Source: Bacteroidota bacterium (GTDB taxonomy: Bacteria; Bacteroidota; Bacteroidia; Flavobacteriales_F; PHOS-HE28). From it: a stretch of 62,520 nt of DNA. The first letter of the stretch is position 1. Each line of letters begins with the position of its first letter. The notes under the pieces are model-generated. The model did no database searches. It was not told the origin of the DNA and was given only the letters and a program-made list of their open reading frames with translations. Below are positions 1 through 62,520 of the stretch, in pieces. Location: the NCBI GenBank assembly GCA_018267055.1, contig JAFDZF010000015.1, positions 1-62,520 of the forward strand. Reading direction: 5' to 3'. Both the position numbers and the translations under genes were made by a program.

Positions 1-1271
1 CGTGCGCCTTCAAGGACCGGGCGCCGTTCGATGGGGACGTGTTCGGCATCGCCTACCATGAGGGCCATCTCCTGGCCCTCGGCCGTACCGGGCTGGCTTC
101 CCTGGATCCGGCGGGCATGCGGCTGCTCGACCTGGGGGAGGAGCTGGGGCTGCAGGGCGTGGAGGCCGAGCTGAACACCGTGTGCACCGCCCGCAGCGCC
201 CTGTGGCTGGCCTGCGACCGGGGCCTCGTACGCCTGACGCCGCGGCCGGCCGTCCTGGACGGATCGGTGGCGGCCCATTTCACCGGCCTGTACTGGGGCG
301 ATCAGTCCCTGCCGCTGGACAGCGCGCTGGCATTGCGCCACGACCAGAACTTCCTCACGTTCCGCTTCGCTGCGCCGCACTATGCCGCGCCGGGGCAGGT
401 GCACTTCGCCTACCGCCTCATCGGCTTCGATCCCACGGTGCGCACCACGCGCGACCGTGAGGTCACCTGGTCGCGCCTGCCGCCGGGCGACTACCGCTTC
501 GAGGTGAAGGCCCTGCTCGGCAATGGCACGGCCTCCCTCGCGGACGACGACGGCCGGTGGGCCCGCTTCCCCTTCACCATCGCCGCGCCCTGGTGGCGGC
601 GCCCCTGGGCCATCGGCGGGGCCGTGCTGGCGCTCAGCGCGCTGTTCTTCCTGTTCATCCGCAACCGGGAGGAGCGCATGCGCTACCGCGACCGGGTGGA
701 GCAGGAGCGGACCCGGTTCCAGCTGGAGGCCCTGCGCAGCCAGGTGAACCCGCATTTCCTGTTCAACAGCTTCAACACGCTGATCGACCTCATCGAGCAG
801 GACCGCGACAAGGCCGTGGCCCACGTGGAGCACCTCAGCGATTTCTTCCGGGAGATCCTGGGCGTGCGCGACCGCACGTCGATCCCCTTGTCGGAGGAGC
901 TGCAGCTGGTGCGCACCTACTTCTACCTGGAGCAGCGGCGGTTCGGCGACCGGGTGGCCCTGCAGGTGGACGTGCCCGACGACCAGGCCGGCCTGCATGT
1001 GCCGCCGCTGGCCGTGCAGCTGCTGGTGGAGAACGCGCTGAAGCACAATGCGGCCACGGCCGAGGCGCCGCTGGTGGTGGAGGTGCGGGCGGGGGCGGGG
1101 GAGCTGGAGGTGGCCAACGTGCTCCGGCCCCGGACCGATGCACCGCGCAGCACCGGCTTCGGCATCGCGCACATCCGCCGGCACTACGCCGCGCTGACCG
1201 ACCGCCCCGTGACCGTGTCCGCCGAGGCGGGCCGGTTCGTCGTACGGATCCCGTTACTTCCCGCTCCATGA
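1..1271 (+). CDS. LytS-type sensor histidine kinase, 5' partial
   Basis: Membrane sensor kinase that would phosphorylate the LytTR regulator encoded next. The frame is open to the left edge of the window, so the start is outside; a GTG at 39 is only an internal candidate. Counting from that codon, residues about 110-182 look like a Y_Y_Y domain (the domain after sensor propellers), 191-208 form one membrane helix, and then comes the His_kinase domain with the motif NPHFLFN (phospho-acceptor His about residue 239). An HATPase N-box QLLVENALKHN follows near 325-335. The missing N-terminus probably carries the rest of a two-component-regulator propeller. The stop overlaps the regulator start (ATGA), indicating translational coupling. 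The family is clear; the signal sensed is unknown. Confidence 0.9.
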   Translation, partial: CAFKDRAPFDGDVFGIAYHEGHLLALGRTGLASLDPAGMRLLDLGEELGLQGVEAELNTVCTARSALWLACDRGLVRLTPRPAVLDGSVAAHFTGLYWGDQSLPLDSALALRHDQNFLTFRFAAPHYAAPGQVHFAYRLIGFDPTVRTTRDREVTWSRLPPGDYRFEVKALLGNGTASLADDDGRWARFPFTIAAPWWRRPWAIGGAVLALSALFFLFIRNREERMRYRDRVEQERTRFQLEALRSQVNPHFLFNSFNTLIDLIEQDRDKAVAHVEHLSDFFREILGVRDRTSIPLSEELQLVRTYFYLEQRRFGDRVALQVDVPDDQAGLHVPPLAVQLLVENALKHNAATAEAPLVVEVRAGAGELEVANVLRPRTDAPRSTGFGIAHIRRHYAALTDRPVTVSAEAGRFVVRIPLLPAP

Positions 1272-2026
1272 ACATACTGATCGTCGAGGATGAGGACGCC
1301 GCCTACAAGCGGATGGTGAAGCTCCTGGGGGAGCTGGACCCGCGCATCCGCATCGCCGGCCGCACGGACACGGTGACGGGGACGGTGGACTGGCTGGCCG
1401 CGAACGAGCCGCCCGACCTCGCCTTCTTCGATGTGCGCCTGGCGGACGGGGACAGCTTCGGGGTGTTCGAGCGCACGGAGGTGCCCTGCCCGGTGATCTT
1501 CACCACCGCCTACGACGCGCATGCGCTGCAGGCCTTCCGCGTGCAGGCGCTCGACTACCTGCTGAAGCCGGTGAAGAAGGCCGAGCTTGCGGAGGCCCTG
1601 GCCCGGTCGGAGCGCGTGCGGGCGGTGCGCGACCATGCCGCCCTGGCGAAGCCCGTGCCGGCCGCCGATGAGGCCCCCGTGGTGCCGGTCAAGCGCTTCC
1701 TCATCCGGTACGGCGACCATTTCAAGGTGGTGGAGCCGAACGACATCGCCTACATCCATTCGCAGGAGAAGAACACCTTCCTCCGTACCCGCGAGGGCCG
1801 CGACCTGCCGCTGGACGAAAGCCTGGACCGCCTGGAGCGCCAGCTCGACCCGGCGAAGTTCTTCCGCCTCAACCGGCAGGTGATCATCCACTTCCAGAGC
1901 ATCAAGGAGCTGCTGGCCTACAGCAAGAGCCGCGTGAAGGTGCTGATGGACCCGCCCTTCAGCGACGATGCGGTGGTGAGCAGCGAGCGCTCCGCCGAGT
2001 TCAAGCGCTGGCTTTCGGGCGGGTGA
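1268..2026 (+). CDS. LytTR-family response regulator
   Basis: A DNA-binding regulator of 252 residues and partner of the preceding kinase. The receiver domain has the acidic pocket near residues 7-9, phospho-acceptor Asp55 in FFDVRLADG, the conserved Thr in TTAYDAHAL and Lys in LLKPVKK. A LytTR DNA-binding domain fills residues about 145-250 (RFLIRYGDHFKVV, FFRLNRQ). The ATG at 1268 was chosen because it overlaps the kinase stop and gives the canonical MNILIVEDE beginning; the frame is open further upstream but that part is antisense-like noise. Targets cannot be read from the sequence. Confidence 0.93.
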   Translation: MNILIVEDEDAAYKRMVKLLGELDPRIRIAGRTDTVTGTVDWLAANEPPDLAFFDVRLADGDSFGVFERTEVPCPVIFTTAYDAHALQAFRVQALDYLLKPVKKAELAEALARSERVRAVRDHAALAKPVPAADEAPVVPVKRFLIRYGDHFKVVEPNDIAYIHSQEKNTFLRTREGRDLPLDESLDRLERQLDPAKFFRLNRQVIIHFQSIKELLAYSKSRVKVLMDPPFSDDAVVSSERSAEFKRWLSGG

Positions 2027-2118
2027 TCGCCGGCTTCGGGGCCCGGATCGCCGGTCCCGTCGGCCTGCACTTGGAACGGGAGGGGCACCGTTCTTGCTTC
2101 AGGGTAGGAAGACCTGCC

Positions 2119-2337
2119 ATGCGTACGAACCGCGAACCCGTCCCCGACCCGGCCCTCGCCATCGACCCGCGCGACCTGGCCCTGCTCCTGACCACCGAGC
2201 CCGGCGCCCTGCTGGGGCGCATCATGGCGCTGAACCGGGAGCCCCGCTACCACAACACCCTGGACGCCATCCGTCTGGCGATGCGCCTGATGGAGCTCCG
2301 CGCCCAGCAGCGCGGCCGCGACGACCGCCGTCCCTGA
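2119..2337 (+). CDS. small hypothetical protein (72 aa)
   Basis: A short ORF after the LytTR gene starting MRTNREPVPDP. It has no signal peptide or membrane segment. The last 40 residues are predicted helical and rich in Arg, Leu and Met. A longer start at 2023 would overlap the regulator and adds a non-protein-like N-terminus, so ATG 2119 is preferred. I do not recognise the family. It may be a real small protein or a chance ORF in GC-rich DNA. Confidence 0.4.
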   Translation: MRTNREPVPDPALAIDPRDLALLLTTEPGALLGRIMALNREPRYHNTLDAIRLAMRLMELRAQQRGRDDRRP

Positions 2338-2438
2338 GGCCCTGACCGGCCCGTCGCCCGCTTTGCCCGGTTCGTCGGGAAGGCGGCGGGAGGATCGCCG
2401 GGGCCGTCCCATCTTCGCATCACATCACCGCTACGGCC

Positions 2439-3197
2439 ATGCGCACCCTGAGCGAACGCACCGAACGTACCTTCACCTTCGGCGTCACGGCGCTCTTCGT
2501 CGCCGCGATCCTCCTCCTCCTGCTCCTGCCGTCGTGCAAGCATGAACCCCCGTTCGGTCCCGACCTGGGCGACCAGGGCGGCTCCGGCGGTCCCGGCCCG
2601 CAGCCCGAGCCGGAACCCGAGGACACCTGCGATCCCAACACGGTGTACTTCGAGCAGCAGATCCTGCCACTGCTCATCTCCAACTGCGCCGTGCCGGGCT
2701 GCCACGACCACGGTACGGACGACAACGATGGGATCCAGATCGTCAGCTACGGCTCCCTGATGCAGAGCGGCATCGTGCAGAACGGCGACCTCTGGGATGC
2801 GATCAACGACAACGACCCGGACGACCGGATGCCCCAGCCGCCGCAGAACCCGCTGACGCCCGAGCAGATCGCCCTCATCGGCCAATGGATCGAGCAAGGT
2901 GCGCAGAACAATTCCTGCGTGAGCGGTTGCGACACCACCAACGTGACCTATTCGGGCACCATCGTGCCGCTGGTCCAGAACCGCTGCCTGGGCTGCCACA
3001 GCGGCGGCTCCCCGCAGGGCGGCCTGAACTTCGGCTCGTGGGCGGTGCTGAACACCGTGGCCATGGACGGCCGGCTGGCCGGCGCCATCCAGCACCAGAG
3101 CCCCTATACCTCCATGCCGCCCTCGGGCCCCATGCTGCCCCAATGCCGCATCGACCAGGTGCTGGCCTGGATCCAGGACGGTGCCCCCAACAACTGA
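2439..3197 (+). CDS. lipoprotein with two haem-binding (planctomycete-type cytochrome c) motifs
   Basis: Predicted membrane-anchored c-type cytochrome-like lipoprotein of 252 residues. The N-terminus has a hydrophobic stretch ending in LLPSC (lipid-modified Cys33). A first haem motif is CAVPGCH (residues 83-89, CX4CH spacing); a second is CLGCH (183-187, classic CXXCH). Each is followed by a Pro-rich Met segment (MPQPP, SMPPSGPM) that could supply the distal ligand. The pattern matches the PSCyt1 (PF07635) type common in Bacteroidota. It is first of a same-strand cluster with another haem lipoprotein, an OB-fold protein, a YceI protein and a DUF5777 barrel. Redox partners are unknown. Confidence 0.8.
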   Translation: MRTLSERTERTFTFGVTALFVAAILLLLLLPSCKHEPPFGPDLGDQGGSGGPGPQPEPEPEDTCDPNTVYFEQQILPLLISNCAVPGCHDHGTDDNDGIQIVSYGSLMQSGIVQNGDLWDAINDNDPDDRMPQPPQNPLTPEQIALIGQWIEQGAQNNSCVSGCDTTNVTYSGTIVPLVQNRCLGCHSGGSPQGGLNFGSWAVLNTVAMDGRLAGAIQHQSPYTSMPPSGPMLPQCRIDQVLAWIQDGAPNN

Positions 3198-3206
3198 CCA
3201 TCGCGC

Positions 3207-3581
3207 ATGCATCCCGCCCCCGTCCTCCTCGGCCTTTGCGCGATCGTCCTGCTGCTCGCCTCCAGCGGCTGCTACTACGACGTGGAGTCGGAGCTCTATC
3301 CCGGCACCTCGTGCGACACCAGCGTGACCACCTATGCCGACGTGGTGCTGCCCATCATCCAGTCCAACTGCGCCATCCCCGGCTGCCACGTGCCCGGCGG
3401 CACCGGCACCGGTGATTTCACCACCTATGCCGGCCTGCGGACGCAGGTGGTGAGCCAGCGCTTGGTCCCCTCCGTCCAGCAGGCCTCCGGCGCCCTGCCC
3501 ATGCCGCCCACCGGCAAGCTCTCCGACTGCGACATCGCCAAGATCGTCCGGTGGGTGGACAACGGTGCCCAGAACAATTGA
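3207..3581 (+). CDS. small haem-binding lipoprotein (CX4CH)
   Basis: A 124-residue lipoprotein with signal peptide ending LASSGC (Cys22). It has a single haem-type motif CAIPGCH (residues 55-61) and a downstream LPMPP segment that could give the axial Met. It looks like a one-domain version of the preceding protein and starts 9 bp after its stop, so the two are probably co-transcribed. The four-residue spacing between the Cys pair is non-standard but recurs in both genes, arguing against a sequence error. Confidence 0.75.
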   Translation: MHPAPVLLGLCAIVLLLASSGCYYDVESELYPGTSCDTSVTTYADVVLPIIQSNCAIPGCHVPGGTGTGDFTTYAGLRTQVVSQRLVPSVQQASGALPMPPTGKLSDCDIAKIVRWVDNGAQNN

Positions 3582-3586
3582 TCCCC

Positions 3587-4012
3587 ATGCGTACCCGGAA
3601 CATCCTCCTGATCGTGCTGCTCCTGGCCGCCGTGGGCGCCTTCGTGGGCTACCGCCTGTACGAGGCCAAGACCCCGACGGCCTCCGAGCGCCCGGCCGAC
3701 CTGGCCGTGGACGCTAGGACGCTCTATGACGCCTTCGTGCAGGACGAGGCCGCGGCCGGTACGCGCTACAACGACAAGGTGGTGCAGGTGAGCGGCACCG
3801 TGCGCGACGTCACCACCGAGCCCGACGGCCGCACCAACGTGATGCTCGAGACCGGCGACGCCCTGGGCGCCGTGGTGTGCGAGTTCGCCCCGGGCCTGGC
3901 CGTCACCCTCCGAAAGAACGATCCCGCCAGCATCAAGGGCTTCTGCGCGGGATACAACATGGACGTGCTGCTGCAGCGGTGCTCCATGGCCGACCAGCCC
4001 GCTCATCCCTGA
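3587..4012 (+). CDS. OB-fold protein (tRNA_anti-like), membrane anchored
   Basis: A 141-residue protein with one N-terminal membrane helix (residues about 5-22) and an exported OB-fold-like domain resembling the tRNA_anti-like family (PF12869): KVVQVSGTVRDV, then a strand pattern through GAVVCEFAP. Two or three Cys lie in the C-terminal half. ATG 3587 is 5 bp after the previous stop and starts right at the signal anchor; the alternative GTG 3551 overlaps the neighbour. Proteins of this type commonly sit beside YceI and DUF5777 genes in Bacteroidota. The ligand is unknown. Confidence 0.65.
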   Translation: MRTRNILLIVLLLAAVGAFVGYRLYEAKTPTASERPADLAVDARTLYDAFVQDEAAAGTRYNDKVVQVSGTVRDVTTEPDGRTNVMLETGDALGAVVCEFAPGLAVTLRKNDPASIKGFCAGYNMDVLLQRCSMADQPAHP

Positions 4013-4026
4013 AACGAAACACGACC

Positions 4027-4584
4027 ATGAAGACCTTCCGTCGTTCCCTCGGCGCAGCCCTGCTGCTGCTGCCGGCCTTCACCTTCGCCCAGGACCGCTT
4101 CGCCGCCCGCAACGGGGAGATCTCCTTCTTCTCCAGCACGCCCATGGAGGACATCTCGGCGGTGAACCACAAGGTGACGAGTGTATATGAGCCTTCCACT
4201 CAGAAGATCGTGTTCACTGCTCTTATCAAGGCCTTCGAGTTCGAGAAGGCGCTGATGCAGGAGCATTTCAACGAGAACTACATGGAGAGCAGCACTTTCC
4301 CGAAAGCCACCTTCGAGGGCAAGGTGACGCCCGCTGCGGGCGATGACCTGAACAAGCCCGGCGCGCATGCGGTGACCGTGGAGGGCGATCTCACGATGCA
4401 TGGCGTCACCAAGCACGTGACCGAGAAGGGCACCATCACCGTGAACGCCGACGGCACCGTGAAGGCGGAGAGCGACTTCAGCGTGAAGCCCGAGGACTAC
4501 GGCATCAAGATCCCCGGCGTGGTGCGCGGCAAGATCGCCGAGCAGATCGCGGTGAAGGTGCGCATCCCCTACGCCAAGCTCTGA
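4027..4584 (+). CDS. YceI-family periplasmic lipid-binding-like protein
   Basis: A 185-residue exported protein with signal peptide MKTFRRSLGAALLLLPAFTFAQ. The mature part has YceI features: repeated beta strands, an HFNENYMESSTFPKATFEG segment, GDLTMHGVTKHV and a C-terminal DYGIKIPGVVRGKIAEQI. YceI proteins form a lipocalin-like beta barrel that holds isoprenoid-type lipids or quinones. It starts 14 bp after the OB-fold gene and ends 8 bp before the DUF5777 gene. Placement beside haem lipoproteins suggests an envelope redox or quinone role; that is inference. Confidence 0.85.
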   Translation: MKTFRRSLGAALLLLPAFTFAQDRFAARNGEISFFSSTPMEDISAVNHKVTSVYEPSTQKIVFTALIKAFEFEKALMQEHFNENYMESSTFPKATFEGKVTPAAGDDLNKPGAHAVTVEGDLTMHGVTKHVTEKGTITVNADGTVKAESDFSVKPEDYGIKIPGVVRGKIAEQIAVKVRIPYAKL

Positions 4585-4592
4585 TCCCGGCC

Positions 4593-5528
4593 ATGACCCG
4601 CCTGTTCCTCTCCCTCGCGCTGGCGAGCGCTACCCTGCCCGCGCTGGCCCAGGACGACCTCCTGAGCCTGTTGGGGGAGGACAGCACGGTGGAGTACACC
4701 AGTGCCAGCTTCAAGTCCACCCGCGTGATCAACAGCCACAGCCTGGAGAACGTGGCGCACGGGGTGCTGGACTTCCGCATCGGCCACCGCTTCGGCTTCG
4801 TCAACGGCGGCCTCAATGAGTTCTTCGGCCTGGACCAGGCCACCATCCGCCTGGGGCTGGACTACGGCATCACCGAGCAGCTGATGGTGGGCATCGGCCG
4901 CAGCAACTACCAGAAGACGGTGGACGGCTTCGTGAAGTACAAGCTGCTGCGCCAGTGCGATGCCGGCTGCTCGATGCCCCTGACGCTGGCGGTGGTGGCC
5001 TCCTCGTCGGTGACCACGCTGCCGGCCGACCAGGTGCCGTGGTACGGGGACGGCCGGGAGGACTTCTTCACCCACCGCCTGTCGTACAGCTTCCAGCTGA
5101 TCGTGGGGCGCAAGTTCAGCGAGCGCTTCACCTTGCAGGTGATGCCCGGCGTGGTGCACCGCAACCTGGTGGCCACCCCCGGCGACCGGAACGACCTGCT
5201 CAATGCGGGCGTCGCGGGGCGCATCAAGCTGACGAAGCGGGTCTCGCTGAACGGCGAGTACTTCTACGTGCTGCCCGACCAGGGCCCGCGCGAGGCCTTC
5301 ACCAACTCGCTCTCCATGGGCTTCGACATCGAGACGGGCGGGCATGTGTTCCAGCTGCACTTCACCAACAGCACCGGCATGTTCGAGCGGGGCTTCATCA
5401 CCGAGACGGTGGGGAAGTGGGACAAGGGCGACATCCACTTCGGCTTCAACATCTCGCGGGTGTTCACCCTGTACGACCCGAAGGCCAAGGCCCGCGAGCG
5501 GATGGAGCAGCAGGGCGGCCGGTGGTGA
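4593..5528 (+). CDS. DUF5777-family outer-membrane beta-barrel protein
   Basis: A 311-residue exported protein with signal peptide ending LPALAQ. The mature sequence alternates short amphipathic strands and turns, with conserved-looking stretches such as VLDFRIGHRFGFVNGG, IRLGLDYGITEQLMVGIGRS and GGHVFQLHFTNSTGMFERGFI. These match what I recall of the DUF5777 barrel family that accompanies YceI and haem proteins in Bacteroidota. It is the last gene of the cluster and is followed within 25 bp by a strong terminator. Function is unknown. Confidence 0.75.
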   Translation: MTRLFLSLALASATLPALAQDDLLSLLGEDSTVEYTSASFKSTRVINSHSLENVAHGVLDFRIGHRFGFVNGGLNEFFGLDQATIRLGLDYGITEQLMVGIGRSNYQKTVDGFVKYKLLRQCDAGCSMPLTLAVVASSSVTTLPADQVPWYGDGREDFFTHRLSYSFQLIVGRKFSERFTLQVMPGVVHRNLVATPGDRNDLLNAGVAGRIKLTKRVSLNGEYFYVLPDQGPREAFTNSLSMGFDIETGGHVFQLHFTNSTGMFERGFITETVGKWDKGDIHFGFNISRVFTLYDPKAKARERMEQQGGRW

Positions 5529-5549
5529 ACGCGACCGATGCGCAAGCGA

Positions 5550-5576
5550 AAGGGCCCGGATACCGGGCCCTTTTTC
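5550..5576 (+). terminator. Rho-independent terminator after the cytochrome/YceI cluster
   Basis: A perfect 9-bp stem (AGGGCCCGG / CCGGGCCCT) with a three-base loop is followed by a run of five T. It lies 22 bp past the barrel gene stop and ends the plus-strand operon. The opposite-strand gene ends 20 bp further on, so it may work in both directions. Confidence 0.9.
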
Positions 5577-5595
5577 GTGTTCGGGGAGGAGGGGC

Positions 5596-5823
5596 TCAGT
5601 GCCCGTGGCCGTGGCTGGCGGCCTTCTTCGCGCCGGACCCGTCCACCAGCATGTAGCCCACGAAGAGCAGGACGAGCATCAGCACGAAGCCGATCAGGCC
5701 TTTCACGTTGTCAGCGGCACCGTCCTTGGTCACCGTGTTCTCCGTATCGAGCAGCGCCCATTGGAACGGGATGAGGAAGGCGAGGAACCAGCAGAGGAGG
5801 CCGATGATCTTCTTGGTGTTCAT
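5596..5823 (-). CDS. small two-helix membrane protein with His-rich tail
   Basis: A 75-residue protein starting MNTKKIIGLLCWF. It has two predicted membrane helices (about 5-23 and 45-63) separated by a short polar loop, and ends ASHGHGH, which could bind a metal or be incidental. ATG 5823 was chosen because it starts at the first helix; a longer in-frame start at 5844 would run into the probable promoter box at 5842-5848. I do not recognise the family. Confidence 0.65.
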   Translation of the reverse strand: MNTKKIIGLLCWFLAFLIPFQWALLDTENTVTKDGAADNVKGLIGFVLMLVLLFVGYMLVDGSGAKKAASHGHGH

Positions 5824-5841
5824 GCGTTCGGGGTTCGGCGG

Positions 5842-5848
5842 CAAAGTA
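5842..5848 (-). promoter_or_regulatory. possible -7 box (TACTTTG)
   Basis: On the minus strand TACTTTG lies 18 bp upstream of the start codon at 5823. It is close to the Bacteroidota -7 consensus TAnnTTTG but one base short, so support is moderate. Confidence 0.4.
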
Positions 5849-5866
5849 AGGAAGTCGTGCGGAAGG

Positions 5867-7156
<1,290 letters not shown>

Positions 7157-7273
7157 CGGTTCGCTGTGAAAAGGATGGGTCTCTTGGAACGGCCGCGAAT
7201 TTAACGCGTGCACCGCCTGAAAGTTCCCGGTGTTGCCGGTTTTTCGCGCATGCCGTGGAAGGCCGGCGAAAGC

Positions 7274-7301
7274 GAAGGGGCCGCCTGGCGGCGGCCCCTT
7301 C
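7274..7301 (-). terminator. probable terminator of the DUF1573 gene
   Basis: A perfect 12-bp inverted repeat (GAAGGGGCCGCC / GGCGGCCCCTTC) with a 4-base loop lies just past the stop of the minus-strand DUF1573 gene. The downstream T-run on that strand is short, so termination strength is uncertain. Confidence 0.6.
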
Positions 7302-7324
7302 GGACAGGTCGTTGGTGCGGGGGA

Positions 7325-7795
7325 CTAGCCGCCCGACTTCTCGGTGGGGGCCATCGGGCTCACCTCCTTCACCGGCGAGGTGGGGGTGGCGCTGGTGCTG
7401 CCCTTCACTTCGCCCTTGATGCGCACGATCTTCTCGGGCGCGTTGGTGGCGTTGCTGCTGATGGTCACCGTCTTGTTGATGGGGCCGACACGGTTGGAAT
7501 CGTACTTCACCGTCACGATCGTGCTCTTGCCGGGGGCCACGGGGGCCGTGTCGCACTTGGGCACCGTGCAGCCGCAGCTGCCTTTGCAGTTGCTGATGAT
7601 CAGGGGCTGGTCGCCCGTGTTGGTCACCTTGAACTCGCAGGTGCCGTTCGCGCCCTGGTCGATGACGCCGTAATCGTGCACTTCCTTGTCCACACTGATC
7701 ATGGGGCCGCTGCCGCCAACGGGCTTGGCGTTGTCTTGGGCCATGGCGCCAAGGAAGAGCGCGCTCAGGCCGAGGGTCGCGAGGAACTTCTTCAT
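7325..7795 (-). CDS. DUF1573 domain secreted protein
   Basis: A 156-residue exported protein with signal peptide MKKFLATLGLSALFLGAMAQ. One DUF1573 (ASH-like immunoglobulin-fold) domain covers residues about 33-130, with hallmark VHDYGVIDQG, FKVTNTGDQPLII and SCGCTVP followed by an APG turn. The tail is Ser/Pro/Thr-rich. This is a very common Bacteroidota envelope protein of unknown role. A perfect TACTTTTG box lies upstream and a hairpin downstream, so it is probably monocistronic. Confidence 0.85.
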   Translation of the reverse strand: MKKFLATLGLSALFLGAMAQDNAKPVGGSGPMISVDKEVHDYGVIDQGANGTCEFKVTNTGDQPLIISNCKGSCGCTVPKCDTAPVAPGKSTIVTVKYDSNRVGPINKTVTISSNATNAPEKIVRIKGEVKGSTSATPTSPVKEVSPMAPTEKSGG

Positions 7796-7829
7796 GGGGT
7801 CGGTTCGGTTTGCTGTCGTTGTTACGAAA

Positions 7830-7837
7830 CAAAAGTA
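7830..7837 (-). promoter_or_regulatory. -7 promoter box TACTTTTG
   Basis: A perfect match to TAnnTTTG on the minus strand, 34 bp upstream of the DUF1573 start. The flanking DNA is AT-richer than its surroundings, as expected of a promoter. Confidence 0.65.
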
Positions 7838-7934
7838 GCGGGGTGTTCCGGCCCCCCTGGCCGATTAACGAAACATTAACAGCGTCGGCGCGGGATGGCG
7901 GGCGTTCGTCCGCCGTGGCGCACCTTTGCGGCGC

Positions 7935-9335
7935 ATGGAGCGGACGGGGGGCTTGCGGTCGTGGTGGGCGCTGGTGCGGGAGGCCCTGCGAGGAGAGGAC
8001 CGGGACTTTACGGCCATCGGCCTGCGCCGGGCCATCGTGCTGCTGAGCATCCCCATGGTGATGGAGATGGCGATGGAATCGCTGTTCGCCCTGGTGGACG
8101 TGTATTTCGTGAGCAAGCTGGGCGTGGACGCCGTGGCCACCGTGGGGCTGACGGAGAGCGTGCTCACCATCGTGTACAGCATCGCCTGGGGCCTGGGCGC
8201 GGGCGTCACCGCGGTGGTGGCCCGCCGCATCGGGGAGAAGGACACCGAAGGCGCCAACGTCTCCGCCGTGCAGGGCATCCTCGTGGCGCTGGTGGCCGGC
8301 GTGGTCATCGCCATTCCTGGCGTGCTGCTGGCGCCGGACATCCTGCGCCTGATGGGCGCCTCGCCCCAGGTGATCGCCACGGGCACGCCGTTCACCCGGA
8401 TCATGTTCGGCAGCAATGTGATCATCCTGCTGCTGTTCGGCATCAACGCGATCTTCCGCGGGGCGGGCAGCGCGGCGCTGGCCATGCGCTCGCTCTGGCT
8501 GGCGAACGCGATCAACATCGTGCTGGACCCCCTGCTGATCTTCGGCCTGGGACCCTTCCCCGAGATGGGCGTCACCGGTGCCGCCGTGGCCACCACCGTG
8601 GGCCGCGGCTGCGGCGTGCTCTACCAGTGCTGGCACCTCTTCGACGGCAAGGGCCGCATCGCGCTGGCACGCAAGCATCTGCGCGTGGTGGGCGCCACCC
8701 TGCTCACCATCATCCGCCTGTCGGCGGGCGCCACGGGCCAGTTCGTGATCGCCTCGGCCAGCTGGGTCTTCATGGTGCGCATCGTGGCGGGCTTCGGCAG
8801 CGATGCCGTGGCGGGATACACCTTCGCTGTGCGGGTGATGATCTTCAGCCTGCTGCCGGCCTGGGGCATGGCCAATGCGGCCTCCACCCTGGTGGGGCAG
8901 AACCTGGGCGCCGGCCATCCCGACCGGGCGCAGCGCAGTGCCTGGCTCTGCGGCCACTACAACATGGTCTTCATGGTGCTGGTGGCGGTGCTCTTCTCGC
9001 TCTTCGCCCCCTGGATCATGGGCTTCTTCACCGCCGATCCCACGGTGGCCTCCTACGGCGTCCACGCGCTGCGCATCGTCTGCCTCGGCTATTTCTTCTA
9101 CGGCTACGGTATGGTGCTTGCGCAGGCGTTCAACGGCGCGGGCGACGCGCTGACGCCGGTATGGATGAACGTGATCTGCTTCTGGCTGCTGGAGATCCCC
9201 CTCGCCTGGGGATTGTCCAAGCTGTTCCAGGGACCGGACGGCGTCTTCGCGGCCATCGCCATCAGCGAAAGCGCCCTGGCCGTCCTGAGCGCGGTGCTCT
9301 TCCAGCGCGGCCGCTGGAAGCTCGCCCAGGTGTGA
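7935..9335 (+). CDS. MATE-family multidrug/Na+ efflux transporter
   Basis: A 466-residue inner-membrane exporter with about 12 predicted helices in two homologous halves. Family features include IPMVMEMAMESLFALVDVYFVSKLG at the first helices, GLGAGVTAVVARRIGEKD in the N-half and the equivalent ANAASTLVGQNLGAG in the C-half. It would use a cation gradient to expel organic cations or drugs. ATG 7935 is preferred; a TTG at 7926 is in frame but lies inside a promoter-like CACCTTTG, which sits only 6 bp from the ATG. Confidence 0.92.
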   Translation: MERTGGLRSWWALVREALRGEDRDFTAIGLRRAIVLLSIPMVMEMAMESLFALVDVYFVSKLGVDAVATVGLTESVLTIVYSIAWGLGAGVTAVVARRIGEKDTEGANVSAVQGILVALVAGVVIAIPGVLLAPDILRLMGASPQVIATGTPFTRIMFGSNVIILLLFGINAIFRGAGSAALAMRSLWLANAINIVLDPLLIFGLGPFPEMGVTGAAVATTVGRGCGVLYQCWHLFDGKGRIALARKHLRVVGATLLTIIRLSAGATGQFVIASASWVFMVRIVAGFGSDAVAGYTFAVRVMIFSLLPAWGMANAASTLVGQNLGAGHPDRAQRSAWLCGHYNMVFMVLVAVLFSLFAPWIMGFFTADPTVASYGVHALRIVCLGYFFYGYGMVLAQAFNGAGDALTPVWMNVICFWLLEIPLAWGLSKLFQGPDGVFAAIAISESALAVLSAVLFQRGRWKLAQV

Positions 9336-9382
9336 CCGCCCCGCCCGATACCGTCCCCTCCATGCCCCGATCCCTCCACACT

Positions 9383-10006
9383 ATGCGAACGCTCATCGGC
9401 CTTCCCTTCCTCCTCCTTCCCCTGGTCGCCGTTCAGGCCCAGGACAAGGGCTTCATCAGCGGCACCATCGGCTTCTCCAGCACCAAGGTGGACCCGCCCG
9501 GCAGCTCGGACGATGAGACCACCAACACCTTCACCTTCGGCCCGGCCATCGGCGTCAACCTCAACGCGTCCAACGTGGTCGGCCTGGCGCTGAACGCCAC
9601 CACCAGCAAGCGCACGTACCAGGTCGCCGGCCGGAACGCCGCGGACAAGGAGGACCTGTTCGAGGTGGCGCCCTTCTACCGCTATGTGAAGAGCGTCGGG
9701 GACAAGTTCGCCCTCTACGGGCAGGCCCAGGTGGGCCTGGGGTTCGGCAAGCGGACGTCGGACATCGACGGCGTGTCGCCGGACCAGAAGGCCAAGATCA
9801 GCACCTTCCGCGTGGGCGTGGGCCCCGGCATCCTGTTCGTGCCCGCCACGCGCTGGGCCCTGACCGCGGACTGGGGCCTGATCGGCTACCATACCCGCAC
9901 CGAGAAGGTGGAGCTGGACAATGACGATGTGCGTACGACCACCAGCGGCTTCGATGCCAAGCTAGACCCCGCCCGCATCACGCTGGCGCTGAACTGGCTC
10001 TTCTGA
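9383..10006 (+). CDS. outer-membrane beta-barrel protein (porin-family type)
   Basis: A 207-residue exported protein with signal peptide MRTLIGLPFLLLPLVAVQAQ. The mature part is about eight amphipathic strands ending in a terminal aromatic (LALNWLF), typical of small OmpX/OmpW-like barrels. ATG 9383 gives a clean signal peptide; ATG 9362 in the same frame is possible. It starts 47 bp after the MATE gene and ends 4 bp from the convergent deiodinase-like gene. No specific function can be assigned. Confidence 0.75.
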   Translation: MRTLIGLPFLLLPLVAVQAQDKGFISGTIGFSSTKVDPPGSSDDETTNTFTFGPAIGVNLNASNVVGLALNATTSKRTYQVAGRNAADKEDLFEVAPFYRYVKSVGDKFALYGQAQVGLGFGKRTSDIDGVSPDQKAKISTFRVGVGPGILFVPATRWALTADWGLIGYHTRTEKVELDNDDVRTTTSGFDAKLDPARITLALNWLF

Positions 10007-10010
10007 GCGG

Positions 10011-10787
10011 CTACTCGTCGTCCTTCATCACGGCCGGCGGCGCCTTCGGCCGGCCCTCGGCGTACCAACGGAGCAGCGTGTCCACGATGTGCTCGATCTT
10101 CCGGCTGTCGGCCCAGGTGCCCCGGAAGACCAGGCGGCCGTCGGCATCCACCACGTACGCACCGTTGGGCACGCGGCCGTAGGCCTGCAGCACCGCGTCG
10201 TCCAGTCCGTCCACCAGCACGGGCAGGGTGGTCAGCTGGGCGAACTCCTGCGCGTAGGCCAGCTTCTCGTGCTCGCTCTTGGGCAGCGGGTACGCCCGGA
10301 AGCGCTTGCGGTCGCCGGGGTGCAGCTCCTTGCCGTACACCACGAAGAGGTCCACCTGCGCCGTATCGTATTTCGCGCGGAGGCGGTCCCAGAAGGGCAG
10401 CTGGGCGCGTGCCGGCGGGTTGCTGATGCTGCCGAACATGAAGGCCCGGATGCGGCCGGGGCGGCCTTCCAGGCGGTAGGGCCGGCCGTCGCGAGCATCC
10501 TTCAGCGTGAAGTCGTGCGTGTGCGGGTCCATGTTGCCGCCCTCGCTGTAGGTGCGCAGGTCCGTGATGGTGGCGCGCATGAGCTTGTCGAAGTTCATGC
10601 GCCAGATGTCGACCTGCTTGCGCATGGCCTTGATCTCGGCCTTGCTATAGCTGTTCAGGTAGTAGTCCAGGTCGTCGTGGAAGGTGACGGCGCTGTCGGT
10701 GCGGTAGGGCGTCGGGTCCCAGTTCTGGAGCTGGGCGAAGGTGCCGGGGGCGGCGGCGAGGAAGAGCGCGAGGAGGGCGGGACGCAT
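10011..10787 (-). CDS. deiodinase-like thioredoxin-fold protein, catalytic residue replaced
   Basis: A 258-residue exported protein with signal peptide MRPALLALFLAAAPGTFAQ. The C-terminal half resembles the T4_deiodinase family (PF00837): FGSISNPP at residues 118-125 aligns with the family motif FGSCTUPP, and FVVYGKELHPGD (148-159) with its VYIEEAHPSDG. Here the Sec/Cys position is Asn123 and the upstream Cys is Ile, so redox chemistry of the usual kind is unlikely. A C-terminal VPNGAYVVDADGRLVFRG is thioredoxin-like. The N-terminal 90 residues are helical and unassigned. It follows two thioredoxin-like genes on the same strand but has its own perfect -7 box. Confidence 0.65.
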   Translation of the reverse strand: MRPALLALFLAAAPGTFAQLQNWDPTPYRTDSAVTFHDDLDYYLNSYSKAEIKAMRKQVDIWRMNFDKLMRATITDLRTYSEGGNMDPHTHDFTLKDARDGRPYRLEGRPGRIRAFMFGSISNPPARAQLPFWDRLRAKYDTAQVDLFVVYGKELHPGDRKRFRAYPLPKSEHEKLAYAQEFAQLTTLPVLVDGLDDAVLQAYGRVPNGAYVVDADGRLVFRGTWADSRKIEHIVDTLLRWYAEGRPKAPPAVMKDDE

Positions 10788-10792
10788 CGTCC

Positions 10793-10800
10793 CAAAAGTA
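10793..10800 (-). promoter_or_regulatory. -7 box TACTTTTG adjacent to the start codon
   Basis: A perfect TAnnTTTG on the minus strand ends only 5 bp before the ATG at 10787. If used, transcription would start at or within a few bases of the start codon, giving an almost leaderless mRNA. Confidence 0.6.
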
Positions 10801-10834
10801 CGCGCGGGCCGCTCCGGCCTCCTGTGGGCCGCGT

Positions 10835-11392
10835 TCAGGGCGCTTTCCGCCGCGACACGAAGGCCTGGTGGAAATCGGGGAACTCCTGCTTCTCGTGGAC
10901 GCCCTCCCCGAAGTACACCAGCACCGGCTCGATCTGCTCCGGGGTGAGGTAGCCCTGCACCGGTGCCAGCACGTTGCCGTTCATGTCCATGTACACCACG
11001 GTGGGGTAGGCCACGCGGCCGTTCACCGGGGCGATGGCCATGGTGAGGTCGTGCGTGCCGTTGCGCGACCCCTTGCGGGCGGGATCATAGCCCTTGTTCT
11101 CGTACACCCTGCCGTTGTAGGTCACGGGGTCCGGGCCCTCGGCGTCGAACTTCACCGGATGGAAGTGCGCGTTGATGTAGTCCGCCGTCTGCTGGTCCAT
11201 GAAGGTGTTGCTCGACAGCAGTTTGCAGGGGCCGCACCAGGCGGTGTACACGTCGATGAGGAGCGGCTTGCCGTCCTTCTTCGCCGCGGCCTGGGCCTCT
11301 TCCAGCGTGGTCCAGTGGACCTTCTGCCCGGCATGGTCCTGGGCGGCCAGGAAGGCGGGCACGAAGGCGAGGGCGAGGCCGAGGGTGCGCAT
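10835..11392 (-). CDS. thioredoxin-family exported protein (WCGPC)
   Basis: A 185-residue periplasmic thioredoxin-like protein with signal peptide ending FLAAQ. The redox motif AWCGPCK puts the catalytic cysteines at 53 and 56. An insertion follows (PVKFDAEGPDPVTYNGRVYENKGYD) before the cis-Pro region VAYPTVVYMD. It is a close paralogue of the next gene upstream: same architecture, insertion and C-terminal PEQIEPVLVYFGE. Likely role: thiol reduction or disulfide maintenance of envelope proteins. Start ATG 11392, 40 bp after its paralogue. Confidence 0.85.
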   Translation of the reverse strand: MRTLGLALAFVPAFLAAQDHAGQKVHWTTLEEAQAAAKKDGKPLLIDVYTAWCGPCKLLSSNTFMDQQTADYINAHFHPVKFDAEGPDPVTYNGRVYENKGYDPARKGSRNGTHDLTMAIAPVNGRVAYPTVVYMDMNGNVLAPVQGYLTPEQIEPVLVYFGEGVHEKQEFPDFHQAFVSRRKAP

Positions 11393-11432
11393 GGTAAGGA
11401 CTTGAACGGCGGGCGCGCCGCGGGGTTCGGTC

Positions 11433-12008
11433 CTACGGGGTCGTGGCCGTCGCGGCCTTGCGCGCGGTCTTGAAGGTCTTCTGGTACTCGGCCAGGGCGG
11501 TGGTCTTGTAGGCCTCCTCCCGCACGTAGCGCAGCAACACTTCCAGCTGCTCCGGGGTCTTGTAGCCCTGGTCGGGACCGATCAGCTTGCCGTCGCTGCC
11601 GATGTAGACGATGGTGGGGTAGCCCAGCCCGCCGTTCACCACCGCGGTGGCCTTGGCGAAGTCGTGCGTGCCGTTGCGGCCGCCGGTGCTCTTGGGGTCG
11701 TACTCCGTGTTGCTCAGCGTCTGTCCGTTGAACACCACGGGGTCCTTGCCTTCGGCGTTGAAGGAGACCGCGTGGAAGTTGGCGTTGATGTAGTCGGCCG
11801 TCTGCTGGTCCTGGAAGGTCACCGCGTCCATGCGCTTGCACCAGCCGCACCAGGGCGTCCACATGTCCACCAGGATGGGCTTGCCGTCCTTGGCGGCGGC
11901 CTTCTGGGCCTCCTCCAGCGGGACCCACTTCACCTTGGCGGCGGCGTGGTCCTGGGCGTGGAGCGCGAGCGCGGGGGCGAGGCAGAGGGCGAGCAGGAGG
12001 GAACGCAT
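11433..12008 (-). CDS. thioredoxin-family exported protein (WCGWC)
   Basis: A 191-residue exported thioredoxin-like protein with signal peptide MRSLLLALCLAPALALHAQ. Catalytic cysteines are 54 and 57 in TPWCGWCK; the dipeptide between them (GW rather than GP) suggests a redox potential different from its paralogue. The cis-Pro loop is LGYPTIVYIG. ATG 12008 gives the signal peptide; the frame is open upstream but antisense to a transporter gene. It lies 38 bp after the third POT transporter gene. Confidence 0.85.
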   Translation of the reverse strand: MRSLLLALCLAPALALHAQDHAAAKVKWVPLEEAQKAAAKDGKPILVDMWTPWCGWCKRMDAVTFQDQQTADYINANFHAVSFNAEGKDPVVFNGQTLSNTEYDPKSTGGRNGTHDFAKATAVVNGGLGYPTIVYIGSDGKLIGPDQGYKTPEQLEVLLRYVREEAYKTTALAEYQKTFKTARKAATATTP

Positions 12009-12046
12009 GGGCGGGTGGTGGGCAATGATCGTGCCGGGAAGGTACC

Positions 12047-13528
12047 TCAATGGACGCCACGCATCAGCCTCCTGACGCCCGGCGAGATGACGATAAGCAC
12101 CACGCCGGCGATGAGGGCATAGAGGCCGAGCTGGCCGTAGCCATTGGTGTAGAGCTCCAGCTTCTGGTAGTTGGTGGCGTTGGGGTCGTCGGAGCTCATG
12201 CCCGCGCCGAGCAGGCCCGCCGCGTACTGGCCGTAGGCGCTGGCCAGGAACCACATCCCCATCATCAGGCCCTGGATGCGCGTGGGCGACAGCTTCGTCA
12301 TCAGCGAGAGGCCGATGGGCGAGATGCACAGCTCGCCGAACGTGATCACGAACCAGGCGAGCGTGAACACCTCGGTGCTGGTGACGCCCTTGGCATCGGC
12401 GAAGCCGAGGGTGCTCTTCAGGATGTAGAAGCCCCCGCCCAGGAAGAGGAAGCCCAGGCCGAACTTCACCACGCTGTTGGGCTCGATCTTCCGCTTGGAC
12501 AGCCACAGCCACAGCAGGCCCACGAGCGCGCTGAACATGATCACGAAGAGCGAGTTGGCCCCGTTGTTCACGCTGTTGGGGTTCACCTTGAAGCCGAAGA
12601 GGGTGGGCCGCAGGTTGTTCAACGCGAACAGGCTGAGCGAGCCGCCGCTCTGCTCGAAGAAGGCCCAGAAGAAGATGGAGAAGAAGATGAAGATGAGCGC
12701 GGCGCCCAGCCTCAGGTTCTCGGTCCTGGAGAAGCCGCGCATCTCCCACGCCAGGTAGATCAGCGTGAGCGGTCCCACGATGTACATGAACAGGTCGGTG
12801 TACGCCGTGTTGGTCACCATCAGCAGGACCAGGGGCATCACCAGCAACGAGCCGACGTAGGTGCCCCATTCATAGAACTTGCGCCGGTTCACCGGCATGT
12901 CCGGATGCAGGGGTGAAAGGCCGATCGGCCCCAGGGAGCGGCGGCGCCAGAGGAAGTTGAGCAGGCCGAGGATCATCACCACGCCCACCAGCGCGAAAGC
13001 CAGGCGCCACGAGTATTCCATGCCCACCCACACCATCAGCAGCCCGCCCAGCAGGCCGCCCACGTTGATGCCCATGTAGAAGAGGCTGAAGCCCGCATCG
13101 CGCCGGTGGTCGCCTTCGTGGTAGAGCTGCCCCACCATGGTGCTGATGTTCGGCTTGAAGAAGCCGGTGCCGATGATGTTGAAGCAGATGCCGATGTAGA
13201 AGAACTGGGTGGGGGCCAGGGCGATGATGAAGCCGCCCAGGATCATCAGCGTGGCCCCCCAGAACAGGGACTTCTGGAAGCCGAGGATCTTGTCGGCGAA
13301 CACGCCGCCGAGGAAGGTGAAGGCGTACACGAAGGCCTGGATGGCGCCGTACTGCAGGTTGGCCGCCTTGTCCTCCAGCCCGAGCTGGGTCACCATGAAC
13401 ACGGTGAGCATGCCGCGCAGGCCGTAGAAGCAGAACCGCTCCCACATCTCCGTGCCGAAAAGGTAGATGAGCTGTTTGGGGTAGGTGCCCTTGAAATCGC
13501 GGATCTCCCGCAGGGTGGGGGTGTTCAT
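12047..13528 (-). CDS. POT/PTR-family peptide transporter
   Basis: A 493-residue proton-coupled oligopeptide symporter of the MFS fold. It has the family signature ExxERFxFYG (EMWERFCFYG near residues 27-36), the second POT motif FYMGINVGGLLGG, and about 14 predicted helices. It imports di- and tripeptides across the inner membrane. It is the last of three tandem POT genes on this strand, 46 bp after the second, so probably one operon. Confidence 0.93.
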   Translation of the reverse strand: MNTPTLREIRDFKGTYPKQLIYLFGTEMWERFCFYGLRGMLTVFMVTQLGLEDKAANLQYGAIQAFVYAFTFLGGVFADKILGFQKSLFWGATLMILGGFIIALAPTQFFYIGICFNIIGTGFFKPNISTMVGQLYHEGDHRRDAGFSLFYMGINVGGLLGGLLMVWVGMEYSWRLAFALVGVVMILGLLNFLWRRRSLGPIGLSPLHPDMPVNRRKFYEWGTYVGSLLVMPLVLLMVTNTAYTDLFMYIVGPLTLIYLAWEMRGFSRTENLRLGAALIFIFFSIFFWAFFEQSGGSLSLFALNNLRPTLFGFKVNPNSVNNGANSLFVIMFSALVGLLWLWLSKRKIEPNSVVKFGLGFLFLGGGFYILKSTLGFADAKGVTSTEVFTLAWFVITFGELCISPIGLSLMTKLSPTRIQGLMMGMWFLASAYGQYAAGLLGAGMSSDDPNATNYQKLELYTNGYGQLGLYALIAGVVLIVISPGVRRLMRGVH

Positions 13529-13574
13529 CGAGCGTGGGGTGGGAGCGGTGAGGGGAGGGTCGGTGGTGAAGGGG

Positions 13575-15173
13575 TCAGAGGTGCCCGGTCTTCTCCAGCA
13601 CCACGGCGCGCACGCGCTTCACGGCCAGGAACAGCAGGAAGGCCGAGACCATCGCGCCGGAGAAGTTGATCCAGAAGACGAGGCTCCTGTCGGGGCTGTC
13701 GGAGCCCAGGTGGCCGAGCACGCCGCTGAGCTTGTTGCCGATGCTGGTGCTGAGGAACCAGCCGCCCATCATCAGCGCGGTGAGGCGCGGCGGGCTGATC
13801 TTGCTCACCAGCGACAGGCCCATCGGGCTCAGGCACAGCTCGCCCAGGGTGATCACGCCGTAGCTGCCGATGAGCCACCAGGCGCTCACCTTGTGCAGGC
13901 CGTTGCCGCTGGCGTGCACGGCCATGATCATCACCAGCGTGCTGAGGCCCGTGATGAAGAGGCCCAGGGCGATCTTGGCCGGCGTGCTGGGCTCCCGGCC
14001 CCGCTTGCCCAGGAAGGACCACAGCGGGAGGATGACCACCAGCGAGAAGAGGACGACGAAGAAGGGGTTCAGCGACTGGAAGATCTCCGTGGACACCAGG
14101 CGCAGCGGGGCCTCGGCCGTGGGCCATTGGGCCTGGGGCAGGTTGCCCAGGTAAGCGTCGGGCGCTTCACCCGGCGCAGGCGGATGCACCTCCTGCACGG
14201 CCCGCATGGCGGTGGCCACGCGCTCCACGGCCGGGGTCAGCGAGCGGTCGGTGTCCTCCTCGGCCCAGCTGGTGAGCACGTTGCCGTTCTGGTGGAAGAT
14301 GGCCCAGAACACGATCACCACGCCGAAGATGTACAGCAGCGAGCCGATGGAGCGCTTGTCCTCGGCCGACGCCCGGAAATAGGTGCTCAGGTAGAAGTAC
14401 ACCACGGGGATGCAGGCGAAGAGGAACACGTCGTTGCTCTTGCTGCCCAGCAGGGCCTCCACGCCGAAGATGCCGCCCGCGAAATAGCCCAGCGCCGCGA
14501 ACAGCAGGGCCGGCACGAAGATGGTCATCGCGATGCGCGAGAGGGGGATGTCCTCGGGCTTGGCGGGCTTCAGGCGGTCGGCCTCGGCGATGGTGCGGCT
14601 GCCGGAGAGGAAGACCACCAGGCCGATGAGCATGCCCACGCCCGCGGCGGCGAAGGCATAGCCCCAGCCGTAGCTGTTGCGCAGCCAGGCGGCCACGAAG
14701 TTGCAGATGAAGGCACCCAGGTTGATGCCCATGTAGAAGATGTTGTAGCCGCGGTCCTTCAGCGGCACGTACTCGGGCTTGTTGTACAGGTTGCCCAGCA
14801 ACGTGCTGATGTTGGGCTTGAAGAAGCCGTTGCCGAAGATCACCAGCCCCATGCCGATGAAGAAGGAGGTGACGCCCGGCGCGGCCATGAAGAAGTAGCC
14901 CGCCGACATCAGCACCCCGCCGAACACGATGGTGCGGCGGTAGCCGAACACGCGGTCGGCCAACAGCCCGCCCAGGAAGGGCGTCAGGTACACCAGCGCG
15001 ATGTAGGTGCCGTAGTAATCGTTCGCCAGGCCCTTCGGGATGCCCAGGCCGCCGCCGTCCACGCCGCCCACCATGTAGAGCAGCATGATGCCGATGATGA
15101 GGTAGTAGCCGAAGCGCTCCCACATCTCGGTGAAGAAGAGCAGGTAGAGGCCCCTGGGGTGCTTGGTGCTCAT
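13575..15173 (-). CDS. POT/PTR-family peptide transporter
   Basis: A 532-residue member of the same family with EMWERFGYYLI near the N-terminus and FYMGINLGAFICNF as the second motif. It has an extra soluble insertion of about 60 residues in the second half (EEDTDRSLTPAVERVATA onward) between helices, which the upstream paralogue lacks at that length. This insertion may alter substrate range or docking. It lies between the other two POT genes, 63 bp after the first. Confidence 0.93.
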   Translation of the reverse strand: MSTKHPRGLYLLFFTEMWERFGYYLIIGIMLLYMVGGVDGGGLGIPKGLANDYYGTYIALVYLTPFLGGLLADRVFGYRRTIVFGGVLMSAGYFFMAAPGVTSFFIGMGLVIFGNGFFKPNISTLLGNLYNKPEYVPLKDRGYNIFYMGINLGAFICNFVAAWLRNSYGWGYAFAAAGVGMLIGLVVFLSGSRTIAEADRLKPAKPEDIPLSRIAMTIFVPALLFAALGYFAGGIFGVEALLGSKSNDVFLFACIPVVYFYLSTYFRASAEDKRSIGSLLYIFGVVIVFWAIFHQNGNVLTSWAEEDTDRSLTPAVERVATAMRAVQEVHPPAPGEAPDAYLGNLPQAQWPTAEAPLRLVSTEIFQSLNPFFVVLFSLVVILPLWSFLGKRGREPSTPAKIALGLFITGLSTLVMIMAVHASGNGLHKVSAWWLIGSYGVITLGELCLSPMGLSLVSKISPPRLTALMMGGWFLSTSIGNKLSGVLGHLGSDSPDRSLVFWINFSGAMVSAFLLFLAVKRVRAVVLEKTGHL

Positions 15174-15236
15174 GGGCGGTGGTGGGGTGTCGTCGTTGTC
15201 GGTCGCCGGTCGCCCGGCAACGGATCCCGGGTGCGG

Positions 15237-16808
15237 TCAGTTGATGCCGTGCATCCACTTCTTCATCGTGGGCGTCAGCAGCAGCAGGATGGCCGCGCAG
15301 CCCAGCACGATGTACACCCCCCAGTGCAGGTAGACCTGCATGAAGCCGTTGAGCTCGGCCACGGGATCGTGCCCGCTGCCGCTGCTGGCGATCTCCTGGC
15401 CCAGCTTGCCCGCGATCTTGTGCGCGAAGGCGATGCTGAGGAACCAGCTGCCCATCACGAAGCCCACCACCTTCTGCGGGCTCAGCTTGGTCACCACCGA
15501 CAGGCCCACGGGGCTCAGGAACAGCTCGCCCGTGGTGTGCAGCAGGTACATGCCGACGAGGAAGATCAGCGGGATGGAGGCCGGACCCGCGCCCGCCGCG
15601 ATGCCCGTCTTCACGCCCCATACGATGATGGAGTAACCGACCGACATCAGCAGCAGGCCATAGAAGAACTTCATCGGGGTGCGCGGCTCGACCTTCGAGG
15701 CGGCCAGCTTGCGCCACAGCCAGTTGAACACCGGCGCCAGCAGCATGATGAACAGGGCGTTCACCGACTGGAACATGGAGGCCTTGATGCCCATCCGGTC
15801 CACGTAACGATCGGTAAGGATGTTGATCGATCCTCCCGCCTGCTCGAACAGCACCCAGAAGAGCATGTGGAAGAAGAACAGGATCAGGAAGACGAACAAC
15901 CGCTGTCCTTCAACACGGTCCGTGGCCGTGAGAGCGGTGTACAGCAGGTAGCCGAGACAGAGGATTCCGGCCCCGAAGAGCAGCCAATCCGTAATGCCTT
16001 CGCTATTGATCAGGAACCCGAACAGTGGCATGCAGATCAGGCAGCCGATGATGGTGGCCGGAAAGGCTTTCAACCCCATGAAGCTCCATTGGCGCCCATC
16101 GACCATCGGAGCATGCCCCTTCCCTTCCAGGTGTTTGAAGTTGAACAAGAACACGACGACGCCCAGCAGCATGCCTATGCCCGCCGACAGGAAGCCGTAG
16201 GACCAGTGAACGGCTTCGCCCAAATAACCGCACGTGATCGGAGCAAGGAAGGCCCCGACGTTGATCCCCATGTAGAACAGGGTGAACGCGCCGTCCTTGC
16301 GGATGTCGTTCCTGTCATAGAAGGTCCCTAGGAAGCTGCTGATGTTCGGCTTGAAGAGGCCGTTTCCCACGGTAAGGGCGGCGAGGCCAAGGAAGAACAC
16401 CGACTCACCGTGCAACTGTCCCGTGGACGCTGCGGACAAGGCAAGGATGAACTGTCCAAGGGCCATGAAACTGCCACCTGTGACGATGGCCTTGCGGAAT
16501 CCGATGGCCTTATCCGCCAACATCCCCCCGATGACGGGTGCGGCATACAGCAGCGCATTGTATGCGCCATAGATGCCATAGGCGCGTGCATCCGCTTCCC
16601 CGGCCACCATCTTGTCGAAGAGCTCCTTGGTCAGGTACAGGATGAGCAGCGCCCGCATCCCGTAGAAGCTGAACCGCTCCCACATCTCGGCGAAGAAGAG
16701 CACGAACAAGGCTTTCGGGTGCACCTTCCGCTGGCTGTACAGCGTGGCAGGTACCCAGATCAGGACGAACGTCCATCCACCGATCAGCAGCCATTTCGCG
16801 AAATCCAT
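15237..16808 (-). CDS. POT/PTR-family peptide transporter
   Basis: A 523-residue peptide symporter and first gene of the POT trio. It has an extra N-terminal helix (FAKWLLIGGWTFVLIW) before the signature EMWERFSFYGM, and the motif FYMGINVGAFLAP. The second half of the coding sequence contains less GC-extreme stretches than its neighbours (around 15750-16600). A TACCTTG box lies 33 bp upstream of ATG 16808 and could drive the whole trio. Confidence 0.93.
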   Translation of the reverse strand: MDFAKWLLIGGWTFVLIWVPATLYSQRKVHPKALFVLFFAEMWERFSFYGMRALLILYLTKELFDKMVAGEADARAYGIYGAYNALLYAAPVIGGMLADKAIGFRKAIVTGGSFMALGQFILALSAASTGQLHGESVFFLGLAALTVGNGLFKPNISSFLGTFYDRNDIRKDGAFTLFYMGINVGAFLAPITCGYLGEAVHWSYGFLSAGIGMLLGVVVFLFNFKHLEGKGHAPMVDGRQWSFMGLKAFPATIIGCLICMPLFGFLINSEGITDWLLFGAGILCLGYLLYTALTATDRVEGQRLFVFLILFFFHMLFWVLFEQAGGSINILTDRYVDRMGIKASMFQSVNALFIMLLAPVFNWLWRKLAASKVEPRTPMKFFYGLLLMSVGYSIIVWGVKTGIAAGAGPASIPLIFLVGMYLLHTTGELFLSPVGLSVVTKLSPQKVVGFVMGSWFLSIAFAHKIAGKLGQEIASSGSGHDPVAELNGFMQVYLHWGVYIVLGCAAILLLLTPTMKKWMHGIN

Positions 16809-16841
16809 GTGGTGCGTTGGTTAAGTAAGGGGTGTGCCGGG

Positions 16842-16848
16842 CAAGGTA
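16842..16848 (-). promoter_or_regulatory. possible -7 box (TACCTTG) for the POT operon
   Basis: Minus-strand TACCTTG lies 33 bp before the first POT start, in a short AT-richer stretch. It is one base shorter than TAnnTTTG, so confidence is limited. Confidence 0.4.
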
Positions 16849-16960
16849 GAAAACGGTCCTTTTCCCACGCGCGGGCCTGGCGCAGCCGCTGGTCTTGGGC
16901 TTCGGGCCCTGGGCCTGGTGCCGTGCTCAAGCCCGGCGGGCGCGCGGGAAGGGAGGGCCA

Positions 16961-19171
16961 TCAGAGCTTCTGCAGCACGAAGTCCGTCATCTTCTGGAAC
17001 AGCTGCATCCGGGTGGTGCCCCCGTAGATGCCGTGGTTCTTGTCCGGGTAGGCCATGAAGTCGAACTGCTTGTTGGCCTTCACCAGGGCGCTCACCATCT
17101 CGGCGCTGTTCTGGAAGTGCACGTTGTCGTCCGCCAGGCCGTGCACCAGCAGGTAGTTGCCCTTGAGCTTCTCCACGTGGTTGATGGGGCTGTTGTCGTC
17201 ATAGCCGGCAGGGTTGGTCTTCGGCAGGCCCATGTAGCGCTCGGTGTAGATGCTGTCGTAGTAGCGCCAGTTGGTCACCGGGGCCACGGCGATGGCGGCC
17301 TTGAACACGTCGGCCCCCTTGGTGATGCACAGGCTGCTCATGAAGCCGCCGTAGCTCCAGCCCTGGATGCCGATGCGCCCGGGGTCCACCCCCGGCTGCT
17401 GCCCCAGCCACTTGGCCGCCGCCACCTGGTCCATGGTCTCGTACTTGCCCAGCTGGCCGTAGGTGATGTGCCGGAAATCGCGCCCACGGCGGCCCGTGCC
17501 GCGCGGGTCCACGCACACCACGATGTAGCCCTGCTGCACCAGCAGCTCGTGCCAGAGGTGGTCGCGGCCGCCCCACTGGTCCAACACCTCGTTGCTGTTG
17601 GGGCCGCTGTACTGGGTCATGAGCACGGGGAACTGCTTCGTGCCGTCGAAGCCCGCCGGCTTGATGATGGAGGCGTTCAGCTCCAGGCCGTCGCCCACGG
17701 GGATCCGGATGAACTCCTTCGGCCGCAGGCCGGAACGGTCCAGCACGCCTTGCAGGCGGGCATTGTCCTTCAGGGTCTTCACCAGCTTGCCCCGGCCGTC
17801 GTGCAGGGTGATCACGTCCGGCGTGTTGGCGGTGCTGCGGGTGTTGATGTAGTACTTGAAGCCCGTGCTGAACTCCGCGTCGTTGTAGCCGCCGGGCGGG
17901 GAGAGCTGCTGCCATTTCTTCCCGTCCAGGCCCACCGCCCACACCTCCTGTTGCAGCGCGGAGGCCTTGCTGGCCGTGAAGAGCACGCGCCTGCCCGCCT
18001 CGTCCACGCCCTTGATGCCGGTCACGTCGAAGTCGCCCGTGGTCACCGGGCGCTGGTCCTTGCCGTCGGCGCTGCACCAGCGGATCCGGTTCCAGCCGTC
18101 CTGCTCGGTGGTGAGCACGAAGCTGCCGTCCGCGAGGAAGTGCAGGTCGTCCGTCACGTCCACGTAGGTCTTGCTGCGCTCGGTGTAGATGGGCCGTGCG
18201 GTCAGCTTCGCCATCGCCCCCGGCGGCGGCAGGGCCACGGTGAGGATGGTCTTCTCCTGCTGCAGGCGGTCCATGCGCATGAACCACAGCGTACCGGCAT
18301 CGGTGAAGCCGAAGCGCGGGAGGTAGATGTCGGTGTCGTCCGTGCCCAGCGGCACCGCGGTGGTGGTGCCCGCGGTGAGGTCGTACACCCACAGGCTCAC
18401 CAGGCTATTGGCCTCGCCGGCCTTGGGGTACTTGAACTTGTAGGTGCCGGGGTAGAGCTGGTGCCCGTAGGTGGTGAAGTCGAACTCCCGCACGCCGCTC
18501 TCATCGCTGCGCAGGAAGAGGATCCGCTTGCCGTCGGGGCTCCACTGGTAGGCCTGGGTGAACTCGAACTCCTCCTCGTAGACCCAGTCCGGCGCGCCGT
18601 TGAGCACCTTGTTCCACTCGCCGTCGGTGGTGATGGCCTTCTCCTGCATGGTGGCCAGGTCCACGGTGAACAGGTCGTTGTCGCGCATGAAGGCCGCGTG
18701 GGAGCCGTCGGGGCTGAAGGTGGCCAGGCGCTGCTTGCTCTTCGCGGGGTCGGTGAGGGGCTTCACGCTCTTCGTGGCCCGGTCGTACACGTAGTTGTAG
18801 GCGAAATAGCTGTAGCGGTAGATCGGCTCGGTGGCCGTCTCGATCATCAGCTTCCGCTCATCGCCGTTGAAGCTGTACCCTTCCATGGCCAGGGGCGTGC
18901 CCCCGCCCGCGGGCACCAGGTCACGGCCGTTCACCACGGTGCCCACCTTCCCGCCGGTCTTGTAGGCGTACTGGTTCACCACCGGCACGTCGCCTTCCTC
19001 CTCCAGGGTGGTGTAGTGCACGCCGTCCTTCATGCTCACGAGGCCGTCGACGCGCTCGCTGGAGAAGGTGGGGCTGTACCAGATGTCGGCATTGGTGAGG
19101 GCCTTCTGCCCGGAGCAGATGGTGGTGGCGCCGAGCACGAGGCCCAATGCGAGGAACGACCAGGGTTTCAT
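16961..19171 (-). CDS. S9 dipeptidyl-peptidase IV-type peptidase
   Basis: A 736-residue exported serine peptidase that would release X-Pro/X-Ala dipeptides. Signal peptide MKPWSFLALGLVLG; residues about 90-480 form a DPPIV_N-type eight-bladed propeller, followed by the alpha/beta-hydrolase domain. The triad is visible: Ser606 in GWSYGGF, Asp681 in GLADDNVH and His713 in NHGIYGG. The Glu-Glu dipeptide near VYEEEFEF is the family N-terminus anchoring site. ATG 19171 is preferred because 19219 adds a stretch before the signal. It lies upstream of three POT peptide permeases, a logical peptide-scavenging pair. Confidence 0.95.
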   Translation of the reverse strand: MKPWSFLALGLVLGATTICSGQKALTNADIWYSPTFSSERVDGLVSMKDGVHYTTLEEEGDVPVVNQYAYKTGGKVGTVVNGRDLVPAGGGTPLAMEGYSFNGDERKLMIETATEPIYRYSYFAYNYVYDRATKSVKPLTDPAKSKQRLATFSPDGSHAAFMRDNDLFTVDLATMQEKAITTDGEWNKVLNGAPDWVYEEEFEFTQAYQWSPDGKRILFLRSDESGVREFDFTTYGHQLYPGTYKFKYPKAGEANSLVSLWVYDLTAGTTTAVPLGTDDTDIYLPRFGFTDAGTLWFMRMDRLQQEKTILTVALPPPGAMAKLTARPIYTERSKTYVDVTDDLHFLADGSFVLTTEQDGWNRIRWCSADGKDQRPVTTGDFDVTGIKGVDEAGRRVLFTASKASALQQEVWAVGLDGKKWQQLSPPGGYNDAEFSTGFKYYINTRSTANTPDVITLHDGRGKLVKTLKDNARLQGVLDRSGLRPKEFIRIPVGDGLELNASIIKPAGFDGTKQFPVLMTQYSGPNSNEVLDQWGGRDHLWHELLVQQGYIVVCVDPRGTGRRGRDFRHITYGQLGKYETMDQVAAAKWLGQQPGVDPGRIGIQGWSYGGFMSSLCITKGADVFKAAIAVAPVTNWRYYDSIYTERYMGLPKTNPAGYDDNSPINHVEKLKGNYLLVHGLADDNVHFQNSAEMVSALVKANKQFDFMAYPDKNHGIYGGTTRMQLFQKMTDFVLQKL

Positions 19172-19190
19172 GCGACAAGGGATGGGCGGC

Positions 19191-19197
19191 CAAAGTA
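19191..19197 (-). promoter_or_regulatory. possible -7 box (TACTTTG) for the DPP-IV gene
   Basis: Minus-strand TACTTTG lies 19 bp upstream of ATG 19171. It is the same 7-base variant as seen before the small membrane protein gene at 5823. Confidence 0.45.
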
Positions 19198-19240
19198 GCG
19201 CCTGCGCGGTTCTTCCCACGGATCGCCCAACCGCTCGTCC

Positions 19241-20518
19241 CTATGAGGTCTCCACGAAGTCCATCTCCTTGTGGAAGGTCTCGTCCACGTAGAGCGTGCA
19301 GGCGGTGGAGATGGCCAGGCAGACGCCCCCCACGATCAGGGCGGCGTTGGCGGCCCCCACATGGGGGATCAGGGCGGTGAACCCCAGGGTGATGGGGATG
19401 GTGGCCCCGCGCACGAAGTTGGGCGCCGTGTTCGTCACCGTGCTGCGCAGGTTGGTGCCGAACTGTTCGCTCGCCATGGTCACGAAGAGCGCCCAGAAGC
19501 CCGTGGCCACGCCCAGCAGGCAGCACATGGTGTAGAACCGCTCGAGGGACACGTCCGTGCCCAGCAGGTACACCGCCACGCACACCGCCAGGGCCGCCAG
19601 GTAGATCAGCACCACCTTCCGCCGGCTGCGGAGCCATTGGCTCAGCGCGCCGCTCAGGAGGTCGCCGATGCTCAGGCCCACGTAGCTCCACATCACGCTG
19701 TCGCCCACGTTCACCTCGCCGCGCACCCGCAGCGCCGCGCCGATCACGTGGCTCTTGTTGATCAGCACGCCCACGGTGTACCAGATGGGCAGGCCGATGA
19801 GCACCGAGGCGATGTATTTCCGGGCCCGGGCCTTCGTGCGGAACAGCAGGAGGAAGTTCCCCCGCTCCACGTCGGTGTCCTGCGTCTTGCGGAACAGCCC
19901 GCTCTCGAACGCGCCCGCCCGCAGCGCCAGCAACAGCAGCCCCAGCACGCCGCCCACCAGGTAGGCCATCTGCCAGCCCTGGAGGCCCAGTCCCAGCGCC
20001 TGCGACCAGGCGGCCCCTTCGCCGCCCACCAGCCGCGCCACCACGCCGCCCAGTGCCCCGAAGGTCACCACGATCATGGTGCCCCAGCCGCGCTTGCTCC
20101 GCTCCATGCTCTCCACCACCAGGGTGATGCCCGCCCCCAGCTCGCCCGCCAGGCCGATCCCCGCCAGCACCCGCCACAGGGCATAGGCGCTCGTGCTCTC
20201 CACGAAGGCGTTCGCGATGTTGGCCACCGAATAGAGGATGATGCTGCCGAACATCACCTGCACGCGCCCCCGCTTGTCGCCCAGGATGCCCCAGAGCAGG
20301 CCGCCCAGGAGCATGCCCCCCATCTGCCAGTTGAACAGCGAGGTGTCGTAGTGCTCCAGCTCGGCGCCCCGCAGCCCGATCGCCATCAGGCTCTCCTTCT
20401 TCACCACGTTGAAGAGCACCAGGTCGTAGATGTCCACGAAGTAGCCCAGCGAGGCCACGATCACCAGGAGGAGGGTGCTGCGGCCCGATGGACCGGGGGA
20501 ACGATCGGCGTTGGTCAT
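19241..20518 (-). CDS. MFS permease, metabolite:H+ symporter-like
   Basis: A 425-residue inner-membrane transporter with about 12 helices. It has the MFS loop motif GILGDKRGRVQVMFG between helices 2 and 3 and a GIGLAGELGAGITLVVESM segment typical of the sugar/metabolite symporter subfamily. A second conserved stretch is FGTNLRSTVTNTAPNFVRG. Substrate is not predictable; relatives carry organic acids or sugars. ATG 20518 gives the MTNADRSPGPSG cytoplasmic leader. It is 68 bp after the bestrophin gene on the same strand. Confidence 0.85.
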   Translation of the reverse strand: MTNADRSPGPSGRSTLLLVIVASLGYFVDIYDLVLFNVVKKESLMAIGLRGAELEHYDTSLFNWQMGGMLLGGLLWGILGDKRGRVQVMFGSIILYSVANIANAFVESTSAYALWRVLAGIGLAGELGAGITLVVESMERSKRGWGTMIVVTFGALGGVVARLVGGEGAAWSQALGLGLQGWQMAYLVGGVLGLLLLALRAGAFESGLFRKTQDTDVERGNFLLLFRTKARARKYIASVLIGLPIWYTVGVLINKSHVIGAALRVRGEVNVGDSVMWSYVGLSIGDLLSGALSQWLRSRRKVVLIYLAALAVCVAVYLLGTDVSLERFYTMCCLLGVATGFWALFVTMASEQFGTNLRSTVTNTAPNFVRGATIPITLGFTALIPHVGAANAALIVGGVCLAISTACTLYVDETFHKEMDFVETS

Positions 20519-20586
20519 CAGGGGAGGGGCGGCGTTCGCCGGACGACGAAGGAACAGCGGATCGCCATGCGAGGCAAGGCCCGGTG

Positions 20587-21465
20587 TCAGTGCAGGATCT
20601 CGCCCGTCTGCTTCGCGATCATGGCCGAGAGCTGCGCCATCGGCAGGTCGTTGCCGTCGGTGCCGAAGGGATCCTCGATCTCCTCCGCGATCAGCTCCAG
20701 GCTCGCCAGCACATAGAAGACGAACATCACCACTGGCACGGCGATGTAGCCCAGCGTGAACACGAAGCCGAGCGGGAGCGTCACTGTGTAGATCACGATG
20801 AACTTCTTGATGAACGCGCTGTAGGAGTAGGGGATGGGCGTGTTCTTGATGCGCTCGCAGGCCCCGCAGACGTCCAGGAAGGCGCTCAGCTCGTTGTTCA
20901 GGATGATCAGGCGGTCGCCGTCCAGCCGGCCTTCGCGGTGCAGCCGCTGGATGCGCTGCAGCATCAGTCCCGCGATCTGCGAGGGCACGTGCTTGGCGCG
21001 GTCGAAATCCGGGATCTCCGGGTGCGGCTTGCTGTCCAGTTCCAGCCGTGTGCGCTCGCGCTGCAGGTGGTGGTGCAGCTCTTCGGCGTTCAGGGCGATC
21101 AGGCGCGCGAAATAGCTCCGGTTGGCCGTGTCCGTGGGCTCCAGGTAGGTCGCCAGCTTCACCGCCAGGTTGCGGCTCACGTTCACCAGCTGCCCCCACA
21201 GCTTGCGCCCTTCCCACCAGCGGTCGTACGCCGTGTTGGTGCGGAACACCAGCAGCATGCTGATGGCGAAGCCCAGCACGCTGTGCATCACCGTGATGTT
21301 GCTCAGGTGGTGGTTCTGCGACAGCTTGAACTTGCTGATCTCCAGGTAGGCGATCCCGCCCGTGTACAGGCCGATCACGAGCAGGACGGGAAGCAGCTTG
21401 CGGAAGGTGTCCGACCGGTGCAGCGCCAGGGCCACCAGCCAGTTGCGGGGGTCGTACGTGACCAT
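20587..21465 (-). CDS. bestrophin-family chloride channel (RFP-TM domain)
   Basis: A 292-residue membrane protein of the bestrophin family (PF01062). It begins MVTYDPRNWLVALALHRSD, the typical start, with the channel signature RTNTAYDRWWEGRKLWG near residues 75-92 and four hydrophobic segments including LPLGFVFTLGYIAVPVVMFVFY. C-terminal IAEEIEDPFGTDGNDLP is the conserved acidic/Pro motif of this family. It forms pentameric anion channels. ATG 21465 fits the family N-terminus; upstream lies a long inverted repeat. Confidence 0.9.
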   Translation of the reverse strand: MVTYDPRNWLVALALHRSDTFRKLLPVLLVIGLYTGGIAYLEISKFKLSQNHHLSNITVMHSVLGFAISMLLVFRTNTAYDRWWEGRKLWGQLVNVSRNLAVKLATYLEPTDTANRSYFARLIALNAEELHHHLQRERTRLELDSKPHPEIPDFDRAKHVPSQIAGLMLQRIQRLHREGRLDGDRLIILNNELSAFLDVCGACERIKNTPIPYSYSAFIKKFIVIYTVTLPLGFVFTLGYIAVPVVMFVFYVLASLELIAEEIEDPFGTDGNDLPMAQLSAMIAKQTGEILH

Positions 21466-21514
21466 GATGACGAAGATCGCATTCTGGCGCACCCGCGCCT
21501 CCCTGTGCCGCCCC

Positions 21515-21565
21515 GGACCTTGGGCCGCGCGCTTGATACCGGGTCCAGCGCGCGGCCCAAGGTCC
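21515..21565. repeat. 19-bp perfect inverted repeat between divergent genes
   Basis: The arms at 21515-21533 and 21547-21565 are exact reverse complements of 19 bp around a 13-base centre. Core of the arm is GGACCTTGGGCCGCGCGC. There is no T-run and the repeat sits between divergent genes, so it is not an ordinary terminator. It could be an operator, an mRNA 5' hairpin or a remnant of a small mobile element. Confidence 0.85.
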
Positions 21566-21631
21566 CTGGCATGAAGCTGGATGTACGGAACACCCGCAGG
21601 GCCGCGTTGGTCACCTGCCGACATTCCCGCC

Positions 21632-22273
21632 ATGATCACCCGTTCCTCGCTTTTCGTCCTGGCCTTCTTCGGATGCATGCCGCAACGCCCGCCGTCCGGG
21701 CAGGGGGCCACCGCGCTGCAGGACGGCGACATCGTCTTCCAATGCACTGATGGGCCCCAGTGCGAAGCCATCGCCCAGGCGACGCGCTCGCCCTATACGC
21801 ACTGCGGCATCGTGTTCCTCCAGGACGGCGCGCCCTTCGTCTGGGAGGCGGTGGGGCCCGTGCGCAAGGTGCCGTATGCGGAATGGGTGCGGCACGGCAT
21901 GGGCGGCCACGTGGTGGTGAAGCGCCTGCGCGACCCGGCCCCGCTTACGCCGGAGCACCTGGCGGCCATGCGGGCCGAAGGCGAACGCGAGATGGGCCGC
22001 CCGTACGACATCTACTTCGACCTGGACGACGAGCGCATCTACTGCTCGGAACTGGTGCAGAAGGTCTACGAGCGCGGCGCCGACCTCCGCATCGGGGCGC
22101 TGGAGCGCTTCCGCGACATGGACCTCACCGGTGAGGCCGCCCGCCACATCCTGGACGAGCGCTTCGGCACCACCATCCCCGCCGACCGCCAGGTGGTGAC
22201 GCCCGCCGCGCTCTTCCGCTCGCCCCTGCTCTTCACGGTGGACAGCATCGGGGCGCCCGCCCGCCGGCCTTGA
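21632..22273 (+). CDS. YiiX/YebB-like NlpC/P60-superfamily lipoprotein
   Basis: A 213-residue lipoprotein with signal ending LAFFGC (Cys15). It resembles the YiiX-like permuted papain-fold amidases (PF05708): ALQDGDIVFQ at the start of the domain, His58 in SPYTHCGIV and Cys139 in IYCSELVQKVYE, the expected catalytic pair. Likely a cell-wall or lipid-linked amidase or thioesterase in the periplasm. ATG 21632 starts at the signal peptide; an upstream in-frame ATG at 21581 lacks one. Convergent with the surface-protein gene, which ends at the next base. Confidence 0.8.
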   Translation: MITRSSLFVLAFFGCMPQRPPSGQGATALQDGDIVFQCTDGPQCEAIAQATRSPYTHCGIVFLQDGAPFVWEAVGPVRKVPYAEWVRHGMGGHVVVKRLRDPAPLTPEHLAAMRAEGEREMGRPYDIYFDLDDERIYCSELVQKVYERGADLRIGALERFRDMDLTGEAARHILDERFGTTIPADRQVVTPAALFRSPLLFTVDSIGAPARRP

Positions 22274-23806
22274 TCAGGGCTTCCGTTCACGCAGGAGCGA
22301 AGCCCGGCGCTGAGGCGGTCCCTGGGCGGGTGTCTCCACCGTGGGTTGGGGGCCCTGCACGGGGGTGAAGCGTTCCTGGGCGAACCGCCACACCGTACCG
22401 TCAGGCAGGGTCCGGTCCGCGCGGTTGCCGATGGCCGTCCACGTGAACGCCACGTCGGAGGTGCCGTGCTGCAGTTCCGTCACGTCGAAGCCTTCGGCGT
22501 TCTCCCCGCTCACGTATACGCCCCGGCAATCGCCGCGCAGCTGCACGAACACGCGCAGCGGATGGGCCTCGTCCACCTGGATGTTGCGCGCGAACGTGGG
22601 GTCGAGCGCGATGCGGGCGTGCCCCTGGGTCAGCCGCCCGGTGCCGTAGTCCTGGAAGAGGTTCTCCGGCGCTTCGGGGGCCGAGAGCAGCACGGAGCGG
22701 CCCTCCGCGTCCTCCACGATGGTGTTCACGGTGCCGTTGCCCATCACCTTGCGGGGCACGCCGGCGCCTTCGAAGCAGCCCACATAGGTGTACGACTGGT
22801 TGCCGCCGGTGCCGCTCACGAAGTAGCCGCCCGCCCGGGCGGGCGCGTTCGCAGCGCCGGCGGCGTTGCTCGTGGCCACCCCGTACACGCCGAAGGAGAC
22901 ACCATTGCCCGCCACGCCGCAGCCCGCGGTAAGGCTGCCGAAGCTCCCCAGGTTGTTGCCCACCCCCAGCACGCCCGTGCCGGAGGCCGCCGTGGCGCCC
23001 AGGGCGAACAGCCCCACGGCCGTGCCGTTGGTGGCGATGCCGCTGCCGCTCGTCAGGTTCACCAGCCCCAGGTTGTTGCCGCTGGCGGTGAGCGCCGTGC
23101 CGGTGGCGGCGGTGTTGGAGGCATCGATGGCCACGCTGCTGGCCTGGGTGGCCAGGCCTTCCACGCCGACGGAGGTACCCGCCAGCCCTTCGCCGTGCAC
23201 CCCGACCGATCCCGCACCGTTCACGGCGCCCACCACGCCCACGCAGGGCGCACCGGTGGCCTCGCCGTAGATGGCATAGCCGTTGTTGCCCGAGCAATAG
23301 CCGTTCAGGGCGTAGTTGCTGCCCGCCGTGGCGTATGCCGAGAGAATGTCGCCTGCAAGGGGCACGGTGTTGTTCACCACCAGCTGGCCGTTGGCCAGCA
23401 ACCGCATGCGCTCCGTATTGTTCGCGAAGAAGCGCACCGGCTGGCCGTTCACCGATCCGAGCTTCTCGATGCCGGTGAGGGTGTTGCCGGCCAGGGCCCA
23501 GCCGCTGGTGCCGGTGAAGAGCTCGACCCAGGCCGTAGCGTTGCGGTACCAGAAGCTGGCGGTGGTCTGGTCGTACACCAGCAGGCCGGTGGCGGGCGTG
23601 GCGATGCTCGTTCGCTCGGTGCTCGTCATCCGGGGGATCAGCAGGCCCCGCTTGCCGGCCGCCGGCAGGCTGCCCACATCGATGTCGAGCATGGCCGAGG
23701 CGTTCGGGGCGGCACCGGTGGCGTTGATGCCGATGTTCTGGGCCTCAGCCGTTCCCGAAAGCGAGAGGACGAGGCAATACGGCCAGCAGGAGATCAGGGT
23801 TCTCAT
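22274..23806 (-). CDS. secreted tail-fibre-like repetitive surface protein
   Basis: A 510-residue exported protein with signal peptide ending GTAEAQ. The N-terminal domain (residues about 24-100) has the Bacteroidota tail-fibre-like signature ASAMLDIDVG, RGLLIPRMT, GLLVYDQTTASFWYRNA. The middle (about 150-350) is Gly/Ala/Ser/Asn-rich with short imperfect repeats of a GVxG type, which suggests a beta-helix or trimeric stalk. The C-terminus has the recurring GFDVTELQHGTSDVAFTWTAIGNRAD pattern. No T9SS sorting domain is visible. Probably a surface-exposed structural or adhesive protein; the function is not established. Confidence 0.7.
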   Translation of the reverse strand: MRTLISCWPYCLVLSLSGTAEAQNIGINATGAAPNASAMLDIDVGSLPAAGKRGLLIPRMTSTERTSIATPATGLLVYDQTTASFWYRNATAWVELFTGTSGWALAGNTLTGIEKLGSVNGQPVRFFANNTERMRLLANGQLVVNNTVPLAGDILSAYATAGSNYALNGYCSGNNGYAIYGEATGAPCVGVVGAVNGAGSVGVHGEGLAGTSVGVEGLATQASSVAIDASNTAATGTALTASGNNLGLVNLTSGSGIATNGTAVGLFALGATAASGTGVLGVGNNLGSFGSLTAGCGVAGNGVSFGVYGVATSNAAGAANAPARAGGYFVSGTGGNQSYTYVGCFEGAGVPRKVMGNGTVNTIVEDAEGRSVLLSAPEAPENLFQDYGTGRLTQGHARIALDPTFARNIQVDEAHPLRVFVQLRGDCRGVYVSGENAEGFDVTELQHGTSDVAFTWTAIGNRADRTLPDGTVWRFAQERFTPVQGPQPTVETPAQGPPQRRASLLRERKP

Positions 23807-23928
23807 GGCCAGGAAGGGTAGGTGGCATCTGGTAAGACGTATCCCCAGGGCCCAGGGATGCCCAGGGGACCGGCCGATCCGCGGGCCGGATGCCGAACGG
23901 GGGCCGGCCGCACCGATCTTCGTCCACC

Positions 23929-25347
<1,419 letters not shown>

Positions 25348-25387
25348 CCGCGCCCGATCGATGCCGGCCAGTGGCGTGAAGCTTCGC

Positions 25388-28126
25388 TTATCGCACCACG
25401 GTCACGTGGCCCAGGATGTCGTGCTTCTCGCGTGAGATGGCCTCCATCACATGCGCCTTGTAGGCGTATACGCCGGGGGGCACCTTGGAGCCGCTGGCGG
25501 TGCCGTCCCACTCCTTGTAGGGGTCCTCGGTGCCGAAGACCTCGCGGCCCCAGCGGTCGAAGACGCGCAGGTCGTAGGTCTCCAGGTCCACCACGTTGTT
25601 GAACGGCCGCCACACATCATTGATGTTGTCGCCGTTCGGGGTGAAGGAATTGGGGCCGAAGTACACGTAGCTCTGCGGGGCCAGGTGCGCGATGATGGTG
25701 TCCGGCTCGAAGATGGTCACCGCCAGGGAGAGCGCCGTGGTATCGTTCGAGTTGGGGGTATTGTGCTTGAACTCCCAGTACTTGAAGTCATAGTACATCG
25801 CCGGGTACGCGGTCACGGTGTCCACCGACTCGGGCAGCACCTCCAACGTGGTGGGGAAGGTGGTGTACAGGACCTGGTCGTAGGCGATATTGGCCGTGCC
25901 GGGCGGGTCCACCAGCAGCACCACGTCGTACTTGTACGGCGGGCGGAAGTAGGCGATCACCGTGTCGGTGCTGCTGTACAGCAGCGTCACCAATGAATCC
26001 TCGGTATCGGGCGATACGGCGTGGTGCAGCGTCTCCCAGTGGTCGAACACCCATCCGTCGGCGGCCTCGGCCTTCAGGGTGGTGTTGATGCCGCCGTAGT
26101 AGATGCCGGCGAAGGGGTAGGCATCGGGCGTGATCGAGTTGATCCGGATATCGCCGGAAAGGGGCGGCTCCACCTTGTACACCACGTCGTACGGGCCTTC
26201 CAGGTCATAGCAATCCACCAGGCCCTGCTGGATGGCGGTGCAGCGCGCGGTGATGAAGTCGCGCATCGTCTGCACGTTCCCTTCCCACTCGGCCACCGTG
26301 CCGCCCCAGCGCGCGATCTGGCCCGGCATCTCCGGGGTGATCAGCGCGATCATGCTGTCCAGCACCGCGAGCATGTGGACGCAGCCGAAGGTGGTGTTGC
26401 CCATGTCGATGTACCGGTTCACGTAGTAGTCGTGCACCGTCTGGTTCTCGTCCATCAGCTTCTGCAGGATGGGCACGTGGCCCTGGCCACCGGGGTCGGG
26501 CAATGCCTCCGCGTTGCAGGGGTCGGCCGCGGGCGTGTCGTCCGGCACGTTGGTGTAGTTGATGTAGTGCCCGAACGTGGCGTCATTGTCCCAGAGCGTA
26601 TAGCCCCACTTCTTATGCTCGCCCGCGGGATCGAGGCCACGCCACCAGGCGGTGTTCCAGTTGAGCCAGTCGGTGCATACCGTGTAGCTGTTCAGCACCA
26701 CGTAGTCCACCAGGCTCTTCCAGTTGAACTGGCCGTCCACGTAGGCGAAGGCGGCCGCGTCCCCCATGTCGTTGCCCAGGATGTAGGCGCGCAATGCGTC
26801 CCAGTCGGCCTGAGCCTGCGGGCCGCCGTATTCGCTCCAGGTGCCGCCCCAGGTCTTCAGGTATTGCAGGTCGTACTCGTCCTGGTCGTAGTATTCCTTG
26901 GTGAAGTCCGGGTCGTCGCACTTCTCCCGCATCTCGTACAGGCCCCAGTAGGCACCGTTGATGTAGAGCACGCAGGGCTCGTAGCTGCGCTCGTCCAGCC
27001 GCAGGCCGCCGCTTTGCGAGAGCGTGTGCACGTAGGCGTCGCGGATGTGCGCCCCGCCGGTCTCCGCCGGGTAGTTGTCGTTCGCCGCCGCCTTCAGGAT
27101 CAGGCGCTGGTACTGGTCGCGGTCCGATGAATGGAAGATGGGGTAGTGCAGCGCATCGTTGTAGCCCGTCTGGTCGCGCGTGATGTAGTCCACGCCCCGC
27201 TGGTCATAGAACCAGGAGTCATTGCCATGCTCGTTGAACTCGCCGGTGGCCTCGTCGCGCAGCTGCTGGTCGGGACCGAAGTACTCGATGGAGCCGAAGG
27301 GCTCGATCGGGTTGCCGCCGAAGAGGTCGCCCAGCTGGTCGCCGGCGATGCTCAGCACCGCCGTGGTGTGCGTCCCGTTGATGAAGTAGGTATTGGTCTC
27401 GATGAAGCTCGGCGGCACGCCCGGCGTGGCGCTGAAGCAGGCCGCACGCACCACGGCGGTCACGCTCACGTTGACCGGCCCCGCATAAGCGGTGGAGGTG
27501 GCCGTGGGCTCGGAGCCGTCCAGCGTATAGCGGATGGTGAGGCTGGCATCGGGGGCGGTCATCGTCACCGCGGTGGCGCCGCCGTAGAAGCCGGCGGCGG
27601 GCGAGAGCTGCGGCCGTCCGGCATAGTCCGGGCCGGCCCCCGTGTTGGTGGCGCCGGGCGTGGGCGTCAGGAAGAGCGACCAGGTGGCGGCCCCGTCCGT
27701 GGTGCGGCCCCGGCTGTCCTCCAGCTTCGTGCGCGGCGAGAGCGCCACGTCGTCCACGATGGTCCCGCTCGGGTCGGCCAGCACCACGTGGTCGCCGTCG
27801 CTCTGGTTGAGCTTGAAGCTCGTGTGGTAGGTGCCGCCCGCCACCGTATTGCGCTTGCTGCAGAAGAACACCTGCAGGCCGTTCGCGGGGATCACCGTGC
27901 CCAGCGGGATGGGCCACTTCATGGGGTTGGACACCTTGTTGCTCAGGTACCAGCCGCCCACGTCCACCGCGGCCCCCGTGGTGTTGTAGAGCTCCACCCA
28001 GTCCTCGAACTCGCCCAGGTCGTCCGGGTAGCTGCTCAGGTTCGAGGCGCATACCTCGTTCACGACCACTTGCGCGGATACCGGCAGCGCCCCCAGGGCC
28101 GCCGCGAAGAGCAGGATCTTGTTCAT
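25388..28126 (-). CDS. T9SS-exported CotH-family protein with lamin-tail and chitobiase-C domains
   Basis: A 912-residue secreted multidomain protein. In order: signal peptide (1-18); lamin-tail-like domain (about 20-130; VNEVCASN, EDWVELYNT); chitobiase C-terminal-type Ig fold (about 175-245; RYTLDGSEP); a CotH kinase-like domain (about 250-600; QLRDEATGEFN, GLYEMREKCDDPDF, KKWGYTLWDNDATFG); repeated stand-alone strands; and a gliding-motility/type B C-terminal sorting domain (about 820-912; NSFTPNGDNINDVWRP, DRWGREVF, PPGVYAYK). CotH proteins are atypical kinases of spore-coat or surface proteins. T9SS would place it at the cell surface or outside. Confidence 0.88.
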   Translation of the reverse strand: MNKILLFAAALGALPVSAQVVVNEVCASNLSSYPDDLGEFEDWVELYNTTGAAVDVGGWYLSNKVSNPMKWPIPLGTVIPANGLQVFFCSKRNTVAGGTYHTSFKLNQSDGDHVVLADPSGTIVDDVALSPRTKLEDSRGRTTDGAATWSLFLTPTPGATNTGAGPDYAGRPQLSPAAGFYGGATAVTMTAPDASLTIRYTLDGSEPTATSTAYAGPVNVSVTAVVRAACFSATPGVPPSFIETNTYFINGTHTTAVLSIAGDQLGDLFGGNPIEPFGSIEYFGPDQQLRDEATGEFNEHGNDSWFYDQRGVDYITRDQTGYNDALHYPIFHSSDRDQYQRLILKAAANDNYPAETGGAHIRDAYVHTLSQSGGLRLDERSYEPCVLYINGAYWGLYEMREKCDDPDFTKEYYDQDEYDLQYLKTWGGTWSEYGGPQAQADWDALRAYILGNDMGDAAAFAYVDGQFNWKSLVDYVVLNSYTVCTDWLNWNTAWWRGLDPAGEHKKWGYTLWDNDATFGHYINYTNVPDDTPAADPCNAEALPDPGGQGHVPILQKLMDENQTVHDYYVNRYIDMGNTTFGCVHMLAVLDSMIALITPEMPGQIARWGGTVAEWEGNVQTMRDFITARCTAIQQGLVDCYDLEGPYDVVYKVEPPLSGDIRINSITPDAYPFAGIYYGGINTTLKAEAADGWVFDHWETLHHAVSPDTEDSLVTLLYSSTDTVIAYFRPPYKYDVVLLVDPPGTANIAYDQVLYTTFPTTLEVLPESVDTVTAYPAMYYDFKYWEFKHNTPNSNDTTALSLAVTIFEPDTIIAHLAPQSYVYFGPNSFTPNGDNINDVWRPFNNVVDLETYDLRVFDRWGREVFGTEDPYKEWDGTASGSKVPPGVYAYKAHVMEAISREKHDILGHVTVVR

Positions 28127-28310
28127 GGACCGATAAGCCGATAAAATGGATACGTCGCCACAGGCAAGTTAAGGGAACGTTACGACCATTAACCGGCTGG
28201 GCCACAACAGATCCCCGCTACTCTTGACACCTTGGCATGCCCCGGTCATGAGGATGACGTGATCCGTGCGTGAAATGATGCCCGGTCCGTTCCCCGGGGA
28301 TGCCCCAATG

Positions 28311-28347
28311 GGAAGGGCCCGCCCCGCAGCGCGGAACGGGCCCTTCC
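28311..28347 (-). terminator. probable terminator after the S9 peptidase
   Basis: An 11-bp perfect inverted repeat (GGAAGGGCCCG / CGGGCCCTTCC) with a 15-base loop lies 16 bp past the stop of the minus-strand peptidase. The following T content is low. The gap 28127-28363 otherwise holds the CotH promoter region, and I see no gene in it. Confidence 0.55.
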
Positions 28348-28363
28348 TTCGGGGAAGAAGGTC

Positions 28364-30340
28364 CTAGCTTCCCTTCTTCGTGCTGTCCGGTGCGGCCGCC
28401 GTGGCCTTGTAGCCGCTGCCGATGTGCTGGTCCAGGAACTTCTCCATGGCGCCATAGAAATCGAAGCGGTTCTCCTCGTTGTGGAAGCCGTGGCCCTCGT
28501 TGTTCTTCACCATGTACTCCACCTCCACGCCGCGCTTCTTCAGGGCCTCCACCATCTGGTCGCTCTCGGCCTTGTTCACGCGCGGGTCGTTGGCGCCCTG
28601 GGCGATGAACAGGGGGCACTTGATGCGGTCGGCGTGGAACACCGGTGAGGCTTCGGCCATCAGCAGGCTGTCCTTCGCGGGGTCGCCCACCATCTCGTGC
28701 ATCTGGTCCATGAAGGGCTTCCAGTAGGCCGGCACCGTGTTCATGAAGGTGAACAGGTTGCTCACGCCCACGTAGTCCACGCCGCAGGCGTAGAGGTCCG
28801 GGGTGAAGGTGATGCCCGCCAGCGTGGCATAGCCGCCGTAGCTGCCGCCATAGATGGCCACGCGCTTGGGATCGGCCGTGCCTTCCTTGATCATCCACTG
28901 CACGCCCTCGGTCAGGTCGTCCTGCATCTTCTTGCCCCATTGCTTGAAGCTGGACTCCCAGTATTTGCGGCCGTAGCCGGTGGAGCCGCGGTAGTTCAGC
29001 TGCAGCACGGCATAGCCGCGGTTGGCCAGGAACTGGGCCTCGGGGTCGTACCCCCAGATGTCACGCGCCCAGGGGCCGCCATGCACCAGCAGCACCGCAG
29101 GAAGGGCCTTCGCTTCCCGGCCTTTGGGCAGGGTCAGGTAGCCGTTCACCGTCAGGCCGTCGCTGGTCTTGTAGGAGATGGGCTTCATCTCGGCCAGGTT
29201 CTTCTCGTCCAGCCAGGGGTACAGCGTGGCCATCTCGTTCAGCTTGTCGGCCGCCTCGTCGTAGAAGTAGTACTTGCCCGGCATGCGGTCGTTGCCCACC
29301 CACACCATGAACTTGTCCTCGTTGTCGTTCTCGCCATAGGTGAACACCTCGTAGCCGGGGAACTTGGCCTTGAGCTTCTCCGAGCGGGCCTTGGTGGCGT
29401 CGTCCAGGAACACCTGCTCGGTCTTCCAGCCGGTGTAGCTCACCTCGGTCAGCACCTTCCGCTTGCGGCTGTAGTCCAGGCCGTCCACGTCGTAGTCGGG
29501 GTTCGCGTACAGCTCCTTCACCTCCTTGTTGCCGGCGATGTCGTACTCCACGATCGCGGACTTGTCGCGCCCGTTCAGGTTGCTCGCGACGTAGATGTTC
29601 TTGTTGTCGAAGGTGAAGAACAGCGGGGAGAAGCTGTCCTTGTAGCCCACCTTCATGAACTGCTTGAAGGGCTCCTTCTCGCTGGCGCGGTAGAAGAGCA
29701 GCTGGTCGGTGCCGTCGGTCTTCGTGGCGATGCGGATCACGCCCGCGTGGTCGGTGATCCAGCCCTCGAAGTTCTCCTTGCTGTTGTCGTACAGCGGCTT
29801 GGTCACGCCGGTCTCGATGTTCACCAGGTAGGGGTCGAACACCTCCGGGTTGCGCTTGTTCATCTGGACGATCACGCTCTTCTCCATGCCCGGCACGTCG
29901 TGCAGGTCGTCCATCACGCCGGCGCGCACGCCCTTCTGCGGCGTCAGGGCCTTCACGTCCTTGCCGTCCTTGCTCGCGCTGAACACGATGAAGTTCTCAT
30001 CGCCGTTGATGTCGCGCCCGTACAGCAGGCGGTCGCCCTTCCAGAAGTAGCCGCCCACGTCGCGGATGGTGTCGGCGGTCACCTGCGTGGCCGTGGTGTC
30101 GCCCGCCTTCATCACGAAGATGTTCATGCGGTTCTTCCACGGGGCCTTGTAGCTGATGTACTGCCCGTCGGGGCTGATGCGGAACGAGGCCTTCTCCGGG
30201 TTCTTGAAGAAGTCCTTCATCGGGATGGTCGGCGGAGGCGGCTCCAGCTTCGCCGTCTCCGTCTTCGGCTCCGGCGCTCCGCAGGAGGCCAGGAACAGGA
30301 CGCCCGCCGTCAACGGCAAGGCTCGCGTGAGGGTGTGCAT
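28364..30340 (-). CDS. S9 prolyl-oligopeptidase-family lipoprotein peptidase
   Basis: A 658-residue serine peptidase anchored as a lipoprotein (signal ending LFLASC, Cys20). The N-terminal propeller (about 45-390) contains FRISPDGQYISY and similar blades. The hydrolase domain shows Ser500 in GGSYGGYA, Asp585 in GANDPRV and His617 in NEGHGFH. It differs from the DPP-IV-type paralogue at 16961 by lacking the GWSYGG and DDNVHF forms, so it is nearer acylaminoacyl/oligopeptidases. Probably degrades peptides in the periplasm or at the outer membrane. It has its own terminator and a CATCTTTG promoter-like box at 30363-30370. Confidence 0.93.
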   Translation of the reverse strand: MHTLTRALPLTAGVLFLASCGAPEPKTETAKLEPPPPTIPMKDFFKNPEKASFRISPDGQYISYKAPWKNRMNIFVMKAGDTTATQVTADTIRDVGGYFWKGDRLLYGRDINGDENFIVFSASKDGKDVKALTPQKGVRAGVMDDLHDVPGMEKSVIVQMNKRNPEVFDPYLVNIETGVTKPLYDNSKENFEGWITDHAGVIRIATKTDGTDQLLFYRASEKEPFKQFMKVGYKDSFSPLFFTFDNKNIYVASNLNGRDKSAIVEYDIAGNKEVKELYANPDYDVDGLDYSRKRKVLTEVSYTGWKTEQVFLDDATKARSEKLKAKFPGYEVFTYGENDNEDKFMVWVGNDRMPGKYYFYDEAADKLNEMATLYPWLDEKNLAEMKPISYKTSDGLTVNGYLTLPKGREAKALPAVLLVHGGPWARDIWGYDPEAQFLANRGYAVLQLNYRGSTGYGRKYWESSFKQWGKKMQDDLTEGVQWMIKEGTADPKRVAIYGGSYGGYATLAGITFTPDLYACGVDYVGVSNLFTFMNTVPAYWKPFMDQMHEMVGDPAKDSLLMAEASPVFHADRIKCPLFIAQGANDPRVNKAESDQMVEALKKRGVEVEYMVKNNEGHGFHNEENRFDFYGAMEKFLDQHIGSGYKATAAAPDSTKKGS

Positions 30341-30404
30341 GGGGATGGAAAGGGTTGAGGGACAAAGATGGACAATGCCGCTTCCCCGTCCGTCACAGAA
30401 CGGG

Positions 30405-31811
30405 TCATCGGTGGAATCGCAACAGCCGCACCTTGCGGTCGGCCTCCACCTCGTCCACGAACGACCAGCGCGACCGGACCGTTCGCTCGGTGCGGCCTTC
30501 AGGGTCGGTCAGGCCCGCCCAGGCGTCCACCAGCACCACCGTGTCCCAGGCGGGATCGGGCTGGAGCTGGTCCGGTGAGGCCAGGGGGAACACGTCGCGC
30601 GCGCGAAGCAGCTGGTCGATCGGGGTCCGTTCGCGGAAGAGCCGCCGGTCCAGGTACCAGGCGTAGGTGATGCCGTACCACCCGGGCTGGACGATCACGG
30701 CCGTGCGGCCCCGGCGCCAGGCTTCCACCTGCCGCACCACGCCGCCGGGGTCGGTGGAAGGGGGGCGCCACGGGGCGAAAGAGGCCGCCATGCCCGCCAC
30801 CGCCGCACCGGCCAGGAGGCGTCGCCCCTTCGCCTGTGGCAACAGGCCCGCCACGGCCTGGGCCACCAGCAGGTACCAGCCGATGGAGGCGAACAGCAGG
30901 TAGCGGTCCAGGTACACCGGCACCGCGAACGAGACCAGGAACATCCCCACCAGCGGCACCCCGCACCAGAGCAGGGCCATCCGCATGGGTCCAGGGCCCG
31001 TCGGACCGGCGGGCCGCCGCATGAGCGCCAGCACCACCACCGCGAGGAAGCACACGGCCACCACGGGCGCGTTGCTCCAGCGCATCAGCATGTTGTACGG
31101 CTCTTCCCAGCCGGGCGCCTCCAGCCAGGTGCCGTGCACGATGGAGCTGCTGGCGCGGCCGAACAGCACCGCGGCATAGGGGACGTGGGTGAGCGCGGTG
31201 AGCGCGACGGCCCGGCCCAAGGCCCGCCGGGCCGGGCGCAGTCCGGGGACCAGCACCACGAACAGTACCTGCAGCCCCACCATCAGCCAGCCGAAGAAGT
31301 GCGTCCAGGTGAGCAGCAGCTCCGCTACGGCCAGCCAGGCCCAGGCGGACGGCCGCCTGCCCGGCTCCGCTGCGCGCACCAGCAGCCAGGTGCTCCACAC
31401 GCAGGCGAGCACCAGCAGGGCATAGGCGCGCACTTCGTGCGCGAAGGCGTAATGGTGCTGGCTGAGGGTGAAGAGCAGGCCGGCGGTCACGGCCGTCGTT
31501 CGTCCGCCGCGGCGGGCAAGCAGGTACAGCGGCCATACGGTGAGCACGCTGAACAGGGCCGAAGGCACCCGCAGCCAGGCCTCGTCCAGCGGCACGCATG
31601 TGCTCCAGGCATGCATCAGCAGGAAGTACAGCGGCGGGTTGTTCTCCGTCCGCAGCATGGCGAACAGCTCGCCCAGGGGTCGCTGCGCCCAGTACACGGT
31701 GAACGGTTCGTCCCCGCTGAGCCCGTGCGCGCCGAGCCCCGTGAATTTCAGAAGGGCACCGAGCACCAGCAGCCCCGCCACGCATCCCCGATCGATCCCC
31801 CGCTCACCCAC
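30405..31811 (-). CDS. GT39/GT83-type membrane glycosyltransferase
   Basis: A 468-residue polytopic protein with about 10-12 helices. The first extracytoplasmic loop has Asp34-Glu35 in LSGDEPFTVY, the metal/catalytic acidic pair of PMT/ArnT-type (GT-C) enzymes, and NNPPLYFLLMHAW follows as in this family. It would transfer a sugar from a polyprenyl-phosphate donor on the periplasmic side. It starts at GTG 31811, 12 bp after the GNAT gene. A second GT-C protein is encoded at 43454. Confidence 0.85.
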   Translation of the reverse strand: MGERGIDRGCVAGLLVLGALLKFTGLGAHGLSGDEPFTVYWAQRPLGELFAMLRTENNPPLYFLLMHAWSTCVPLDEAWLRVPSALFSVLTVWPLYLLARRGGRTTAVTAGLLFTLSQHHYAFAHEVRAYALLVLACVWSTWLLVRAAEPGRRPSAWAWLAVAELLLTWTHFFGWLMVGLQVLFVVLVPGLRPARRALGRAVALTALTHVPYAAVLFGRASSSIVHGTWLEAPGWEEPYNMLMRWSNAPVVAVCFLAVVVLALMRRPAGPTGPGPMRMALLWCGVPLVGMFLVSFAVPVYLDRYLLFASIGWYLLVAQAVAGLLPQAKGRRLLAGAAVAGMAASFAPWRPPSTDPGGVVRQVEAWRRGRTAVIVQPGWYGITYAWYLDRRLFRERTPIDQLLRARDVFPLASPDQLQPDPAWDTVVLVDAWAGLTDPEGRTERTVRSRWSFVDEVEADRKVRLLRFHR

Positions 31812-31823
31812 GTGGACCAGGGC

Positions 31824-32258
31824 CTAGGGACGGACGTGCATGAGGTAGTGCGGGCCCACGCCCGCGATGTCGAACGCCTCCCCGTGGGTGTGGAACCCCA
31901 GCTTCTGATAGAAGGGCGCGGCGCCTATGCGGGCATTGCACCACAGCAGGTCCGCCTGCTGCGCATGCAGGTGCTCCAGGGCGAAGCGCACCAGGCGGCG
32001 GCCCACGCCCTGCCCCTGGAAGTCGGGATGGGTGGCCATGCCGCGCAGGCGGTACTGTTTCCAGCCCAGGAGCTGCTCGGAGCGCTCGCGGTAGAAGGAG
32101 GCCACGCCGATGAGGTGCTCCCCGATGAACGCGCCCAGATGGAAGCTGTCGGGGTTGCGGTCGTTTGGGAAATCCACTTCCTCGATGGGCTGGTGCGGGC
32201 GCAGCACGCGGTGGCGCAGCGCGTGCGTGTCGGAAGCCTTGATGAAGCGGATGCGCAT
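31824..32258 (-). CDS. GNAT-family N-acetyltransferase
   Basis: A 144-residue cytoplasmic acetyltransferase. The acetyl-CoA-binding motif is visible as MATHPDFQGQGVGRRLV (Q/RxxGxG/A type) near residues 78-95, preceded by the beta4 strand LIGVASFYRE. C-terminal FYQKLGFHTHGEAFDI is the usual GNAT end. The substrate is unknown. It begins at ATG 32258, 37 bp after the membrane protein gene and probably co-transcribed with the glycosyltransferase downstream. Confidence 0.88.
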   Translation of the reverse strand: MRIRFIKASDTHALRHRVLRPHQPIEEVDFPNDRNPDSFHLGAFIGEHLIGVASFYRERSEQLLGWKQYRLRGMATHPDFQGQGVGRRLVRFALEHLHAQQADLLWCNARIGAAPFYQKLGFHTHGEAFDIAGVGPHYLMHVRP

Positions 32259-32295
32259 GAGGGCCTCGGCAAGTTAGCGCCAGGGGACGGGGTCC

Positions 32296-33006
32296 TCAAT
32301 GGAGGCCGCCGTGCAGCTCGCGCTCCAGCAGGGCCGCCGCCTCGCTTGCCGTACGCAGGCGCTCCAGTTCGCGGGGCGGGCAGATGCCGTTCTCCTCGGC
32401 CAGCACGTCCTGCCGCCCGTCCGTGCGGGTCAGCTCCAGGCGCAGCCGGCCGTCGCAGCCGTTCCGGCAGGGGGTGCGGACCGCTTCCAGCCGTTGGATG
32501 CCGGTGCGGGGCACGGTGTCCACCTGCAGGGTGAACGGCAGGGGCAGGTCGCCGATCACCGCCCGGCGGTGGGCCAGCAACAGGCCCCGGTCCGTCACCG
32601 TGGCCTGTCGCACGGGCATGAACAGCGCCGCATACAGCGACCAGCCGAGGAGGGCCACCAGGGCGATCCGCGCCATCCGCACCGCTGCGCGGCCAGGCCG
32701 GCCACGGAACGCACGGGCCACCAGCGCGGCCACCCCGCCGAGCAGGAGGGAGAGGCCGATGGACAGCACCACGGCGAGCGCGATCCGCTCCGTACGGCCC
32801 GTGGCCGTGCCCACCACCGTGATGTCCTGGCCGAGCAGGTAGCCTTGGCGGAAGGGGGCCAACACCACGGCTTCGTCCTTCGGCAGGGCGGAGGTCCCGA
32901 AGGCGTCGAAGCCCAGCGCCAGCCCTTTCAGGACCAGCACCGCGACCACCCCGCCGATGAGGTAGTGGAACGCGCTCCGCTCATTGTCGTCGAGCGTCCA
33001 CCTCAT
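32296..33006 (-). CDS. hypothetical membrane protein (236 aa)
   Basis: I do not recognise this protein. It has three predicted membrane helices: about 14-33 (YLIGGVVAVLVLKGLALGF), 75-98 (IALAVVLSIGLSLLLGGVAALVA) and 110-130. The C-terminal 100 residues are soluble with a strand pattern and two Cys close together (TPCRNGCDG), perhaps a small exported domain. It lies 19 bp after the M42 peptidase gene and 37 bp before the GNAT gene on the same strand, so it may be part of that run. Confidence 0.65.
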   Translation of the reverse strand: MRWTLDDNERSAFHYLIGGVVAVLVLKGLALGFDAFGTSALPKDEAVVLAPFRQGYLLGQDITVVGTATGRTERIALAVVLSIGLSLLLGGVAALVARAFRGRPGRAAVRMARIALVALLGWSLYAALFMPVRQATVTDRGLLLAHRRAVIGDLPLPFTLQVDTVPRTGIQRLEAVRTPCRNGCDGRLRLELTRTDGRQDVLAEENGICPPRELERLRTASEAAALLERELHGGLH

Positions 33007-33025
33007 CCGGCGCAGCCCATGGCGG

Positions 33026-34156
33026 TCATTTCAGGTAGCGCATGTCGTCGCCGCCCTTGAGGCTGCGGAGCGAGGCGTGGATCAGCCTGATCACGTTCTC
33101 CACGTCGGTGCGGTGGACGCTCTCCACCGTGGTGTGCATGTAGCGCAGCGGCAGGCTGATCAGCGCGCTGGGCACGCCGGCCGACCCGTAGGCGAAGGCG
33201 TCGGTGTCCGTGCCCGTGGCGCGGCTGGCCGCGAGGCGCTGGAAGGGGATGCCTTCGCGCTGGGCCGCGGCCACCACCACCTTCAGCAGGTTGTTGTGCA
33301 CGGCGGGCGCATAGCTCAGCACCGGGCCGCTCCCGCAGGCGATGTCGCCGTTCTGCACCTTGCTCATCATCGGCGTCTGGGTGTCGTGCGTCACGTCGGT
33401 CACCAACGCCAGGTCCGGCTTGATGCGCTCCACGATCATCTCCGCGCCGCGCAGGCCCACTTCCTCCTGCACGCTGTTGGTGATGTACAGGCCGAAGGGC
33501 AGCCGCGTGCGGTCCTCCTTCAGCAGCCGCGCCACCTCCGCGATCATGAAGCCGCCCATGCGGTTGTCCAGCGCCCGGCCCACGAAGTGGTTCCCGTTGA
33601 GCACCATGAATTCGTCCTCATAGGTGATCACGCAGCCCACGTGCACGCCCAGCTCCTCCACCTCCTCCTTGGTGCTGCAGCCGCAGTCCAGGAAGATGTT
33701 GTCCAGCGATGGCACCGGATCGTTCTTGCCCGTGCGCACGTGGATGGCCGGCCAGCCGAAGATGGCCTTCACCACACCCTTGTCGGTGTGGATGTTCACC
33801 CGCTTGCTGGGGGCGATGATGTGGTCGCTGCCGCCATTGCGGCGCACGTAGATGAACCCGTCCTTGGTGATGTAGTGCACGAACCAGCTGATCTCGTCCG
33901 CGTGCGCCTCGATCACCACCTTGTACTTCGCGCCGGGATTGATCACGCCCACGGCCGTGCCGTAGTTGTCCACGAAGTGCGTGTCGATGTAGGGCTTCAG
34001 GTAGTCCAGCCAGATGCGCTGGCCGCTGCTCTCGAAGCCCGTGGGGCTGGCGTTGTTCAGGTAGCGCTCCATGAATTCCAGGGAGCGCGGGGTGAGGATG
34101 TTCTGCGCCTTGGCGGCCTTGCCGCCCTTCCGGTCCGACGTCTTCTTTTTCGCCAT
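33026..34156 (-). CDS. M42-family metallo-aminopeptidase
   Basis: A 376-residue cytoplasmic co-catalytic metal aminopeptidase (glutamyl aminopeptidase/endoglucanase M type). Metal and catalytic residues fit the family: His85-x-Asp87 in IEAHADEIS, Asp in GRALDNRMGG, the Glu pair in SVQEEVGLRG, Asp in LVTDVTHDT and the final His in YMHTTVESVH. It forms tetrahedral dodecamers in known members. The first 15 residues are a Lys-rich extension. A perfect TACTTTTG box lies 47 bp upstream. Fits a peptide-using lifestyle with the POT and S9 genes. Confidence 0.95.
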   Translation of the reverse strand: MAKKKTSDRKGGKAAKAQNILTPRSLEFMERYLNNASPTGFESSGQRIWLDYLKPYIDTHFVDNYGTAVGVINPGAKYKVVIEAHADEISWFVHYITKDGFIYVRRNGGSDHIIAPSKRVNIHTDKGVVKAIFGWPAIHVRTGKNDPVPSLDNIFLDCGCSTKEEVEELGVHVGCVITYEDEFMVLNGNHFVGRALDNRMGGFMIAEVARLLKEDRTRLPFGLYITNSVQEEVGLRGAEMIVERIKPDLALVTDVTHDTQTPMMSKVQNGDIACGSGPVLSYAPAVHNNLLKVVVAAAQREGIPFQRLAASRATGTDTDAFAYGSAGVPSALISLPLRYMHTTVESVHRTDVENVIRLIHASLRSLKGGDDMRYLK

Positions 34157-34203
34157 GTGCTGGGACCGCCCCGGGGTTCATCACCGGGTGCGGTGACAGG
34201 CGC

Positions 34204-34211
34204 CAAAAGTA
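34204..34211 (-). promoter_or_regulatory. -7 promoter box TACTTTTG for the M42 gene
   Basis: Perfect TAnnTTTG on the minus strand, 47 bp before ATG 34156, in the divergent gap to the OmpA-family gene. Confidence 0.6.
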
Positions 34212-34290
34212 CCGGCCCCCTTCCCGCGCGAACCTCCGTGCGGCGTTCGCGTATGAACAGATGCCGTGCAAAAACCACGGCCGTGCCTCC

Positions 34291-36360
34291 ATGCTACGCA
34301 GGAACCTCTCCATTTCCTACGTGCTGCTCCACACGACGCTCCTCCTGGCCCAATCCAACCCCCGGTCCGATGGGAACCCTGCTGCCGCCCGGGCGAACGT
34401 GCCCTTCGACAAGGCCCACTTCGCCGATGCCGAAGGCCTGAAGGCCGCGCAGCTCGCCATCCGGCAGGGCGATGCCGCCTATGCCCAAGGCGGGCGCGAC
34501 CTCGCCACGGCCCTGCTGGCCTATGGGAAGGCGCTGGCCTTCAACCCGGACAATGCCGAGCTGAACACCAAGGTCGGCCTGTGCCACCTGAACGGGGCCG
34601 CCCCGCACAAGGCCTTGCGCTATTTCCAGGAAGCCTTCGCCCTGGACCCCGCCACCCCGCGCATCCACTTCTTCCTCGGCTACAGCTACCAGCTCAATGC
34701 CCGCTGGGACGAGGCCATCGCGGAGTTCCAGGCCCAGCGGGCCATCGTGATGCGCACGCCCGACGCGGACCGCACCTTCAACATGGCCGACAAGCACATC
34801 GCGGAGTGCCGCAACGGCAGGGCCGCCATGGCCAGGCCCGTGGCCGCCACGGTGACAGGCCTCGGTCCCCGGATCAACAGCGAAGGCCCCGACTACGGCG
34901 CGCTGGTGACGGCGGACGGCCGCCGGCTGATGTTCACCAGCCGGCGCAGCGGCTCCACGGGTGGACGCATCAACAAGCGGACGAACGAGCCCTTCGAGGA
35001 CATCTATGTGTGCGAACGCACGGCCGCCGGCTGGAGCGATCCCGTGCCCTTCGCCGCCCCGGTGAACACCGCCGACAACGACGCCTCGGTGGGCCTGTTC
35101 AACGACGGGCGCACATTGGTCATCTACCGCGATGGGAAGGGGAGCGGCGATCTTTTCGAGAGCACGCTGTCCGGCGAGGCCTGGAGCGTGCCGAAGCCCT
35201 TTCCCCCGAGCGTGAACGGCCCGGGGCACGAGAGCAGCGCCTGGTACACCGCCGATCGCCGGTGGCTGTACTTCACCAGCGACCGCGAGGGCGGCCTGGG
35301 CGGCTCGGACATCTACCGCAGCGCCTGGGACGCGTCGGCCTCCACCTGGGGATCGGCCGAGAACCTGGGCCCCATCGTGAACACCATCTACGACGAGGAC
35401 GGTGTGTTCGTCGCCGCCGACGGGCGCACGCTCTATTTCGGCAGCCGCGGCCACAACACCATGGGCGGCTTCGACCTGTTCCGCACCACCTGGGCCAATG
35501 GCACCTGGTCCACCCCGGAGAACCTGGGCTGGCCCGTCAACTCGCCCGGCGACGACCAGTTCCTGGTGCTCACCGCCGATGGGCGCACCGGCTATTTCAG
35601 CAGCACCCGCGCCGAAGGCCTGGGCCAGGACGACCTCTATGCCGTGGAGCTGCCGGCGCCGCCTCCCGTGGTGGACGAGACCGCCCTGCTGGTGAGCGCT
35701 TCGGGCGCCGTGCCCACCGTGGAGCCCGGCGGTCCCCCGAGCACGATGATGCTGAAAGGCTTCGTGAAGGGCCTCCAGCTGATGGACGGCGTGGAGGCCA
35801 GCATCGACCTGCTGGACGTGAAGGATGCCCGCTACGTGGCCACGGGCAGCACCGATGCCCGTACCGGCGCGTACAGCATGGAGGTGCCCGGTGCGGGTGA
35901 GTACGCCCTGCACGTGAGCGCCGACGGCTTCCTGCCGCATTCCGAGGACCTGCGTGCCGTGGGCGATACCGCCGTGGCGGAACGCAACCTCGACATCGTG
36001 ATGAACCCCGTGCGGACCGGGAGCTGCGAGGTGATGCGCAGCGTCTATTTCGAGCCGCACGAATGGAAGCTCCTGCCGGCGTCCGTCGCGGAGCTCGACC
36101 GGTTGCTGGCCACGCTGCGGGCCCATCCCGATATGCGCCTGGAGGTGAGCGGCCATACGGACAACGGGACGGGCGGTCCCATCGACAACCAGACGCTGAG
36201 CGAATACCGCGCGAAGGCCGTGGTGGACTACCTCGTGTCCAAGGGCATCGCGCCGATCCGCCTGGTGGCGAAGGGCTACGGTGATACGCGGCCCCTGGTG
36301 CCCAACGACAGCGACGCGCACTACGCGAAGAACCGCCGCACCGAGATCCGCGTGCTCTGA
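34291..36360 (+). CDS. OmpA-family protein with TPR and PD40 propeller
   Basis: A 689-residue outer-membrane-associated protein. Signal peptide MLRRNLSISYVLLHTTLLLAQ; TPR-like helices (about 50-170; AYGKALAFNPDNAELNTKVG); a PD40/WD40-like propeller (about 200-450) with repeated blades such as RRLMFTSRR, RWLYFTSDREGG and RTLYFGSRG; a carboxypeptidase-regulatory-like Ig domain (about 480-570); and an OmpA_C peptidoglycan-binding domain (about 575-689; SVYFEPHEWKLLP, EVSGHTDNGTG, NRRTEIRVL). This is a typical Bacteroidota arrangement, akin to PorE-like T9SS proteins, and may anchor envelope complexes to the wall. ATG 34291 gives the signal peptide. Confidence 0.9.
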   Translation: MLRRNLSISYVLLHTTLLLAQSNPRSDGNPAAARANVPFDKAHFADAEGLKAAQLAIRQGDAAYAQGGRDLATALLAYGKALAFNPDNAELNTKVGLCHLNGAAPHKALRYFQEAFALDPATPRIHFFLGYSYQLNARWDEAIAEFQAQRAIVMRTPDADRTFNMADKHIAECRNGRAAMARPVAATVTGLGPRINSEGPDYGALVTADGRRLMFTSRRSGSTGGRINKRTNEPFEDIYVCERTAAGWSDPVPFAAPVNTADNDASVGLFNDGRTLVIYRDGKGSGDLFESTLSGEAWSVPKPFPPSVNGPGHESSAWYTADRRWLYFTSDREGGLGGSDIYRSAWDASASTWGSAENLGPIVNTIYDEDGVFVAADGRTLYFGSRGHNTMGGFDLFRTTWANGTWSTPENLGWPVNSPGDDQFLVLTADGRTGYFSSTRAEGLGQDDLYAVELPAPPPVVDETALLVSASGAVPTVEPGGPPSTMMLKGFVKGLQLMDGVEASIDLLDVKDARYVATGSTDARTGAYSMEVPGAGEYALHVSADGFLPHSEDLRAVGDTAVAERNLDIVMNPVRTGSCEVMRSVYFEPHEWKLLPASVAELDRLLATLRAHPDMRLEVSGHTDNGTGGPIDNQTLSEYRAKAVVDYLVSKGIAPIRLVAKGYGDTRPLVPNDSDAHYAKNRRTEIRVL

Positions 36361-36409
36361 CAGGAAGCCCGGTATTTTCGCGGACCGGCCCGCCACGCGG
36401 CCGTGCTCC

Positions 36410-37084
36410 GTGTACACGCCGCCCGCCGACCTCGTTCCCCTGCGCACCGCCGATGGGTCGTTCACCCTGCGCAGCGAAGCGCTCGGCGAACAGTACCACA
36501 GCGTGCACGGTGCGGTGCAGGAGTCGCGGCACGTCTTCCTGGCCATGGGGCTGGACCTGGTGAAGAAGGATCCCGTCGACCTGTTGGAGGTGGGGCTGGG
36601 CACGGGGCTGAACGCCCTCCTCACCTGGATCGCGGCCGAAGGGCGGGGAGGGGCCGTGCGGTACACCGCGCTGGAACCGTATCCGCTTTCCCGCGAAGCG
36701 CTGTCGCGGATGGACCATCCGGCGGCCTGCGGCGATCCCGCGAAAGGCGGGGTCGTGCTGGACATGCTCACCGCCGCCGAGGGCGCGTGGCAACGGATGT
36801 CCCCGCATTTCTCGTTCCGGCGGCGGGCGACGTCGATGCTCGCTTTGGAGGACGTGGCCGCCTACGACCTGGTGTACTTCGACGCCTTCGGCCCCAACAC
36901 GCAGCCCGAGCTGTGGACCGAGGAGGTGTTCCGCCGGCTGCACCGCGCGATGCGACCAGGCGCGCTGCTGGTGACCTACTGCGCCAAGGGCGATGTGCGC
37001 CGGGCGATGCAGGCCGCCGGACTGGCCGTGGAGCGTCTGCCCGGGCCGCCGGGGAAACGGGAGATGCTGCGGGCCCGGAAGTGA
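36410..37084 (+). CDS. mnmD: tRNA U34 methyltransferase MnmD
   Basis: A 224-residue SAM-dependent methyltransferase of the MnmC2/Methyltransf_30 type. It would methylate 5-aminomethyl-(2-thio)uridine at the tRNA wobble base. The SAM motif is LLEVGLGTGLNALLT, with acidic TALEPYPL after it; the hallmark YFDAFGPNTQPELWTEEVF and LVTYCAKGDVRRAMQAAG match stand-alone MnmD. No FAD oxidase (MnmC1) domain is present, as is usual in Bacteroidota. GTG 36410 is the best start (VYTPPADLVPLRTADGS); upstream in-frame sequence overlaps the OmpA gene. A TATTTTCG promoter-like box lies at 36373-36380. Confidence 0.88.
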   Translation: MYTPPADLVPLRTADGSFTLRSEALGEQYHSVHGAVQESRHVFLAMGLDLVKKDPVDLLEVGLGTGLNALLTWIAAEGRGGAVRYTALEPYPLSREALSRMDHPAACGDPAKGGVVLDMLTAAEGAWQRMSPHFSFRRRATSMLALEDVAAYDLVYFDAFGPNTQPELWTEEVFRRLHRAMRPGALLVTYCAKGDVRRAMQAAGLAVERLPGPPGKREMLRARK

Positions 37085-37101
37085 TGTCCTTCACAAGGCG
37101 A

Positions 37102-39087
37102 TCACAGCGCCTTCACCAGGAGGTCGGTGGTCAGGGATGCATTGATGCGGTCAAGCAAGCCGGCAAGTTCCTTCGCTTCCGCAGGCGTAAGCTTGTCCTT
37201 TTTCGTATTCAAGGAGGAGGTTACCACAACGGTGCGCTCATCCAGCTGTTTGACCGAAAGGATATGCACTCCCCAGGCGCTCTCCTCCCGTTTTCCGAAT
37301 TCAAGCTCGTCCATGATGGATACGGGGGTGTCGAAATGCAGGAACAGGCGGACCTCATCGATGTATTGGAAGGGTACGTGATAGTCTGTGGATCGGTTCG
37401 CTGAAGGTTTGTCCGGAAGCTCGTGATGAAGGAGGCCCGCAAGATCCACGCTTATCACTCCCTCCTCCACGGTTTGGACGGGTGATGGCGATGTGGATAG
37501 GTACCGCATGGTGAACGAATAGGGGGCGGTATGTTCCTGTTTCTCCATGCTCACCGAGTCGAACCGTTGATCCAGGTCCTCATGGTCCAGCAGTTCGGCG
37601 GCGTTCCCCGAACGAAGGGCGGTGAGCATGGGGCTACGGTAACGACCTGACCATGCGCCACACCATGTTTCGCGATGGCGGGCATGCAGTGGACCACCAG
37701 TAAGGGTGATGTCCATGTCGATGTGCTGGGAATGCTTGTTGTCGTTCATGGATGACACAGGTACCGGCGACCACAAGGATTCGGTCTCGAGCGCACCCGT
37801 GGACTTCCTGCGTTGCATCAGCACGCGCGTGCCCTCCAGGTACCATGGCAGCTCGTCGATCTCGAAGTTGCGTTGGGGCGAGGCGGGGATGTAATAATGG
37901 AGGTGTTCTTGGTCGTCGTTGTAGGCGAAGAAGGTGGTCGTGGTGGTATGGGGGGCCACGAAGGAGGTTTCTATGGGGCCGTCCAGGCGATTGCGGCCGA
38001 AACAGAACCAGTATTGCACCTTGGTCTCATCGAACACCTGCTGCACGAGGCGCTCAAGGCTCCATTCGTCCAGGCGTTTCTGCTGGAGATGAACCGAGAG
38101 CGGTTGGTCGGCCTCCTCGGTGGGCATGACCACCACTGCGAAGCTCTCATGCAGTTCCTTCAGCGCGTGTTCAAGGACCTGAACATTGCTTTCCCCGGCA
38201 TGTACGCTGCGGATGCCGTCCACCCATTTCCGTACGGCGGGCTCGGTACCATTGGTGATACCGAACGAACGGATGTAGGTATCGTAGTACGTATCGATGC
38301 TGGCAGGCACGACGGGGTACCTACGCCCACCGAAGTCGAGCTCGCGCACCACGAAGGAGACATAAGGGAGGGCGGTACTGCGCAAGGCGTTCGATTCATC
38401 ACCTAGTGAGCCCAGGTCCTTCATCTCCCATCGGTAGGTGAAATCCTCCATGCTCTCCGTCACCTTCGGCTCGTGCACACCGTTCAGCGAACGTAGCTCG
38501 GTGCGTATGCCCTTGTCGAGCGAGAGGACGAGCACCGAGTGGCGGACGGGCAGGTAGCTCTGCATATAGACGTCGCGCCCCGTTTGTAGCCCGCTTTTCT
38601 GCAGGGAGTACACCGTCTCTATCTCATCGCCCACTTCGACGCCCGGGATGCTGAACCGCAACTGCTGGTAGCGGTCATAATTGCCTTCGGCGTCCTGAAG
38701 GTCCAGTTCCTTGATGTCCGAAGCCTTCAGGTCTACGACGCTCCCATCCTTCCTGATGGTGCGCGCATCCAGCACCGTGAGCTTGGCGGCGTAAGGTCTG
38801 TTCACTACGATGTTGGTGTACTCGTTGATCCCCGCCTTGGTGAGGATCTTGATCCGGCGCATCACGGTCTCGGTATTGCCCAGCTCCCCGTGGTATAGGT
38901 CCATCACGTTGTTCGCGATGGTGCGATACTGATATAGCATGACCGCGTCCTGTGAAGGGTATTCCCCGGGCTGTATCTCCACGGGTGGCGCTGGTTTCCT
39001 CCAGTCGAAATCCTTGCGCTTCTGCGCCAGTAAGGGAAGCGCGATACAAAGAAGTGTGCACGGGAGCACGATCCTAATCGGTGCCAT
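37102..39087 (-). CDS. DUF3857 protein with degenerate transglutaminase-like region
   Basis: A 661-residue exported protein; signal peptide MAPIRIVLPCTLLCIALPLLAQ. The DUF3857 domain (about 60-240) is clear (RIKILTKAGINEYTNI, FSIPGVEVGDEIETVYSL). The following region corresponds to the transglutaminase core of the neighbour but has no GDCKD motif, so it is probably non-enzymatic. A C-terminal DUF2569-free beta-rich segment is unassigned. ATG 39087 overlaps the upstream paralogue by 14 bp, implying translational coupling. Base composition is visibly less GC-rich than flanking genes. Confidence 0.8.
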   Translation of the reverse strand: MAPIRIVLPCTLLCIALPLLAQKRKDFDWRKPAPPVEIQPGEYPSQDAVMLYQYRTIANNVMDLYHGELGNTETVMRRIKILTKAGINEYTNIVVNRPYAAKLTVLDARTIRKDGSVVDLKASDIKELDLQDAEGNYDRYQQLRFSIPGVEVGDEIETVYSLQKSGLQTGRDVYMQSYLPVRHSVLVLSLDKGIRTELRSLNGVHEPKVTESMEDFTYRWEMKDLGSLGDESNALRSTALPYVSFVVRELDFGGRRYPVVPASIDTYYDTYIRSFGITNGTEPAVRKWVDGIRSVHAGESNVQVLEHALKELHESFAVVVMPTEEADQPLSVHLQQKRLDEWSLERLVQQVFDETKVQYWFCFGRNRLDGPIETSFVAPHTTTTTFFAYNDDQEHLHYYIPASPQRNFEIDELPWYLEGTRVLMQRRKSTGALETESLWSPVPVSSMNDNKHSQHIDMDITLTGGPLHARHRETWCGAWSGRYRSPMLTALRSGNAAELLDHEDLDQRFDSVSMEKQEHTAPYSFTMRYLSTSPSPVQTVEEGVISVDLAGLLHHELPDKPSANRSTDYHVPFQYIDEVRLFLHFDTPVSIMDELEFGKREESAWGVHILSVKQLDERTVVVTSSLNTKKDKLTPAEAKELAGLLDRINASLTTDLLVKAL

Positions 39088-40897
39088 GGACGATCGTTCT
39101 TTTGAGCGCGTTCTCGATGGCCGCCTGTACGCGATCATAGGCAGGTGCCAGCTCCGCCGATATCCGTACATAGGGACAACGGTAGCGGTAAGTGATGGTG
39201 GCCCCATCGGCGCCTTCCTGCACGACGGACAAGTCGAAGCTGATGCCGGCTTCTTCGACGTGGGCAGGCTCGAACGGGCTCAGGGATATGGGCTTCGGGA
39301 ACCGCACATGGGCCGCGAATTCTCGCAGCATGGCCTCGCCGGTGACGAGGTCGGTGCCCGGGACCATTCGGCGCGGCAGGTCATGGGGATATGGAACGAA
39401 CTGGAGCGAGGTATACCATTTGCCTACGGCCTTGCGCAGCGCATTATGGACAGATGCGTTCCCGTGAGCGCCGAACTGTTCCTTCGGCCCGTTGAGCAGG
39501 ATACTGTCCAGTTGGAGGCCCTGTGCGGATGCCGCCAATGAACGGCCGACCCACGATGTGATGTCCGTGTTCGTGCGGCTTTCACGTCCGTCAGCCAGGG
39601 CCCACGCGGAAGCACCCCTGCAATCCAAAAGGAAGCGGCCTTGCAAGGCGGTCCCCGAGGCACGGAAGGTCATGTCGATGCGACGCAGGTTGCTGTCCGC
39701 AGGTACTATGGGCATCTGTTCGTAGTAGCCGCCTTGTTCGTCCAGCACCAGCAATGTCCGACCCTGGATCTGCCGGCTCGGTAGGCCGAAGGTGCACTGC
39801 GATTCCGTGGCGTCCAATGGTATCCACCGGTCACCTGCATGCACCAAGCACACCACGTGGTCCGCACTGCTGAGGCAGGGGAAGTCCAGCTCGAACGGAT
39901 GTGACACCGTGGCGCTCAATGCGAGTCTCGCATTCAGCCCCACCCAGCCCAATGAGCGGCAGAGGAGGTTCGCCATGTCCTTGCAATCCCCTTTCCGGTT
40001 GTTCCACACGATGCTCGGGTCGCGCGGCCTGAATGCGTTCAGGTGGTCCTCCACGTCGATGTAGCTCACGTGTTCGCGTACTTCAGCGAAGAGCAGCCGC
40101 GCTTTTTCTTCCGCGGTGCCTGCATGGGCCGTCACTCGCTCCGCCCATTGGCGGGTGGTCTCGTCCATGCCGGAGGAGGAGGCCATGAGGGCTTGGTTCC
40201 ATGCGCAGAAATACCGCAAGGGATCGTCCTTGAGCGGACCATGTGCGATCAGGACGCGTACTGCGCACGCATCGATCAGGTCCACACAATGGTGCTCCAG
40301 TGCCTCTTTTCTCTGCTGTACCGCGCCTGTCCGTGTGAAGGTGTGCACTGTGCGGCCTTTGGTGGTGGTACTGTCCACCGCGTGCCGATAGCTGTCCGGC
40401 GCGTTTTCAGGGTCGCGATGGTACAGGAGGAAGCCCGAGGGGAGCCGCACCTCATACTGCAGTGTGTCCGGGTCACGCCAGCGACGCAGGTCGAGGTCCG
40501 AGACAAGCATCAGTTCTTTGATGGTGACGCTGTAATGCAGTTCGAATCGGGTGGGACCAGCCAGGTCGATGAAGTACCCTTTCCGGCCGGAATAGAACGT
40601 GTTGTCCACAAGAGAGCGATCACGGGCGTCGGTCAGTTTCAATTTCACATGCCGGCCGCGTTCATCGGTATACCATCCGTTGAAGTCGGAGACCACTTGG
40701 AGGTCGTCATGCGGGATCACCCATTGGTCATTCCCGGTAAGCAATAAGCCTGTGACCTCCGTATGGACCGTGGCCCCGGACCCATTGGGAGATATATCGA
40801 CCCGTTCCACCCAGCGGGTCACATGGAACTCGCTCGCATTCGCAACGAACGATGCCAGCATCAACAAGGCCCCGATGGTGCGGTAGTGGGACCACAT
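39074..40897 (-). CDS. DUF3857/transglutaminase-core exported protein
   Basis: A 607-residue exported protein; signal peptide from MWSHYRTIGALLMLASFVANA. An N-terminal DUF3857 domain is followed by a transglutaminase core with Cys in NNRKGDCKDMANLL, His in SADHVVCLVHAG and Asp in RWIPLDAT, the papain-like triad. Such proteins are common Bacteroidota envelope proteins; some relatives sit in polysaccharide loci, but the substrate is unknown. ATG 40897 was chosen for the signal peptide. It and the downstream paralogue form a two-gene unit of lower GC, possibly acquired or under different codon selection. Confidence 0.85.
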   Translation of the reverse strand: MWSHYRTIGALLMLASFVANASEFHVTRWVERVDISPNGSGATVHTEVTGLLLTGNDQWVIPHDDLQVVSDFNGWYTDERGRHVKLKLTDARDRSLVDNTFYSGRKGYFIDLAGPTRFELHYSVTIKELMLVSDLDLRRWRDPDTLQYEVRLPSGFLLYHRDPENAPDSYRHAVDSTTTKGRTVHTFTRTGAVQQRKEALEHHCVDLIDACAVRVLIAHGPLKDDPLRYFCAWNQALMASSSGMDETTRQWAERVTAHAGTAEEKARLLFAEVREHVSYIDVEDHLNAFRPRDPSIVWNNRKGDCKDMANLLCRSLGWVGLNARLALSATVSHPFELDFPCLSSADHVVCLVHAGDRWIPLDATESQCTFGLPSRQIQGRTLLVLDEQGGYYEQMPIVPADSNLRRIDMTFRASGTALQGRFLLDCRGASAWALADGRESRTNTDITSWVGRSLAASAQGLQLDSILLNGPKEQFGAHGNASVHNALRKAVGKWYTSLQFVPYPHDLPRRMVPGTDLVTGEAMLREFAAHVRFPKPISLSPFEPAHVEEAGISFDLSVVQEGADGATITYRYRCPYVRISAELAPAYDRVQAAIENALKRTIVHGTD

Positions 40898-40967
40898 TTG
40901 GAGGGTGAGGATGTGGTGGATAATATGGCCTAATAAACGGATCTTCCTTCGGAACGACAATCTTGCC

Positions 40968-41417
40968 ATGACCATCGAGCGCTTCAACATCCGCGTGTAC
41001 GGGCTGCTGCTCCACGAAGGCGGCGTGCTGGTGGCCGATGAGCTGGTGAAGGGCCATCGCATCACCAAGTTCCCCGGGGGCGGACTGGAGCTCGGTGAAG
41101 GCGCCCTGGACTGCCTGGTGCGCGAGGTCCGCGAGGAGCTTGGCGTGGAGGCGCTCGACGTGCGGCACTTCTACACCACGGATTTCTATCAGCCCAGCGC
41201 CTACCGCGAAGGGGACCAGATCATCAGCCTCTACTACACGTTCCGTGTGGCCGACCCGGGGGGCTTGCGCACCAGCACGGTGCCGTTCGACTTCGCGCGA
41301 TCGGCGGACCCGAACGAGTCGTTCCGCTGGCTGCGGCTGGCCGGCGCGCGGGAGGAGGACGTCACCCTGCCGATCGACCGGGTGGTCCTGCGGATGCTGC
41401 TGGGGGCGCGGGCCTAG
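40968..41417 (+). CDS. Nudix hydrolase
   Basis: A 149-residue cytoplasmic hydrolase of nucleoside-diphosphate-linked compounds. A complete Nudix box is present (GGGLELGEGALDCLVREVREELGV, in pieces G-x5-E-x7-REVREELGV). The surrounding alpha-beta-alpha pattern and length are normal. ATG 40968 fits; an upstream ATG at 40905 adds an AT-rich non-conserved leader. The gene is divergent from the DUF3857 pair and its stop overlaps the end of the next, convergent gene by 4 bp. Substrate cannot be told from the sequence. Confidence 0.9.
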   Translation: MTIERFNIRVYGLLLHEGGVLVADELVKGHRITKFPGGGLELGEGALDCLVREVREELGVEALDVRHFYTTDFYQPSAYREGDQIISLYYTFRVADPGGLRTSTVPFDFARSADPNESFRWLRLAGAREEDVTLPIDRVVLRMLLGARA

Positions 41418-41989
41418 GCGTTGAGCCGCCGCTGCACCTGGGCGTCCACCCGCTCGAACAGGTCCTCCGGCTCGAAGGTGCGCCAGTCCATCTGGTCCAG
41501 CTTGCCGCCCATCAGGAAGTACTGGTCGATGTTGGCCGTGCGCAGGTCGTCGCGCACGTGCTCCCGGAAGTTGAGCAGGGCGATCCAGCCGTCGGCATCG
41601 GCCGTTTCCTCGAACCACTCCGCGTAGTAGTCCTCCTCACCGGCATGGAAGTTCAGCACGTTCTCGCCGATGAGGATGAACTTGGTGATGCCCTGGGCCA
41701 TCATCGGTTCGATCACGTCGCGCTTCAGGTACATCACGTCGTTGTGCAGCAGGTCGTTCCATTCGCCGATCAGCTCGATGATGGCGTAGCCGTCGTCGTA
41801 CTGGACGAAGAGCACCTTCAGGTACAGGGTGCTGCTGCCGAAATCGTCCCACTGCGGGTGGATCACGTGGTCGTACACCGCGTGGGTGAACTCGAACTCG
41901 CTGTGCTCGGTGCCGTGGAAGGGTGAGCGCTCGTCCTCCTCCGCGGTGTAGCGGTGGCGCCAGTTGTAGAAGGGCTCGAGCGTATGCAC
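41414..41989 (-). CDS. conserved hypothetical cytoplasmic protein (191 aa)
   Basis: A soluble acidic protein with no signal peptide or membrane helix. Repeating patterns such as YLKVLFVQYDDGYAIIELIGEW and GITKFILIGENVLNFHAG suggest a Rossmann-like or STAS-like alpha/beta fold; I recall similar uncharacterised proteins across Bacteroidota. Start is GTG 41989 (VHTLEPFYNWRH), placed only 4 bp after a perfect TAGCTTTG box. The 3' end overlaps the Nudix gene end. Confidence 0.7.
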   Translation of the reverse strand: MHTLEPFYNWRHRYTAEEDERSPFHGTEHSEFEFTHAVYDHVIHPQWDDFGSSTLYLKVLFVQYDDGYAIIELIGEWNDLLHNDVMYLKRDVIEPMMAQGITKFILIGENVLNFHAGEEDYYAEWFEETADADGWIALLNFREHVRDDLRTANIDQYFLMGGKLDQMDWRTFEPEDLFERVDAQVQRRLNA

Positions 41990-41993
41990 GGGG

Positions 41994-42001
41994 CAAAGCT
42001 A
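41994..42001 (-). promoter_or_regulatory. -7 box TAGCTTTG 4 bp from a GTG start
   Basis: Perfect TAnnTTTG on the minus strand; only four bases separate it from GTG 41989. This implies a leaderless transcript if both the promoter and that start are used. Confidence 0.6.
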
Positions 42002-42051
42002 CCCTCTGGGGCGGCCTTCGGCCGCGCAACCTGAGCTTCGGGCAGCGGGTG

Positions 42052-42858
42052 CTATGGCTTCCCCGCGTCCACCGCCTTGCGCACGCTGCCGTGCTTCTTC
42101 AGCAAGGCGTTCGCGGTGTCGTAGTCCACCTGAAGCCCTTCCATCACCATGCGGGTGCCGCGGTCCACGAGCTTGTTGTTGCTCAGCTGCATGTCCACCA
42201 TGCGGTTGCCTTTCACCCGGCCCAGCTTGATCATCACGCTCGTGCTGATCATGTTCAGCACCAGCTTCTGGGCCGTACCGCTCTTCATCCGCGTGCTGCC
42301 GGTGACGAACTCCGGGCCCACCACCACCACGATGGGGTGATCGGCCACGGCGGTCACCGGGCTGCCGGGGTTGCAGGTGATGGCCGCCGTGAGGATGCCG
42401 TTCGCGCGGCAGGTCTCCAGGGCGCCCACCACGTAGGGCGTGCCCCCGCTCGCCGCGATGCCCACCACCGTGTCATCGGCGCCGATGGCGTGCTCCTGCA
42501 GGTCCTTCCAGCCTTGGGCGCGGTCGTCCTCCGCGAACTCCACCGCGCGGCGGATGGCGGTGTCGCCGCCGGCGATCAGGCCGATCACCAGCCCGTGCGG
42601 CACGCCGAAGGTGGGCGGGCATTCGCTCGCGTCCACGATGCCCAGCCGCCCGCTGGTGCCCGCGCCGAGGTAGAACAGCCGGCCGCCGCGGCGCATCCGT
42701 TCCGCCAGCGCGTCCACGAAGGCCTCGATGGCCGGTATCGCCTCGCCCACGGCCCCCGGCACCGTGCGGTCCTCCGCGTTGATGCCGTCCAGCAGCGCGC
42801 GCGCGGACATGCGTTCGAGGTGGTCGTAGTGCGAAGGGCTCTCGGTGATGCGTGCCAT
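42052..42858 (-). CDS. murQ: N-acetylmuramic acid 6-phosphate etherase
   Basis: Cleaves the lactyl ether of MurNAc-6-phosphate to GlcNAc-6-phosphate and D-lactate during cell-wall recycling. The 268-residue SIS-domain protein has the family signatures TESPSHYDHLERMS, YLGAGTSGRLGIVDASECPPTFG and GPEFVTGSTRMKSGTAQKLVLNM. It lacks the C-terminal UBA-like extension of about 30 residues found in proteobacterial MurQ, as is normal for Bacteroidota. No linked AnmK or MurK kinase is seen here. The D-lactate product could in principle feed the GlcD-type oxidase at 23929; that link is speculation. Confidence 0.95.
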   Translation of the reverse strand: MARITESPSHYDHLERMSARALLDGINAEDRTVPGAVGEAIPAIEAFVDALAERMRRGGRLFYLGAGTSGRLGIVDASECPPTFGVPHGLVIGLIAGGDTAIRRAVEFAEDDRAQGWKDLQEHAIGADDTVVGIAASGGTPYVVGALETCRANGILTAAITCNPGSPVTAVADHPIVVVVGPEFVTGSTRMKSGTAQKLVLNMISTSVMIKLGRVKGNRMVDMQLSNNKLVDRGTRMVMEGLQVDYDTANALLKKHGSVRKAVDAGKP

Positions 42859-42999
42859 GCCGCGAAGATCGCGCCGGGCCGCTTCCCATGGTCATCGCCG
42901 GGATCCTCCGGAGAGGATGGCGCGATCCGGGCCTCTGATGCGCGTTCCGGCCCTTGCAATGGGAGCCGTTCGCTAGTATTGGGACATACGTCCATATCC

Positions 43000-43395
43000 A
43001 TGTCCGCCATCTCCCGCTGGATCTGCGCCCTTTTCCTCAGTGCTTCGGCATTGCTGGTGTTCGGCCAGCCATTGCCCACCCAGGAAACGTTACTGGTGAA
43101 GAAGTGGGAACTGGCCTATTACGAGGAAGGCGGGGAGCGCATACCGCCTGCACCGGACCAGCGCAACGACATGATGGAATTCCATGCGGACCACACCGTG
43201 GTCTCAGTGGAGTCCGGTGGCATGCAGAACGGCACATGGGTGTATCATGAGGACAAGAAGCAGCTGGTCGTGGTGGACAAGGCCACGAAGGAGCGGATGG
43301 AGCTGCGGGTCGTGACGTTGGAGGGGAAGAACTGCGTGCTGGAGTTCAAGGACGTGGATGGCGTGGTGTTGCGTGTACATATGGTGCCGCTGTAA
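43000..43395 (+). CDS. small exported lipocalin-like protein
   Basis: A 131-residue exported protein; signal peptide MSAISRWICALFLSASALLVFGQ. The mature domain has about seven strands with KKWELAYYEEGGERIPP, MEFHADHTVV and GTWVYHEDKKQLVVVD, a pattern typical of Bacteroidota lipocalin-like (DUF4923/5004-type) proteins with the W-x-L and D/N-G-T-W turns. Exact family not established. ATG 43000 gives the signal peptide. The gene is flanked by MurQ (divergent) and a glycosyltransferase (same strand). Confidence 0.7.
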   Translation: MSAISRWICALFLSASALLVFGQPLPTQETLLVKKWELAYYEEGGERIPPAPDQRNDMMEFHADHTVVSVESGGMQNGTWVYHEDKKQLVVVDKATKERMELRVVTLEGKNCVLEFKDVDGVVLRVHMVPL

Positions 43396-43420
43396 GCAGG
43401 CATCGGGCATCCGCTTCCTC

Positions 43421-43428
43421 TACTTTTG
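43421..43428 (+). promoter_or_regulatory. -7 promoter box TACTTTTG for the second GT-C gene
   Basis: Perfect TAnnTTTG 25 bp before GTG 43454. Its position argues against the ATG-like start at 43358 being used, because that start would lie upstream of the promoter. Confidence 0.6.
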
Positions 43429-43453
43429 GTCGCACCGGCCGTCCGGACCTTCC

Positions 43454-45025
43454 GTGGACAGCACCCACCACCCGCCCTTCCGTCCGCGTTCGGTCCATGT
43501 CCGCTCGCGCGGCGACGGCCAGGCCGACGACGCTTCCGCTGCTCCCCGGCCCAAGGGGATGGCCCCCTTCCGCCAGGACCTGCGCCGCGCCTGGGTGCGC
43601 CTTGTCCGGCGCACGAGCCCCGCGCACCGGCGCTTCGTGTGGCTGCTCGTCCTCGTGGGGGCCGCCCTGCGCGTCGCGCGCGTGAACGAGGCGGTGAGCT
43701 ATGACGAGGCCCTCACCTGGACCCACTATGCCTCGCAGCGCCTCTGGTTCGTCCTGAGCAACTACACCTTCACCAGCAACCACGTGCTGCATTCGATGTT
43801 GGTGAAGGTGAGCACGGGGATCTTCGGGGTGCACCTCTGGTCCTTGCGACTGCCGGCGCTGCTGGCGGGCATCGCGGTGATGCCCTTGTACTATGCGTTC
43901 GTCCGGGCCATGTTCAACCGCTACATCGCGGTGCTCGCCCTCGCGCTCGTGGCGGCCAGCGGCCCGCTGGTCGAGTACAGCGCGCTGGCCCGGGGGTACA
44001 GCCTCACCTGGCTGTTCCTGGTCTGCGCCCTGCTGGCCGGGCGGCATTTCGTGAAGCGGGAGAACACGGTGAGCGGGGCGCTGATGGCGGTCTTCTGCGC
44101 GCTGGGCCTCTGGGCCGTGCCCACCATGGCCTATGCCGCCGTCCTGGTGTACCTGTGGGTGTTCCTCTACCTGGCCACCACCTACCGCAGCACGCTCCAG
44201 CGCCGTGCCCTGAAGCTGCTGGGCTCCCTGGTCCTGTGCGTGGCCGTGTCCCTGCTGTTCTATGCCCCGCTGATCGGCGCCCACGGCCTCGATCACCTCC
44301 TGCAGCACCCGTCCCTGGGCGAGCCCAGTTGGAAGCGGTTCCTGCAGAGCGAGCAGGACGAGGCCTTCGCCCTTTGGGTGTACTTCACCGACACGGCCGC
44401 CACGTGGATCTCCCTGCTGGGCATCATCGGAGTGGTGTATGCGGCCTATACCAGCCGCAAGTACCGCCTGCTGCTGGTCGCTTTGTTGCTGAGCACGGTG
44501 CCCCTGGTGCTCGTCCAGCGGCTCGTGGCCCCGCCGCGGGTGTGGACCTACACGCTCTTCTTCCTGCATCTGTCCTCGGCCATCGCGGTGTTCTATTTCC
44601 TGAAGTTCCTACAGGAGCGCGTGCATGCCGGCATCGCCAAGCGCCGCCGCACGGCCGTGGCCGCGCTGGTCATCGCCGCCGGGATGGGCTGGCTGGGCAT
44701 GACCGCGCCCCGGGAGGTGCCCGAGCGCTTTCCCGATGCCGTCCGCGCCGCCGGATGGGCCCGGGAACACCTCCGCCCGGGCGATCGCGTCTGGGCGCGA
44801 CCGCCCTGGGACGCCCCGATGGGTTTCCACCTGGCCTGCATGCGCCTGGATCCCACCATCGGCGGGCGGCCCGCTCCCGGCGCGGCCTTGTACGTGCTGG
44901 TGGGGCCCGGCGACGGCCAGACGCTCAGCGGGGTGCTCCGGGGCAATGGGCTACCCGATACCGCCGCCGTCCGCTTCCGGAAAGTGGAGGATTGGCATAG
45001 GTTGGAGATATTCGCGGCCCGATAG
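43454..45025 (+). CDS. GT39-type membrane glycosyltransferase
   Basis: A 523-residue polytopic GT-C enzyme with about 10 helices. The acidic pair Asp84-Glu85 in AVSYDEALTWTHY lies in the first outer loop, as in PMT/ArnT-type transferases using polyprenyl-phosphate sugars. The first 35 residues are a charged, Pro/His-rich leader. GTG 43454 is chosen because the promoter box ends 25 bp upstream; ATG 43559 (MAPFRQDLRR) is a shorter alternative that loses only the leader. Acceptor unknown: a lipid, glycan or protein. Confidence 0.82.
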   Translation: MDSTHHPPFRPRSVHVRSRGDGQADDASAAPRPKGMAPFRQDLRRAWVRLVRRTSPAHRRFVWLLVLVGAALRVARVNEAVSYDEALTWTHYASQRLWFVLSNYTFTSNHVLHSMLVKVSTGIFGVHLWSLRLPALLAGIAVMPLYYAFVRAMFNRYIAVLALALVAASGPLVEYSALARGYSLTWLFLVCALLAGRHFVKRENTVSGALMAVFCALGLWAVPTMAYAAVLVYLWVFLYLATTYRSTLQRRALKLLGSLVLCVAVSLLFYAPLIGAHGLDHLLQHPSLGEPSWKRFLQSEQDEAFALWVYFTDTAATWISLLGIIGVVYAAYTSRKYRLLLVALLLSTVPLVLVQRLVAPPRVWTYTLFFLHLSSAIAVFYFLKFLQERVHAGIAKRRRTAVAALVIAAGMGWLGMTAPREVPERFPDAVRAAGWAREHLRPGDRVWARPPWDAPMGFHLACMRLDPTIGGRPAPGAALYVLVGPGDGQTLSGVLRGNGLPDTAAVRFRKVEDWHRLEIFAAR

Positions 45026-45116
45026 CAACGGGTGGCCGCCCTGGTCCGCATCCGGCAGGACCCCGGTCGCCACCCCCGTTCAACCCGACAACGCGCGGTC
45101 AGCCGCGCCCCGACCC

Positions 45117-46811
<1,695 letters not shown>

Positions 46812-46818
46812 CCTCGAT

Positions 46819-46859
46819 CGAAAAGAAGAAGCCCGGCATCGCCGGGCTTCTTCTTTTCG
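46819..46859. terminator. bidirectional terminator between ettA and the metzincin gene
   Basis: A perfect 19-bp stem with a 3-base loop; the GC-rich core GCCCGGC/GCCGGGC is flanked by A-rich and T-rich arms (AAAAGAAGAA / TTCTTCTTTT), so it works on both strands. It lies between convergent genes, 8 bp and 7 bp from their stops. Confidence 0.95.
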
Positions 46860-46865
46860 GGGTGC

Positions 46866-49064
46866 CTATCGCACGAGCCGACAGGACCGGAGGGTGCCGT
46901 CCGCGATCAGTCGCAGGGTATAGGCGCCGCGGGCGATGGGACCCAGCGTGAACCGCTCGCGGTGCAGGCCCGGCATGCGTGCGGCCTGCACCACCAGCGT
47001 CCGCACCGTCCGGCCTTGCAGGTCCAGCAGCTCCAGCGTCACCGGCCCGGCCGTGCGCGTGGCGTACTCCACGGTCAGCTGATCGTCCATGGGGTTGGGC
47101 GAACAGCGCAGGCCGTCATCGGTGTCCGGGGTGGCGATGCCCGTGGTGACGTCGGGCGCGCAGGAAATGGTGATCTCCCATCCCGGAAAGGGGTTGAACT
47201 CCGGTCCATCGGTCAGGAAGGAGAGGGTGAGCGCGCCGGAAGCCGCCGTGGAGGTGATCGGGCCGGGGATGGCATCGCCCGTGAAACTGCCCAGGAGGGC
47301 TGCGGTGGTGTCCGCACCGTCGTAGACGCGGAGGAAGTCGCCGCCGGGCTCCACGCTGAACGCCTGGAAGGTGAGTGTCACTTTGTTGCCCGTCAGGTCC
47401 GGGTAATAGGTCTCCAGCGTGTTGACGTACGAGATGTAGGGATCGCCGGGACCTCCGCTGTCGTACACCTCATTGCCGCAGGTGGTGGCCGGGGGCGTGA
47501 ACTCCCGGACGTAGACCACGTTGTTCGACCAGGGGGCCGGGCAGGTGGAACGCACGCGTACCTGGTAGATGTGCCCGGCCCACAGTCCGCTGAGCGGATA
47601 GGTGGTGGACGTGATGGTGGTCCAGTCGATCATGACCTGGCTGTCGTCCAGGACCTGGATCTCCCACTGGGTGATCGACGGGTCGTTCTCGTGGAAGGCG
47701 ACCACGGCGGAGTACGGCGTGAGGTCCGTGATCCGCAGGCTGTCGATGGAGGGGGAGCAGGAATGGACACAGTCGCTTCCCAGGCAGGGGGCGGCGTCGA
47801 TGCGCTGCTGCATGCGCTCCGTGGGCTGCGGGCCGAAGCCGAGCGTCAGGTCGATGCCGCAATAGCTCATGATGGTGCCGTGGCCGATCGGCAGGATCGG
47901 GTTCTGGCTGTCGTAGCAGGCGATGTTCTCCAGGTAGCCGAACGGGTCGCTGTGGCCGCAGTCGTCGATCTGCGTGTTGTTGCCGTTCCACACGCAGGCA
48001 TGGGTGTGGTGCGAGCCGCACACATGCCCGATCTCGTGGGTGATGGTCGTCACCATGGCGGAATAGCCGGGCACTTCCTCGAACACGAGCACGGGCGAGG
48101 TCTCGTACGCCCCTGCGGCGCAGAGGCCGCCGACGCCGCGCGCGAACCCCGAGCCGAACTGGCTGGAGATGAAGTTCGCTATGTCGCCGTTGAACGCGGA
48201 GCGGTATTCCGCGAACCGGTCCACGTCGAACTGGTCGCCTTGGTGCATGAAGGCCTCCGGCCCGGTCCATACGAACACCTCGCTCAGCGACACTTGGATG
48301 CCGTCGTTCGCGAACAGCGTGGCCACGTTGTTGTGCGCCGCGGTGATCCAGTTCGTGCTTTGGGCCACGTCCGAGCCGTTCAGCTGGTAGGTGTCATAGG
48401 CCAGCTCGTAGTACAGGCGCACGCAATTGGTCGTGCGTTCCGTGCCGCCTCGGAGGTGGTCCCCCACGGGGGCGGGCACATCGGTCGTGCCGCAGCTCAG
48501 GGTATGCGGCACCAGCAGGTCCCGGTCGCTGTAGACGATGTGGTGGGCGGCGCTGCGGCCCAGCATCCGTTGCACCACCACATTGCCCAGCGTGCTGGAG
48601 GAGACCATGCCGATCACCTGGTCCGCGAAGAAGCTGAACGCGGCGATGGACGTGGGGTCGTCCGCGACGATGCCGCGGTAGTAAGCGCCCGGCACGTAGC
48701 CTTGGCGTACCCCTGCGTTCGTCCGCACCGTGAACCCTTCGGCGAACGGGTCCACCCGGTAGAGCATCAGCGGGAGCGGGCCGCCGGCGGACGGCACATC
48801 GAAACGGATGAAGGCGGGCCGCTCCTGGAGCACGGCGGCCAGCGCTTCCGGCTCCGCATCGGCGAGGACGGCCTCGGCCACCACGCGACGGAACGGGGCG
48901 TCGGGTGGAACAGGGACCGTGTGCAGGAGGTGCACGGCGTCCGGCACGGCGCCGGTGTCCCGCAGGCGCTGCACCTCAGCGGCGATGGGGCGTAGGTCCG
49001 TGGCGAAGCCGGTCGCGGGCAGGGAGCACACGAGGCCGGTGAACAGTAAGATGGTCGGGCGCAT
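46866..49064 (-). CDS. T9SS-exported metzincin (reprolysin-like) protease
   Basis: A 732-residue secreted zinc protease. Signal peptide (1-20), a long propeptide-like segment (to about 205), then a metzincin catalytic domain with HEIGHVCGSHH (zinc ligands His343, His347, His353; base Glu344) and Met-turn IMSYC (Met399). Next a fibronectin III-like domain (about 430-510), a CUB domain (about 520-630; VYDSGGPGDPY, FLRVYDGADTT, GWEITISC) and a type A T9SS sorting domain (about 650-732; CSPNPMDDQLTVEY, LLDLQGRTVR). ATG 49064 starts the signal peptide. It would be secreted or surface-attached and degrade proteins outside the cell. Confidence 0.93.
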   Translation of the reverse strand: MRPTILLFTGLVCSLPATGFATDLRPIAAEVQRLRDTGAVPDAVHLLHTVPVPPDAPFRRVVAEAVLADAEPEALAAVLQERPAFIRFDVPSAGGPLPLMLYRVDPFAEGFTVRTNAGVRQGYVPGAYYRGIVADDPTSIAAFSFFADQVIGMVSSSTLGNVVVQRMLGRSAAHHIVYSDRDLLVPHTLSCGTTDVPAPVGDHLRGGTERTTNCVRLYYELAYDTYQLNGSDVAQSTNWITAAHNNVATLFANDGIQVSLSEVFVWTGPEAFMHQGDQFDVDRFAEYRSAFNGDIANFISSQFGSGFARGVGGLCAAGAYETSPVLVFEEVPGYSAMVTTITHEIGHVCGSHHTHACVWNGNNTQIDDCGHSDPFGYLENIACYDSQNPILPIGHGTIMSYCGIDLTLGFGPQPTERMQQRIDAAPCLGSDCVHSCSPSIDSLRITDLTPYSAVVAFHENDPSITQWEIQVLDDSQVMIDWTTITSTTYPLSGLWAGHIYQVRVRSTCPAPWSNNVVYVREFTPPATTCGNEVYDSGGPGDPYISYVNTLETYYPDLTGNKVTLTFQAFSVEPGGDFLRVYDGADTTAALLGSFTGDAIPGPITSTAASGALTLSFLTDGPEFNPFPGWEITISCAPDVTTGIATPDTDDGLRCSPNPMDDQLTVEYATRTAGPVTLELLDLQGRTVRTLVVQAARMPGLHRERFTLGPIARGAYTLRLIADGTLRSCRLVR

Positions 49065-49174
49065 GGGCAGGGTGGATGGGGCTTGTCCTATCGACGAGGG
49101 ACCAACGGGGAAGGGTTGTATGGCGGGGCGATCGTGCTTCGAGCGGACATGCGTTCCCGCGGCCCGGAGCGTTA

Positions 49175-49182
49175 TACGTTTG
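49175..49182 (+). promoter_or_regulatory. -7 promoter box TACGTTTG for the plus pseudopilus operon
   Basis: Perfect TAnnTTTG, 17 bp before ATG 49200, in a short AT-rich stretch. It is the only good promoter candidate for the five genes up to 53299. Confidence 0.65.
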
Positions 49183-49199
49183 CTTAAATTCAGTAAAGC

Positions 49200-50102
49200 A
49201 TGTACTATCGTGCCATGCTCCGGGCCTCCTTCGCCCTGCTCGTCGGGCTCGCCCATGCGGCGGTGCCGGCCCAGGACCTCGCGCGCTTCCGGACCGGAAC
49301 GCCCGAGGGCTATGTGGAGGGGCGCACCACGGAGCGGGCGGCGGCTTCCGTGGATCCTGCCAAGACCTATCACTGGATCAAGGGGCAGGACCTGCACGTG
49401 ACGCAGGGCGGCTACAGCGGGCGCCTGCTGCATGGGCAATGCACGGTCTTCCATCCCGGTGGGCAGCTGCGTGCGCAGGGGCGTTACGACAAGGGCGTGA
49501 AGGACGGCGCCTGGTACACCTGGCAGGCGAACGGCACCCTGGTCTCGGTGGAGCAGTGGCGGAAGGGACGCCTGCATGGGCGGTCGCTTTTCTACGACCC
49601 GTCCGGCGTGCCGACGCGGGCGGAGGTCTACCGCAACGGTGTGCTTAAGCGAATGCAAGAGGTGGATGCTTCCGGCAAGGAGAAGAAGGTCCGGAAGACC
49701 AAGGAGAAGGGTGAGAGGAAGGGAGGGCGGCGGCCCGGGGTCGGGAAGAAAGGGGAACGGGGGGACAAGGCCCCGCCGCCGCCGCATCCTGAAGAGGGAA
49801 CACCCGAGCAGCACGTGCGTACCCACGCAGCCCCTGCGGACACCGCGGGGCGGACGGGTGCCGGTGCGCCGGAGGGGGAGCGCGCCAAAGGCGCCAAGGC
49901 GAAGCGGGAGAAGAAGCCCGCCGTGAAGGACCGGGGCACGAAGGAGGTGAAGAAGGACGCGTCGAAGGATGGCCGGGGAGCAAGACCGGCCCAGCAGGAG
50001 CGACCCGCGGGAAAGAAGAAGAAAGCAGCCGAAGCGAAGGCGAAGCGGCCGGCGAAGAAGAAGCAACATGCGCCCGCGGAGCCTCCGGCCACAGCACCCT
50101 GA
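49200..50102 (+). CDS. MORN-repeat (YwqK-like) protein with charged tail
   Basis: A 300-residue exported protein. A signal peptide is evident (MLRASFALLVGLAHA, beginning at ATG 49215; ATG 49200 is four codons up and equally possible). Residues about 65-150 hold three MORN-type repeats (GQCTVFHPGGQLRAQGRYDKG, in short pieces; DGAWYTWQANG, HGRSLFYDPSG). The last 140 residues are a low-complexity Lys/Glu/Ala/Pro-rich tail (KKVRKTKEKGERKGG and similar). It is first of the plus operon, 6 bp before the beta-helix protein gene. No link to secretion machines is known to me; co-transcription suggests one. Confidence 0.75.
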   Translation: MYYRAMLRASFALLVGLAHAAVPAQDLARFRTGTPEGYVEGRTTERAAASVDPAKTYHWIKGQDLHVTQGGYSGRLLHGQCTVFHPGGQLRAQGRYDKGVKDGAWYTWQANGTLVSVEQWRKGRLHGRSLFYDPSGVPTRAEVYRNGVLKRMQEVDASGKEKKVRKTKEKGERKGGRRPGVGKKGERGDKAPPPPHPEEGTPEQHVRTHAAPADTAGRTGAGAPEGERAKGAKAKREKKPAVKDRGTKEVKKDASKDGRGARPAQQERPAGKKKKAAEAKAKRPAKKKQHAPAEPPATAP

Positions 50103-50108
50103 GCCGCC

Positions 50109-51359
50109 ATGCTGCGCGCCTCCGCCTTGTTCTATGCCGTGACGGTGGCGCTGCTGGTCGGCATGATCACCAGCGCCCTGATCCTGTTGGTGCATTTCCG
50201 CAACGTGGAGACCGAGCGCTGGCTGGCAGGACAGCGTGCCCTGGCCAATGCGCGCTCCGCCATCCGCCTCGCGGCCGCGAGCGGGGATCCGCGGACCACG
50301 GAGCATGCCTTCGACCTCTTCGGCAACGGCGAGGACAGCGTGCTCCTGCGCATGCGCCCGTATGGCCTGCTCGACCACGTGGCCGCGCGTGCCCGGATCG
50401 CCGATCACTGGGCCGTGGAAAGCGCCTTCGCCGGGGGACGCGACGCCGACGCCCGCGTGCTCGTGCTCGGCCGTGGCGACCTGTCCGCCGTCCACCTTTG
50501 CGGTGATGCCCGTGTGCTGGGTGATGCCGCGGTGCCCAATGCCGACGTGCGGCGCGGCTACATCGAGAGCCGCCCGTTCACCGGTGAGCGGTTGGTGGAA
50601 GGGGCGCTGCGGGCCAGCGAAGGGAACGTGTCCTTGTCCGACCCGGCGATGCTGCAACGCATCGCGGCGAACTGCCATCGCCTGGCCGCCGGGGACCAAC
50701 GGCCGGTCGCGTGGGAACGGGCCGCCGTGCCGGACAGCACGGTCGACCCCTTCGCGCCCTTCCCGCTGGTCGAGCTCACCGGCATCCGCGAGCTGGACGG
50801 CCTGTCGTTCAGCGGTCCCTTGATCCTCCGTTCGGCGGACACATTGGTGCTCGGGCCCGGGCTGCGGCTCGACATGGTCATCGTGCAGGCGCCCTTCATC
50901 ACCGTCGCCGCGGAGGCCATGCTCGTCGTGCAGTGCTTCGCGGACCAGGGCATCCACGTGGAGCAAGGGGCGAAGCTGCTCTATCCATCGGCCCTGGTGG
51001 TGATGACCGACGGTCGGGGCGGCAATGCTTCCGTGACCATCGATGCCGATGCGGTGATCGAGGGTGCGGTGGTGGCCTGCATGGACCCGGGGGACCGGAA
51101 GGGCACGGCCCTCATCACCACCCGTCCGGGCACCTTGGTGCGGGGCGAGGTCTTCTCGGACGGCCTGCTCGAGCACCGCGGTGTCCTCAAGGGCACGGCC
51201 GCGGCAGGTGCGCTGATCCTTCACACGGCTTCTTCGACGTACCGGGGTTACCTGCTCGATGGCGTGCTGGCCCGGCCGGACCCGGGCATCAGCATCGGGG
51301 CATTGGCCACCGGCGACCGCCGACACAAGGACGTGCTCCGATGGATGCCGCCCGCATGA
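50109..51359 (+). CDS. membrane-anchored beta-helix-like protein of the pseudopilus operon
   Basis: A 416-residue protein with one N-terminal membrane helix (about 8-30, FYAVTVALLVGMITSALILLV) followed by a large exported region. Residues about 250-400 show short regular strands with Gly turns (LILRSADTLVLGPGL, IHVEQGAKLLY, VTIDADAVIEGAVV, GTLVRGEVFSDGLLEHRGVLKG), resembling a bactofilin-like or beta-helix fold. The placement and topology recall PilX/GspK minor pilins, but there is no prepilin cleavage motif. Its stop overlaps the next start (ATGA). Confidence 0.75.
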   Translation: MLRASALFYAVTVALLVGMITSALILLVHFRNVETERWLAGQRALANARSAIRLAAASGDPRTTEHAFDLFGNGEDSVLLRMRPYGLLDHVAARARIADHWAVESAFAGGRDADARVLVLGRGDLSAVHLCGDARVLGDAAVPNADVRRGYIESRPFTGERLVEGALRASEGNVSLSDPAMLQRIAANCHRLAAGDQRPVAWERAAVPDSTVDPFAPFPLVELTGIRELDGLSFSGPLILRSADTLVLGPGLRLDMVIVQAPFITVAAEAMLVVQCFADQGIHVEQGAKLLYPSALVVMTDGRGGNASVTIDADAVIEGAVVACMDPGDRKGTALITTRPGTLVRGEVFSDGLLEHRGVLKGTAAAGALILHTASSTYRGYLLDGVLARPDPGISIGALATGDRRHKDVLRWMPPA

Positions 51360-51697
51360 ACGCACGGAAGGGATACCTGCAGGCGGCCACGCTGCTGGAG
51401 AGCGTCCTGGCGATGGGGCTGCTTGCGGCCGTGATGTCGCTGGCCGTGCTCATGCATGCCCGGACGCTGGCTTCCGGGCGGGCCTATGCGCGCATGCAGG
51501 CCTGGTCCGCATCGGAGGCGGCCCTGGCAGCGATCGCCGAAGGGGCCCCGCTCGACCGCACCTGGGAGGCTCCGCCCGGGATGACGCTCACCGCGGAGGA
51601 TGCGGTGATCGCTCCGGGCGTGCGGACCGTGCACCTGACCTGCACGAACGGCGCCGGCACCGTGCTCGACCGCCGCATCATCCTGCCTGCCCGATGA
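51356..51697 (+). CDS. minor pseudopilin-like protein
   Basis: A 113-residue protein with an N-terminal pilin-like signature: short basic leader MNARKGYLQA, then ATLLESVLAMGLLAAVMSLAV, with Glu at the +5 position of the mature protein if cleaved before the second Ala. The hydrophobic helix continues into a small globular domain with a C-terminal strand pair. It resembles GspI/PilV-type minor pilins. It overlaps the genes on both sides by 4 bp, so expression is coupled. Confidence 0.7.
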   Translation: MNARKGYLQAATLLESVLAMGLLAAVMSLAVLMHARTLASGRAYARMQAWSASEAALAAIAEGAPLDRTWEAPPGMTLTAEDAVIAPGVRTVHLTCTNGAGTVLDRRIILPAR

Positions 51698-52188
51698 GCC
51701 GCCTGCCCGCGTTCACCCTGTTCGAGGTCCTGATCTCGATGCTGCTCGTCGCCCTCCTGGGCACCCTGGCCGTGTTCACGCTGGGTGGTCCGTTGCGGAA
51801 CCTTACCGATGCGGACGGGACCGCGCAGCAACAGCTGGCCGTCCTCCTGTCGGCCCAGCGCGCGCAGCAGGACCTGGAGGATGCCGCCACCATCACGGCC
51901 GCTTCCGGTGGTGCGGTCGTCCTGGAGGGGGACCGGAGCCATATCCGTTACGAACAGCACGGCGATACCCTGGTGCGCATCGCCATGGACGGCACGAGCG
52001 CCCAGCTGATGCTCCGGTCCATGGCGACGAAAGAGGTCGCTGGGGTGCCGGGGTTGATCGCCACCTGGTCGTGGCAGATCGGCGATCCCGCCGAGGCCGG
52101 ACCGCTGGTCTTCCGCAAGGAGTATGATGCACGGACCGTCCTCCGCTACCTGATCGATCATGGCCATTCCGATCCGTACCATCCCTGA
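51694..52188 (+). CDS. minor pseudopilin-like protein (GspJ/PilW type)
   Basis: A 164-residue protein with a clear prepilin leader: MSRLPA then FTLFEVLISMLLVALLGTLAV, cleavage after Ala6 and Glu at +5. The globular part is beta-rich (HIRYEQHGDTLVRIAMDG). It overlaps the preceding gene by 4 bp and the GspF gene by 29 bp. Within a T2SS-like set it would sit at the pseudopilus tip; the exact homology (GspH, I or J) is uncertain. Confidence 0.8.
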   Translation: MSRLPAFTLFEVLISMLLVALLGTLAVFTLGGPLRNLTDADGTAQQQLAVLLSAQRAQQDLEDAATITAASGGAVVLEGDRSHIRYEQHGDTLVRIAMDGTSAQLMLRSMATKEVAGVPGLIATWSWQIGDPAEAGPLVFRKEYDARTVLRYLIDHGHSDPYHP

Positions 52189-53299
52189 GCGCCCGGCCTC
52201 GGCAGGCGCCGCGGATCCAGGCCGGTCCGCGGTGCGGTCGTTCGGCGTGTTCAAGCATCGCCTGGACCGCGGCCTGGACGACGTGCGCAAGGAGCGCCTC
52301 TTCCGGGAGCTGGCCCTGCTGCTGCGTTCGGGCGTGGACCCGCGCACCGTGCTCGAGCTGTTGGAGCGCGGCCAGCGCGAAGGCCCCGCGCGGACGGTGA
52401 TCGCGGTCGTGCGGGGAGAAGTGGTCCGGGGCAGTTCCTTGAGCGAGGCGATGGCGAAAGCATCCGCCTTCACGGCCTATGAACGCTACAGCGTCCGCAT
52501 CGGTGAGGAGAGCGGCCGCCTGTCCGACGTGTTCGAGGAGCTGGCCGATCATCATGCGGACCGCATCGCCATCCGCCGCATGCTGCGCCAGGCCTTCGCC
52601 TACCCGGTGTTCGTGCTGTGCATCACCACCGCCGTCATCGCGTTCATGATGAACGTTATCGTCCCCATGTTCGCCCAGGTGTTCGCCCGCTCGGGCGCGG
52701 AGCTGCCGGCGGTCACGCGTGCCATCCTGCGCCTTTCGGGGCTGTTCCGCACCGGCTGGCCCTGGCTGCTCCTGGGCGTGGCGGCCGTGGTGGGAGGCAT
52801 CGTCCTGCTCAAGCGCGATGATCGCTTCAAGGGCAGGCTGGAACGCGTGATCTGGAAGATCCCCGTCCTGGGGCCCTTGCAGCGGAAGACCCGGCTGGCG
52901 CGCTTCTGCCGGTCCATGGCCTTCCTGCTCAGCTCCGGCGCCCCGCTGGACCGCGCCCTGCAGCTCAGTGAGCACATGTCGGGCTCCGTCCGGCTGGAAC
53001 GTGCGCTCGAACGGGTCCGTGAGCAGGTGGTGCGTGGTGCCTCACTGGGGCAGGCCCTGGCGCAGCATCCGGAGTTCGAGCCGTCCATGGTGGCCATGGT
53101 GGGCGTGGCCGAGGAAGTGAAGCAGCTCGACCGCATGTTCCTCCGGCTGGCGGAACGCTACACGGCCGATGTGAAGCACCGCACCGCCCTGCTGGGCAGC
53201 GTGCTGGAGCCCGCGATGATCCTCCTCATCGCCGTGCTCGTGGGCATCGTGCTCGTGGCGATGTACCTGCCGATGTTCAAGCTCAGCACGACGTTCTAG
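52160..53299 (+). CDS. gspF: GspF/PilC-type inner-membrane platform protein
   Basis: A 379-residue polytopic protein at the centre of type II/IV pilus-like machines. It contains two GspF repeats (about 45-165 and 250-370), each with the family pattern: FRELALLLRSGVDPRTVLELLE and MAFLLSSGAPLDRALQLSE, then GEESGRLSDVFEEL and GVAEEVKQLDRMF. Three or four membrane helices are visible. It would couple the GspE ATPase to pilin insertion. Last gene of the plus operon; it ends 5 bp from the end of the convergent minus operon. Confidence 0.93.
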   Translation: MAIPIRTIPERPASAGAADPGRSAVRSFGVFKHRLDRGLDDVRKERLFRELALLLRSGVDPRTVLELLERGQREGPARTVIAVVRGEVVRGSSLSEAMAKASAFTAYERYSVRIGEESGRLSDVFEELADHHADRIAIRRMLRQAFAYPVFVLCITTAVIAFMMNVIVPMFAQVFARSGAELPAVTRAILRLSGLFRTGWPWLLLGVAAVVGGIVLLKRDDRFKGRLERVIWKIPVLGPLQRKTRLARFCRSMAFLLSSGAPLDRALQLSEHMSGSVRLERALERVREQVVRGASLGQALAQHPEFEPSMVAMVGVAEEVKQLDRMFLRLAERYTADVKHRTALLGSVLEPAMILLIAVLVGIVLVAMYLPMFKLSTTF

Positions 53300-53304
53300 C
53301 CGGA

Positions 53305-53805
53305 TTAGCGCCGCGCGAACACGCGCTCCTCGCCGCTCCAGCGGAGCACGATGCTGTCAGCGCTCATGCGCACCACGCCCAGCCCGTTGCTCTCGTTCCC
53401 CTGCTTGATCAGCAGGTCGCGGCCCTCCACCGACAGGAAGGCCACGGTGGTGGACGGGTCGCCCTTCGCCCGCATGGTCCCTTTGTAGGTCACCTTCGGC
53501 CAGGCGCGCGTCGGTGGGGGAGGCGGTGGCGGTACGGGGGGGGCTTTCCGGGAAGAAGCCGGTGGCGTGGTGGCCGTGGGATGTTGAACGGCCACGGCGC
53601 GGTCGTCCAGGAAGGGGTCGCGCGGGAACGCCGGAATGGCATCCGCGGTATCGCCGGACGTGGCCGCAGGCGGGGAAGGTGCCGTGGGCCGGTCCACCAG
53701 GCCTTCTGCGTCGGATCCCGGCCGGTGCAGCGCGCGGGCGATCACCGCGCCCCAGACCCCCAGGACCAGGACGCCGAGCCCGATGCGCAGCCACCGCTTG
53801 CTCAT
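53305..53805 (-). CDS. GspC/PilP-like inner-membrane protein
   Basis: A 166-residue protein with one N-terminal helix (about 6-24), a Pro-rich disordered linker (RKAPPVPPPPPPPTR) and a C-terminal beta-rich domain of about 65 residues (VTYKGTMRAKGDPSTTVAFLSVEGRDLLIKQG, in pieces; GEERVFARR). This layout matches GspC homology-region or PilP proteins, which link the inner-membrane complex to the secretin. Identity is by topology and context, not a clear motif. Last gene of the minus operon; its ATG overlaps the previous stop. Confidence 0.65.
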   Translation of the reverse strand: MSKRWLRIGLGVLVLGVWGAVIARALHRPGSDAEGLVDRPTAPSPPAATSGDTADAIPAFPRDPFLDDRAVAVQHPTATTPPASSRKAPPVPPPPPPPTRAWPKVTYKGTMRAKGDPSTTVAFLSVEGRDLLIKQGNESNGLGVVRMSADSIVLRWSGEERVFARR

Positions 53806-54722
53806 GGCTGGACGGTGAGCGTGCGCGGCGTGGCGCCCGTGCCATTGCCTGCCGCGTCCGTGCTGCGCACATACCAGTGGAAGGTCCCCGGGCCGAGCGA
53901 GTCGGTATGGGTCGTCCCGGTCGGGGCCAGGGCGCGGATCGTCACCGTGTTCACGTCGGTCACGAACAAACTGTCCACCAAGGCGCCGGTGTCCGTGCCG
54001 CTCTGCCACTGGAAGGTGAGCGTGGTGTTCGGGATCGTCGCGTTGGCCGCGGGCGTCACGAGCAGGGGGGCGGTGGGCGCCGTGCGATCGATGCGGAAGG
54101 TCCGGTAGCTGAAGAGCGAGGAGGACGTGCTGTTGTGCCCTTGCACGCCCCAGGCGTAAATGCCTTCGGTGAGCCCGGTCATCGACATCTGCGTGGTGGC
54201 GGTGATCTGGGCCTGCACCAGGGCGCCGGTGGGGTCGTTGTTCCGGAGCTCGAAGCGGTAGTCGTCCGCGCCGGCCAGGGCTTGCCAATGGAACGTCACC
54301 GGCTCCGCGGCCGTCACCGCATTGGCCGCCGGGGCGGTGAGCACGGGGAGCAGGTCGTCCAGCGAGGAGGCGGGGACCACCGTCAATGCGCGCTGGTAAT
54401 AGTTCGTGGCGCTGTTCCCGTTGCGCGCCTGCACGCGCCAGACGTAGCTGCCCGGCTGGAGCGGGAACTGGATGCCGGCATTGGCGAACACCGTGTCGGC
54501 CACGAACTGTACCGGCTGGTCGAAGTTCGGCCGTGCGATCTGCAGGTGGTATTCGGTCGCATGCGGCACCGCCTCCCACTTGAAGGTCACCACGTTGCTG
54601 TTCGTCTCGTAGCCGTCGGCCGGGGTGAGCAGCACCACGCCGAAGCCGCTGAGGTCCGTCTCGATGATGTCGGAGCAGGCCGCGAGGGCCAGGCAGGGCA
54701 GGAGCAGGATCCGTGTTCTCAT
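53802..54722 (-). CDS. lipoprotein with fibronectin III-like repeats inside the secretion operon
   Basis: A 306-residue lipoprotein (signal ending LALAAC, Cys16). Three related beta-sandwich modules follow (about 30-110, 115-205, 210-306), each with a W-x-x-hydrophobic pattern: VTFKWEAVPHATEYHLQIA, VTFHWQALAGADDYRFEL and LTFQWQSGTDTG. Fn3/Ig-like modules of this kind are common in surface proteins. It is embedded by 4-bp overlaps between the GspM/PilO-like and GspC/PilP-like genes, so it is likely a component: a pilotin substitute, a secretin collar or a surface adhesin. Confidence 0.75.
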   Translation of the reverse strand: MRTRILLLPCLALAACSDIIETDLSGFGVVLLTPADGYETNSNVVTFKWEAVPHATEYHLQIARPNFDQPVQFVADTVFANAGIQFPLQPGSYVWRVQARNGNSATNYYQRALTVVPASSLDDLLPVLTAPAANAVTAAEPVTFHWQALAGADDYRFELRNNDPTGALVQAQITATTQMSMTGLTEGIYAWGVQGHNSTSSSLFSYRTFRIDRTAPTAPLLVTPAANATIPNTTLTFQWQSGTDTGALVDSLFVTDVNTVTIRALAPTGTTHTDSLGPGTFHWYVRSTDAAGNGTGATPRTLTVQP

Positions 54723-55267
54723 GGCGCGATGGTGCGTAGGTAGAGCGTTGCGTGCAGCCGGCGGGCAGCGCCGCCGGGCGTTCCGAAGGCGGTGGGGCGC
54801 GTGGTGTGTAGGTCCAGGGAGACCAAGTGCACGCCGGTGGTCCCGCGTTCCAGGCGGTCGCAGAAGCGGAGGAGCGTCCCGGTGCGTCCCTCCAGCACCA
54901 CCGGCAGCGTGTGGATGGTGCGTTCCCCCGTCACCTGCAGGTGCTCCGGCGAAAGGGCGATGAGCTTCGGGGCATCGGGACCGCCCGACCCGATGGAGCC
55001 GATCACGGCGCGCCAACGGTCCTCCGCGGGGCCGTCGCCACCGGAGCGTGCGGTGATCTCCGCCAGGCGGGCCTCCAGCCGCTGCCGTTCGGCCTCCAGG
55101 TCCACGCCGGCCCGCTGGTCCGCTTCCAGCCGTCGGCACTCCTGCCAGAGCGACCAGGTGGGCAGCACGCGCTTGCGCATCACGAGCAGGAGCAGCACGG
55201 CCGATCCAGCGGTCAGCAGCAACAGCCGCCGGCGATAGCTCATCCGGGTGGAAGCCGCCTGCTTCAT
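54719..55267 (-). CDS. GspM/PilO-like assembly protein
   Basis: A 182-residue bitopic protein: short cytoplasmic basic tail, one helix (about 14-30, RLLLLTAGSAVLLLLVM), a coiled-coil segment (about 40-75, ECRRLEADQRAGVDLEAERQRLEARL) and a small ferredoxin-like domain (HTLPVVLEGRTGTLLRFCDRLE). This is the typical layout of PilO/GspM, which dimerises with the partner encoded just upstream. Overlaps both neighbours by 4 bp. Confidence 0.75.
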   Translation of the reverse strand: MKQAASTRMSYRRRLLLLTAGSAVLLLLVMRKRVLPTWSLWQECRRLEADQRAGVDLEAERQRLEARLAEITARSGGDGPAEDRWRAVIGSIGSGGPDAPKLIALSPEHLQVTGERTIHTLPVVLEGRTGTLLRFCDRLERGTTGVHLVSLDLHTTRPTAFGTPGGAARRLHATLYLRTIAP

Positions 55268-56463
55268 GGCGCCAGTTCCAGTTCGAACCGCGGTGTGGCG
55301 GTCTCCGGGTCGATCGAGTAGCCGAGCAACTTCACCGTCGAGAGGCCTGCGGTGCCCTTCAGGATCGACATCCAGGCGTCCAACACCCCGGCGTCGCGGC
55401 AGGTGCCGCTCACGCGTACGATGCCGCGTTCGGTGGTCAGGGGTTCGCGCTCCTTCAGCGGGCCGCGCAGGGGATGTTCCACCAGCCGGTCCAGGCGGAT
55501 CCCGGAGGGGGCGGTGGCGGCCACCCGGGCCGCCTGCAAGGCCAGCCCGTCGCTGCGGCCCAGTCCCAGCTCTTCACCGATGCCCTCCATGGCCCGCACG
55601 TTCGCGCGGAGCGCTTCCAGGGCTTCCCGGTCGCGCGCCTGGGTCGAGGCGGAGCTTTTCAGGGTGGACCGCGACCGTGCGAGCTGGTGCACGATGGCCC
55701 GTTCGCCGCCGATCACCAGCACGAAGAGCATGGCCGCGATGAGCAGCCCGCGTTCATAGCGGTGGCGCGCCCGCTCTTCCCGCTGTGCGGCCACCACCTC
55801 GGGCAGCGGGGTGTCCTGCCGCTCCGCCGTGGGCACCAGGTGCGCCCAGGCGCCGGCGAAGGCGAGGGCATGGCGATCCTCGATCCGGTCCGCGTCCAGC
55901 TGGAGGCTGCGTCCTTCCGCCGCGCGCGTCGTGACGTGCGTGGCGAGCCCGCCGTCCGCGAAGGTGAAGGTGTGCCCGGCGGCCGACCAGGTCCCTGCGT
56001 CCTCGCCCAACAGGGTGCGCAAGCCCAGCAGGGCCCAAGGGCCGATCGACACGCGCACGACGCGGAACCCCAGCGCGTGGAAGCGGGCGATGACCTCGGC
56101 CACCGCGCTTCGCCGCGCCATGCTGAGGCCGGTGGCGGGGCCGGCCTTCCACACCGAGGTGCAGAGCTCGTCCAGGGCCGCGTTCGGGAATGCCTGCCGC
56201 AGCAGCTCGTCCGGCTCGCCGGTGCGTTGCAGCACCCGGTGCACGCAGCGGTCGGTGTCCATCGTCAGCGCCACGGGGATGCGCGTGCCATAGGTGGCGG
56301 CCAATCCGGCGACGTCGGCGGCCTCCCCCTGGGCGCGCACGTGCACGCCGTCCTTGCGGCGGTGCAGGTGCACATGGGTGAGCGTGATGGCCTCCGCGGT
56401 GACGGCATGCACGGCCACGCCGATCACCTCGCCCGGGCCCACGATGATGCCTCCGCGCTCCAT
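55264..56463 (-). CDS. GspL-like (PilM-PilN fusion-like) assembly protein
   Basis: A 399-residue bitopic protein. The first 230 residues are cytoplasmic with an actin-like flavour (MERGGIIVGPGEVIGVAVHA; LGFRVVRVSIGPWALLGLRTLLG), then one helix (about 255-272, RGLLIAAMLFVLVIGG), a short coiled coil and a periplasmic ferredoxin-like domain (about 330-399). The same order as GspL of T2SS, which equals PilM plus PilN joined. It would recruit the ATPase. ATG 56463 is 2 bp after the secretin stop; the longer frame upstream is antisense-like. Confidence 0.72.
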   Translation of the reverse strand: MERGGIIVGPGEVIGVAVHAVTAEAITLTHVHLHRRKDGVHVRAQGEAADVAGLAATYGTRIPVALTMDTDRCVHRVLQRTGEPDELLRQAFPNAALDELCTSVWKAGPATGLSMARRSAVAEVIARFHALGFRVVRVSIGPWALLGLRTLLGEDAGTWSAAGHTFTFADGGLATHVTTRAAEGRSLQLDADRIEDRHALAFAGAWAHLVPTAERQDTPLPEVVAAQREERARHRYERGLLIAAMLFVLVIGGERAIVHQLARSRSTLKSSASTQARDREALEALRANVRAMEGIGEELGLGRSDGLALQAARVAATAPSGIRLDRLVEHPLRGPLKEREPLTTERGIVRVSGTCRDAGVLDAWMSILKGTAGLSTVKLLGYSIDPETATPRFELELAP

Positions 56464-56465
56464 GC

Positions 56466-58358
56466 TCAGTAGATGATGGTGGGGCGGATGAAGATGGTCA
56501 GCTTGGTCTTCCGCGTGGTGGCGGAGCGCGAGCCGAAGAACCACTTCAGCACCGGGATGCGCGAGAGGAAGGGGATGCCGCTGCCGCTGCGGTTGTTCTC
56601 CTTCTCCTCCAGGCCGCCCAGCACGATCATGTCGCGGTCGCGCGCCCGGACGATGGAACTGAACTTGCGCTCCACCGAGCCCGGCGGTGCCGTCTGCGAG
56701 ATCCGTGTGGTGAAGTTGCTCTGGTTCACCTCGACCTCCAGCGTCACCATGTCCTCGCTCGATACGATGGGCTTGATCTTCAGCGACAGGTCGGCGTTCA
56801 CCGGCTTGTAGGTCTGCGAGGTGGTCACCGTGGGGTTCTGCGTGCCGATGAGGTCGTTGCGCACCTCCAGGTAGTACTCCGTCTGCCCGATGCTCAGCGT
56901 GGCCTCATGGCCGTTCAGCGTGGAGAGCTGCGGGGTGGACCGGAGCTTCAGCATGCCGTCCGTCTCCAGCGCCTGCAGGCTCAGGTAGAACCCGGGCGCC
57001 ACATTGCCCAGGTTGAACACCCCGAAGCCATTGAAGCTGTTGATGAGGTCGTTCAGCGTGGTGCTGTTCATGTTGTAGTCGATCCCGGGCAGGACCGTCC
57101 CACCGCTGCGTGCCGGCCCGCTGCCCAGGCCCGCCTTCAGCCCGGTGGTGAGCGTACGGTTGCGGTTCACGTCCACGATCATCACCTCGATCATCACCAG
57201 CGGCACCACCTGGTCGATCTTCCGGAGGAATTCGCCGATCTCGCGGATGCGCAGCTCATCGCCGCTCAGCACGAACGCGTTCAGCTCCATGAACTCCGCG
57301 ATCGTCACGTCCTTCCGGATGCCGTCGGGGATGATCGGGAGCACGTCCTTCACCGGCCGGTTCTGCAGCCGCACCATCTCCGTGCGCCGCAGGCCCTCGA
57401 AGTCGCGTTTGCCCACCAGGTAAACGCCTTCGCGCACGGAATACGTGTAGGCGGTGCCGCGCAGGAGGTGGGCCAGCAGCTCCTCGTAGGTGGCCTGTTC
57501 CAGGTGCAGCGTGGCCGTCGCCGCCACCGCGTCATAGAGGAAGAACTCCTTGCCCAGCGCGGCCGAGGCCTCGCGGATCACCTGGTCGGTCGGCACGTCG
57601 CGGGCATCCACCATCAGCCAGCGCCCGTCGCGCACCTGCAGGTCCAGGACGCCGCCCGTGACGCTCGCGGAGGCGGTCCCCTTGGCATTGCTGCCGGTGC
57701 TTTTCGGGGCCTCCACGACGGTGTTGCGCAGCAGGAAGGTCCCGTCCTTGGTGCGCTCCACCGCCAGGCCGTTGGCGAAGGCCAGCTTGTCCAGGGCGTT
57801 CGGGAGGAGGCTGTGGGTCAGGAAAAGCGAGACGGCCTTGTCCTCCAGGCCGGGCGCCAGCACCACATTGGCCCCGCTCGTGCGGTTGATGGCGCGGGCC
57901 ACTGCTTCCAGCGTATCGCGCCGGAGGTCCAGGTCGATCCAGCCGCTGTCGGCATCGTAGGCCACGGTCATCTGCCGCACGGGTGGTGGTGCCGCCGGTG
58001 GAGGAGGGGGTGCGGCATAGGGCCTCAGGGAGATGATGCTGCCGATCAGCTCCACGTCCAGGTCGTAGTTCTTGCACAGATAGAGCAGCACATCGAGCAC
58101 CCGCGCGTTGCTGAAGTTGTTCACGACCTCGCCCTTCACGGCCGGGTCCACGGTGAGGTTCAGCTGGTGGCTCACGCCCAGCGCCCGCACGAACTCGGTC
58201 ACGGGCGTGCCGCTCACGCTCAGCTCCACGGTGCCGTCCAGGCCGGGATGGTCCACCACGGCCGCTTCCAGCCGGTCCGCCAGGGCGGTGAAGCGGCCCT
58301 GGGCCACCGCGAACAGCACGAGGCACCAACCGGCCAGAAGGAGGGTCAAGCGCTTCAT
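56466..58358 (-). CDS. gspD: GspD/PilQ-type outer-membrane secretin
   Basis: A 630-residue exported protein forming the outer-membrane channel. Signal peptide ends FAVAQ (no lipobox). N-terminal domains (about 40-390) include a STN-type module (SHQLNLTVDPAVKGEVVNNF in part), a Pro-rich linker (YAAPPPPPAAPPP) and further N modules (RLQNRPVKDVLPIIP, ELRIREIGEFLRKID). The secretin core (about 400-630) has VPLVMIEVMIVDVNRNR, LRSTPQLSTLNGHEA and the closing MIVLGGLEEKE...GIPFLSRIPVLKWFFG. No C-terminal S-domain is seen, so a separate pilotin may be needed. Confidence 0.93.
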   Translation of the reverse strand: MKRLTLLLAGWCLVLFAVAQGRFTALADRLEAAVVDHPGLDGTVELSVSGTPVTEFVRALGVSHQLNLTVDPAVKGEVVNNFSNARVLDVLLYLCKNYDLDVELIGSIISLRPYAAPPPPPAAPPPVRQMTVAYDADSGWIDLDLRRDTLEAVARAINRTSGANVVLAPGLEDKAVSLFLTHSLLPNALDKLAFANGLAVERTKDGTFLLRNTVVEAPKSTGSNAKGTASASVTGGVLDLQVRDGRWLMVDARDVPTDQVIREASAALGKEFFLYDAVAATATLHLEQATYEELLAHLLRGTAYTYSVREGVYLVGKRDFEGLRRTEMVRLQNRPVKDVLPIIPDGIRKDVTIAEFMELNAFVLSGDELRIREIGEFLRKIDQVVPLVMIEVMIVDVNRNRTLTTGLKAGLGSGPARSGGTVLPGIDYNMNSTTLNDLINSFNGFGVFNLGNVAPGFYLSLQALETDGMLKLRSTPQLSTLNGHEATLSIGQTEYYLEVRNDLIGTQNPTVTTSQTYKPVNADLSLKIKPIVSSEDMVTLEVEVNQSNFTTRISQTAPPGSVERKFSSIVRARDRDMIVLGGLEEKENNRSGSGIPFLSRIPVLKWFFGSRSATTRKTKLTIFIRPTIIY

Positions 58359-58360
58359 CG

Positions 58361-59782
58361 TCAGTGGCCGGTCAGCATCGGGTATACTTCCTCCAGGCTC
58401 GTGCGGCCGCTGTGCAGCAGCTCGAAGGCCCGCCCGGCCAGCGTGCGGATGCCTTTCCGTGCGAGCACCTCGCGCGCATCGTGCAGGCCGTTGCGCAAGT
58501 GTTCCGTCAGTTCGTGGTCGAGGGCGATCACCTCGTACACCGCGTGCCGGCCCCGGTAGCCGGTGAAGTGGCAGTCGGCGCAGCCCACGGCCGCCCAGTG
58601 CTGCTCGATCGGGCCCGGCAGGGTGGTGGCGAGCGTGCCCTCCGTCCAGGGCATGGCCTGCTTGCATGCGGGGCAGAGCAGCCGCACCAGGCGTTGGGCC
58701 ACGCTGGTGTTCAAGGTGGCGGCGATGAGGAAGGGCGGCACGCCCATGTCCATCAGGCGCGACACCGTGCCCCAGGCCGAGTTCGTATGGATGGTGCTCA
58801 GCACGAGATGGCCCGTCAGCGCCGCGCGGATCGCCATCTGCGCGGTCTCCGCGTCGCGCACCTCGCCCAGCATGATCACATCGGGGTCCTGGCGCAGGAA
58901 GGTGCGCAGCGCCTGCGCGAACGTGAGGCCGATCGCCTCGCGCAGCTGCACCTGGTTGATGCCTTCGAGCGTGTATTCGATCGGGTCCTCCACGGTCACC
59001 ACGTTGCGCTTCACCTCGTTCAGCCGTTTCAGCGTGGCGTAGAGCGTGGTGGTCTTGCCCGAGCCCGTGGGTCCGCTGATGAGCACGATGCCGTGCGGCC
59101 GGCGGATGCCGTCCAGGTAGTCCGTCAGCTGGCGTTCGTCCATGCCGAGCTGCTCGATGCGGAGCTCGCCGGCGTCCTGTCCCAGGAGGCGCAGCACCAC
59201 CTTCTCGCCATGGAGCGTGGGCAGGATGGACACGCGGATGTCCGAGCGTTGGCCGTCGCGGTCCAGCACCATCCGCCCGTCCTGCGGCAGCCGCTTCTCC
59301 GAGATGTCCAGCCCGGCGGTCACCTTCACGCGGTTCACCAGGCCGGGGTGGTCCGCCTTGTCGTAGCGGTAGCGCTCCACCAGCAGCCCGTCGATGCGAA
59401 TGCGCACGCGGGCGGTCTTGTCGAAGACCTCGATGTGGATGTCGCTGCTGCCCAGGCTCCGTGCCTCCTGCACCAGGTCCTGTAGCACGTGTTCCGCCGA
59501 GCGCTCGGACAGGTCCACGCGTTTGCTCGGCCGCCCCGTGCGGCGGTAGTGCGTGCTCAGTGCGCGCTCGATCGCCTGCGGCGCCATCGGCTCCAGCTCC
59601 ACGTCCACGCCCAGCAGCACCTCCAGTTCCGACCGCAGGGCCTCGTCCGGTCCCGTGGCGCTGTAGAGCACGTAGCGCCCGTCGGTGGAGGCCTTCGGCA
59701 CCACGCGGTAGTGCCAGGCCTGGTCGGTGGTGATCAGGTTGCGCAGCTCCACGGGGAGCTCCGGGAGCAGGGGCTCAGCCAT
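58361..59782 (-). CDS. gspE: GspE/PilB-type assembly ATPase
   Basis: A 473-residue hexameric cytoplasmic ATPase powering pseudopilus extension. Walker A GPTGSGKT (237-244), Asp box VEDPIEY (264-270), Walker B DVIMLGEVRD (301-310), the His box STIHTN and the zinc-binding tetracysteine (Cys370, 373, 401, 404). The N-terminal domain is shorter than in PilB, closer to GspE. No second ATPase of the PilT retraction type is in the window. ATG 59782 overlaps the prepilin peptidase stop by 8 bp. Confidence 0.95.
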   Translation of the reverse strand: MAEPLLPELPVELRNLITTDQAWHYRVVPKASTDGRYVLYSATGPDEALRSELEVLLGVDVELEPMAPQAIERALSTHYRRTGRPSKRVDLSERSAEHVLQDLVQEARSLGSSDIHIEVFDKTARVRIRIDGLLVERYRYDKADHPGLVNRVKVTAGLDISEKRLPQDGRMVLDRDGQRSDIRVSILPTLHGEKVVLRLLGQDAGELRIEQLGMDERQLTDYLDGIRRPHGIVLISGPTGSGKTTTLYATLKRLNEVKRNVVTVEDPIEYTLEGINQVQLREAIGLTFAQALRTFLRQDPDVIMLGEVRDAETAQMAIRAALTGHLVLSTIHTNSAWGTVSRLMDMGVPPFLIAATLNTSVAQRLVRLLCPACKQAMPWTEGTLATTLPGPIEQHWAAVGCADCHFTGYRGRHAVYEVIALDHELTEHLRNGLHDAREVLARKGIRTLAGRAFELLHSGRTSLEEVYPMLTGH

Positions 59783-60299
59783 GGGCCGGCAGGTTGGTGG
59801 CGATGCCGTCGTGGTACAGCGCGTCCACGTGGCCGCTCAGGTGCGCCAGCATCCAGATGCCCAGGTAGATGGCCAGGAAGCCGGCCAGCGGCACCGACCG
59901 CACGGTACGGGGCGCCCAGCGCACCAGCAGCAGGTAGGCCGGGATGCAGAGCACGAGGCCGCTCAGGTAGAACACCAGGAAGCTCCAGCGCGAGAGGCCC
60001 GTGGCCAGCACCGCCAGGAAGAGCAGGTCGCCCAAGCCCACCCACCGGTCCACCGGGTTCTCCCAGCGGCGGTGGCGCAGCATCACCAGCCCCACCGCCA
60101 CGGTGAACTGCACCGCCAGGAACGCAAGGTTGAAGCCCGTGTCGGCGTACCAGGCCCCCCTCGGCCGGCCCAGGAAGGCGGGCACCGCCAGGCAGAGGAA
60201 GAGCCCCGGCAGGAGCGACCAATGGATGGCCCGGTGCCGGAGGTCCTCCCACGCGATCACGCCGAGCAGCAGGACCGTGAGGATCTTGATCGCGACCAT
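59775..60299 (-). CDS. short (CpaA/TadV-like) prepilin peptidase
   Basis: A 174-residue aspartic membrane protease. The two catalytic Asp are Asp19 in IAWEDLRHR and Asp91 in VGLGDLLFL (GxGD motif). About five helices. It lacks the N-terminal cytoplasmic methyltransferase domain of PilD/GspO, so mature pilins may not be N-methylated by it. It lies 3 bp after the pilin gene, and its substrates are probably the three prepilins of the locus, all with Ala before the cut. Confidence 0.85.
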   Translation of the reverse strand: MVAIKILTVLLLGVIAWEDLRHRAIHWSLLPGLFLCLAVPAFLGRPRGAWYADTGFNLAFLAVQFTVAVGLVMLRHRRWENPVDRWVGLGDLLFLAVLATGLSRWSFLVFYLSGLVLCIPAYLLLVRWAPRTVRSVPLAGFLAIYLGIWMLAHLSGHVDALYHDGIATNLPAHG

Positions 60300-60302
60300 G
60301 GC

Positions 60303-60722
60303 TCAGTCGGGTACCACTTCCTTCAGCATCTTCTGGTGGTCGATCTCCCAGAGGTTGAACTGCCCGTCCTGGTCGAAATCCACCACCGCCGTCGCCCGCG
60401 CCGAGAACGCATTGGGGCCGGCGCTCACCACCTCCACCTTGTAGTTGGCGTTGCCTCCCTCGGTCACCAGCTTCTGCTGCTGGAACCCCAGCTCCTGCAG
60501 GTCGGCGCTGTAGCTGGAGCGCTGGTAGAAGCGGGTGGTCTCCAGCGAATAGAGGTGCTCGAGCTGGAGCTTGGCCTCCGTGGCCTTCGCATTGGAGATC
60601 ACCTGGCTGTAATCGGGCAGGGCCAGGTACACGAGGATACCCACGATCACCAGGGCGATGAGGAGCTCGGTGAGCGTGAAGGCGCGCAGGCGCTCCGGGG
60701 ATGGGGTGGGGGCGGGGACCAT
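60303..60722 (-). CDS. major prepilin (GspG/PilA-like)
   Basis: A 139-residue type IV pilin-like protein, first in the minus operon. The leader MVPAPTPSPERLRA is followed by FTLTELLIALVIVGILVYLALPDY; cleavage after Ala14 leaves Phe at +1 and Glu at +5. The globular domain ends with a canonical EF-hand-like loop DFDQDGQFNLWE (115-126), a likely calcium site as in other pseudopilins. Its size and first position suggest the major subunit. ATG 60722 lies 8 bp from a TATCTTG box. Confidence 0.9.
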   Translation of the reverse strand: MVPAPTPSPERLRAFTLTELLIALVIVGILVYLALPDYSQVISNAKATEAKLQLEHLYSLETTRFYQRSSYSADLQELGFQQQKLVTEGGNANYKVEVVSAGPNAFSARATAVVDFDQDGQFNLWEIDHQKMLKEVVPD

Positions 60723-60730
60723 GGGGTGTG

Positions 60731-60737
60731 CAAGATA
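60731..60737 (-). promoter_or_regulatory. possible -7 box (TATCTTG) of the minus secretion operon
   Basis: Minus-strand TATCTTG separated by 8 bp from ATG 60722, in strongly AT-rich DNA. It would give a very short leader. It is the 7-base variant of the Bacteroidota box. Confidence 0.45.
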
Positions 60738-60774
60738 CTATAACGATATGAAGTATAGGCTCGTATGAGGGTAG

Positions 60775-60812
60775 GTGTGGATGGTATATCCCTATGGGTG
60801 GATGTGGTATCC
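60775..60812. repeat. imperfect 17-bp direct repeats in the pilin operon promoter region
   Basis: GTGTGGATGGTATATCC and GGGTGGATGTGGTATCC lie four bases apart, matching at most positions when one gap is allowed. They are 40-80 bp upstream of the pilin start, a fitting place for a regulator binding site. Confidence 0.45.
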
Positions 60813-61008
60813 GGCTGGTGTTGAGATGTTAACAATCGTTAAGTTCGAGGGTGGCGGGAATGGGGTGGCATGCGGGTTGCGGGACGACCTTCCGATGGGT
60901 CCGCTCCCCCCGATCGATCCGCTGCGTGGTCGCCTTGCCCGATCCCGGCTAAGCAAGCTGCCCTCGACCGCACCCGCGATCACCGCGAGGGCTTCGGGCA
61001 GGCCCATC

Positions 61009-61039
61009 TTGACCTCGGGTAACCCCTTGGATAGCTTTG
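61009..61039 (+). promoter_or_regulatory. promoter (-33 TTG, -7 TAGCTTTG) of the HTH gene
   Basis: A perfect -7 box TAGCTTTG at 61032-61039 with TTG at 61009-61011, a spacer of 20 bp as expected for the Bacteroidota primary sigma factor. The start codon GTG is at 61080, 40 bp downstream. Confidence 0.65.
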
Positions 61040-61079
61040 GGTTAGTCGGAAAGTGACGAACATACCAAAAGGAATTTAA

Positions 61080-61553
61080 GTGACCACCACACGCGCACGC
61101 AGATCAGGGCTCCCTCCGCTGAACGCCCGGTTCATCCTCGCCATGGAAGGACTGGGGCATACTGGATACACCTTCAGCAAAGAGCTGGAGACGTCCGAGG
61201 CGGTGATCTCCAACATCCGCAAGGGCAAGAACCCTCCGAACGTCCAGCTGATCGAGCGGATGCTCAATAAGTATGAAGACCTGGACCCCCAATGGCTCAT
61301 GACGGGGCAGGGCCGCATGTTCCGTTCCCGCCCCGAACCCGGGGAGGAAGGGACCCGCGCCGAGGCGCTGACCATCCTCCGTCACCTGGACGAGCGCGTG
61401 CAGAAGCTCGAGCACCTGGTGCAGCGGTCCATCAAGAACCAGGTGGAGCGGAACGCGCTGGTGGACGAAGCCTTCAACGGCCTGCAGCAGCAGCTGGCGC
61501 AGCTCGAGCGCAACGTCACCAAGTTCACGAAAGGCCCTCGGAGAACTGCGTGA
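61080..61553 (+). CDS. helix-turn-helix (phage-repressor-like) regulator
   Basis: A 157-residue DNA-binding protein. Residues about 15-75 form an HTH_3/CI-type domain of a form common in Bacteroidota (NARFILAMEGLGHTGYTFSK, AVISNIRKGKNPPN, LDPQWLMTGQG). The second half is a predicted coiled coil (ILRHLDERVQKLEHLVQRSI; LQQQLAQLERNV), so it likely dimerises or oligomerises. GTG 61080 is preceded by an AGGA-type site. Divergent from the secretion operon, it is a candidate regulator of it. Its 3' end overlaps the convergent next gene by 29 bp. Confidence 0.8.
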   Translation: MTTTRARRSGLPPLNARFILAMEGLGHTGYTFSKELETSEAVISNIRKGKNPPNVQLIERMLNKYEDLDPQWLMTGQGRMFRSRPEPGEEGTRAEALTILRHLDERVQKLEHLVQRSIKNQVERNALVDEAFNGLQQQLAQLERNVTKFTKGPRRTA

Positions 61554-61944
61554 CCACCTTGCGCACATGCCAGAGCCGCGCATGGGCCAGGCGTGCGCTC
61601 TTCAGCCGCTCCGGATCGAGGTCGCGGCGTTCCGCCATCTCGATCAAGGTCTCCAGCGACCGTTCATAGCTCTTCACCTGCTCTGGGCAACGGAAGCCCA
61701 GCTCGAACACTTCCACGTCCTCCAAGGCGTCCATCTGGCGCAGCAGGTTCACGAACTTCCAGAGGTCGAGCCGCAACCAGCGCTGCTCCACGGACAGCAG
61801 GTAGTGGTTCCCGCCGAACACCTCATGCACCAGCTGCTCGATGGCCTGGGCGTGCATCTCGATGCATTCGGCACCGCCATGGAGGAGCGTCCGCAACGAA
61901 GGGTAGCCGATCGGCGAACGTTCATTCCTCCAGCTGGATACCAT
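61525..61944 (-). CDS. conserved hypothetical protein (139 aa)
   Basis: A soluble, helical, Leu/Glu/Arg-rich protein without signal peptide. It begins MVSSWRNERSPIGYPSLRTLL and ends ARLWHVRKVVTQFSEGLS. I do not recognise the family. A longer frame from 62037 exists, but the upstream part looks non-coding and contains an AT-rich promoter-like segment, so ATG 61944 is preferred. It is convergent with the HTH gene and overlaps it by 29 bp. Confidence 0.55.
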   Translation of the reverse strand: MVSSWRNERSPIGYPSLRTLLHGGAECIEMHAQAIEQLVHEVFGGNHYLLSVEQRWLRLDLWKFVNLLRQMDALEDVEVFELGFRCPEQVKSYERSLETLIEMAERRDLDPERLKSARLAHARLWHVRKVVTQFSEGLS

Positions 61945-62091
61945 GGTGCGGTGATGCGATGAGGTGGTGGTGAATATAGCATAGTGATCCGCGCCAAGTG
62001 GCATGGTCCTGGGTGGATCGTTGATCATGCAACGCACGTGGGAATGGGCTTCGTCTGTAGAAGCTTGAACGATCTTTTCGAATGGTGTTCA

Positions 62092-62520
62092 TCAGTGTTT
62101 GAGGATGAATTCACCGGAATCCTGGAGGTCGTCGAGTTCGATGAGGTATCTGTAGACGCCATTGTCCTGGAGGTCGCCGGAGTTCATGTAGCGTCCGTTC
62201 CAGGCCTGGTCGGGGTCGGTGGTCTGGAAGAGGATGTTGTCCATTCGGTCGAGGACGGTGAACTGGAAGGCCGCCACCGGGATGTTGAGCAGAACGTGGA
62301 GGACGTCGTGGTCGCTGTCGCCGTCGGGGGTGAGGAAGAGCCCGTCCTGGAGGTCGAGGAGGTATTGGGGGCGGATGGTGGTGTCGGTGGCTTCCTCGGC
62401 ACCGAAGAGGAAGGCAAGCTCGTTGAGGTCTTGCAGGACGTAGGTGGATGAGTCGACCTGGTAGGTGGTGTCGTTCACCAGCAGGCGAACGTTCGCTATG
62501 CCGCCATCGGCGAGCTCGAA
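62092..62520 (-). CDS. C-terminal part of a T9SS type B-like secreted protein, 5' truncated
   Basis: Only the last 142 codons are in the window; the frame is open to the right edge, so the protein is longer. The C-terminal 85 residues resemble the gliding-motility-associated (type B) sorting domain: GLFLTPDGDSDHDVLHV, FTVLDRMDNILFQTTDP, WNGRYMNSGDLQDNGVYRYLI and a final EFILKH. The typical Asn of FTPNGD is Asp here. The upstream part (NVRLLVNDTTYQVDSS) is probably a repeat module. It would be exported through T9SS; function is unknown. Confidence 0.65.
   Translation of the reverse strand, partial: FELADGGIANVRLLVNDTTYQVDSSTYVLQDLNELAFLFGAEEATDTTIRPQYLLDLQDGLFLTPDGDSDHDVLHVLLNIPVAAFQFTVLDRMDNILFQTTDPDQAWNGRYMNSGDLQDNGVYRYLIELDDLQDSGEFILKH

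What the first reader, a model, noticed from the sequence alone, without database searches (positions are those of the whole stretch)
49200..60722. A complete T2SS/T4P-like machine in two convergent operons of a T9SS-bearing Bacteroidota
Seen: GspE ATPase with Walker boxes and tetracysteine, GspD secretin, GspF platform, short prepilin peptidase, three prepilin-like proteins, and bitopic GspL-, GspM- and GspC-like proteins, with mostly 2-8 bp gaps or 4-bp overlaps. Known: Bacteroidota mainly use T9SS, and T2SS-like loci are rare; I recall one studied in Cytophaga hutchinsonii but cannot verify similarity here. Inference: with no PilT and a GspL-type fusion, this is a secretion or pseudopilus system rather than a twitching pilus. 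The non-canonical members (MORN protein, beta-helix protein, Fn3 lipoprotein) make it a candidate lineage-specific variant.
Basis: partly seen in the sequence, partly recalled or inferred. Interest (0 to 1): 0.78.

Follow-up and report, generated by a model that had tools for sequence, protein, structure and literature searches.

The report
Bacteroidota T2SS-like secretion machine
This is a complete, intact copy of a little-studied protein-export machine of Bacteroidota, built like a type II secretion system but apparently evolved from type IV pili; comparing about 100 copies shows that three 'odd' genes are core parts of it and that it usually travels with genes for giant RHS-type proteins, which are now its best candidate cargo.

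Summary
In detail: 13 intact genes in two convergent operons (49200-60722). The machine is not a lineage-specific novelty. It is a new member of the known Bacteroidota 'T2SS' of Cytophaga hutchinsonii, which published phylogenies place with T4aP rather than with true T2SS; my ATPase tree agrees. New here: (1) the 'non-canonical' genes are core. The Fn3 lipoprotein directly precedes C in 84 of 86 loci that have C; MORN and beta-helix genes recur across genera. (2) The beta-helix protein is predicted to be a giant minor pilin (56-residue pilin-like helix, sheet, beta-solenoid). Its top PDB match is ComZ, the Thermus pilus-tip pilin, so it probably fills the GspK position at the tip. (3) The GspL fusion is supported by structure prediction, and no retraction ATPase was found in 31 genomes carrying the system. 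(4) The secretin has three repeated STN-type domains, unlike GspD. (5) A module with an OmpH/Skp-like chaperone and giant RHS proteins co-occurs with the system (31/35 genomes with it, 25/162 without) and is often nearby, making it the best cargo candidate. Cargo was not tested experimentally. One F. psychrophilum paper reported neighbouring toxin-like genes; I found no class-wide report.

The parts
60303..60722 (-). G: major pseudopilin, prepilin signal RA^FTLTELL (Ala at -1)
   Evidence: PF07963 E 1.6e-5; conserved in the other loci
59775..60299 (-). O: short prepilin peptidase (A24 domain only, GLGD motif), 174 aa
   Evidence: PF01478 E 3e-4, below gathering; GxGD in 71 of 82 homologues
58361..59782 (-). 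E: assembly/secretion ATPase, Walker A and two CxxC pairs
   Evidence: PF00437 E 1.4e-125; tree; motifs
56466..58358 (-). D: outer-membrane secretin with three STN-type repeats, one N1-type domain and the secretin domain
   Evidence: PF00263 E 9e-38; internal repeats by hhalign
55264..56463 (-). L: GspL-type fusion (actin-like cytoplasmic domain, TM helix, ferredoxin-like periplasmic domain)
   Evidence: AlphaFold model pLDDT 89; GspL Foldseek E 8e-8; XcpY periplasmic Z 11.5, rmsd 1.9 over 78; PilM Z 12.2
54719..55267 (-). M: GspM/PilO-like bitopic protein
   Evidence: profile match to PilO E 4e-4; TIGR04412 E 0.03
53802..54722 (-). Fn3 lipoprotein: lipobox Cys16 and three Fn3-type domains; core component of the class-wide system
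   Evidence: invariant Cys; position
53305..53805 (-). C: GspC/PilP-like bitopic protein with invariant DPF motif, no lipobox, no room for a PDZ domain
   Evidence: NF041515 GspC_delta E 5e-7; alignment
52160..53299 (+). F: inner-membrane platform protein
   Evidence: PF00482 E 1.3e-48; TIGR02120 E 2e-74, below cut-off
51694..52188 (+). PJ: minor pseudopilin (GspJ/ComGF/GspH-like N-terminus)
   Evidence: PF07963 E 0.004; weak ComGF and GspH matches
51356..51697 (+). PX: minor pseudopilin (ComGE-like N-terminus)
   Evidence: NF041013 E 0.008; conserved position
50109..51359 (+). BH: predicted giant minor pseudopilin, long pilin-like helix, sheet and beta-solenoid; proposed tip subunit in the GspK position
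   Evidence: AlphaFold pLDDT 87, pTM 0.87; ComZ (6qvi) top PDB match, Foldseek E 3.9e-4, Z 12.5 over 214 residues
49200..50102 (+). MORN: exported MORN_2-repeat protein with Lys/Glu-rich tail
   Evidence: PF07661 E 3e-7; found with BH-PX-PJ-F in most loci that have that module
61080..61553 (+). HTH protein divergent from G (357 bp between them); candidate regulator, not part of the machine
   Evidence: in all 6 congeners with the system, in 1 of 33 without it

Best explanation
A Bacteroidota-type T2SS-like secretion machine. Inferred working: E, bound to L and F, hydrolyses ATP to push a short pseudopilus of G through the periplasm. O trims the prepilins. L, M and C form the inner-membrane platform and C links it to the secretin D. 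PX, PJ and the giant solenoid pilin BH form the tip and contact cargo. The Fn3 lipoprotein sits with the secretin at the outer membrane. With no PilT, the filament is not actively retracted and works as a piston that delivers folded periplasmic proteins to the cell surface. The leading cargo candidates are the RHS-type giants (about 2100 and 2400-3000 aa) encoded by the linked module; in this genome that module is on contig C121. Shown: gene content, predicted folds of L and BH, ATPase clade, lack of PilT, class-wide conservation, module association. Inferred: filament dynamics, secretion, tip role, Fn3 location, cargo identity.
For: 13-gene set conserved over many genera. GspL fold with both GspL domains; GspC_delta match. 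One assembly ATPase over cut-off in 30 of 31 genomes with the system and none in the last, so no PilT. ComZ-like tip pilin. Mutants of D, F and G in C. hutchinsonii alter outer-membrane proteins and cellulose use but not gliding (PMC5553014). RHS module: 31/35 genomes with the system against 25/162 without; same contig within 32 kb in 16 of 28 against 0.85 expected. The module encodes an OmpH/Skp chaperone. No T9SS sorting domain was found on the RHS proteins scanned. An independent report in F. psychrophilum describes a split T2S locus whose ~35-kb cluster also carries ABC-toxin-like genes (PMC5808330).
Against: No substrate has been shown for any Bacteroidota member in the papers read. In C. 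hutchinsonii the extracellular protein profile hardly changed in the mutants. The RHS proteins also occur in genomes where the system was not found, and a few genomes with the system lack them. The association is not corrected for ancestry or genome size. The nearest fold of BH, ComZ, is a DNA receptor.
Confidence: 0.72

Rival explanations
1. A non-retracting or passively retracting surface pilus for adhesion, with BH as a tip adhesin.
For: ATPase groups with T4aP PilB (PMC6668835); M matches PilO; C. hutchinsonii mutants adhere less to cellulose (PMC5553014); BH carries a solenoid head.
Against: GspL-type fusion instead of separate PilM and PilN; no PilT; adhesion loss in C. hutchinsonii was partial.
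Confidence: 0.15
2. A DNA-uptake (competence) pseudopilus with BH as a ComZ-like DNA receptor.
For: ComZ is the top fold match and is a DNA receptor (PMC6561018); Gram-positive competence pseudopili can work without PilT (own knowledge); ComEC is present in all 31 genomes tested with the system.
Against: ComEC is equally present in all 8 congeners tested without the system. F. johnsoniae, which has the system (PMC5553014 Table 2), was not transformable in the laboratory (PMC7965970). The linked module encodes exported giant proteins, not DNA-processing genes.
Confidence: 0.08
3. A secretin complex mainly involved in forming outer-membrane tubes or vesicles.
For: Secretin-like particles sit at the tips of about 70% of outer-membrane tubes in F. 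johnsoniae (PMC8455137).
Against: A full ATPase, platform and pseudopilus set is conserved with D; the authors suggest the tubes may simply dispense of the secretin.
Confidence: 0.05

Closest known systems
Putative T2SS of Cytophaga hutchinsonii (CHU_3191-3202) and its relatives in F. johnsoniae (Fjoh_0611-0622), Pedobacter heparinus, Odoribacter splanchnicus and F. psychrophilum
   Same: Same components; published gene numbers fit the same G-O-E-D-L-M-x-C and F-minor-pilin blocks, with one unassigned gene between M and C in each of the first four, where the Fn3 lipoprotein lies here (PMC5553014 Table 2).
   Different: The papers read do not describe the Fn3, MORN or solenoid-pilin genes as core components. 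The blocks are convergent here. Sequence identity to C. hutchinsonii itself was not measured.
Proteobacterial T2SS (Gsp, Eps, Xcp, Pul)
   Same: Secretin, ATPase, platform, GspL-type fusion, GspC-like and GspM-like proteins, pseudopilins, no PilT.
   Different: ATPase in another clade, different secretin N-terminus, single-domain peptidase, no clear GspH to GspK homologues by sequence, extra Fn3, MORN and solenoid-pilin subunits.
Type IVa pilus
   Same: ATPase groups with PilB; M matches PilO.
   Different: No PilT, fused L in place of PilM and PilN, C without a lipobox.
ComZ of the Thermus thermophilus competence pilus
   Same: Predicted overall plan of BH: pilin domain with a large beta-solenoid.
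   Different: No sequence kinship detected; DNA binding untested.

Membership tests
Bacteroidota (Cytophaga-type) T2SS-like system | Block G-O-E-D-L-M-x-C with F and minor pilins | tested here: met
   published gene numbers in PMC5553014
Bacteroidota (Cytophaga-type) T2SS-like system | ATPase in the Bacteroidota clade | tested here: met
   clade support 100/99; C. hutchinsonii itself not in the tree
Bacteroidota (Cytophaga-type) T2SS-like system | Role in protein export to the surface | not testable with these tools
   needs mutants and proteomics
Canonical T2SS | GspE-clade ATPase | tested here: not met
   branch 96/98 separates the T2SS GspE references from Bacteroidota plus PilB/HofB (small reference set); agrees with PMC6668835
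Canonical T2SS | GspL fusion of actin-like and ferredoxin-like domains | tested here: met
Canonical T2SS | Secretin N0-N1-N2-N3 arrangement | tested here: not met
   three STN-type repeats (S2 and S3 hhalign E 8e-7, S1 and S2 E 4e-4) and one N1-type domain; sequence profiles only, no structure
Canonical T2SS | Minor pseudopilins H, I, J, K | tested here: inconclusive
   PX and PJ weakly I/J-like; BH a pilin by predicted fold only, no profile match to E. coli GspK
Canonical T2SS | Prepilin peptidase with N-terminal methylase domain | tested here: not met
   174 aa, A24 domain only; similar lengths in most relatives
Type IVa pilus | Retraction ATPase PilT | tested here: not met
   one PF00437 ATPase over cut-off in 30 of 31 genomes, none in the remaining one
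Type IVa pilus | Separate PilM and PilN, lipoprotein PilP | tested here: not met
   fused L; C has no lipobox Cys
Type IVa pilus | PilB-clade ATPase | tested here: met
   92/88 with PilB and HofB, small reference set
ComZ-type tip pilin | Pilin helix plus beta-solenoid | tested here: met
   (predicted structure)
ComZ-type tip pilin | DNA binding | not testable with these tools
   needs a binding assay

The most novel reading that the evidence does not exclude
Bacteroidota evolved, from T4aP and separately from the Proteobacterial T2SS, a secretion machine with a giant solenoid tip pilin and an Fn3 lipoprotein on its secretin, whose main cargo is a linked set of folded RHS giants, giving these bacteria a second outer-membrane route beside T9SS. 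The Fn3 lipoprotein would explain the extracellular density seen on the F. johnsoniae secretin-like complex, and the three STN domains its three periplasmic densities.
Probability: 0.3. Interest if true: 0.75.

Novelty: new member of a known kind. Interest (0 to 1): 0.52.

Why it matters
The Bacteroidota 'T2SS' has mutants but no known cargo and an incomplete parts list. The comparison here supplies a 13-gene core, a candidate tip subunit, a candidate secretin partner and testable cargo. It also gives a way to test the published suggestion (PMC6668835) that this is a secretion system derived from T4aP independently of the T2SS.

Tried and rejected
Single-sequence hhalign of the C, M, L and BH alignments against E. 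coli GspC, GspM, GspL and GspK gave nothing, because a single sequence has no profile power. An Fn3 alignment was too divergent for the genome-contig scan. ComEC presence does not separate genomes with and without the system. The idea that the C-terminus of the RHS giants is a system-specific secretion signal was dropped: it also occurs, sometimes as a separate gene, in genomes where the system was not found. A first clustering of flanking genes ('GIANT') mixed unrelated PKD and T9SS proteins and is not used as evidence. An Fn3 search across the phylum outside the class gave only what look like generic Fn3 matches in longer proteins. Whether the cluster was gained or lost in the genus was not resolved.
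Full report
OBSERVATION. The 13 genes exist and are intact. Minus strand, 60722 to 53305: G, O, E, D, L, M, Fn3 lipoprotein, C. Plus strand, 49200 to 53299: MORN, BH (beta-helix), PX, PJ, F. The operons converge with 5 bp between their stop codons. Profile searches support E, D, F, G and PJ, weakly O and PX, C through GspC_delta, and M through PilO.

GENOME. The window is a whole contig of a draft genome (3.86 Mb, 203 contigs, 99.5% complete) with one PF00437 ATPase over cut-off and a T9SS marker. The cluster is patchy in its genus: 4 of 33 genomes in the first sample, and two more among less complete genomes. In the class, 31 of 197 genomes carry a GspL homologue, and the secretin search and a profile re-search added a few more.

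CONSERVATION. Profiles grown from the window proteins were run over 31 loci plus the window and then 97 non-redundant loci. The order G-O-E-D-L-M-Fn3-C is nearly constant. Fn3 directly precedes C in 84 of 86 loci with C; the other two also have Fn3, but their gene order is disturbed by an over-long predicted frame or by rearrangement. MORN-BH-PX-PJ-F is a second module, placed downstream, upstream or convergent. Named carriers include Hymenobacter, Adhaeribacter, Salibacter, Acidiluteibacter, Owenweeksia, Marinifilum and Sediminibacterium; ATPase homologues lie on plasmids of Persicobacter, Flavobacterium jumunjinense and Pontibacter. In C. hutchinsonii, F. johnsoniae, P. heparinus and O. splanchnicus the published gene numbers leave exactly one unassigned gene between M and C (PMC5553014 Table 2); by position that should be the Fn3 gene (inference). 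So the 'non-canonical' genes are core, not lineage-specific.

STRUCTURES. BH (21-sequence alignment) gave pLDDT 87 and pTM 0.87: a 56-residue N-terminal helix, an antiparallel sheet and a beta-solenoid. Its first PDB match is ComZ of T. thermophilus. Ice-binding solenoids score almost as high in the structural alignment, so the solenoid alone is not specific; the long hydrophobic helix and sheet in front of it and the position beside PX and PJ make the pilin reading likely. ComZ is argued to sit at the pilus tip (PMC6561018). L gave pLDDT 89 with both halves of GspL. The secretin has three related STN-type segments; F. johnsoniae secretin-like particles show three periplasmic densities and an extracellular density not seen in the Legionella T2SS (PMC8455137). 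Linking these to the STN repeats and to Fn3 is my inference.

T2SS OR PILUS? In a 36-sequence ATPase tree the window falls in a Bacteroidota clade (100/99) that groups with PilB and HofB (92/88), with the T2SS GspE references outside (96/98). The reference set is small, but the result agrees with PMC6668835, which places the Bacteroidetes 'T2SS' with T4aP. Of 31 genomes with the system, 30 have exactly one PF00437 ATPase over cut-off; the other (G173) has none, and the locus fetched from it lacks E and D and comes from a short contig. The parts list is therefore T2SS-like while the ancestry looks T4aP-like.

CARGO LEAD. In congeners G005, G027 and G224 a module of roughly 20 kb lies between the HTH gene and G: a large exported protein (FG-GAP/PKD type in G027), an OmpH/Skp-like chaperone (in G005, PF03938 E 7e-23), a lipoprotein of about 200 aa, an RHS-type protein of about 2100 aa ('RHSN'; weak DUF6531 and SpvB matches), a protein of about 170-250 aa, and a protein of 2400-2900 aa (RHS_repeat and DUF6443 in G027). 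RHSN relatives occur in 28 of 31 genomes with the system and 28 of 166 others (Fisher 3e-15; genus level 3e-9). After the profile re-search the figures are 31/35 against 25/162; only 61 of the genomes without a first hit were searched again. On the same contig, RHSN lies within 32 kb of the system in 16 of 28 genomes against 0.85 expected. The window's own genome keeps RHSN and its giant partner on contig C121. No T9SS sorting domain was found on the RHS proteins scanned. A paper on F. psychrophilum had noted a T2S locus in two opposed parts within a ~35-kb cluster that also holds genes with ABC-toxin-like domains (PMC5808330). I found no class-wide report in two literature searches, which cover open-licence papers only. 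Limits: no correction for ancestry or genome size, and linkage to a machine does not prove transport by it.

VERDICT. Identity as a Bacteroidota T2SS-like system is near certain. A secretory function is likely (about 0.7). RHS proteins as cargo are plausible (about 0.4). The window locus is a new member of a known kind; the interest lies in the completed parts list and the cargo lead.

Noticed in passing
window 61080-61553: HTH protein next to G is present in all 6 congeners with the system and 1 of 33 without (that one 69% complete); it lies 25-32 kb away from G in three relatives.
   Followed up: partly
window 60303-60722 and homologues: Prepilin position -1 is Ala rather than Gly in most members (G: 57 Ala to 16 Gly; PJ: 34 Ala, 13 Gly, 10 Ser), beside a single-domain peptidase.
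   Followed up: partly
L192 (G000 contig C121) 451-16189: The window genome's own RHS giants (2075 aa and about 3000 aa) are on another contig; in three relatives this module lies between the HTH gene and G.
   Followed up: partly
window 49200-50102: MORN protein carries a long Lys/Glu-rich tail; similar charged tails occur in the other homologues printed.
   Followed up: no
window 46866-49100 (-) and 62092-62520 (-): Flanking T9SS-type proteins: a reprolysin-like metalloprotease with CUB, fn3 and a weak Por_Secre_tail match, and a CHU_C-tailed protein cut by the contig end.
   Followed up: no
L158 (Persicobacter plasmid): ATPases of this type occur on plasmids of Persicobacter (two), Flavobacterium jumunjinense and Pontibacter, so the system may be mobile.
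   Followed up: no
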